Below, one piece after another: positions 1 through 30,218 of a stretch of DNA of 30,218 bases (position 1 is the stretch's first letter; each line of letters starts with the position of its first letter). The DNA is from a virus. The notes beneath the pieces are model-generated. The model searched no databases. It saw only the letters and a list, made by a program, of their open reading frames with translations, and was not told where the DNA came from. The DNA lies in IMG/VR virus record IMGVR_UViG_3300023196_000653, positions 1-30,218 of that record. One strand, written 5' to 3'. The position numbers and the translations under genes are program-made.

Positions 1-73
1 CTAAAGATATTGCGTCAATAGCCAACTCTTGATTTTCATCTTGTATTACTAATTCAACTATTTTAGTTTCCAT
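1..73 (-). CDS. Prohead protease-like gene, 5' fragment cut by the window edge
   Basis: The minus strand from 73 reads METKIVELVIQDENQELAID and runs off the window after about 24 codons. It matches the N-terminus of the intact XkdF-like protease at 29086..29697. The DNA of positions 1-73 aligns to 29625-29697 with only two differences (positions 56 and 59), both silent, in the Ile5 and Val6 codons. The ATG overlaps the stop of the 149-residue gene by one base (TAATG), just as the intact protease overlaps the 151-residue gene. It is therefore either a second, allelic version of the protease start from a related genome in the same population, or the edge of a second copy. I favour the first. 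Confidence 0.7.
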   Translation of the reverse strand, partial: METKIVELVIQDENQELAIDAISL

Positions 74-113
74 TAGCCCATCAAATCTTCAATATCATCT
101 GCGAGTTGCTCAT
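59..113. repeat. 55-bp direct repeat, left copy
   Basis: Positions 59-113 are identical to the last 55 bases of the window (30164-30218). The segment covers the C-terminal codons of the 149-residue gene and the first codons (METKI) of the following gene. Fifty-five bases is a common assembler overlap length, and the match suggests the two window ends adjoin in a circular or circularly permuted genome. However, positions 1-58 continue differently from the sequence before 30164, so the overlap is not a clean end-to-end match. Confidence 0.85.
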
Positions 114-522
114 AATTAGTTACTGCGTCCTCTGCTTCATATATTACATCATACACACTTATAAATCCAGGGATATCTTTTGCTGCTACCCCTAAATCTT
201 TTGCTGAGTCCTCTGCTTCGTTTAATTTATCAAAACCCTCATCTATTTGTGACTGTAACAATTTTGCTGCCGACTTTAATTCATCTGCTGAACCTGATAA
301 GTCTTGGAGTACTTTTCTTGCTTCACCCTCTGCTTTAAATGCTTCATCATACACTGTATCTCCTTTATTTAGGATAGCAGTTAATCCTTTGCCTAAGTTC
401 GTTAAATCTCCAGCAAGAGTTAATTCTATTTTGTTTACTCTGGCTTTTTCTAACTCAACTTTTGCATCTCTTATTGCTCGTTTATACTCAGCAAATGTTT
501 TTTTACCTAATGGTGTTGTCAT
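73..522 (-). CDS. Helical coiled-coil phage protein, paralogue A (149 aa)
   Basis: I recognise no named family. The protein is predicted to be almost wholly helical, rich in Ala, Glu, Asp and Lys, with heptad-like spacing across about residues 40-145. Its N-terminus (TPLGKKTFAEYK) is shared almost exactly with the 151-residue protein at 29697..30152; the rest is diverged, so the two are paralogues or alternative alleles. It follows the tape measure gene by about 50 bases and its stop overlaps the start of a protease-like gene by one base. Position between tail and head-maturation genes suggests a virion or assembly role, for instance a scaffold-like or minor structural coiled coil, but this is inference only. 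Confidence 0.8.
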   Translation of the reverse strand: MTTPLGKKTFAEYKRAIRDAKVELEKARVNKIELTLAGDLTNLGKGLTAILNKGDTVYDEAFKAEGEARKVLQDLSGSADELKSAAKLLQSQIDEGFDKLNEAEDSAKDLGVAAKDIPGFISVYDVIYEAEDAVTNYEQLADDIEDLMG

Positions 523-538
523 AGTATTATTTTTATAT

Positions 539-553
539 TTAGTAATAGATTTA
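539..553 (-). promoter_or_regulatory. Late leader motif, copy upstream of coiled-coil paralogue A
   Basis: The plus-strand string TTAGTAATAGATTTA lies 17 bases upstream of the 149-residue gene, in the gap after the tape measure gene. The same 15-mer occurs at 29074-29088 upstream of the scaffold gene. A related form (TTATGTAATAGAAAA) sits before two other late genes. On the coding strand the shared core is CTATTAC. The role is unknown: a promoter element, an RNA-processing site or a translation leader are all possible. Confidence 0.4.
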
Positions 554-571
554 TTTTGATTCTATTTGATT

Positions 572-2500
572 TTAGATAGTTGCTCTCCTACGGATATTTG
601 CTAATTGATTTTGACTATTAGACATTTCATCTGTAACAACGAATGCTTTTATTGCATCAGGTGCTTTTCCTTTCCCTAATTCAAATGTACCACTCATCAT
701 TTGAGGTGCAGGGGTTTCTGGAGTTGATGGTGTGCTGACTGCTCCTCCTCCTCCCCCTCCTCCTGCTCCAACGGGAGTACTCATAATTGACGCTATATTT
801 GCAGCCCCCGCAGTTATTGCTAATCCCGCAGCAATGGGTCCCATAACTAATCCAGCAGGTGGAGGTACAGACATTCCTTGATTGTATGCTGCAACTGCAC
901 TTGTAAACATATCAATAGTGGCCAATCCTATTTTTACCTTTTTTTGTTTTTCTGCTAGTGCATTTTTCTTTGCATCATATTTTTTATCTATCTCCTCTGT
1001 ACTTTTCCCATTTGCTTTTGCTAGGTCAATATCTCTTTGATAATCTGCTTCAAGTCTGCTCATTTGACCATCCAATAAAGAGTTGATAGTTTCCAATCCT
1101 TTTTTCAATAAATCTACTTTTGCTTCATTTACTTCTCTAGCATCATCAATTTCTTTTTGTTTTTCTGCTTCATCCTTTTCCTTTTTTGCTTCGGCTGCTT
1201 CCTCATCTGCTAGTCTGTATGTTTCTTTAATATCGGCAATATCTTTTAAGTATTGTTCCTCTATTTCTTTGCTTTCCACCCCTGCTTTCCTAGCCAATTC
1301 CAATCTCGCTTCGTGTGCTGATTCAAGTTCTGCTAGTTCCTGAGCCATTCCATCTAATCCCTCATTTCTAATCTCTTTTTTTACTTCTCCAAGTTCTTTA
1401 TTTAATGATACTTCATTCGTTAATTGCTCACTCATCATTCCTCCGATTTGTGCTTGAATTCCTGCCCTATCATTTAAAGTTTGTTTATAAGCAATTTGTA
1501 AATCTACATTTTCTTTATTTTGCGATAATTCTAATGCTGCTGCTTTTACACGAATATCTGCAAGTGCCAACATATCTTTTTCTTGGTCTTTTAATATCGT
1601 TCCAAGTTCTTTATTTGCAGCCAATCTTTCGTCAAATGTTTTAGTTTCATCATCTCTAATTTGCCTTTGTTTTTCAGCAAGTAAATCATTTTTTTCAATT
1701 AAACCTTGTATTGATGCTTCTGCTAATTTTGCATTGTTTTTTGCAGCAGTAGAACTTTTTGCCATTTCCAAATTATTGGCTACTGATATTTTACTAATAC
1801 CATCTACAACTTGGTCAGCAATCGCACCTACTTCCGACATTGCTTCTCCTGCATTTTTTACAATATCTTTTCCTGCTTGTATTGCATCTTCTGCAACTTT
1901 CAACACCTCCTGATTTGTTGCAATAATCTGATTTTCTATTTCCTTTATTTTCTTGCTTTCATCATTGCCCGGCCACGCATCTTTGAGTTTATAAAAAGTG
2001 AGTTGTAATTTTTCTACTGCTAATTTTATTGCATAAAAACCTAATTTCAAAGGAGTTATAGATAATGTCAGTACTCCACCTATGACTTTACCCATTGCAT
2101 CAAAATTATCCGTAGATTTTGTAACACTATCATATACATCAGTCAATACAGAAACTAAGTCATTAAATGTAGTTGATATTGTAGTCATTACAGTATCTAC
2201 TAAATTCATTACTTTTTGATTTCTTTCTAACGCTTCCTTTAATGCTTGAAAAGCAGCAACAATTATTCCAATTATTCCTAAACCTTTTAATGCAGTACCA
2301 ATACCTTTAAGCCCCCCTGACATACTTTTTAATCCACCTTTGGATTTTTTACCTGCTTCTCCTAAGTCATCTATACCCTCTGCTGTTTTTTTAGCATCCT
2401 TTCCTGCATCTTCAAGGTTTTCTGACAACTCCTCAACTTCATTGTTAAGTTTTCCAATTCCTTGTGATTTTATCTCTAGTTCTACTACTTCTTTTGACAT
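572..2500 (-). CDS. Tail tape measure protein
   Basis: This 642-residue protein has the usual layout of a tape measure. The N-terminus is charged and helical. A glycine-rich stretch and a hydrophobic segment follow at about residues 55-88 (including LGIIGIIVAAF). Long coiled-coil-forming helices rich in Glu, Lys and Ala fill about residues 180-525, and another hydrophobic Ala/Gly segment lies near 535-575. The C-terminus has a run of seven glycines near 580-586, a Pro/Thr linker and a short basic tail. It sets tail length during assembly and may act in DNA delivery. By the usual rule of about 1.5 angstroms per residue the tail would be near 95 nm, suggesting a siphovirus, with family-level uncertainty. 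It sits downstream of the tail-fibre-like gene. Confidence 0.8.
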   Translation of the reverse strand: MSKEVVELEIKSQGIGKLNNEVEELSENLEDAGKDAKKTAEGIDDLGEAGKKSKGGLKSMSGGLKGIGTALKGLGIIGIIVAAFQALKEALERNQKVMNLVDTVMTTISTTFNDLVSVLTDVYDSVTKSTDNFDAMGKVIGGVLTLSITPLKLGFYAIKLAVEKLQLTFYKLKDAWPGNDESKKIKEIENQIIATNQEVLKVAEDAIQAGKDIVKNAGEAMSEVGAIADQVVDGISKISVANNLEMAKSSTAAKNNAKLAEASIQGLIEKNDLLAEKQRQIRDDETKTFDERLAANKELGTILKDQEKDMLALADIRVKAAALELSQNKENVDLQIAYKQTLNDRAGIQAQIGGMMSEQLTNEVSLNKELGEVKKEIRNEGLDGMAQELAELESAHEARLELARKAGVESKEIEEQYLKDIADIKETYRLADEEAAEAKKEKDEAEKQKEIDDAREVNEAKVDLLKKGLETINSLLDGQMSRLEADYQRDIDLAKANGKSTEEIDKKYDAKKNALAEKQKKVKIGLATIDMFTSAVAAYNQGMSVPPPAGLVMGPIAAGLAITAGAANIASIMSTPVGAGGGGGGGAVSTPSTPETPAPQMMSGTFELGKGKAPDAIKAFVVTDEMSNSQNQLANIRRRATI

Positions 2501-2509
2501 ATCTTTATT

Positions 2510-3376
2510 TTAAAGTGTTACACTTGTTTTCATTTGCGTCAATCTTATATTACTTGTCCATTCTATAATCGTATTTGCGTGTCCTCTTACATTCATTACA
2601 AAATTAGTTCCTGAAACTGCTGCTGTTGGTCTCCAATTTGTAGTATGACCACTATGCTGTACTGTATCTCTTTCTCTTGCTATGCTCAGAACTCCATTCT
2701 TGTTAATTGCAACCCCCCTTTCAGTCCAACTACCAAAATCCCCTACTAATCCTCCTCCTGACGTATCTGTTCCCCCAACTCTTACTGCTAATATATCAGC
2801 GTGAAAATAGATTGCAGTATTAATAGGGATTTGAAAAAAACTACCATTCGTATTATTTAGATAACTTGCTAGTGTACCTCCTGCGATAGTTTGTAACCCA
2901 TACATTAATTGTATGCTCTGTCTTTCTCCTAAAATATCTGTTGGATTGTTTCCTCCGAGAACAATAGAATTAGAAGTTGTAACTTCTGAACTAAATCCAA
3001 TTGCGATTGAATTATCTACATATTGATTGATAGTATTTTTCTCTCCTAAAATAGTTGTATTTTTAGAATTGCCCAATATAGTATTAAAATCCCCATTGAT
3101 TTGAGAGTTTTGAGTTCCCGTTCTTATATCACTATCAATACCATTGACATTATTACTAATATTGGTTATGTCTGTTGTTAAGTTAGGATTGAAATTATAT
3201 GCTCTACAAGTACCCGTTGCTTTATTGTATTTGTATCCAAAAGCAAGACATTGATTCTCATTTGGCTGAATTTCATTAATTCCATCAGAAGTAAATATTA
3301 CATTTCCTAATGTGTCTACTGACAAAGGTTTTATTATTACATTATCTAAATATCCTACTGCTTTTCTATTCTCCAT
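2510..3376 (-). CDS. Tail fibre-like / receptor-contact structural protein
   Basis: In this 288-residue protein, residues about 85-150 carry short repeats of the YadA/haemagglutinin head type, with phrases such as NTILGNSKNTTILGEKN, NSIAIGFSS and SNSIVLGG. These form trimeric left-handed beta structures. The rest of the C-terminal half is rich in Gly, Thr, Asn and aromatic residues, like a compact beta-structured tip domain. A short segment near residue 43 (CLAFGYKYNKATGTC) contains two cysteines. The start overlaps the stop of the 920-residue tail protein, and the gene directly precedes the tape measure. A role as tail fibre or tip adhesin is inferred from the repeats and position; no enzymatic domain is visible. 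Confidence 0.6.
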   Translation of the reverse strand: MENRKAVGYLDNVIIKPLSVDTLGNVIFTSDGINEIQPNENQCLAFGYKYNKATGTCRAYNFNPNLTTDITNISNNVNGIDSDIRTGTQNSQINGDFNTILGNSKNTTILGEKNTINQYVDNSIAIGFSSEVTTSNSIVLGGNNPTDILGERQSIQLMYGLQTIAGGTLASYLNNTNGSFFQIPINTAIYFHADILAVRVGGTDTSGGGLVGDFGSWTERGVAINKNGVLSIARERDTVQHSGHTTNWRPTAAVSGTNFVMNVRGHANTIIEWTSNIRLTQMKTSVTL

Positions 3377-6138
3377 TATGTGATAAGTATGAATTCAACT
3401 TCTGCCAAGTCGTTTGGTTTGTAATTTATTTTATTGACTCTATATTCCCTTTGTTTTATAAAGACAGTATCGTACAAATTAAATGAAGCAATATCAGAGG
3501 GTGTTAGATTAACCTTTATAGTCATAGTTTTAGTATCAGGGTTATAAAGTTCATTAAAATATGGGCGATAGTATAAATTGAAAAGATTATTAACAGAGGT
3601 TGCTCCCATTTGTGCACTTGAATATTGTTGTTCACCCCATAAAAAATCTAAAGAATTTGCTGTCGTTGGTAAATCTGATAAGTGTGAAAATTGTAAAATA
3701 TGGTCTTGGTCTTCACTATTAAGTCCATTCTGAGCAGGAATGTAATATGTATGACCTAAGGGTATTCGTCCATTATTGTAACAAATTCTAGGTGCATTTT
3801 CAAACCCTTTAGTTGTTCCGTCATCTGCTACTTTATAAATTGTAGGCACAACCATATTTGGAAATTGGCTCATTAATGGTTTTGATAAAGTAGCAGCAAA
3901 AGGTTTTCCTGATATTTCTTGTACTCCATCTAAAATATTAAAACCTGATGCGTCAAAAGTTAAAGAGCCATAAGGGTGATTTACAGATGTACTATATAAA
4001 TTATAAAAATAATCGTCCTTATCAATTTCCCAAGTAAATTCAGTTGTTTTATTTAAGTTAGTTAATGGTGCTAATTTCATTTCTGATATATCAATCTTGT
4101 CTGTCCAATCTCTAGCAACTCCTCTTGACGCTAATGATAAATCTGAGGTGGTTCCACTATTAGTATTCTTAATAAATATATCTCCATAAGGCTCAAATAT
4201 AATATTGCTACTATCGTTACTATCTGCAATACTAATCAAATTGAACATAGTCATAATACCTTTCAAAAATTCCCATTGATTCAAATCTCCCCTTAAAGTT
4301 TGTGCTAAAACATCTGAACCTACTATTTGTTGATTCACAATAACAGTCATTGTACTTAACCATTGAGCATTACAATTAGTACCTCCTGCACTTGCTTGAT
4401 ATATTTCAAATGCTATCGTTTCTCCTTGCTGCAATAAAAATTGTTTACTACCCGTCCAATTACCAAACCAAATGACTGTATTACTAAACCAAAGATTTGA
4501 AGTATATGAAGCAATTATAGTTCCTGATGCATCTCTATGCTCCCAACTAAAATTAGTATTTGGATTTCCATAGGCATTTCTATAACCAATATCCCAAGTA
4601 ATATTATAAGAAGTGTTATCAACGGGAGCAGTAAAAATATGTGTACTACTATCATATCCTGCTTCTTGTGGAAAATCTATATCGGTAAAATAAACGGGCA
4701 TCCAACCTCCCGTAGTACAGCGAATTGGAGAAGTAGGGTCTATTGAAGCAGAACCCGAAGATATTGGTCTTGAAGCCCAATTAAAGTCCATAAATAACTT
4801 TTCAAAATCGGTAGTATTGAAAAAATTAGATGACCAAGTAAAAGGTGTGAATTCAAATATTTTATTGATTAGATATTTTATTTGCAACCAAGGTCTAAAT
4901 GTATTGTCTAAATTCAATAATTTAGGATAACCCGTTCCTGCTTGTACAGCATATTCGTGAGCCCAATCAACAAAAGGATATTTTAAAACATTAGTATTGT
5001 TTACTCCTAATGCAGGGTCATAAGCATAACTTGTTATAGGTAATGGGTTTTGTAAATCAATTCCATTTGTATCATACCAAGAGTTCTTTATAGTTGATTT
5101 ATTATAATCGTGTCGTAATTCAGTAAAATCTAAATCACTAAATATTCTCTCTTTTAATAAATCTTTAAGGGCTATTGTTTCAGAATATAGATTAACATTA
5201 TAACTAATCTCCCCCTCTGAATTTACAATATCTATTAACCGTAAATAACCCTCAAATAAAACAAAACCATCTTGCTTAAGTATTGCTTCGGTTTTCTGAT
5301 ATGGATTGAAAAGTCCACCCGTTGTTGTATCTCTAGTAACATCAAATATTTGGTCAAAAATCCTATTGTTTCTTTTGGTTGCAGGTAATTTGAATGCTTT
5401 TGAATATGACTGAACACTCTCTGCTACATTTTTAAAATCATCAACACTAAATGTCATAGGGATATCCTCATCTTCATATAGGTCGCAAATTACTTGTCCA
5501 TTTTCTACAAAATCACCATAATTATTTATTTGCGTTTGATTAGTTACTGATACTGAATACAATCCTCCTTGTGGTAATAATGTTACCCAATCAAAAGGAG
5601 CAGGGTTTTCCCAATCAAACATTAGAACATCATCAGGACTGACTGCTGTGAATTGATGAGTTTGTAAACCAACTCCCGATACTGTATGAACGCTATTTAT
5701 AGTTGTTCCCGTACAATGATAAACTTTCCAAGTGGGTGATGAATCTATTGGATAACAAGATGGAAATGTAGTAGATGCTACAACTCCTAATTCTACATTA
5801 TATAAATTACCGATTGTCAATCCCGATAATTGATAATACAATCCACATTGTAAATCCTTAAATTGTAAAAATGAAGGGCAGGGACCATTATAATTGATAT
5901 TTATTTGATTCATTACTCTCCCATACTTTCCAAAAGTATTAGGAGGGTAATTGGCTGCTTGGAACCAATTCAAAGCACCTTGTACCTTAGGCTGACCTAT
6001 TGGAGTTATGTTATTATTGTATATGGTTCCACCAGGCGATAGGGGTACATTCTGAGGTATAAATTCTTTAGGTGGGTCTGATAGTGGTGCTCCTGCTCCT
6101 TTAAAATTTTGAGGGAATAAAATTAGTTGTACAATCAT
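3376..6138 (-). CDS. Large tail/baseplate structural protein (920 aa)
   Basis: This is the largest gene of the window. Residues about 60-200 look like a beta-sandwich domain with many aromatic residues and several cysteines, possibly carbohydrate-binding. Around residues 215-310 comes a conserved-looking section (FKLPATKRNNRIFDQIF, then an FNPYQKTEAIL-like phrase) that I associate, from memory, with baseplate or tail-tip proteins of Bacteroidota phages. The C-terminal 100 residues (TLYDTVFIK.., YKPNDLAEVEFILI) resemble the end of hub-type proteins. It lies in a coupled series: its start overlaps the upstream 479-residue tail gene and its stop overlaps the downstream fibre gene. The likely role is the distal tail structure. 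The exact counterpart (hub, Tal) cannot be fixed from reading alone. Confidence 0.65.
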   Translation of the reverse strand: MIVQLILFPQNFKGAGAPLSDPPKEFIPQNVPLSPGGTIYNNNITPIGQPKVQGALNWFQAANYPPNTFGKYGRVMNQININYNGPCPSFLQFKDLQCGLYYQLSGLTIGNLYNVELGVVASTTFPSCYPIDSSPTWKVYHCTGTTINSVHTVSGVGLQTHQFTAVSPDDVLMFDWENPAPFDWVTLLPQGGLYSVSVTNQTQINNYGDFVENGQVICDLYEDEDIPMTFSVDDFKNVAESVQSYSKAFKLPATKRNNRIFDQIFDVTRDTTTGGLFNPYQKTEAILKQDGFVLFEGYLRLIDIVNSEGEISYNVNLYSETIALKDLLKERIFSDLDFTELRHDYNKSTIKNSWYDTNGIDLQNPLPITSYAYDPALGVNNTNVLKYPFVDWAHEYAVQAGTGYPKLLNLDNTFRPWLQIKYLINKIFEFTPFTWSSNFFNTTDFEKLFMDFNWASRPISSGSASIDPTSPIRCTTGGWMPVYFTDIDFPQEAGYDSSTHIFTAPVDNTSYNITWDIGYRNAYGNPNTNFSWEHRDASGTIIASYTSNLWFSNTVIWFGNWTGSKQFLLQQGETIAFEIYQASAGGTNCNAQWLSTMTVIVNQQIVGSDVLAQTLRGDLNQWEFLKGIMTMFNLISIADSNDSSNIIFEPYGDIFIKNTNSGTTSDLSLASRGVARDWTDKIDISEMKLAPLTNLNKTTEFTWEIDKDDYFYNLYSTSVNHPYGSLTFDASGFNILDGVQEISGKPFAATLSKPLMSQFPNMVVPTIYKVADDGTTKGFENAPRICYNNGRIPLGHTYYIPAQNGLNSEDQDHILQFSHLSDLPTTANSLDFLWGEQQYSSAQMGATSVNNLFNLYYRPYFNELYNPDTKTMTIKVNLTPSDIASFNLYDTVFIKQREYRVNKINYKPNDLAEVEFILIT

Positions 6139-7577
6139 TATATTGCTTGTGTTCTAAGTGTTTCTGATTTCTCTATTTCAAATTCATATTGTACTAACTT
6201 ATCATTTGCTTTAGTCTTGTAGGTAAAATCACTACTTGTCAATCTTACGGGGATAGAGTATTTAGTCAAAGCCTCTCCTCCCGTATCATTTTGGTATCCC
6301 TTTATCATATAAACCTCAGGACTATTCTTTAATTCCTCAAATGTAGTATTAAAATCCTCAGATATATAATCTGTATTCATTGTTATCTTTTCAATAGCAT
6401 TTACTCTAAATTGCTTGGTACCTCCTCTGTATCCAAACATTTTATTATTCCTCTCATTCCAAGTTCCATCTAATTGCGTGTATGTAGAACTATCTGTGGA
6501 TATCTTTCTTGTGGATTTCATATTGAATGTGAAATAATCCCAAGCCCCATATTGATTTATCCATTTCAATCTTATAGGCTCATAACCTTTTAGTGTTCGA
6601 GGATTTATATTTATTGTGCGTACTTCTGTTACTACTGTACTTGAACCTTGTGCTTGAAGGTAACCTCTTATTTCAATAGAACCACAATACATATTTTGAT
6701 ATATCTGCTGCCAAGTTTCACTCCAACCTCTTAGGTTTGCAGGGTAACATCCAAAATGTAATATTCTTTGTTCACATTTTCCATTCCAAGTAGTCCAAGC
6801 GCCCGTTGAAGTATTCCTAAAAACAGCATCTGAGCCTATAGTTATTCCATCTTTTCTATATCTTAATTGGAGGTATGTAAATGTTTTTCCGTTCATCAAT
6901 GCTGATAAAGTACCATAATCTTCCATATTACAAAAAGTAGTTGTTGGAGCATTACTCAAAAATTTAGGCAAATATTTCATTAAATTACTTGCTTGCATAA
7001 TATGTGTACCTATGTTATGTAAATAATCAAATTGATGACCTGTATTAACGCTTCCTCTTTGTATTGTATCTGTGAACTTTACATATCCATTTATGAATAG
7101 AAACTCAGGGGAAATTACTGTATTGACTGATGGTCTTACAACATTAGGAAAATTAGGGTCTGCTCCAAGATATTCCGTATAGAATCTAATTCTTAACTTC
7201 CCTACCATATTACGAGTTAGAGAATATTGGTTAATGTTTTGTAATGGTGGCTGATAATTCTTATCTGATACTTGTAACTTATATGCACTTCCCTCTGCTC
7301 CTAAGTTATCAGAAGATACATATGTTTCTGTAATATTCCTCATATCCCACATTCCTACTCCAGTATTGTTTGGAGTTGTTTTGAAAATACCTACAAAATC
7401 AGGTGAAGCAGGGTTAGAAAAATCAACAGCAGCATCATTACTTATGTAAACCTCTGCACAAAATTTAACCTTAGTTTCTGTTGCTACATCTTGGTCATTT
7501 GTTACCGAATAATATAAGTTTTGACCTACTAAACCTATATTGTATGCAGGTTCTTGTGTTATTAAAGTATTTGCCAT
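6138..7577 (-). CDS. Tail structural protein, possibly distal tail component (479 aa)
   Basis: The protein is rich in Thr, Asn, Tyr and Trp with predicted beta structure throughout, no signal peptide and no membrane segment. The C-terminal 150 residues contain YEPIRLKWINQYGAWDYFTF and RKISTD, then a regular beta section ending in VQYEFEIEKSETLRTQAI, a layout resembling distal tail or baseplate-attachment proteins. It is coupled at both ends: its start overlaps the stop of the gp10-like gene and its stop overlaps the 920-residue gene. I infer a tail-tip or tail-tube-associated virion protein; the precise role is not determined. Confidence 0.6.
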   Translation of the reverse strand: MANTLITQEPAYNIGLVGQNLYYSVTNDQDVATETKVKFCAEVYISNDAAVDFSNPASPDFVGIFKTTPNNTGVGMWDMRNITETYVSSDNLGAEGSAYKLQVSDKNYQPPLQNINQYSLTRNMVGKLRIRFYTEYLGADPNFPNVVRPSVNTVISPEFLFINGYVKFTDTIQRGSVNTGHQFDYLHNIGTHIMQASNLMKYLPKFLSNAPTTTFCNMEDYGTLSALMNGKTFTYLQLRYRKDGITIGSDAVFRNTSTGAWTTWNGKCEQRILHFGCYPANLRGWSETWQQIYQNMYCGSIEIRGYLQAQGSSTVVTEVRTININPRTLKGYEPIRLKWINQYGAWDYFTFNMKSTRKISTDSSTYTQLDGTWNERNNKMFGYRGGTKQFRVNAIEKITMNTDYISEDFNTTFEELKNSPEVYMIKGYQNDTGGEALTKYSIPVRLTSSDFTYKTKANDKLVQYEFEIEKSETLRTQAI

Positions 7578-8149
7578 TATTTCATTTTTTTTATTTGTTC
7601 TTTTAAATCTTCTGCCATTGCTTTTGCTGCATCTTCATAAAAATCCTGCATTCCTAACATTAATGAGTTTTGAAAAAAACTAATACCGTGTATTCCTTTT
7701 GTCCATATTACTTTTACTATTGCTATTTTTAATCCCAATGTAGACATATATTGTCCTCCCTCACTTCTCGGCTGTAAACCTTTCTTTTTTATGAATGAGC
7801 CAATCCCTTTGTATATCCCATTCTTCTTGCCTTTCCCACTCCCATACTTATAAGGACTATCTTTTCGTTTCCCCTCCCAAGTTATGAAGTGTCTCCTACC
7901 ACTCCAAGAACCCTTGTGTTTGCCTGATTTTATTTCCCCTCCTATTCCCTTAACTCCCTTATCTTGAAATGTACCATAATCAGCCATAGAGAATTGTACT
8001 ACATACTCATCTCCATTTTTTATAACTTTACTTTTTAAAGATGATTCTAAATTCCCACCTCCTTTTCCTCCTGCTTGTAGGTTTTTTTTGGCTTTAGAAA
8101 TAACTTCCTTACCAAAACTATCTAAAAATCTCTCAAAGTTCTTTAACAT
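7577..8149 (-). CDS. HK97 gp10-like neck/tail completion protein
   Basis: The first 60 residues (helix, KSKVIKNGDEYVVQFSMADYGTFQDKGVKG) have the arrangement of HK97 gp10-type tail completion proteins: a basic N-terminal helix, a beta hairpin, then the phrase YGTFQDKG. At 190 residues it is somewhat longer than the simplest members because of a basic Gly/Lys-rich central insert (about residues 70-125). The C-terminal helix (DFYEDAAKAMAEDLKEQIKKMK) is also typical. It acts at the head-tail joint, helping to close or attach the tail. It begins 2 bases after the upstream structural gene ends and its stop overlaps the next tail gene. Confidence 0.6.
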   Translation of the reverse strand: MLKNFERFLDSFGKEVISKAKKNLQAGGKGGGNLESSLKSKVIKNGDEYVVQFSMADYGTFQDKGVKGIGGEIKSGKHKGSWSGRRHFITWEGKRKDSPYKYGSGKGKKNGIYKGIGSFIKKKGLQPRSEGGQYMSTLGLKIAIVKVIWTKGIHGISFFQNSLMLGMQDFYEDAAKAMAEDLKEQIKKMK

Positions 8150-8151
8150 TA

Positions 8152-8625
8152 TTATTCAGCAGGTTCCTCAGGTGCAACATAAGCAGCAACTGCTACAAAC
8201 AACTCTACATTAGCATTTGTTTCACTTGGATTTTCAATTATTATATCCAGAATAGATTCAATTGGTCTTGTTGGTGTAGCATTACTTGTTCCTGAGAAAA
8301 TAGAAAAAGCACCATTTATTACAAAAGAGCCTAAAGGTGGAAGAACAACTGAATTCGTATTGGCACCTTTAATACTAAGGTATAATGATTCTGTTTCTGA
8401 TAAATTAGTTACTCTTACATATCTTGTTCTATCTAAATCTATTGCACTTGCTTTTGAACTAGGGTCTGTTGCAAAAGTAGCAATAACAGTTACCGTACCT
8501 CCAAAACTTGTTAATATCCTCTCTACAACTCCATCAATATCTTGTGTTGTTTTTACATTTGTTCCTCCTCTAACTGAGCCATTTAAATCTAATGATTCCG
8601 TTATTTGTGTTACTAAGTCTGCCAT
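8152..8625 (-). CDS. Small beta-rich virion protein, unknown role
   Basis: The N-terminal 40 residues are polar. The remaining 115 are a regular series of beta strands rich in Ser, Thr, Val and Ile (RYVRVTNLSETESLYLSIK, SVVLPPLGSFVI, NVELFVAVAAY), resembling a small jelly-roll or Ig-like decoration domain. The tail ends in an acidic EEPAE. No catalytic motif is visible. Its place between the probable tail terminator and the gp10-like protein suggests a structural protein of the neck or tail, but a head decoration role is also possible. The start ATG at 8625 is four bases after the stop of a 24-codon mini-gene. Confidence 0.5.
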   Translation of the reverse strand: MADLVTQITESLDLNGSVRGGTNVKTTQDIDGVVERILTSFGGTVTVIATFATDPSSKASAIDLDRTRYVRVTNLSETESLYLSIKGANTNSVVLPPLGSFVINGAFSIFSGTSNATPTRPIESILDIIIENPSETNANVELFVAVAAYVAPEEPAE

Positions 8626-8628
8626 TTT

Positions 8629-8703
8629 TTATATTTTTATTGTTATTTTAAATTTTTTCCATCCTATTTCTACTATTAATCTTCCTATCTTAAATTTTAG
8701 CAT
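8629..8703 (-). CDS. Possible 24-residue basic mini-protein
   Basis: The reading frame MLKFKIGRLIVEIGWKKFKI plus four residues starts at an ATG overlapping the stop of the upstream 181-residue gene (TAATG) and ends four bases before the next gene, exactly filling the gap. The peptide is strongly basic with alternating hydrophobic residues, suggesting a beta hairpin or amphipathic strand. Translational coupling and the exact fit favour a real gene; the very small size and AT-rich sequence argue for caution. No function can be assigned. Confidence 0.3.
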   Translation of the reverse strand: MLKFKIGRLIVEIGWKKFKITIKI

Positions 8704-9248
8704 TAGTACCCTGCACCTGCCTTTTTAACGGGTATATCACAAGTTTGGAAGTCGTGCATTACTCTAACTCCTAATTGGAAAACCCAACCACAACATAAAT
8801 TGTCAAACCTTTCTTGGAATGGTTCCATAGTAAATTGGTCTTGCGTAAAATAGATAGGAGCATTAATATCATTTGTTCCTGCTAAAGATTGTTGTGTACT
8901 ATGTCTAAGCATACCAATAAAATCATTACATATCTCTAAAGTTTGATTCCATACTTCCTGAGAGTTATCCTTTCTATCTACTAATTTAGTCAATCCTTGT
9001 TGTTGGTATGTTTGCCAATTATCTTTCTCACTTACTAAATCCATTATGAATATTTGGTAGTTATATACCAACTCACTATCTCCCGTAGTAACATTTACGG
9101 GGTTAATATGCAATAAAGGGAATTTAGTTCCTTTCTCTAAATCAATATCATATATATCTCCCGTTGATACTGTACTTATCTGTTTATGATACTCTCCTAA
9201 TCTACATAGAGTATTTATTACATTATTGTATGTTTTATTTGTTGGCAT
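8703..9248 (-). CDS. Putative tail terminator / head-tail joining protein
   Basis: At 181 residues the size suits a tail terminator or neck protein. The N-terminus is helical (YNNVINTLCRLGEYHKQIS), followed by beta segments (KFPLLHINPVNV, ELVYNYQIFIMDLV) and a helical section with many aromatic residues. The end is beta (CCGWVFQLGVRVMHDF). This order, helix then mixed beta with a conserved GW.F.L.V strand, resembles terminator-type proteins. Position immediately after the tail-chaperone-like gene and before the gp10-like gene fits a head-tail connection role, but I know no named family with certainty. Its start overlaps the upstream 44-residue gene by 14 bases, and a possible mini-gene overlaps its stop. 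Confidence 0.5.
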   Translation of the reverse strand: MPTNKTYNNVINTLCRLGEYHKQISTVSTGDIYDIDLEKGTKFPLLHINPVNVTTGDSELVYNYQIFIMDLVSEKDNWQTYQQQGLTKLVDRKDNSQEVWNQTLEICNDFIGMLRHSTQQSLAGTNDINAPIYFTQDQFTMEPFQERFDNLCCGWVFQLGVRVMHDFQTCDIPVKKAGAGY

Positions 9249-9369
9249 TTTTTATTTTATTTTGTGATTCCAAATCTGTTTCATAAGTTAGCCAAGTCAA
9301 ACACTCTAATAGGCTCGTTCTAGTTACAGCATCTAAATTAGTTATTTTTCCATCTGCTAGTCTATGCAT
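9235..9369 (-). CDS. Small protein overlapping the tail chaperone-like gene (44 aa)
   Basis: An ATG at 9369 overlaps the stop of the 213-residue chaperone-like gene by one base (TAATG). The frame runs 44 codons (MHRLADGKITNLDAVTRTSL, then a phrase ECLTWLTYETDLE) to a stop 14 bases inside the next gene. The sequence is a predicted helix pair. In many tailed phages the tail assembly chaperone is followed by a second short product made by frameshift or coupling, and this small protein occupies that place. Coupling at both ends and balanced amino acid composition support a real gene. Its function as a second chaperone part is inference. Confidence 0.6.
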   Translation of the reverse strand: MHRLADGKITNLDAVTRTSLLECLTWLTYETDLESQNKIKNANK

Positions 9370-10010
9370 TACTCCAAACCACCCCCATTTGTCTGCGAAA
9401 CTTTCGGTTGCGATTGCACTATCATTTCCTTCGTCTGATTTATCAAATATAATGGCATAATCTCTAGCAATTCTTTCAGTAAATGATAAAAAAAAACCAA
9501 TGCTGATTGCACTTGTTCTGCTGACATTTTCAACATCTCCAATGCTCTGAGCCGAATATCTCCATCATACGGCTCAATTTGGTAAAATTTATCATTTTTT
9601 TCAACTATTGGTCTGTAAAGGATAGCCATTATCTCTTTTAAGTTACCCTCAACTCCCTCTTGTATAAAACTCTCTAAATCAGCATATTCCCCTAAAGTTA
9701 TGCTATCCATATCGGGATGAAAACCATACTCAACTCCATCAACTTCAATTATTTGCTTTAATGTTGTGTCTTGTTTATTTTGTAACTCTCCAATTTTAGA
9801 TAATATACCTGCAACATCTTTGATGTCCAATTTCCTTATAATATCTTTTGGTATATTTGACAATGCTTCTATTGTACTACTTGCTTCTTCTCCTTTTTTA
9901 TCTTTATCAATGCTATTCAATTCAATCCATTTTTCCAAATTAACATCTTTCCAACTATCAATTAGATTGTATTCATTTTTGACTCCCTCATTAGTTATTT
10001 TTACTCTCAT
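9369..10010 (-). CDS. Probable tail assembly chaperone
   Basis: This 213-residue, largely helical protein has an N-terminal section (MRVKITNEGVKNEYNLI, DVNLEKWIEL) followed by a repeated acidic-helical theme (GFHPDMDSITLGEYADLESF, LKEIMAILYRP) and a Gln/Ser-rich tail. Phage tail chaperones often contain a phrase where a short beta strand precedes an EYADLE-type helix. It opens the tail gene block after a hairpin downstream of the large terminase, which is where such chaperones sit in small Bacteroidota phages. The leader contains an 18-base motif shared with the gene at 26261. A short second gene overlaps its stop. No membrane or catalytic signature is present. Assignment is from composition and place, not from a firm motif. 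Confidence 0.55.
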   Translation of the reverse strand: MRVKITNEGVKNEYNLIDSWKDVNLEKWIELNSIDKDKKGEEASSTIEALSNIPKDIIRKLDIKDVAGILSKIGELQNKQDTTLKQIIEVDGVEYGFHPDMDSITLGEYADLESFIQEGVEGNLKEIMAILYRPIVEKNDKFYQIEPYDGDIRLRALEMLKMSAEQVQSALVFFYHLLKELLEIMPLYLINQTKEMIVQSQPKVSQTNGGGLE

Positions 10011-10011
10011 T

Positions 10012-10029
10012 ATATTATGTAATAGAAAA
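10012..10029 (-). promoter_or_regulatory. 18-base late leader motif, copy 1
   Basis: The coding-strand string TTTTCTATTACATAATAT lies directly before the ATG of the chaperone-like gene. It is identical over all 18 bases to 26751-26768, directly before another late gene. Both copies come after a GC-richer hairpin that follows the preceding gene. This suggests a shared promoter, processing or translation-enhancing leader. Function is not shown by the sequence. Confidence 0.5.
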
Positions 10030-10080
10030 TTAGGTTATTTAGTTTAATGTTATATATTTGTATGTTTTGTTTAGAATAAG

Positions 10081-10118
10081 AGGGGTGGGTAAATAGTTTC
10101 CGTTTGCTACCCCTTTTA
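10081..10118 (-). terminator. Hairpin after the large terminase gene, possible weak terminator
   Basis: AGGGGT at 10081-10086 can pair with ACCCCT at 10109-10114 across a 22-base loop. The arm is immediately below the terminase stop codon. On the coding strand the stem is followed by CTTATT, not a clean T run; on the plus strand it is followed by TTTT. It could attenuate transcription between the packaging and tail blocks or act in either direction. The long loop makes it weak. Confidence 0.35.
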
Positions 10119-11318
10119 TTGTACAAAATACTTCCCTGCATTAGGATTGTCTAAATGGTAAATTACATTATATCTAATCCCATCAATAGCGTGATTGTAA
10201 TTATCAACATATAATTTTGAGCCCTTATCAGCATATATATAGTTATTCAATTCCTTTGCAATATTTGTGCTCTCGGGTGTAATGATTAAATGATAATCTT
10301 GCATACGGGTTATCCCACTCTCAATAGTTCCTTTTTTAACTGCTTTGATGTTTATTCCTAAGTGCTTCAAATCTTCAATCAATCTTGGCTCGGCTGAATC
10401 TGCTATGATTAATTTGCTTCCTACTCTATCAATTACAATTTTAGCCAAATCGTGTAATTTCAAACCATTACGATAAATATGCTCTTTAATGTAGATTATC
10501 CTTTTCTTTTTATCAATAGCAACTTCTGATAAACTATCGGGGTCTACTGAAAAACCAAAATCCATACCACAAGATGTCTGTAAATTATCAGGATTGAATT
10601 CCCCTATGCTCCAATTGTCAAATACTACTCCCTCTGCTTTGTCAAGCCAACCTCCTAAAATCTTGTGAGTATATTTCTTGAAGTTATTTAGTTTTATGCT
10701 TCTAATCCTTTCTAAGAAACTATCTGATAAGTTCTGTATGTTATCTAAGTATGTACTGTGAATGTAGCAGACATTATCTTTTATACCATTAAATCCTCCC
10801 TCAACTCCTTTCTCCTCAAAAAACCTATTGTATATCCAATGTTCCTTAGTTACGGGATTAAGTATTAAAATAACTCTATTTTGATTTGTTTTATCCCTTA
10901 TACTTAAATCAATCGTGTCAAATATATCTTCATCAACCAACTCCTCTGCTTCATCAAGTACCCAACAGTTAATCCCTTGTAATGATTTCAAACTTGCAGT
11001 CTGATTTCCACTAGAGGTTTTTATTCCTCTAAATAATATATCTGAACTATTGGTTTTATTTATTACTTCTGATTTATTCACGTGAAACATATTGTCATTA
11101 TAACCAAGCAATCCAATCTTTTGTAGGAATTCTGGTATAATAGACAAGTGAGCACTTACCATTGTATACCTTGTGAATAGTATTCTAATACCCTTTGACA
11201 TTGTGAGTAAAGTTAGGAATACTGTAACAGCAAAAGATTTACCCGAACCCCTTCCCCCAGTTATAATAAAATACCTACAAGACGCATCAAATAGTGGGTT
11301 GTATTTTTTATTCAGTAT
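10116..11318 (-). CDS. terL: Terminase large subunit (packaging ATPase/nuclease)
   Basis: This is the motor that translocates DNA into the prohead and cuts it. Walker A, GGRGSGKS, lies at 11235-11258. Walker B is INCWVLDEAEE. The RuvC-like nuclease carries the expected acidic residues: CGMDFGFSVDPDS, then IIADSAEP, then YNHAIDGIRY near the C-terminus. This is the Terminase_3 layout. The first in-frame ATG (11201) lies after Walker A, so it cannot be the true start. Upstream the frame stays open to a TAA at 11340-11342 with no ATG, GTG or TTG. I place the start at the ATA at 11318 (a CTG follows at 11315), giving about 400 residues and the expected short N-terminus before Walker A. This start is uncertain. 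The gene overlaps the end of the small terminase gene. Confidence 0.9.
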   Translation of the reverse strand: MLNKKYNPLFDASCRYFIITGGRGSGKSFAVTVFLTLLTMSKGIRILFTRYTMVSAHLSIIPEFLQKIGLLGYNDNMFHVNKSEVINKTNSSDILFRGIKTSSGNQTASLKSLQGINCWVLDEAEELVDEDIFDTIDLSIRDKTNQNRVILILNPVTKEHWIYNRFFEEKGVEGGFNGIKDNVCYIHSTYLDNIQNLSDSFLERIRSIKLNNFKKYTHKILGGWLDKAEGVVFDNWSIGEFNPDNLQTSCGMDFGFSVDPDSLSEVAIDKKKRIIYIKEHIYRNGLKLHDLAKIVIDRVGSKLIIADSAEPRLIEDLKHLGINIKAVKKGTIESGITRMQDYHLIITPESTNIAKELNNYIYADKGSKLYVDNYNHAIDGIRYNVIYHLDNPNAGKYFVQ

Positions 11319-11667
11319 CAGAGTCAGTTTCGTAAAAGGTTATCAATGGAATATGAATTGCACTATCATCTGATGTTATATCTATTCTATTTTTTTCATT
11401 CCATCCTAATATGTTTTTTGCAGCGTGTATCACAACAGCAGGTACTTTATCGGACACACATTCATAATACTTTGACTTGACAAAATCTTGTGATATACAA
11501 TCCAACTCTTTTACTTGACGAGCAAACTCCTCATCTTCCTTTAGCCATTTATAGTAATTTGTCCTTGATAAATCTGTATTCTTTAATGCAGCAGTTACCA
11601 CTCCTAGTGAACTCTCTAGGGCTTGAAGCATCTTCTTTTTATTGATTTGTGTTCTATTTTGTTCCAT
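11308..11667 (-). CDS. terS: Terminase small subunit
   Basis: The 119-residue protein has an N-terminal helix-turn-helix (about residues 8-45, KKKMLQALESSLGVVTAALK then SRTNYYKWLKEDEEFAR). This is the typical DNA-recognition domain of small terminases, in the style of terminase_2/HTH proteins that choose the packaging site. A helical oligomerisation region follows (EYCISQ..KSKYYECVSDK-like, residues 55-90) and then an acidic tail (TFYETDSDTE). It recognises packaging-site DNA and passes it to the large subunit. The start overlaps the sugar epimerase gene by 14 bases. Its 3' end overlaps the opening of the large subunit frame, so synthesis of both subunits is probably coupled. Confidence 0.8.
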   Translation of the reverse strand: MEQNRTQINKKKMLQALESSLGVVTAALKNTDLSRTNYYKWLKEDEEFARQVKELDCISQDFVKSKYYECVSDKVPAVVIHAAKNILGWNEKNRIDITSDDSAIHIPLITFYETDSDTE

Positions 11668-12487
11668 TTATGTATGTTTTTAAATCGTTGTGGCATTCCC
11701 ATTTCAATACTTTCTTTGTATCATTTGGTATTGTAACAGCATTGTATCTTTCTCCTTTCCTTTTTGGTATATACTCTATATTGTCTGTAAACATCTTGGC
11801 TACATCTTTAATCTTGTAGTCTATATCAGAACTCAAATACCATTCCTTATTCATATCTATACTCCTTACTTTATTAAGAGCATTTACAATATCATCAATA
11901 TGTGTGAATTGTCTGCTTTGTTCTCCATCTCCTACGATAGTTAAGGGCTTCCCTGCATTATATTGTTTTTCAAATATTCCTATTACAGTAGCATAATCTC
12001 CCTCTGATATATGATTTTTTCCATAAACATTATAGAAATAACAAATCTCATATTTTAATCCATACCATTCTTTATAGTTTTTAATCAATTCAACCATCTT
12101 TGATTTTGTCCAAGAGTATGGGCTCAAATCTTCATTCCCTCCAAATTTACTACTTGAAGCCGAATAGATTAGTTTTGCATTCCATATTTTACATTGTTCT
12201 ATAACTCTACTTGTTCCCCATAAGTTTGATGTCATTAGATAATTTACATCTTTGAATGAGGGTACCACTCTGCTATATTCTCCTAAATGATAAACAACAT
12301 CTTGTTTTGGTAAATCACTTATTTGCCAACTTGATGTATTTATGTACTTTACTCCCTCTATATGATTTGACTCCCAACCCGTAAAATAGTTATCTACTGA
12401 TGTTATTTGAGCCTTAGTATGTTTCTTTAGGTATTTGATTAAATTGCTTCCAATATATCCTGCTCCTCCCGTTACTAATATTTTCAT
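11654..12487 (-). CDS. NAD-dependent nucleotide-sugar epimerase/dehydratase
   Basis: This is an extended short-chain dehydrogenase of the UDP-glucose 4-epimerase type. The NAD-binding motif GGAGYIG is at residues 7-13, an acidic residue follows the second strand (SVDNY, residue 32), the catalytic serine cluster is SASSS (109-113), and the catalytic pair is Y124-x3-K128 in LSPYSWTKSK. The later phrase GDGEQSRQFTHIDDI, about residues 182-196, is typical of the sugar-binding half. At 277 residues it is slightly shorter than the usual 310-340. It interconverts or dehydrates a nucleotide sugar. Its start overlaps the stop of the TAGT-type glycosyltransferase by four bases (ATGA), so it probably supplies or tailors the sugar donor for that enzyme or its neighbour. 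The exact substrate is not readable. Confidence 0.85.
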   Translation of the reverse strand: MKILVTGGAGYIGSNLIKYLKKHTKAQITSVDNYFTGWESNHIEGVKYINTSSWQISDLPKQDVVYHLGEYSRVVPSFKDVNYLMTSNLWGTSRVIEQCKIWNAKLIYSASSSKFGGNEDLSPYSWTKSKMVELIKNYKEWYGLKYEICYFYNVYGKNHISEGDYATVIGIFEKQYNAGKPLTIVGDGEQSRQFTHIDDIVNALNKVRSIDMNKEWYLSSDIDYKIKDVAKMFTDNIEYIPKRKGERYNAVTIPNDTKKVLKWECHNDLKTYINGTK

Positions 12488-13374
12488 TTGTTATCTTTAT
12501 AGAATTGATTTAATGATTTGCTCTTTATTTCTTTTACCTTTTTTAATTTTATGTCTGATTTTTTGGCTTCAATTTTATCCCAATCTATATCAGTTCTCCT
12601 CACAAGTCCGTGCTTAAAATGTTTCCCCCAATTTACATAGTGATGTGGTCTATTAAATCTTATTTTGGTTTCAGAGTATTGCGGCCAAATCTCCTCCAAA
12701 CTTCTTGCTTTCAATATTTTCTTTTCGTGTGCATTTCCTAAGTATAATTCATCTTGGTTACCTCCTTTCATTTTAGCAACTGTACTTGTCTTATCTATAA
12801 TGAACGCATTAAACAATAGGGTGCATAGTTTGTTATCTAAAACTTGCAAACATAAATCTACATCTTCATTGTATTTTAATCTCCAACGATAAGGCATATG
12901 ATTTTTGATTAACAAAGCAGAATATGCGTGTACATTTATATAGAATGGTTTTCTATCTGAACTCCCAGGCACTACAAATGTTCCGTAATTAAAACCCGTG
13001 ATTGCTACATTCTCATATCTATCTGTAAATTCCTCTAATACTTTAATTGCTTTTAGTGAATTGCAGGGTATTTTATTTCCTTTATGAACTCTCCTAATTT
13101 TCATTATATTGTCATCAAAACACCAATGTCTTTCGTGTCCATCTTTAAGACTTAGTTCCCACGCGTGATTTCTTGCAGGGTGTGAGCCTAAACCTAAATT
13201 AGCGAATGGTAGTTTAATGATATATTCCTCCCCTATGCTATCACAATACTTCTCATATTCTTGTGGCTCAACGAGTATTTTAAAATCAACTCCATCCTTT
13301 TTAAAAAAATTAGCAGTCTGTGGATTTTCCCACCTGCCTTTAGATATTATGTAAACGGGATATTTAGTATTCAT
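12484..13374 (-). CDS. TET/JBP-associated-type glycosyltransferase (TAGT family)
   Basis: The N-terminus PVYIISKGRWENPQT (residues 6-20), the VEPQEYEKY phrase (35-43), LPFANLGLGSHPARNHAWE (55-73) and the HWCFDDNI motif (83-90) match what I recall of the TAGT group. That group is GT-A-like phage enzymes predicted to glycosylate oxidised cytosines in DNA. The FDDN acidic pair would bind the metal and nucleotide sugar; a later acidic NEDVDL at about 169-174 could hold the catalytic base. The C-terminal 40 residues are Lys-rich. The gene is coupled on both sides (11-base overlap with the upstream glycosyltransferase, 4-base with the epimerase). No TET/JBP oxygenase or pyrimidine hydroxymethylase is visible, so the acceptor is open: DNA base, virion protein or host glycan. 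Confidence 0.75.
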   Translation of the reverse strand: MNTKYPVYIISKGRWENPQTANFFKKDGVDFKILVEPQEYEKYCDSIGEEYIIKLPFANLGLGSHPARNHAWELSLKDGHERHWCFDDNIMKIRRVHKGNKIPCNSLKAIKVLEEFTDRYENVAITGFNYGTFVVPGSSDRKPFYINVHAYSALLIKNHMPYRWRLKYNEDVDLCLQVLDNKLCTLLFNAFIIDKTSTVAKMKGGNQDELYLGNAHEKKILKARSLEEIWPQYSETKIRFNRPHHYVNWGKHFKHGLVRRTDIDWDKIEAKKSDIKLKKVKEIKSKSLNQFYKDNK

Positions 13375-14302
13375 TTAGTATTTTTTTATAGTTATCTCCT
13401 AATATATGTTTTGCTTCATATGATACTAAGCAATTTTCAGGTAGTTCATTCCAAAAATTATCACTTACCTTTTCTGATTTTACAAATGCTGATTCAAAAA
13501 AGTGTTGAACTATATAACTATTTTCTAATATATCTCTGTAATGTGGTAAAGGGTAACCAAATAGTTTATTGTCTCCATTAAATTTTGTTGGGCTTTGAAT
13601 AGAATAGCACTTCCCTGCTCCTAACCACGCAGGTACGGGGCAAAAGGATAACGGGGGGAAAACTTTATAATCAGTATCTTTTTTCATTATAGTTTTCAAA
13701 GTCCATATTACATAATTCCAAGCCTTTGAATTTGTTTTCGGTGGTGCTAATAGAGTGTGCATTATTTGGTGTGATAAACTTTCAATATGTTTTTTCATAC
13801 TTTCATTTACCCTTATTGGAAATGCAGCCAATTCTTGTCCGTTCCAACTATTATCGTGTATTGTTAAAGGTGGGTGTGCGTTCCCCCATTTTGGAGCAAC
13901 CCCTCCACTTCTTTTTGCCGGCATACTTGCAAACCATCCAAACTCTGTGGGTAACTTCTTTAATAAAATAGCGTCCATATCTAAAACTACTCCTTTTACA
14001 ATACTAGCATATTTTAATCTTACAGCATCAGAAATGTGAGCAATACTATGACCATCTTCTAAGGATTCATAAGCATTATTAAGTGGAAAATATTCCCCTG
14101 CATCTTTAATGGTTACATTTTTAGGTATTCTATCATTAAATTTTTGATATGTAAATAAAACCACTTCATTATCTAATTTTTCGTGTGCCAATAAAGATAA
14201 TTTATGAAACGGGGATAAATCTATTTTATGATTTACAAAATCATCCTTACTCATATTAGAATTGTATTCACTCCAAAATAAGATATGTTTCATTTTATTC
14301 AT
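13364..14302 (-). CDS. DXD-containing glycosyltransferase (GT32-like, Gly_transf_sug type)
   Basis: The key motif is ISDAVRLKYASIVKGVVLDMD at about residues 90-110. This is the signature (SDxxR...G.xxDxD) of glycosyltransferases with a sugar-binding DXD region; the D-M-D at 108-110 would bind the metal and the nucleotide sugar. The protein is soluble, 312 residues, with a Trp/His-rich C-terminal half. A second ATG at 14293 (MKHILF) is an alternative start. The first overlaps the ParB-like gene by eight bases. Its stop overlaps the TAGT-type gene. It probably transfers a sugar before or after the TAGT enzyme in one pathway; the acceptor is unknown. Confidence 0.7.
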   Translation of the reverse strand: MNKMKHILFWSEYNSNMSKDDFVNHKIDLSPFHKLSLLAHEKLDNEVVLFTYQKFNDRIPKNVTIKDAGEYFPLNNAYESLEDGHSIAHISDAVRLKYASIVKGVVLDMDAILLKKLPTEFGWFASMPAKRSGGVAPKWGNAHPPLTIHDNSWNGQELAAFPIRVNESMKKHIESLSHQIMHTLLAPPKTNSKAWNYVIWTLKTIMKKDTDYKVFPPLSFCPVPAWLGAGKCYSIQSPTKFNGDNKLFGYPLPHYRDILENSYIVQHFFESAFVKSEKVSDNFWNELPENCLVSYEAKHILGDNYKKILNEY

Positions 14303-14897
14303 AACTTAATGAACTTAAATCTCTCCTCTCCTCAAATGGATATGTTGTACTCCAAGTTCTTCCCGTTCCCTTGCTTAGTTTCAAATCAATTTTCTTTACA
14401 AAGTCCTCTCTTGTTTCATTATCTTTAAATGTAATAACAATATTGATTGATTCATTCTTTGGCTCAAAGTCAGGCATTCCCACCCATTCTGAATTCTCAT
14501 CTCCTTTATTTACTTTATTGGTTTGGTCATCATAATTTTGCCACACATCTAAACTCCAATCATTTAAATTTGTAGTATCCCAATCATTAGCCAACATTGT
14601 CCAATCCCATTCTCCATAGGTTACATTGTCCTTTATGACAAACTCATCCTTTTTTTCTTGACTCCAACCATCTGCTGTATCTACCCAAATATCTTTTAGT
14701 CCTGCTTCTTTTGCTGCCCTATACCTCATATTTCCTCCGAGTATCATCATATTTTCATCAACGATAATTGGTCTAAGTTCTAGCATCTCAGGAAGTTCTG
14801 TGATACTTTTTACCAACTCTTTAAATTTTTTGTCTTTAATGATTCTAGGGTTTTTTGGGTTACCCTTAACCTTGTAAATCTTAATCTGTTGTTTCAT
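14295..14897 (-). CDS. ParB/Srx-fold protein with unusual C-terminal domain
   Basis: Residues about 10-66 form a ParB-like N-terminal fold: NPKNPRII (13-20), a KFKELVKSI helix, RPIIVDENMMILGGNMRYRA (42-61), with GGN-x-R the nucleotide-binding phrase. Such domains occur in ParB partition proteins, in phage ParB-like nucleases and next to DNA-modification genes. The next section (FVIKDNVTYGEWDWTMLAND) is also common in this phage type. The C-terminal 50 residues (INIVITFKDNETREDFVKKI) look like a separate small alpha/beta domain. It leads the coupled sugar cassette, so I infer a DNA-binding or NTPase part of a DNA modification or packaging process. Nuclease activity is possible but unproven. 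No partition system partner (ParA) is present. Confidence 0.7.
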   Translation of the reverse strand: MKQQIKIYKVKGNPKNPRIIKDKKFKELVKSITELPEMLELRPIIVDENMMILGGNMRYRAAKEAGLKDIWVDTADGWSQEKKDEFVIKDNVTYGEWDWTMLANDWDTTNLNDWSLDVWQNYDDQTNKVNKGDENSEWVGMPDFEPKNESINIVITFKDNETREDFVKKIDLKLSKGTGRTWSTTYPFEERRDLSSLSYE

Positions 14898-14922
14898 AAT
14901 TAGTTATAGAATTTATTAGTTT

Positions 14923-15180
14923 TTATTTTATTCCGTCATTAATACCTCTCTCTCCTATCAATTTTTCTTTTGCTCCAGCCCATAATTTATCCCCTTTGCT
15001 CAAACTATCCTCTGTTCTTTTTAATGTTGGTATCCCCTCGTGTTCTTTAGTATATACTTGCTCCATATATAGACCACATTTACATTCTCCCTCTGACACA
15101 ACCCAATCACTTCCATTATGTATTATTTTCCAAGAGGTCAATTCCTTTTCCTCTCCACATTTACATTTGAATTTTGTCAT
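14923..15180 (-). CDS. Small zinc-ribbon protein (85 aa)
   Basis: Two CxC-type pairs (KCKCGEE at the start and ECKCGLYMEQ near residue 34) form a likely four-cysteine zinc ribbon; the remainder is short and charged (LSKGDKLWAGAKEKLIGERG). The start overlaps the stop of the 59-residue gene (ATGA) and it lies 25 bases before the ParB-like gene. Such small zinc proteins are common in phages and usually bind nucleic acid or protein partners. Nothing further can be said. Confidence 0.7.
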   Translation of the reverse strand: MTKFKCKCGEEKELTSWKIIHNGSDWVVSEGECKCGLYMEQVYTKEHEGIPTLKRTEDSLSKGDKLWAGAKEKLIGERGINDGIK

Positions 15181-15356
15181 TTTTTCAATTCATTTATTAA
15201 ATTTAGCATTTGTTTTGATGTGTAAATCCTATCATCTCCTGCATAATCTTCATATATCATAGTGAAGTTATCATCTTTATATGTCCAAAGACTTTTGACT
15301 CCCGTCTTTATGTGATGTTTTAATACAGTTTTGATTGACTTGTATGTTCTTTCCAT
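15177..15356 (-). CDS. Small hypothetical protein (59 aa)
   Basis: I chose the ATG at 15356 (MERTYKSIK); a longer frame needs a TTG at 15386 and adds 10 residues. The protein is basic at the N-terminus (TVLKHHIKTGVKSLWTYKDDN), then shows a small beta section (NFTMIYEDY), and ends in a helix (SKQMLNLINELKK). No family recognised. It couples to the zinc-ribbon gene by an ATGA overlap, suggesting joint expression. The 5' gap (15387-15449) carries an AAAGGAG string that could be a Shine-Dalgarno-like site but lies too far from this ATG to fix the start. Confidence 0.55.
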   Translation of the reverse strand: MERTYKSIKTVLKHHIKTGVKSLWTYKDDNFTMIYEDYAGDDRIYTSKQMLNLINELKK

Positions 15357-15449
15357 ATCTTTACTTTGTATTGTTTTATCTCCCAAAAAGTGTACACATT
15401 ACTTCTTTTTATCTCCTTTAAAGTGTTTATCACCTAATACCCAATAGTA

Positions 15450-15854
15450 TTAATCCTTAGAATGTTCTTCATATATCTTTTTTATTCCATCATAACACGA
15501 TTGTAAACAAGAGCCGCAATTAGTATTAGTAGCATAATTTGAGTTGTAAATTGTATTGTATAATTCTATTATTTGTGCTTTATCCTCGAATGTTTTGGCT
15601 GTTCCTAAATTCAATTTTGGAAATACTCTAAGAACTTCCTCTATCATTTCTTTTGGTATCTGTAATGTTCTTTCCATCTCTAAGGATTTTTTCCAAAACC
15701 CCTCAGGACATTCCATAGGTGCAATTCGTGCTTTGATTTTCATAAAACATTTACAAACTTTACAACTTCCCGTTGGTTTGAAATAATGCTCACAAGATTT
15801 ACATATCTTTATCCTCTTATTATATACTTTATTTGGTACAAAAAATTTATTCAT
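15450..15854 (-). CDS. Cysteine-rich zinc-binding protein (134 aa)
   Basis: The N-terminal half has the phrase KICKSCEHYFKPTGSCKVCK, then CFMKIKAR and MECPEGFW. The cysteines are grouped as CxxC, CxxCxC and a later C, predicting one or two structural zinc sites. Another cysteine group, CGSCLQSCYDGI, lies in the last 25 residues. From memory, similar CKSC..F.P.G.CK.C proteins are frequent in Bacteroidota and other phages, with no known role. Its start overlaps the sigma-like gene by eight bases, so the two are co-translated. A transcription or replication accessory role is a guess from this link. Confidence 0.7.
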   Translation of the reverse strand: MNKFFVPNKVYNKRIKICKSCEHYFKPTGSCKVCKCFMKIKARIAPMECPEGFWKKSLEMERTLQIPKEMIEEVLRVFPKLNLGTAKTFEDKAQIIELYNTIYNSNYATNTNCGSCLQSCYDGIKKIYEEHSKD

Positions 15855-16413
15855 TTACTTTATTTTTTATTATATTACGAACTTTATCTATTGTCGTAAA
15901 CAAACTATTTCTACTTATTCTTGTTTTTTTAGCCAATCCATCTAAAGTATTTCCCTCATAATAATATAATTTGAATATCTGTCTATCATACCATGTTAAT
16001 TCATCTAAGGCATTATCTATTTTCTCCAACTGTTTCCATTTATGGTTGATTATCTTTTCATTAGGGAGGTTGTAAAGATGTTTGGCTTGATTGTCCTCAC
16101 TTACATAGTTATCTGTATTTGTAATATACAATGAATAACTATCTAAATTTGTGTAGTATTTTTCATACTTGTACCAAAAATTACTTCTCTTACTTGTTAT
16201 TGCCCTCCTTAATGCTACTGCTCCATACCTTATAATTCCATCCAACCCATCTTTTTCATAAATAGATTTTAAAATATCTTTATTCATCTGTAAAAAATAC
16301 AACATCAATTCTTGAACACTTTCATCTATTTTATTCTTATCATTAGTAAATCTTCTAGTTATCTCTTTGAATTTAGGCGTCAATTTTGATATTTCATCAT
16401 AAATCTCAGTCAT
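15847..16413 (-). CDS. Sigma-factor-like transcription regulator
   Basis: The C-terminal 50 residues match sigma-70 region 4: LDELTWYDRQIFKLYYYEGN (137-155), then a helix-turn-helix (GLAKKTRISRNSLFTTIDKV, 159-178) and a basic end (RNIIKNKVNE). The N-terminal part is helical (ESVQELMLYFLQM, 31-43) and may represent a shortened region 2, but the usual core-binding and -10 recognition residues are not clear. The 188-residue length fits an ECF-type or phage late sigma-like protein. It would direct host RNA polymerase to phage promoters, most plausibly for late genes; the repeated late leader motif is a candidate target. It overlaps the genes on both sides, so it is expressed with the middle operon. 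Confidence 0.7.
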   Translation of the reverse strand: MTEIYDEISKLTPKFKEITRRFTNDKNKIDESVQELMLYFLQMNKDILKSIYEKDGLDGIIRYGAVALRRAITSKRSNFWYKYEKYYTNLDSYSLYITNTDNYVSEDNQAKHLYNLPNEKIINHKWKQLEKIDNALDELTWYDRQIFKLYYYEGNTLDGLAKKTRISRNSLFTTIDKVRNIIKNKVNE

Positions 16414-16762
16414 TTTCAGGTTGTATGTTATCTATTGCATCTACTGTTTGTTGTAGCATTTCCTCTAATACAAGTTTGTATGCTCTTATAATTGCTCTAT
16501 TGGATTTTGTTTCTATTCCTGCAAAAAACCCATTACAAGCAACGGACAAATTTATTGGTATAATCATTAACCAATCATAAAAATTGTTCTCCCTTATTCC
16601 ATTACCATAGTTATTATGATACTCGAAAATGATATTGGTTACATCCTTAAAATTATTGTATTTTGATGTTGTGCTGACTTCTTTTGTAAATTCCAAACAC
16701 ATACTAATATAAACATCTATAATAGATTTATGCTCTTGATTTGCATATACGATTTTTTGCAT
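16406..16762 (-). CDS. Hypothetical helical protein (118 aa)
   Basis: I chose the ATG at 16762 (MQKIVYANQ); a TTG six bases upstream would add two residues. The sequence is helical and mixed in charge, with an aromatic section in the middle (NNFYDWLMIIPINLSVACNG) that is hydrophobic but too polar to be a clear membrane span. No family recognised. It lies between the NinG-like nuclease and the sigma-like gene and overlaps the latter by eight bases. Confidence 0.6.
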   Translation of the reverse strand: MQKIVYANQEHKSIIDVYISMCLEFTKEVSTTSKYNNFKDVTNIIFEYHNNYGNGIRENNFYDWLMIIPINLSVACNGFFAGIETKSNRAIIRAYKLVLEEMLQQTVDAIDNIQPEND

Positions 16763-16785
16763 AGCCAAAATTAGAAAAATATTTG

Positions 16786-17193
16786 TTAGTTTTTATGTTC
16801 TTCTATTAAGTTATTAACAGCATCTTTATAATAACTAATACTTTCCTCATAATCTACTCTAGTAAGTTTAGTAATTATCTTGGCTTTCCATTGTAATTCC
16901 TCTGCCGTTCCCTCTCCATACTTAGCATCCAAACCTAAAGCAAATTTATATTGCTCCCCTTGTCTAAACATATTACATTTTATACATTGCACTTGACAAT
17001 TCATCTCATCAAATCTTGTGGCCATATGACCACGACTTTGAAAGTGTCCACATTGCATTCCATCTCTATATCCTGCTACTTTACCACAAGTGAAACATTG
17101 TACCAATCCCTCATCAGTTGCTTCCCTCAATCTAATATATAAACTAAACCACTTGTCAAGTTCCTTTTTTAATTTACTAATTGTCTTTTTCAT
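16786..17193 (-). CDS. ninG: NinG/Rap-type recombination endonuclease
   Basis: This 135-residue protein shows the NinG signature: VQCFTCGK (C33, C36), MQCGHFQSRGHMATRFDE (48-63) and NCQVQCIKCN (66-74), a four-plus-cysteine zinc site around a conserved GHF-SRG-TRFDE core. Lambda NinG (Rap) acts in Red-type recombination by cleaving Holliday junctions and other branched DNA. The N-terminus is a basic helix (SKLKKELDKWFSLYIRLR). Size is shorter than lambda NinG (about 200 residues) but typical of phage versions. It overlaps the PD-(D/E)XK nuclease gene by 17 bases, so the two nucleases are made together. Confidence 0.85.
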   Translation of the reverse strand: MKKTISKLKKELDKWFSLYIRLREATDEGLVQCFTCGKVAGYRDGMQCGHFQSRGHMATRFDEMNCQVQCIKCNMFRQGEQYKFALGLDAKYGEGTAEELQWKAKIITKLTRVDYEESISYYKDAVNNLIEEHKN

Positions 17194-17683
17194 TTATTTT
17201 CTTTTGATAGCATTTTGTATATGTTGAATCTACGATTTCCCACGAATTAAGTTCATTATGAGGTACCCAACAATAATTTGCTTTAGTTCTTGTTATTGGT
17301 TGAATGAAAAAATAATGAGTTATGATTTTATTGGTATTATTATGTGCTTTATAGTTCACTCTAAGGTATTCTGATTTTGATTTTACTCCTTTAACATCTA
17401 TTAGATATTCTGTACCCAAGCCATTTAAAATAATATCAGCACCAACGATTGGTTTTTCATCCACTAATTTAGCAACCTCAAAGTCTAAGTCTGACTCCTC
17501 AAAATGATGTCTTGCTATCAATTCAGCAAGTATTCCAAGCATTGATATGCTGTGTTCTTGCTTCCCCCTATGTTTTTCTGTTCCCTTTTTATATACACTC
17601 TTAGAATGAAATGTCCTTAAGTGAGCAAGTTCATCTGATAAATCAACAAAACATTTTGGATATATGATAGTTTTCCATTCCAT
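17177..17683 (-). CDS. PD-(D/E)XK-type nuclease
   Basis: The fold's key residues can be traced: a helix with a conserved Glu (LGILAELIARHHFE, E54), then GADIIL with D83 on the first core strand, then YLIDVKGV with D96-V-K98 on the second strand, followed by a strand (NKIITHYFFIQP) and a Trp-rich end. This is the D-Xn-(D/E)xK arrangement of restriction-like and recombination nucleases. It could act as a replication-associated exonuclease, a resolvase-like enzyme or a host-DNA nuclease; the reading cannot choose. It lies directly before the NinG-type gene and two bases after a small phage protein gene. Confidence 0.65.
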   Translation of the reverse strand: MEWKTIIYPKCFVDLSDELAHLRTFHSKSVYKKGTEKHRGKQEHSISMLGILAELIARHHFEESDLDFEVAKLVDEKPIVGADIILNGLGTEYLIDVKGVKSKSEYLRVNYKAHNNTNKIITHYFFIQPITRTKANYCWVPHNELNSWEIVDSTYTKCYQKKINEKDN

Positions 17684-17684
17684 C

Positions 17685-17924
17685 TCAGTATATGTAGTCC
17701 ATTATACATTCATACTGAAAGTCTCCATCTTCATTAATTATATCCAATTGTTTATCAGTCATTGGTTTTCCTTTATAATCTGCACTTACAATATAAGCAT
17801 CACAAAAATCGGGATAGTCTTTTGTATCTATTCCATCTATTTCAATATTGTCAATTAACTTGTAGTCTATTTCCTTATCTAATCTATTCATATTTTCTAA
17901 TAATTTTTTGTTTTGTTTTCCCAT
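17685..17924 (-). CDS. Small conserved phage protein (79 aa), unknown function
   Basis: A basic helical start (MGKQNKKLLENMNRL) is followed by an acidic section, IEIDGIDTKDYPDFCDAYIV, then MTDKQLDIINEDGDFQYE. The D.YPDFCDAYI...G..MTD.QLD.IN.D phrase occurs, as I remember, in small proteins of many unrelated phages, without a known role. It overlaps the upstream gene (TAATG). The acidity and small size fit an adaptor or inhibitor, but there is no direct evidence. Confidence 0.65.
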   Translation of the reverse strand: MGKQNKKLLENMNRLDKEIDYKLIDNIEIDGIDTKDYPDFCDAYIVSADYKGKPMTDKQLDIINEDGDFQYECIMDYIY

Positions 17925-18286
17925 TATCTTAAAAGTTTTATAGGTTCTTGATAATATCTTACATTTTTTTGCTTTAATGTTTCTACTTGATAAGTTGCAT
18001 CATCTATTACTTTTTTGTGAGCATATACCCACTTGTAAAATGTTCTAATATTCAAAAATGGCTCATCTTTTCCAAATCTGACTCCTATATGGAATGCATC
18101 TTCAATTTGATTCCAAGTCATATTACCAAATCTTTTTTCTTGTATTAGGTCTGCCGAGAATATTTTACTCAGACTTGCTAATGTTTTGGCTTCTGACCTA
18201 TGACCAATCTCTACTGAGGTTTTCGCTAATAAATTTAAAACTTTAACGGATAATTCTTTTAGGTTTTCTTTTTTTAAGGGTATCAT
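17924..18286 (-). CDS. Hypothetical protein next to replication initiator, possible helicase-loader-like
   Basis: The 120-residue protein is basic and helical: an N-terminal helical bundle (ELSVKVLNLLAKTSVEIG), then RFGNMTWNQIEDAFHIGVRF, then FLNIRTFYKWVYAHKKVIDD. The phrase 'IEDAF.IGVRFG...FLNIRTFYKW' is reminiscent of the C-terminal part of phage replication accessory proteins (loader-like), but I do not recognise a family. Its start overlaps the initiator gene stop (ATGA). A helicase-loading or primosome role is a guess from this place; no helicase or polymerase is encoded here, so host enzymes would be recruited. Confidence 0.6.
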   Translation of the reverse strand: MIPLKKENLKELSVKVLNLLAKTSVEIGHRSEAKTLASLSKIFSADLIQEKRFGNMTWNQIEDAFHIGVRFGKDEPFLNIRTFYKWVYAHKKVIDDATYQVETLKQKNVRYYQEPIKLLR

Positions 18287-18903
18287 AATAATTCTTTTGC
18301 TTTATTCCATTCATTAATTTGTGAGTCTAATTTACTCATTGTTGGTTTTTTGTATTGTCTTGTTTCCCAAGTCCGTACTGCTGCTTTCCAATCTTTCATT
18401 TTTGATTTACCTATCATCCAACCTTTACTTTCATAAAAACTAATAAATGCTTCTGCGTCTATTGTATTTTTCCTTTCATTACAATAATCACTTACTAATT
18501 CTAAAGAGGGAGGTTTGAATCTAACAATAGTATTACTATAAGTATTATTAGTATTATTAGTTATAGTATTAGTCTGTTCAATTTTCTGTAAGGGAGTAAT
18601 ATCTTTAATTGATATACCCCCCTTTAGAATTTTGATATACCTATTTTCAATTTCTTTACTACCCTCTTTGTATGTATATTCAGTTGTTATGTACCCGTAA
18701 TTTACCAATTCTTTAATATAACCCGAAATTGAACCCTTACCCTTATTGTATAGATTTGCAAAGTATCTATTTTTAGCAAAGCAAACTCCATTCATATTAC
18801 ATAGGGCTGTAATTTCGGCATACATTAATTTAACCATAGGTCGCAATCTATCATCATATCTCACTTCTGCTGATAGTATAGCATAGTAGTTGGGTTTATC
18901 CAT
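18283..18903 (-). CDS. Winged-helix replication initiator/DnaD-like protein
   Basis: Residues 20-75 form a winged helix: RPMVKLMYAEITALCNMNGV, CFAKNRYFANLYN, KGSISGYIKELVNYGYITTE. This is the HTH_36-type start of phage replication proteins of the lambda O / DnaD class. A Asn/Thr-rich linker (about residues 108-122) follows. The C-terminal part (ISFYESKGWMIGKSKMKDWKAAVRTWETR) is the DnaD-like or O-like helical end with the typical W..GK..M.DWKAAVR.W phrase. It would bind the phage origin or single-stranded DNA and recruit host replisome parts. It overlaps the DnaA-like gene and the next gene. Confidence 0.75.
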   Translation of the reverse strand: MDKPNYYAILSAEVRYDDRLRPMVKLMYAEITALCNMNGVCFAKNRYFANLYNKGKGSISGYIKELVNYGYITTEYTYKEGSKEIENRYIKILKGGISIKDITPLQKIEQTNTITNNTNNTYSNTIVRFKPPSLELVSDYCNERKNTIDAEAFISFYESKGWMIGKSKMKDWKAAVRTWETRQYKKPTMSKLDSQINEWNKAKELL

Positions 18904-19415
18904 TATAAAATACTAATATTATAGTGGTAACCATCCATTGCGTTTTTGATATTCTGTAATTGATTAGCAAAATCAAAGTATGATGTTTTTATAATACAAA
19001 TAGATTTTTTGCTTTTGACTTCCACTAGCACTTGTGCTTTAATGTTTTCAATTACTCCATTTTTGACTAAGTGTTCTTTTAAAAAATCATCATCTAAAAA
19101 TACTTTCTTAGTATCCTCCATATTTTTATAAGCCATATAGATTTTATTGAATGTATTTCTATATACCATACAAGTGGCGTAGTTATACTTATGATATTTT
19201 TCATAATGATATATAAGACTTCTGTCTCTATTTAAAACTTTAGCAATTGTAGTTTGTGAAGTATCATCTTGTATTCTTGCTATCACTCCTGCTGATGAAC
19301 GGGCAACTTGTAGATTTCGTTTTCTGCTTTTGAGTGAGAGAGAACCTTTAGGCAACCCCATTACTTTTGTAGTGAGGTTGCATAGGATTTTAAAGTTATC
19401 TTCTGAATTATCCAT
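18903..19415 (-). CDS. DnaA domain IV-like DNA-binding protein
   Basis: With the start at the ATG at 19415 (MDNSEDNF, one base after the SSB stop) the protein has 170 residues; a longer frame from 19442 would overlap the SSB. Residues about 15-76 resemble the DnaA C-terminal DNA-binding domain: VMGLPKGSLSLKSRKRNLQV, then VARSSAGVIARIQ, then TIAKVLNRDRSLIYHYEKY. Compare the DnaA signature with SRKR..V.ARQ.AMYL..E and GRDHSTV.HA. There is no ATPase domain. A standalone domain of this kind could bind the phage origin or compete with host DnaA. The C-terminal 80 residues are a separate alpha/beta section. The SSB and initiator neighbours support a replication role. Confidence 0.65.
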   Translation of the reverse strand: MDNSEDNFKILCNLTTKVMGLPKGSLSLKSRKRNLQVARSSAGVIARIQDDTSQTTIAKVLNRDRSLIYHYEKYHKYNYATCMVYRNTFNKIYMAYKNMEDTKKVFLDDDFLKEHLVKNGVIENIKAQVLVEVKSKKSICIIKTSYFDFANQLQNIKNAMDGYHYNISIL

Positions 19416-19416
19416 A

Positions 19417-19749
19417 TTAAAATGGCATATCTGTATCCCCATTCTGCATAGTATCCTTATTCTCTAATAGGTCTCTATCTTTCACAGCAAAATGGTATCC
19501 ATTAATTTTATTGTACCAATTATCTCCCCATTTCTGTGAGTATAGATTTACAAGGATAGTCATTTGGTCTCCAATTTTCAAATTTCTTAATGATTTTACT
19601 TTGTCTCCAAATGCTTCAACACAAATTAGATTATTAAAATCATCTCCATTGTCTATTATTATAGATTGTGATTGCCATTCCTTTTCTGTCTTTTTACTTA
19701 TTCCCGATTTAAGTGGTAAAATTTCCACTAATTTTCCATTTATATCCAT
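19417..19749 (-). CDS. Single-stranded DNA-binding protein (DUF3127-type OB fold)
   Basis: The 110-residue protein begins MDINGKLVEILPLKSGISKK and continues EWQSQSIIID, LICVEAFGDKVKSL, IGDQMTILVNLYSQKWGDNW. This is the five-strand OB layout of the DUF3127 family found in Bacteroidota and their phages. The last residues, GDTDMPF, are an acidic-plus-Phe tail like that of bacterial SSB proteins, which recruits other DNA-processing proteins. It would coat single-stranded DNA in replication and annealing. It lies one base before the DnaA-like gene and overlaps the upstream gene by one base (TAATG). Confidence 0.8.
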   Translation of the reverse strand: MDINGKLVEILPLKSGISKKTEKEWQSQSIIIDNGDDFNNLICVEAFGDKVKSLRNLKIGDQMTILVNLYSQKWGDNWYNKINGYHFAVKDRDLLENKDTMQNGDTDMPF

Positions 19750-20045
19750 TATTTCTTTTTTGTTTTTGGTTTAACTTCTTTGATTATTTCGCAGTCTGAT
19801 GCTTTTACACCAAATCTAATACCATCATCATTTTGTAATATAAGGTACTTGTAGTCCCCTTTCATTTGCTCCTCGACTAGATACAACTTCCCTTTAACAT
19901 TTGCAGCAATGTTAGGTGCTAAAATTCCTGATACAACTTTTACTTCTGTTTTCATTTTTATAGTGCCTGTTTTTGCAGGGCTTTTTTTAATTAAATTTTC
20001 TAAAATTTTAATATTTTCATCCATCAATTTGAATATTTCTACCAT
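19749..20045 (-). CDS. Hypothetical protein with a small beta-barrel-like domain (98 aa)
   Basis: The N-terminal 45 residues are helical and Lys-rich (KILENLIKKSPAKTGTIKM). The C-terminal half has a regular strand order: KGKLYLVEEQMKG, YKYLILQNDDGIRFGVKASD, CEII, suggesting an SH3-like barrel, then a Lys-rich tail (KPKTKKK). No family recognised. It is flanked by one-base overlaps with the recombination-associated gene and the SSB, which makes a DNA-metabolism role likely. Confidence 0.6.
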   Translation of the reverse strand: MVEIFKLMDENIKILENLIKKSPAKTGTIKMKTEVKVVSGILAPNIAANVKGKLYLVEEQMKGDYKYLILQNDDGIRFGVKASDCEIIKEVKPKTKKK

Positions 20046-20434
20046 TAGTTCTTTTTAAAATCGTCTGCCTCATCTTCCGACTTGACATTTATTTCATATA
20101 GATTGAGCAACTTTAATATTGCCCTTGCTAATGCTCTTTTTTCTGCCATCTCTAATACATACCAAGTATTGCAGTTTCCATCCTTAAACCCCTCCCCTTT
20201 AAGTGCTGAGCCATAAGTTTGAATTGTTTTATTTTCTTTTGTTGCAATTGCTTTTACTCCTGCAAAATTAGTTTCACATTTAATAACCTCAAATATTACT
20301 TGTATCTCCTCTTGTGCTTGGATTTTTTCAATACCCGAACGGGTTAGAATTACAAAATGTTGGTGTCTAAATACATCTGTATCTTTTACAAGATTGTATT
20401 TGTAGAACATTTCTTTGATTTTTTTTGTTTCCAT
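20045..20434 (-). CDS. Recombination-associated (single-strand annealing-like) protein
   Basis: In this 129-residue protein, residues about 20-80 form a beta-rich part (HFVILTRSGIEKIQAQEEIQ, FEVIKCETNFAGVKAIATKE). The C-terminal part has the phrase WYVLEMAEKRALARAILKLL (near 92-111) and an acidic end (EDEADDFKKN). The EMAEKRAL.RA.LKL phrase recurs in a group of phage DNA-annealing or annealing-associated proteins (related in style to ERF/Rad52-like recombinases), but I cannot name the family confidently. It lies just before the SSB module. A role in single-strand annealing with the SSB is the best inference. Confidence 0.55.
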   Translation of the reverse strand: METKKIKEMFYKYNLVKDTDVFRHQHFVILTRSGIEKIQAQEEIQVIFEVIKCETNFAGVKAIATKENKTIQTYGSALKGEGFKDGNCNTWYVLEMAEKRALARAILKLLNLYEINVKSEDEADDFKKN

Positions 20435-20447
20435 GTTTTGTTTTTTT

Positions 20448-20747
20448 TTAAAATTTTTGAATAATAAATCCCTCTAAACCTACGGGGATAACTTGTGTGT
20501 AGTCATATAAAGAGTCAATATCAGGATAATCCTCGTGGTCATATTCTAGGTGGAATTCTGCTATGTTATCATATTCTGCGTATTCGCAACATATAGCAAT
20601 AGGGTCAAACTCTATTTCTTTGCCACAATCTTCTTCCCATTCCTCAAAGTAGTTGAATAATTCACTTAATCCTACTCTTGTAAAGTTGTTTGGTCTGTTC
20701 TTTTCAAACCATTCGTTGAACTCATAAAAATTTACTGATTTTTTCAT
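20448..20747 (-). CDS. Very acidic small protein with its own control region (99 aa)
   Basis: Of 99 residues roughly 30 are Asp or Glu, giving a very acidic protein: EEWEEDCGKEIEFDPIAICC, EYAEYDNIAEFHLEYDHEDY, and FIIQKF at the end. A helix-then-short-strand pattern is likely. Small proteins with an EFDPIAICCEY phrase occur, as I recall, in several phages without known role. High acidity could mean DNA mimicry (anti-restriction), but that is speculation. It has a dedicated upstream region (20761-20826) that repeats the main early control motif, so it is probably expressed early and strongly. Confidence 0.65.
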   Translation of the reverse strand: MKKSVNFYEFNEWFEKNRPNNFTRVGLSELFNYFEEWEEDCGKEIEFDPIAICCEYAEYDNIAEFHLEYDHEDYPDIDSLYDYTQVIPVGLEGFIIQKF

Positions 20748-20760
20748 ATTATTTTGTTTT

Positions 20761-20826
20761 GTTTAATAGTGTAAAATTAAAAATATCTTTTCATTATTAA
20801 CACTTTTATAAAAAAAGATGTTAACA
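20761..20826 (-). promoter_or_regulatory. Early control region, copy A
   Basis: ATTAACACTTTTAT, then seven A and GATGTTAACA (plus strand 20796-20826), matches 22071-22101 in 29 of 31 bases. The string GTTTAATAGTGTAAA at 20761-20775 is close to GTTTGATGGTGTAAA at 22026-22040. On the coding strand both regions read TGTTAAYATC...AAGTGTTAAT, then TTTACACYATYAAAC, then the ATG. The two TGTTAA boxes within each copy look like binding sites for a regulator or host factor; the TTTACAC..TTAAAC part could be the promoter itself. This region drives the acidic 99-residue gene and what follows it. Confidence 0.6.
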
Positions 20827-21111
20827 TTATAATTGTTCAATGTCTTGGATTAGTTTCTCTTTCATATCTTTGATGGTATCCTTATTTATCCATTTTACAA
20901 ATTGATGAGAATCATACCAAATGCTTCTATATATACCATCATCATCTGTTCCACCAATACATATTTGGGTTTTATAAACCATTAGTGATTCTATATTCAC
21001 TTCGAGATGAATATCTAAAATCTCTCCTCCCTTATGGTCTAATCCCTCCTCTATTCGTGTTTCCAATTCAGGCATTTCCATTAGTTTATCTTCTAATTCT
21101 TTTCTTTTCAT
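20827..21111 (-). CDS. Hypothetical early protein (94 aa)
   Basis: An N-terminal charged helix (MKRKELEDKLMEMPELETRI) is followed by a strand-rich part (IHLEVNIESLMVYKTQICIG, GIYRSIWYDSHQF) and a C-terminal helix (KDMKEKLIQDIEQL). No family recognised. Its stop borders the second early control region and its ATG overlaps the stop of the 115-residue gene. Location in the first early block suggests a host-takeover or early-defence role, with no direct evidence. Confidence 0.6.
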   Translation of the reverse strand: MKRKELEDKLMEMPELETRIEEGLDHKGGEILDIHLEVNIESLMVYKTQICIGGTDDDGIYRSIWYDSHQFVKWINKDTIKDMKEKLIQDIEQL

Positions 21112-21458
21112 TATATCATTCTTAAGATTAGTGCTTTTCTATCAGATTGATTGTAAAGCGTTTTGTAATGTTTTAATTTTTTGGCTGTTTTTACATTGGT
21201 TTCTTTATTGTAAAAATGAGTACCTTTTTTTTCTATTTCAAATGTAAAACATTCATCAAGATTTAACCCCGTAATATTTATATAGTCATCTAGGGTTTTA
21301 TCTATTTGCTTATCAGTTCCAAATATTCTTATTCGTGTGCTGATTTCTGTAATATCATTGTCAAAAGTATATAATTGACTTTGCCAAGTTGATTTGGTTG
21401 TATATTCTCCATTTGGATAAAAGAAGAAGTCATAACATTTTAATTTTTCTATTGCCAT
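21111..21458 (-). CDS. Hypothetical early protein (115 aa)
   Basis: The protein is aromatic- and Thr-rich with an alpha/beta pattern: KLKCYDFFFYPNGEYTTKST, SQLYTFDNDITEISTRIRIF, DDYINITGLNLDECFTFEIE. The C-terminus is basic (KTAKKLKHYKTLYNQSDRKA). There is no membrane span, zinc cluster or known motif. It is coupled to the 94-residue gene and lies five bases after the 86-residue gene, so all belong to one early transcript. Confidence 0.6.
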   Translation of the reverse strand: MAIEKLKCYDFFFYPNGEYTTKSTWQSQLYTFDNDITEISTRIRIFGTDKQIDKTLDDYINITGLNLDECFTFEIEKKGTHFYNKETNVKTAKKLKHYKTLYNQSDRKALILRMI

Positions 21459-21462
21459 TTTT

Positions 21463-21723
21463 TTAGAATTTAGTTGTATAATCTAGTGAATTGTAGTATT
21501 CTGTTTTTATTTCTATAAATAAATCTCTGAGTTGTTCCCAAACTAATTTATCAAGGAAGAATTTTTGACCTTTGATATCTAATGATTTGGTTATTGCAAA
21601 GTTTGAACTTGTGCATTTATTCAAAAATAAAGGGTTGTGCTTAATTACATCTATTATTGATGTAATTGCTTCGGGTTTTGATGTTGCTTCCAACATTCTC
21701 CAATAGGTAGTTTCTCTTTTCAT
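21463..21723 (-). CDS. Hypothetical early protein (86 aa)
   Basis: A small mixed-charge protein with Trp-containing helices (TYWRMLEATSKPEAITSIID and KLVWEQLRDLFIEIKTEYYN). It is probably a compact helical bundle. No family recognised. It is the second gene after the main early control region, five bases downstream of the 92-residue gene. Confidence 0.6.
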   Translation of the reverse strand: MKRETTYWRMLEATSKPEAITSIIDVIKHNPLFLNKCTSSNFAITKSLDIKGQKFFLDKLVWEQLRDLFIEIKTEYYNSLDYTTKF

Positions 21724-21728
21724 TTTGT

Positions 21729-22007
21729 TTATTTTAGGTAATTTAATTGTTTGTTTAGTTTTCTTGCTACTTTTGTATGTTCTATTATTTCGAGTAATGC
21801 TACTTCCTTACGCATTTCCTCCTTATCATTTTCAGATGGTTGGTAAATATCACTTTCTAAATATGCTTCATAACTGATTAGAATTTTATTATAATCCCAA
21901 TAGTTCAAAGGTTTTCCCATCATATCCTTGATATATTCTCCATTCATAACTTTGCATTCGATATATCTTGTTAATATATCCCGTTTGATGTTGTTGATTC
22001 TGCTCAT
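21729..22007 (-). CDS. First early protein after the main control region (92 aa)
   Basis: The N-terminus is basic (MSRINNIKRDILTRYIECKV), followed by a helix-turn pattern (YWDYNKILISYEAYLESDIY) and a helical charged end (EEMRKEVALLEIIEHTKVAR). No known motif is seen. As the first gene after the 22.0 kb control region it should be among the earliest expressed. Its ATG is preceded by a long T/A run and the TTTACACCATCAAAC string about 19 bases upstream. Confidence 0.6.
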   Translation of the reverse strand: MSRINNIKRDILTRYIECKVMNGEYIKDMMGKPLNYWDYNKILISYEAYLESDIYQPSENDKEEMRKEVALLEIIEHTKVARKLNKQLNYLK

Positions 22008-22182
22008 TTTGTTTTTTTTTAATTTGTTTGATGGTGTAAATATACATAATGTCTAATGAACTAAGCACTTATTAACACTTTTATTAAAAAAGATATTAAC
22101 AAAAGTATGTTTATCCCTTATGTAATTATAAGGGCTTGTAAGGTGTTTATATTAAAAAAGTGTGGGAGTTGCTTAGAAGTGC
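22008..22182. promoter_or_regulatory. Main intergenic control region (early promoter, possible replication origin)
   Basis: This is the longest gene-free stretch. It contains copy B of the early control motif (22026-22040 and 22071-22101). A 9-base inverted repeat pairs TAAGCACTT (22062-22070) with AAGTGCTTA (22177-22185). GCTTA also recurs beside the right arm at 22171-22175. A 7-base perfect hairpin lies at 22115-22134. A plus-strand copy of the motif core AAAAGTGTTAAT lies just outside at 22237-22248. Clustered short repeats on both strands, AT-rich surroundings, and a DnaA-like protein and an initiator encoded downstream make this a candidate origin as well as the early promoter. Confidence 0.5.
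22115..22134. other. Perfect 7-bp hairpin in the main intergenic region
   Basis: CCCTTAT (22115-22121) and ATAAGGG (22128-22134) enclose a six-base loop. On the coding strand it is followed by ATAAACATACTTTTG, not a clear T run. It may be a weak late-transcript terminator or a structural part of an origin. Confidence 0.35.
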
Positions 22183-22266
22183 TTAAAATAGGGTTTCAAG
22201 CAATATTACGACTATAATTAATGTCATATATATTGTAAAAAGTGTTAATGCTGGATTTTTTTTCAT
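22183..22266 (-). CDS. Possible 27-residue single-span membrane peptide
   Basis: A frame beginning MKKNPALTLFTIYMTLIIVV and ending ILLETLF starts five bases after the phosphoesterase stop. A basic tip (KK) is followed by about 19 hydrophobic residues and a short acidic end, a textbook tiny membrane peptide. It is the last gene of the lysis cluster before the control region. It could be a holin/antiholin helper or a membrane-acting early peptide. Its size alone makes it uncertain. Confidence 0.4.
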   Translation of the reverse strand: MKKNPALTLFTIYMTLIIVVILLETLF

Positions 22267-22271
22267 CTAAA

Positions 22272-22997
22272 TTACAATGGCATCAATAAATTTATAGGGA
22301 TTTGTCCATTATTCAATACGACAGCACAGCCAACTGCGGGTTTTTTTCCATACTTTGCGTATGACATTGCGTAACTATCGTGGTCAATTCCACAACCTAC
22401 TTGCATTCCATAGACTCTAAATTTCTTGCCTACAAAATTTTGAACATAACATTGAGTATGTAAATGTCCTTGTACAGTATTCATCATATCAGCCCTACAC
22501 TTAGTGGAAGCAGTTCCTCCCTCCCCGTGTATATACTGAACATTGTCCAATTCATATCTTTCTACAAAATTCCAATTGGGAGTTTCTAATACTTGTTTGT
22601 ATGATTTTATCCACTTACTAGGGATAGCAGAAGTTTGAGCCTTTCTCATTATGAGTCTATCGTGGTTTCCTATAATTACGGTTGCAATAGGGAATGCATC
22701 TCTCCAACGAGCAATCCTCTTAATAGCCAATTCTAACTCATCTAAGCCACCCATCCCATCAGCACTCGTTTCGTGGTAACTAGAAAAATGATTATCTATT
22801 ACATCTCCTATAAATACGACCTCTGTACATTTATAAGTGTAATATTGGTCAATGCACCAAACTAGATATTTGTCTAAACAAAATGGCTCGTGTAAATCTC
22901 CAATAACTAAGACATTCCTAGTTTCTTGGTCTCTCATTTTTTTTAAGGCAATTACCTCGTGAGGTTTTAATCTAAAGCGATTATTTTCTTGCGACAT
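22272..22997 (-). CDS. Calcineurin-like metallophosphoesterase
   Basis: Metal-site motifs appear in order: GDLH (33-36), GDVID (64-68), GNHD (110-113), YIHGEGG (about 155-161) and GHLH (177-180), the complete set for a two-metal phosphoesterase. I chose the ATG at 22997 (MSQENNRF); an upstream TTG would add two residues. The protein has 241 residues and no signal peptide, so it is cytoplasmic. It overlaps the stop of the putative holin gene by 17 bases. Substrate cannot be read from sequence: DNA ends, nucleotides (including signalling nucleotides) or protein phosphate are possible. A phosphoesterase in a lysis cluster is odd, and may be a late-expressed nuclease or an anti-defence enzyme. 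Confidence 0.85.
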   Translation of the reverse strand: MSQENNRFRLKPHEVIALKKMRDQETRNVLVIGDLHEPFCLDKYLVWCIDQYYTYKCTEVVFIGDVIDNHFSSYHETSADGMGGLDELELAIKRIARWRDAFPIATVIIGNHDRLIMRKAQTSAIPSKWIKSYKQVLETPNWNFVERYELDNVQYIHGEGGTASTKCRADMMNTVQGHLHTQCYVQNFVGKKFRVYGMQVGCGIDHDSYAMSYAKYGKKPAVGCAVVLNNGQIPINLLMPL

Positions 22998-23175
22998 CAG
23001 CAATTCCTTGCCCTACAATTAAAGTCAAAATTGCATAGTAAAGATTTTTGGCTGTTTCTTCATCAACTCCTAAATAACTTACTAATGCAGGTACAACTAC
23101 TGAACTAATCGCATACCAAAACTTCTTTGATTTTAACATTTGTCCGATAAGGTACTTCTCTAAAAACTTTTTCAT
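22981..23175 (-). CDS. Small membrane protein, holin candidate (64 aa)
   Basis: After a basic amphipathic start (MKKFLEKYLIGQMLKSKKFW) come two hydrophobic segments: about residues 21-36 (YAISSVVVPALVSYLG) and 45-60 (LYYAILTLIVGQGIAD), separated by an acidic turn. A short basic end (ARK) follows. Size, two spans, charged ends and position 15 bases after the endolysin gene fit a class II-like holin that opens the inner membrane for the endolysin. No enzyme motif is present. The assignment is from topology and position only. Confidence 0.6.
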   Translation of the reverse strand: MKKFLEKYLIGQMLKSKKFWYAISSVVVPALVSYLGVDEETAKNLYYAILTLIVGQGIADVARK

Positions 23176-23190
23176 TTTACTTTTTTTTTG

Positions 23191-23577
23191 TTAATAATAA
23201 TCCCACATAACTTCTTGGGTTTTTGATAAATCTGTATCTAAATGTATGAATGTTTTTCCTATTCCTATTCGTTTAAACCCTACTTTAATAGCAGCATTTA
23301 TTATAGTGTATCTTTCAGTTGAGGAAACAGCCGATATATCTACGGCCAATCCTTTTGTATGTGCTGAGTCTTTAACTCCTTTTATCTTCTTATTATGTTT
23401 TTCTGTTCTATAACCACTTGAAATGTAGAATGGTATTCCTGCAATATCCCTACATTTATCTAACATCAACAAAAATAATAAATCCATTTTTTCCCCAGAG
23501 CCCTTTTCATCAGGACTATCAAATTCAGAAATAGTAAAATATTTCAAATCTATATTTCTTAATCTATCGCTTTTCAT
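23191..23577 (-). CDS. M15-family peptidase endolysin
   Basis: The catalytic domain fills the 128-residue protein. The substrate-binding phrase is SSGYRT (53-58). Zinc ligands are H73 (SAHTKG), D80 (GLAVDIS) and H112 (FIHLD), the M15 pattern of D-Ala-D-Ala carboxypeptidase/L-Ala-D-Glu endopeptidase enzymes. I chose the ATG at 23577 (MKSDRLRNID); a TTG at 23586 would add three residues. There is no signal peptide, so export depends on a holin. It cuts peptide crosslinks of the cell wall at lysis. Its start overlaps the end of the 51-residue membrane gene, and the next gene is the holin candidate. Confidence 0.85.
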   Translation of the reverse strand: MKSDRLRNIDLKYFTISEFDSPDEKGSGEKMDLLFLLMLDKCRDIAGIPFYISSGYRTEKHNKKIKGVKDSAHTKGLAVDISAVSSTERYTIINAAIKVGFKRIGIGKTFIHLDTDLSKTQEVMWDYY

Positions 23578-23719
23578 AAGTTGCAAATTTATATATTGTA
23601 AATGATATTGCTAGTATTAAAGAAATAAAAGTTAATAGTTCATTGCATTCAGTTATACTAAACGCTATTGCTGTACTATTTGCTATTCCTACTTGTATTG
23701 TATCTTGCACTGATTTCAT
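23564..23719 (-). CDS. Small membrane protein of the lysis cluster (51 aa)
   Basis: This short frame starts at an ATG at 23719 (MKSVQDTIQVGIANSTAIAF) and ends 14 bases inside the endolysin gene. Residues about 28-44 (LLTFISLILAISFTIYK) form one membrane span; an acidic/polar N-terminal helix and a basic end (KFATYEKR) frame it. Overlap with the endolysin start suggests coupled translation. It could be a holin, antiholin or spanin-like protein; the last is less likely as there is no lipobox. Confidence 0.6.
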   Translation of the reverse strand: MKSVQDTIQVGIANSTAIAFSITECNELLTFISLILAISFTIYKFATYEKR

Positions 23720-23800
23720 TAGGGTTATTTTTAGGCTTCTTTTTTAAGTATTTTTTTAACTTGCAAAGATTAGCCAATTTTGGTTTATAATGTTTTTCTC

Positions 23801-24376
23801 TCAATTTCCTCCTGCTTTAAGAAAATTTTGTAAAGTTATTCTTGTACCTTGATTATTAGGTTTATCTAAATTCATACCATTATAGTATGCATTTCTATCA
23901 GGAGTAATATCTGCACCCGAATTCGTATTGTATTCAGGGAACCACGAAAGATTATTTGTAATAAAATCTATCATTCGTTCTGTGTAGTATTGAGCAGTAT
24001 TTGAAACTTCCTCTCTTAGATGCTGACTCTCCTCTGTACTCATAGCAGTACCCGTTTCAGAAGTCTTTGAGTAAATATTTCCATTTTCTATCTTAAATCT
24101 AAGGAATGGGATAGCGTGGTAAAATGCCCAATTAGGAAGCATATCTCCAATGTATTCATCTACTAGAGTTTTGTAATTTACATTTATAGGTAAACTCAAA
24201 TCTCCGGTTGTGATTAATGTTTTCAAGTGGTTAGTTAATGTAGTACCAAGTTTAGGTTCTACATATAATTTTTGTGCTTGTCTAACATAAGGCAAAAGTA
24301 AATTGACATCAACATTCAAGTTGATTGCAGTAGAGTCCTTTAATTTAGTTTCTGATATGAATAAAATGTATGACAT
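23801..24376 (-). CDS. Head-tail connector/head completion protein
   Basis: This 191-residue, mainly helical protein begins MSYILFISETKLKDSTAINLNVDVNLLLPYVRQAQKLYVEPKLG (helix of the DUF6712 type in my memory) and has a central helix (LPNWAFYHAIPFLRFKIENG). The C-terminus is Asn/Gly-rich. Similar proteins sit directly after the portal gene in Bacteroidota phages and serve as connector or head completion proteins. Here the start lies two bases after the portal stop. No enzyme motif is visible. Confidence 0.65.
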   Translation of the reverse strand: MSYILFISETKLKDSTAINLNVDVNLLLPYVRQAQKLYVEPKLGTTLTNHLKTLITTGDLSLPINVNYKTLVDEYIGDMLPNWAFYHAIPFLRFKIENGNIYSKTSETGTAMSTEESQHLREEVSNTAQYYTERMIDFITNNLSWFPEYNTNSGADITPDRNAYYNGMNLDKPNNQGTRITLQNFLKAGGN

Positions 24377-24378
24377 AG

Positions 24379-26253
24379 TTAATTGTAGTATCCGTTATTT
24401 TTCATTCTTTGAGGTGCTATTGCGACAAGTTTATCATTCTTTTTTGCAGTAAACCCCTCACTTTTTGCTTTTGCGTATGATATGATTTGACTATCTTTAA
24501 TTGGTTTTGTTGCTGCTCGTAAAGATGATTTATAGATTCTTCTTACCCAAAAATGTCTGCATTGGGGTCCCCCTTTATAGATGAATAAATTGTATGAAGC
24601 ACCATCGTGACCAAACCCTGGATTTACTACATTACTATTTGCTTTTACAATATCTGCTTTCCTATATACTTTCCTTGCTGACTCCATTTTACTACAAAAA
24701 CTCCTACTTTTTCCTGATTTATTTGGTAATGATTCGTCTGCTGCATAAACATATCTTACTTTGTAATAATCATTATAAGATTTATTGACTCCATCTTGAT
24801 TGTTGTCATCTCCATCTTTTTTGTTATCTCTTGTTTTTGCATTAGGTCTTGATACAATTGCTCTTGCTAGTTCTGTATTGGCTTTTTTGTTTAATGCTTC
24901 CTCATAGTTAAAGTCGTTATGTTCTCCATCAACCACTTCCTCGTTAATCATTTCCCATTCTTCTTCAATATCTTCTCCAAACTCCATTATCCAATTTGAC
25001 AATTCAGTTGATTCCTCAGAACAACATACTTTAGAAAAATCTTGTTTCAAATCTGTGTTCAATGGAGGTAAACCAAGTTCCTCTCTAATCTCATCATCCG
25101 TCATAACATCTGATAAGTCCTCATTAGTAAATCTTGTTGTGATTGGTTTTAATTGAACAAATGATATTGGCAACTCACAATTATTTATAGAAAAGATAGT
25201 TTTAAGTGTATCTAATAAATGAATCTGAAATGGTCTAATAACTGTATTCAAATAGAAATTTGCAGCACTATTAAGTTCATCTGCATTATTTCCAAGTCCA
25301 CTATCTGCTTTTATCCCCATTAAAATAGGGCTCGTTACTCTATGCCCCGTTAATATATTTTGTACTAATAATTCCTGCAAAGCAAGATATTGTTTATCAG
25401 CATCAGATACGCTAATTGGAGTTATCTCGGGAGTTCTGCTTTTATCATCTGAGAATGTTAATATGAATTTGCCACTATTTCTTGCTCCTGCAAATTTATC
25501 AACTAAACTTTGTTCAATTTGATGTCTTTCCTCTTGCGTTGGTATTCCATTTGCGAATGATATAAAGTATGAGCCACTAAACCCATTCTGAATGTTATTT
25601 AGATGGAACTCAGCGACTCTTTGGTCTACCAAAGCCCAATTATTTGCTGCAATATAATCAGGAGTGTGGTAAACATCCATATTAGGAGAATAAGTTCCCG
25701 TATAGATTAATTGACTTGCTTCTGTTCTGTCTATTGAACTAAACGCTTTTATTTTAGATGGTGGGTTTTCCCTAACATCTGACCAATCTGAACTTACATA
25801 ATAACAGTCAACTTGTCCTAAGGCATTTGGTTTTCCTGCCCTTACTCTTTCTACGGGTACATGGTATATTTCTGCTATCTCAGTTCTTTCTTGATTCCAT
25901 ATCAAGTGAATTGCGTATGCTCCTTGAAGTTTAAAGTCAAACGCTACTTTCTTAATTAATTGATGTAAAGACTCTTTACCATTAGCGTGTGTTATAAATT
26001 TCTGTAATTTAACATAAGTATCTAAATTGGTATCATCATCATCAATAATAATATCTTCCCCTGCTATCATTTCTGCTGTGGCATTTATAATTGCTGCGTG
26101 GGTGCTTGAATTGTAATATAAGTCAATTAAGAATTGAGGGTATAAGTTCTTCCAATCATCTGTTCCATACTCAATATAATCAACTCCCCTTACCTCTGTA
26201 ATTATAGGCGATATTGCTGTTTGTAGATTTACACTTAAAATGTTATTTTTCAT
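24379..26253 (-). CDS. Portal protein with C-terminal Cys/His domain
   Basis: The portal forms the ring at one head vertex through which DNA passes. The first about 400 residues have the portal pattern: WKNLYPQFLIDLYYNSSTHA near the start, a stem with YHVPVERVRAGK, and RPFQIHLLDTLKTIFSIN, then an acidic crown region (WIMEFGEDIEEEWEMINEE). The last about 125 residues form an extra domain with KSRSFCSKM, a YRKADI helix, SYNLFIYKGGPQCRHFWVRR and a basic end. I chose the ATG at 26253 (MKNNILSV, 624 residues); a GTG at 26271 would lengthen it by six and overlap the previous gene. The stop is two bases before the connector gene. Confidence 0.8.
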   Translation of the reverse strand: MKNNILSVNLQTAISPIITEVRGVDYIEYGTDDWKNLYPQFLIDLYYNSSTHAAIINATAEMIAGEDIIIDDDDTNLDTYVKLQKFITHANGKESLHQLIKKVAFDFKLQGAYAIHLIWNQERTEIAEIYHVPVERVRAGKPNALGQVDCYYVSSDWSDVRENPPSKIKAFSSIDRTEASQLIYTGTYSPNMDVYHTPDYIAANNWALVDQRVAEFHLNNIQNGFSGSYFISFANGIPTQEERHQIEQSLVDKFAGARNSGKFILTFSDDKSRTPEITPISVSDADKQYLALQELLVQNILTGHRVTSPILMGIKADSGLGNNADELNSAANFYLNTVIRPFQIHLLDTLKTIFSINNCELPISFVQLKPITTRFTNEDLSDVMTDDEIREELGLPPLNTDLKQDFSKVCCSEESTELSNWIMEFGEDIEEEWEMINEEVVDGEHNDFNYEEALNKKANTELARAIVSRPNAKTRDNKKDGDDNNQDGVNKSYNDYYKVRYVYAADESLPNKSGKSRSFCSKMESARKVYRKADIVKANSNVVNPGFGHDGASYNLFIYKGGPQCRHFWVRRIYKSSLRAATKPIKDSQIISYAKAKSEGFTAKKNDKLVAIAPQRMKNNGYYN

Positions 26254-26260
26254 ATTTTTT

Positions 26261-26752
26261 TTATTGACCACTCCAAATGTAATTAGTTCCTGATGGAGAA
26301 GGGTGTTGATTGTAAGTAACTTGTTTAGTTGTTGGAATATCTGATACTAACATTTTTCCTTTAGTAACTAAACCCATCACAACCCCTTTTGCACCAGAGG
26401 CTGGGAGTAAGATATCAAATTCTGTAACGGGTGCAAAACCAAACGATATATTTGGGTTAGTAACATCATACCAATCCACTTGAAATACCTCATATTTATA
26501 GTATCCTGATGGTTCTAAATGAATTTGCCCATTATATACATCAGTAGTTGGACTTGCTTTGAAAGTGAATTCTCCATATCGATTAGTTATATTGGGTTTT
26601 GGAGCATTTTGATAACAATAAGTGATTTCCCCTGACATATCATTTGTAAACTTAAACAAATAGGCAATCCATTGTTGTGGGGTATCTCCTATTTTATTAT
26701 CTATAACTTGTATGTAAAAGGTAAAGTCGGTTTGTGTTTTAACTTGTATCAT
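26261..26752 (-). CDS. Beta-rich virion protein, possibly Ig-like or neck protein (163 aa)
   Basis: The first 110 residues alternate strands: TDFTFYIQVIDNKIG, WIAYLFKFTNDMSGEITYCY, YGEFTFKASPTTDVYNGQIH, GYYKYEVFQVDW. This resembles an Ig-like or baseplate-type beta sandwich. The C-terminal 40 residues (GLVTKGKMLVSD, QVTYNQH, SGTNYIWSGQ) look like an extended arm. The gene precedes the portal gene and follows a strong terminator, so it opens a new transcription unit. Neck, connector or decoration roles are all possible; no family is certain. Confidence 0.6.
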   Translation of the reverse strand: MIQVKTQTDFTFYIQVIDNKIGDTPQQWIAYLFKFTNDMSGEITYCYQNAPKPNITNRYGEFTFKASPTTDVYNGQIHLEPSGYYKYEVFQVDWYDVTNPNISFGFAPVTEFDILLPASGAKGVVMGLVTKGKMLVSDIPTTKQVTYNQHPSPSGTNYIWSGQ

Positions 26753-26768
26753 ATTATGTAATAGAAAA
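26751..26768 (-). promoter_or_regulatory. 18-base late leader motif, copy 2
   Basis: The coding-strand string TTTTCTATTACATAATAT ends at the start codon of the 163-residue gene (it includes the first two bases of ATG) and is identical to the string before the chaperone-like gene at 10012-10029. It lies 22 bases after the end of a terminator's T tract, suggesting it belongs to the leader of a new transcript. Confidence 0.5.
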
Positions 26769-26790
26769 GAAGCAATTTTATTTGGTATAC

Positions 26791-26820
26791 AAAAAAAGGG
26801 TACAATTAAGTACCCCTTTT
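26791..26820 (-). terminator. Rho-independent terminator after the capsid block
   Basis: On the coding strand GGGTAC, loop TTAATT, GTACCC forms a perfect six-pair stem followed by seven T residues (26797-26791). It is the clearest terminator in the window, placed between the 196-residue structural gene and the portal unit. It would keep capsid-region transcripts separate and more abundant than the portal message. Confidence 0.85.
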
Positions 26821-26842
26821 ATAATATATTAAGATAAAACTA

Positions 26843-27433
26843 CTAAACGATTGGGATTGCACCACCACCATCAATATTGTCAAATGGTGTTACATTATAA
26901 TCTTTAACCATATAGAATGGGTCTTGTTCCATTCCATCAAAAGTCATAGTGTATCCATTTCTGTCTCCCCACGCTGCACCTGAGTCAATAGTTCCTGCAT
27001 TCATTTCCATTCCCTGCCCTCTACCTAAACAAACAATCACATCGTGCCCAGTACCTAAAATTTGTTGATTTAATTGAGCAAAAATTATTGTTTTTGTTGC
27101 TCCTAATAATTTAACTTCATTTTGGTCTTCCTTAGTTAAACGATTAAAAACTACATTTGCAGTTGGAGTGTAATAGATTGTACCATTCTCTCTTGAACCT
27201 ACAACTGTATCATTTATAGAAGCAACCCCATTAGGTAATGCATATCTATAAAGTTCAGCAGGTGCTCCTCCATTTAATCCCATTGCGATGTCAGTTATAG
27301 AACCTGCATCTACTCCCGTTCCTATTGTTGTAGAATCTACTTGGTCAAATACAGCAAAGTAGATGAATTTCACTCCCCCACTAATTCTGTTACAATCAAG
27401 TCCTCTACCTTTCGTTAATGCCGTACAAGCCAT
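26843..27433 (-). CDS. Second abundant structural protein, possibly major tail tube (196 aa)
   Basis: Residues 1-25 (MACTALTKGRGLDCNRISGG) have two cysteines and a Gly-rich turn. The rest is beta-rich (KFIYFAVFDQVDS, TIYYTPTANVVFNRLTKE, TKTIIFAQLNQQILG, HDVIVCLGRGQGMEM), ending in NGYTMTFDGMEQDPFYMV, a phrase resembling the GxxYTLTFxGxE end of tail-tube-type proteins. It directly follows the capsid gene and precedes a strong terminator, so it is probably as abundant as capsid protein. Tail tube, capsid stabiliser or head decoration all fit; I lean to tail tube or capsid-associated structural protein. Confidence 0.6.
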   Translation of the reverse strand: MACTALTKGRGLDCNRISGGVKFIYFAVFDQVDSTTIGTGVDAGSITDIAMGLNGGAPAELYRYALPNGVASINDTVVGSRENGTIYYTPTANVVFNRLTKEDQNEVKLLGATKTIIFAQLNQQILGTGHDVIVCLGRGQGMEMNAGTIDSGAAWGDRNGYTMTFDGMEQDPFYMVKDYNVTPFDNIDGGGAIPIV

Positions 27434-27455
27434 ATTTTTATTTTTTTAAGGTTAT

Positions 27456-27490
27456 AATGAGGGGAAGATTTTACTCCTCCCCTTATTGTT
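27456..27490 (-). terminator. Hairpin between capsid gene and next structural gene
   Basis: TGAGGGG (27458-27464) can pair with CCCCTTA (27479-27485) through seven pairs with one G-T, around a 14-base loop. On the plus strand a T-rich tail follows; on the coding strand the stem is followed by CATTATAACC, so it would stop transcription only weakly. It could instead stabilise the capsid message or reduce read-through. Confidence 0.35.
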
Positions 27491-27494
27491 TTTG

Positions 27495-28391
27495 TTATGA
27501 TAATCTAACGATATCTGCTGCAATACCTGATTGAGTTCCTGCTGAATAACGAGCAACTAATCTCATATTGTCTGAACCATCTAAAGTAGCCATATCCATC
27601 AAATTGATTCTTGTTTGGTCACTTAATAAGTCAGTACCAAAGAAAAGGTTAGATTTTTCTGCTGCTACTAATTCATCTTCCACCATTCCCGGACATACTG
27701 CTAATTTAATCCCCTCAAATACTGCATCATAATCTCCGTTCATTGAGTACATATTTACATAACCTAATGCAGAAATTGCTGATATGTATAATCTGTAAGA
27801 TTTAGGACTCATATAGATATATAAATCTTCTTTTGTGTAAACTGCTGATGGAATTGCTGCTGCACATTTTTGTAAATTAGTCACAATGTTTAAAACATCA
27901 AATGGTGCTGTACCTACAACTTGTATTGCTCCTGCTCCAAGCAAGTGTCCAACTGTACCTGAAAAACCAGTGAAACTTCCCGCAGTTGCATTATTTCCTC
28001 TCCATACTGCGTCCTCTACTCCTGCTGCAATATTTGCTCCCATATAAGAAATTACATAGTCATCAAAAGATGCAGGTGGTGGTGCTCCTGCTCCTGCTCT
28101 CATTTGTAATGCTTCCCAAGACTCTAATAAAGTTTTTTTACAAATATCCATATTGATTTGTAAATTCTTTGGTTCAAGAACTTTCTCAGTCATTGTTAAT
28201 TGACCTTGTGCGTCAAAATTACAAGTTGCATCTCCAATTAAATTTGCTCCTTCCATTTTTTGGATATTAGACTTGAATTTGATGTTTTCCATTAAAGTTA
28301 AGAACTCTAATGATTTTGCTTCTTTTAGGGCTGCGCTGATATAGAATCCTGCTGCTTTTCCCGTAAAATTTGATGTTACTGATAATGCCAT
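27495..28391 (-). CDS. Major capsid protein (HK97-fold type)
   Basis: Size (298 residues), place after protease and scaffold, and composition identify this as the major capsid protein. The N-terminus (MALSVTSNFTGKAAGFYISAALKEAKS) is helical and polar. A central Gly/Ala-rich section (RAGAGAPPPASFDDYVISYM) may be the loop region. Strong strand and helix segments follow (AVYTKEDLYIYMSPKSYRLY, GIKLAVCPGMVEDELVAAEK, NLFFGTDLLSDQT, LVARYSAGTQSG). The P-domain-like YMSPKSYRLY and the final ARYSAGTQ are typical of Bacteroidota phage capsid proteins. It assembles on the scaffold and is processed by the protease. A hairpin and second structural gene follow. Confidence 0.8.
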   Translation of the reverse strand: MALSVTSNFTGKAAGFYISAALKEAKSLEFLTLMENIKFKSNIQKMEGANLIGDATCNFDAQGQLTMTEKVLEPKNLQINMDICKKTLLESWEALQMRAGAGAPPPASFDDYVISYMGANIAAGVEDAVWRGNNATAGSFTGFSGTVGHLLGAGAIQVVGTAPFDVLNIVTNLQKCAAAIPSAVYTKEDLYIYMSPKSYRLYISAISALGYVNMYSMNGDYDAVFEGIKLAVCPGMVEDELVAAEKSNLFFGTDLLSDQTRINLMDMATLDGSDNMRLVARYSAGTQSGIAADIVRLS

Positions 28392-28414
28392 AATTTGTTT
28401 TTTAAGTTTATTTT

Positions 28415-29050
28415 TTAATTATATAAGTTGTAAAGATACTTTTCTTGTTTACTCATTTTTGAGAGTTGCTTCTTAGTTGGTTTAACTATTTCCTTACTAA
28501 ATTTATTAGTATTCAATGGTCTGTCAGCAGGAAGTTTTGATAATTTAAGTTTTAGTTCTTCATTTTCTTTTTTCATTGCTGCAAACTCATCTACAATAGT
28601 AGTCTTTGTTTTCCTTGGAGTTTTGCTTGGAGTTGATAATTCTTCTTCCTCTACTTCTTCTTCCTCATCTTCTTCCAAATCTTCTCCCTTTAAAGAAGCA
28701 ACTGCATCTTCTAAGTTTTGGATTCTTTTCTCCATTCCCTCCCAATCTTCAACAACTGCCATTTCTTCCTCCTCAGGTGCTTCCTCAACTTCCTCAGTTT
28801 CACTTTCAATAACTTCTGCTACAATACCCTCCTCCTCAACTCTAAATGATACTCCTGCATCTGTTTTGTATGTTCCTACGGGTAATAATATTGTTGTACC
28901 ATCTTCCGTTAGAACGGATATATCTACCCCTGCTTCTAATTCCTCAGCAGTTGAAACAAATATTGTTCCATCTTCCGATTTTGCTTGCCATTCAAGGTTT
29001 ATTTTCTTTTCAATACCTAATGCTGTCAAAATTTGCTCCTTAATATCCAT
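28415..29050 (-). CDS. Scaffolding protein (acidic, coiled-coil)
   Basis: The 211-residue protein is extremely acidic. After a beta-type section (residues 18-75), runs of Glu occupy about residues 84-150 (VEEAPEEEE, then EDLEEDEEEEVEEEE). A coiled-coil helix (WEGMEKRIQNLEDAVASLKG) sits between them. The C-terminus is basic and helical (KFSKEIVKPTKKQLSKMSKQ), the type of end that binds capsid protein. It lies between the protease and capsid genes, where scaffolds are expected. It would template procapsid assembly and be removed by the protease. A capsid-linked or internal protein role is the alternative. A late-leader-like motif sits at 29074-29088. Confidence 0.65.
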   Translation of the reverse strand: MDIKEQILTALGIEKKINLEWQAKSEDGTIFVSTAEELEAGVDISVLTEDGTTILLPVGTYKTDAGVSFRVEEEGIVAEVIESETEEVEEAPEEEEMAVVEDWEGMEKRIQNLEDAVASLKGEDLEEDEEEEVEEEELSTPSKTPRKTKTTIVDEFAAMKKENEELKLKLSKLPADRPLNTNKFSKEIVKPTKKQLSKMSKQEKYLYNLYN

Positions 29051-29073
29051 AATTTTTTTATTTGGGTTTCTAA

Positions 29074-29088
29074 TTAGTAATAGATTTA
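29074..29088 (-). promoter_or_regulatory. Late leader motif, copy upstream of scaffold gene
   Basis: The plus-strand 15-mer TTAGTAATAGATTTA is identical to 539-553. It overlaps the last codon of the protease gene and lies 24 bases before the scaffold start. It shares the CTATTAC core (coding strand) with the 18-base leaders at 10012 and 26751. Confidence 0.4.
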
Positions 29089-29697
29089 CTTTGTCTTTGT
29101 TTGATTTTCGTTAATTATTTCATTAAGTGCCGATAAAATTTCCTCTATACTTGGTTTTTCATCAGCCATCAATTCCATTTTGTCTGTAAAGTAGCCTTCA
29201 ATAGATAATCCTTTCAACTCCCCATCTTTAATCTTGCTCCATAGTTCATCATTATCAATTCTCATTTTTACAAACCAAGTTCCATTTGGTAAATCAAAAC
29301 CATACATCTTTGACTTGTCCATATCACCCTCTTTAATCCAACTCTCAGTAGTCAGAACTCCACTCACTCTATCTTGGTGTTGGTAAGTCGCTTTATGATG
29401 GTTATTGTGTTTCAAATATAATTCACTTGCTTTCCTTACAGTATCTTTTGAAAAATAAACATAATAATCACTATTAGTATTAGGATTGTGTCTAAAGATT
29501 TGCTTGTTAGGTATTAAGGCAGGACTAATTAACATTCTCTTTTCCTCATCTACTTTTGCAAATGTTAGATTGTTTTTTTCCTTTCCGAAGTAAACAAAAT
29601 CTTGCTCAATAGCAGGACTTGTAACTAAAGATATTGCGTCAATAGCCAACTCTTGATTTTCATCTTGTATTACTAATTCTACAATTTTAGTTTCCAT
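29086..29697 (-). CDS. Prohead serine protease, XkdF-like (S78_2 type)
   Basis: The catalytic layout is visible: HHKATYQHQDRVSG with the probable catalytic H107, a central strand set (TESWIKEGD, GTWFVKMRIDNDELW), and GELKGLSIEGYF with nucleophile S165. An N-terminal strand section opens with METKIVELVI and ISLVTSPAI. The 203 residues match a phage prohead protease that trims scaffold and capsid protein. Its ATG overlaps the stop of the 151-residue coiled-coil gene (TAATG). A near-identical copy of its first 24 codons, with two silent changes, sits at the left window edge. Confidence 0.8.
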   Translation of the reverse strand: METKIVELVIQDENQELAIDAISLVTSPAIEQDFVYFGKEKNNLTFAKVDEEKRMLISPALIPNKQIFRHNPNTNSDYYVYFSKDTVRKASELYLKHNNHHKATYQHQDRVSGVLTTESWIKEGDMDKSKMYGFDLPNGTWFVKMRIDNDELWSKIKDGELKGLSIEGYFTDKMELMADEKPSIEEILSALNEIINENQTKTK

Positions 29698-30152
29698 TAT
29701 CCATTAATGTAATTATCCATTTCATTTAATCTTGAGTCAAAGTCGGATATTCTATCATCTGCATCACTTGCTGCATTATCTGCTTCAGTATACCCTGGCA
29801 ATTCCTCCTCTCTTATTCCCAAGTCATTAGCAACTTTTTCTGCTTCTTTTGTTAAACCATAAATGATATTTTGAAATTCTAATATTCCTTTAGTTACTCT
29901 TTCCAACTCTGTATATAACCCATCTAATTCAGCCATTCCGTCCTCAACTTCTCTAATAACTCCGCTTGAATCACTATAAAGTTCATCTCCTGTTCTTATA
30001 AGTGTTCTTAATTTAATTTCTGCGTCCTCCATATCCCCAACAAGTGTGAAGTTTACCTTATGGACTTTAGATAGTTTCTTTAACTTTACTTCATTTTTCT
30101 TTATTGCTGCTTTATATTCAGCGAATGTTTTTTTTCCTAGTGGTGTTACCAT
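29697..30152 (-). CDS. Helical coiled-coil phage protein, paralogue B (151 aa)
   Basis: It shares TPLGKKTFAEYK at its N-terminus with the 149-residue gene at 73..522, and both have the same order of helical blocks and the same length, but most of the rest differs (for example KVNFTLVGDMEDAEIKLRTL against KIELTLAGDLTNLGKGLTAI). It ends in an acidic DDRISDFDSRLNEMDNYING. It is followed directly by the protease gene. Just upstream (30178-30218) lies the C-terminus of another copy of the 149-residue gene, so A and B appear in tandem. Role unknown: helical assembly or minor structural protein. Confidence 0.75.
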   Translation of the reverse strand: MVTPLGKKTFAEYKAAIKKNEVKLKKLSKVHKVNFTLVGDMEDAEIKLRTLIRTGDELYSDSSGVIREVEDGMAELDGLYTELERVTKGILEFQNIIYGLTKEAEKVANDLGIREEELPGYTEADNAASDADDRISDFDSRLNEMDNYING

Positions 30153-30178
30153 ATTTTTATTTTTATTTTAGTTTCCAT
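30146..30178 (-). pseudogene. Remnant of a protease start between tandem paralogues
   Basis: The string METKIKIKIW then stop starts with the first five codons of the protease gene (METKI) and then runs into A/T repeats, ending inside paralogue B. It has no continuing protein. It looks like the scar of a duplication or recombination that joined the tail of paralogue A plus the first codons of the following protease to paralogue B. Confidence 0.5.
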
Positions 30179-30218
30179 TAGCCCATCAAATCTTCAATAT
30201 CATCTGCGAGTTGCTCAT
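30164..30218. repeat. 55-bp direct repeat, right copy
   Basis: Identical to 59-113. On the coding strand it begins with the final codons of paralogue A and ends with METKI of the next frame. After this point (towards lower coordinates) the two copies diverge: here into the leader of paralogue B, at the left edge into a genuine protease start. Confidence 0.85.
30178..30218 (-). CDS. C-terminal end of coiled-coil paralogue A, cut by the window edge
   Basis: The coding strand reads EQLADDIEDLMG then stop, identical in DNA to the end of the 149-residue gene. The window begins inside the gene. In a circular genome this would simply be the same gene met again at the join. Confidence 0.75.
   Translation of the reverse strand, partial: EQLADDIEDLMG

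Follow-up and report, generated by a model that had tools for sequence, protein, structure and literature searches.

Phage DNA glycosylation by TAGT-family enzymes is known from two settings. The T2/T6 beta-glucosyl-HMC-alpha-glucosyltransferase adds glucose to glucosyl-hmC, and according to a 2026 report 288 of 753 phage genomes carry solitary TAGTs, which have no alpha- or beta-glucosyltransferase beside them (PMC13216743). In TET/JBP-TAGT hypermodification, exemplified by Nonlabens phage P12024L, a TAGT-family enzyme stands in a phage operon with TET/JBP. A 2025 report describes ParBc proteins that neighbour CmoX or are fusion partners of methylases, and calls the role of ParB there unknown (PMC12783734), and ParB/Srx domains have been discussed as NTP-regulated nucleases (PMC5512222). 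Solitary TAGTs and ParB-methylase fusions are thus already published. The literature that we searched contains no ParB-TAGT partnership, no enzyme-matched ParB C-domain, no terminase-side slot shared across modification types and no swapping of decoration genes, and our priority for these is not certain.

The window analysed here is the whole of a single virus sequence of 30,218 bases (32% GC), with its genes on the minus strand. Next to the terminase genes it carries the following features.

14295..14897, minus strand: ParB-like protein of 200 aa, putative adaptor (PF02195, 5e-7; model match to CTP-bound ParB; TAGT partner in 71 of 71 loci with room)
14544..14897, minus strand: ParB N-module, common to all modification-cassette classes (60-76% identity between classes)
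14295..14513, minus strand: ParB C-module with a SEWVGMPEF-type motif, by alignment specific to the TAGT cassettes of this clade
13364..14302, minus strand: candidate DXD glycosyltransferase in variable slot 1 (PF04488-like signature; low-confidence model)
12484..13374, minus strand: TAGT-family glycosyltransferase, cassette core (PF20691, 6.6e-39; invariant acidic residues)
11654..12487, minus strand: extended SDR nucleotide-sugar epimerase/dehydratase, an optional and probable donor-sugar enzyme (PF01370, 2.6e-33)
11308..11667, minus strand: terminase small subunit, terS (PHROG 4044, 6e-5; synteny)
10116..11315, minus strand: terminase large subunit, terL (PF04466, Terminase_3, 3e-24; first ATG downstream of Walker A)

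The preliminary description had read these six genes as an overlapping cassette without gaps. All six lie on the minus strand where it placed them and the domain calls agree, and the overlaps are real from ParB through terS: 8 bases between ParB and the DXD glycosyltransferase (14295-14302), 11 between the latter and TAGT (13364-13374), 4 between TAGT and the epimerase (12484-12487), and 14 between the epimerase and terS (11654-11667). The terL start given in the list of open reading frames is wrong and falls 106 bases short of terS. The open reading frame from this ATG (10116-11201) lacks the Walker A motif, whereas the true terL frame extends without a stop from 11339, offers no ATG, GTG or TTG ahead of Walker A, and shares bases with the last part of terS, an arrangement conserved in six close relatives. 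Translation of terL probably starts at a conserved CTG at 11315, or the frame is reached by frameshift. Because the same layout recurs in dozens of contigs, the cassette is far beyond chance.

The other genes of the window encode a portal protein, an XkdF-type protease, tail proteins, an M15 peptidase, NinG, a DnaD-like replication protein and a single-strand binding protein, the structural roles of the tail genes being assigned from position and relatives. In four relatives the XkdF gene comes immediately after the tape-measure gene, and the window has these two genes at its opposite ends, each of which also carries one copy of a paralogous small gene. Most simply, the 30 kb appear to be an entire phage genome in circularly permuted form; its ends join as in the four relatives, so that gene absences are not caused by a missing piece. 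The source is a marine phage whose host most likely belongs to the phylum Bacteroidota, to which almost all ParB relatives in bacterial genomes belong; a search of 399 Flavobacteriaceae genomes, with no positive control among them, found no TAGT-bearing prophage.

The TAGT matches PF20691 over profile positions 1-205 of 205 with 134 bits (cut-off 27.5; E 6.6e-39), and its GT-A acidic motifs, D87-D88 (FDDN) and D171 with D173 (EDVD), are invariant in 35 homologues. On this profile evidence the family assignment, already proposed in the preliminary description, is beyond doubt. In the tree the window clade groups with T4-type TAGTs from Vibrio (support 100/99), apart from the TET-linked TAGTs, with long branches that make the deep joins unsure. 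The window TAGT is about 37% identical to TAGTs of Aeromonas T4-like phages and about 26% identical to that of the Nonlabens phage, which sits on another branch. The epimerase/dehydratase matches Epimerase PF01370 at about 3e-33, a family assignment as certain as that of the TAGT and in line with the earlier call of a nucleotide-sugar epimerase; its gene is present in 38 of 80 TAGT relatives, and with respect to its specificity no NCBIfam model scores over the cut-off and no PDB entry matches at 1e-20.

The DXD transferase appears to be a weak relative of PF04488. It scores below the cut-off of this family (14.8 against 23, E 0.05), its signature S-D-x-x-R...G-x-x-x-D-x-D is invariant in 12 relatives, and hhalign against bona fide PF04488 enzymes gives E 6e-4 with a probability of 29%. 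The best PDB match of its low-confidence predicted structure (pLDDT 61) is the PaToxG glycosyltransferase (E 0.02), and searches by sequence find no significant PDB relative of either the DXD transferase or the TAGT. In all related loci in which the DXD transferase of the window was found, it adjoins ParB or TAGT.

We compared the neighbourhoods of TAGT homologues, as the preliminary description had proposed. The TAGT search gave 80 viral loci, and ParB lies upstream of TAGT in 71 of them, the remaining 9 ending at a contig edge first; ParB is thus present wherever the contig reaches (71/71). Compared with the window, terL identity runs from 85% down to unrecognisable, and TAGT identity from 49 to 81%. 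Since terL diverges while TAGT stays similar, ParB and TAGT have travelled together between phages whose terminases differ. The only genes common to all 11 genomes compared are those for TAGT and ParB (the ParB of G003 being taken from its locus L024), and the terminases and structural genes differ.

A ParB search that ran independently of the sugar genes gives a wider picture. The 80 best-matching viral loci were collected with a Mom-linked ParB as the query, which inflates the share of Mom and biases the proportions but does not account for the kinds of enzyme found. In 75 of the 80 loci there is content after or fused to ParB, and in 70 of these 75 it is a DNA-modification-type enzyme: Mom (44 loci), N6/N4 methylase fusions (17), CmoX-like proteins (2), DpdA-like proteins (2), TAGT with TET/JBP (1), a kinase with TET/JBP (1) and TAGT alone (3). 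The other five loci hold ABC-GNAT proteins (4) or a cupin with PAPS reductase (1). In Bacteroidota genomes, the gene after ParB encodes Mom (3e-49), a CmoX-like protein, a DpdA-like protein with QueC (5e-53) and QueD, or TAGT, and ParB is also fused to N6/N4 methylases. The CmoX-like protein is a methylase of the C5 type that carries SPPC, a motif described for CmoX; the DpdA-like gene, which has no Pfam match, is so named on our own reading. These contents suggest that the interval from ParB to terS is a general slot for ParB and a modifying enzyme just upstream of the terminase genes. Since DNA-modifying enzymes occupy this slot in related phages with very few exceptions, this phage probably sugar-coats its own DNA. 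We therefore find strong comparative support for DNA modification as first guessed, although that reading as a whole is only partly supported; that the cassette glycosylates DNA under the guidance of a ParB adaptor is the account that we hold with reasonable, though far from full, confidence.

The ParB protein itself fits this account. Its ParB_N domain scores over the PF02195 cut-off (5e-7), Foldseek matches its model to CTP- and CDP-bound ParB at 4.5e-6 to 7.4e-6 (7bnr, E 4.5e-6), and scans of the window proteins reveal no ParA-type family that could be a partner. The N-domains of different enzyme classes are 60-76% identical, whereas identity of the C-domains is 40-75% inside one class and only 18-26% between classes (for the TAGT clade, 46% within and 18-24% to the other classes), all as plain percentages with the relatedness within classes left in. 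This pattern is best explained by an adaptor in which one part faces DNA in all classes and the other docks the particular enzyme, and the earlier idea that the ParB-like protein is the DNA-handling component agrees with the predicted CTP-type fold and the enzyme-matched C-domain. The ParBc proteins described beside modifying enzymes and the terminase have the same N-module and the same place (PMC12783734), but the window ParB is a separate gene, and its C-module appears specific to TAGT cassettes. ParB could instead be an NTP-regulated nickase or DNase directed against host or unmodified DNA, with the neighbouring enzymes protecting the phage DNA. A Bacillus cereus ParB-methylase is a DNA nickase, and NTPase or DNase activity is known from other ParB/Srx domains (PMC5512222); a nuclease with a protecting enzyme would likewise produce strict pairing across many modification types. 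However, the variable, enzyme-matched C-domain is easier to read as a docking part, and in prophage loci L114 and L121 ParB stands directly before terS with no modification enzyme; we regard a nuclease as improbable.

The window and 21 relatives make up 22 clade records, none of which contains TET/JBP in a search that does detect the P12024L copy (2.8e-29); thymidylate synthase/hydroxymethylase (PF00303) is found in none of 20 clade records, compared with 9 of 14 control genomes, and C5 methylase likewise in none of 20. The earlier statement that no oxygenase, methylase or hydroxymethylase is visible thus holds for the window and extends to the clade. Neither glycosyltransferase of the window matches the alpha- and beta-glucosyltransferase families PF11440 and PF09198 at E<=1. 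In the T-even phages hmC and an alpha- or beta-glucosyltransferase act first, and none of these was found here; the TET/JBP-TAGT system has the oxygenase and the cytosine methylase that the window lacks. A further parallel is the solitary TAGTs, which also have no known partner glucosyltransferase; that report does not mention ParB, and its accessible part describes neither a swap slot nor how the acceptor is supplied in the present clade (PMC13216743).

The lack of a known enzyme making a hydroxyl acceptor in this clade counts against a DNA substrate, unless 5hmC or 5hmU comes from the host or from a phage oxygenase that escaped recognition, and TAGT then acts on it as in TET-TAGT phages. Several observations speak for such hidden priming: TAGT and TET/JBP share the ParB-to-terS slot in loci L120 and L189, with the order ParB-TAGT-TET/JBP-terS in a Flavobacteriaceae prophage (TET 7.6e-11, its TAGT below the Pfam cut-off), P12024L has a TET-TAGT-methylase operon, and the window clade groups with Vibrio TAGTs of the T4-type family, whose T2/T6 members act on glucosyl-hmC (PMC13216743). 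It has to contend with the 0/22 result for TET/JBP despite a working control, with the missing thymidylate-synthase-type hydroxymethylase and C5 methylase, and with the 11-genome comparison, in which ParB and TAGT are the only common genes and no candidate for making the acceptor appears. A scan of the window for the HxD/E...H motif of a hidden 2-oxoglutarate oxygenase, a kind of enzyme for which a search had been suggested, matched proteins of other families, structural proteins or small proteins, none of them convincing; the Pfam comparison of ten relatives covers the top 25 of 58 families, so that one or another relative may carry a rare oxygenase. We give hidden priming, as a form of DNA glycosylation, a modest chance. 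The acceptor may also be an unmodified base, a handle made by the host or cryptically, or something else. A marginally more tentative proposal is that TAGT and ParB glycosylate an unmodified base or a hitherto unknown handle with no prior hydroxymethylation, and that the products of the slot-1 genes go on to lengthen, methylate or sulfate the sugar, which would give close relatives interchangeable DNA 'glycotypes'.

Exchange of slot genes is directly visible. Among the TAGT relatives the variable gene lies mostly in the ParB-TAGT interval and less often past TAGT, and it encodes a DXD transferase of the window type, another DXD transferase (PF04488, 1e-13), a second TAGT (1e-24), an FkbM methyltransferase, another methyltransferase or a sulfotransferase (2e-12), or is missing; a nucleotide-sugar dehydrogenase gene is sometimes found ahead of ParB. 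Loci L038 and L041 are 98% identical in terL, 95% in TAGT, 94% in ParB and 99% in the epimerase, and L038 has a second TAGT where L041 has the DXD transferase of the window type. In the same way, L009 and L007 are 100% identical in terL and 99% in TAGT, and their slot genes encode an FkbM methyltransferase and the window-type DXD transferase, respectively. The decoration gene beside TAGT is thus swapped between near-identical phages.

To our knowledge, neither FkbM methyltransferases nor sulfotransferases have been described in DNA modification, and both are common in protein and surface glycans. Their presence in the slot, together with capsule-type DXD transferases, weighs against a DNA substrate and favours glycosyltransferases that modify virion proteins or host surface glycans, the terminase-side place being a late-gene insertion spot; the position of a TAGT relative between portal and head genes in Vibrio phage 1.076.O points the same way. 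Glycosylation of virion or surface would, however, leave unexplained the invariant ParB partner, its enzyme-matched C-domain, and the occurrence of Mom, methylases, CmoX-like proteins, DpdA/QueC and TET in the same slot, and we consider it unlikely.

We favour DNA glycosylation, with a cassette that would work as a post-replicative module in the ParB slot that precedes terS and terL. ParB would engage the phage DNA through its N-domain, which probably acts as an NTP-gated clamp, and the enzyme-specific C-domain would deliver TAGT to it. With the epimerase helping to provide the nucleotide-sugar donor, TAGT would attach the first or core sugar and the DXD transferase of slot 1 another one, in what we infer to be this order. 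Slot swaps bringing in a second TAGT, an FkbM methyltransferase or a sulfotransferase presumably vary the decoration under selection by modification-sensing defences.

This form of phage DNA hypermodification has a reasonable chance of involving new chemistry. If our reading is true, DNA glycosylation without any known priming enzyme is a feature of a large group of uncultured marine phages. One ParB-based slot beside the terminase genes would be the plug-in site for many known phage DNA-modification chemistries, and the genes between this ParB and terS would offer a search rule for new DNA-modifying enzymes. It would also give phage ParB proteins a testable role and provide evidence of rapid swapping of DNA decorations.

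The two termini of the window each bear one of two paralogous small genes:

73-522, small gene, first paralogue, beginning TPLGKKTFAEYK
29697-30152, small gene, second paralogue, beginning TPLGKKTFAEYK

The genes neighbouring these two paralogues are adjacent to each other in relatives, indicating that the record is probably a complete, circularly permuted genome with a tandem duplication.

At the terS/terL junction (11308-11339), no ATG, GTG or TTG is present upstream of the terL Walker A motif, and the same is true of six relatives (L010, L013, L019, L020, L021, and L024). A conserved CTG lies at this junction and overlaps the end of terS, together suggesting that terL is translated from a non-AUG start or by a +1 frameshift out of terS.

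By terL, the loci L084-L086 are close relatives of the window (86% for L084 and L085), yet their TAGTs are only 38% identical to that of the window, indicating that the core TAGT itself can be replaced between close relatives. In Vibrio phage 1.076.O, the TAGT gene (L090:6534-7703) encodes an N-terminal extension of 110 residues and is flanked by portal and head-morphogenesis genes.

Other proteins also follow ParB. In L206 (891-2164), these are TET/JBP and a small kinase-like P-loop protein, the latter possibly a DNA hydroxymethyl kinase standing where TAGT would be. C5-methylase-family proteins downstream of ParB in L124 (6521-7564), L168, and L182 carry GSPPCS, a motif that has been reported in CmoX carboxymethyltransferases. 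A fused ABC-ATPase and GNAT protein, a candidate new DNA-modifying enzyme, fills the slot between ParB and terS in L175, L179, L180, and L202. In L203 (5083-7073), a cupin-like protein comes after ParB together with a member of the PAPS-reductase family, and PAPS-reductase proteins likewise lie downstream of ParB in L122 and L125; these ParB-linked loci may specify a sulfur-based DNA modification.
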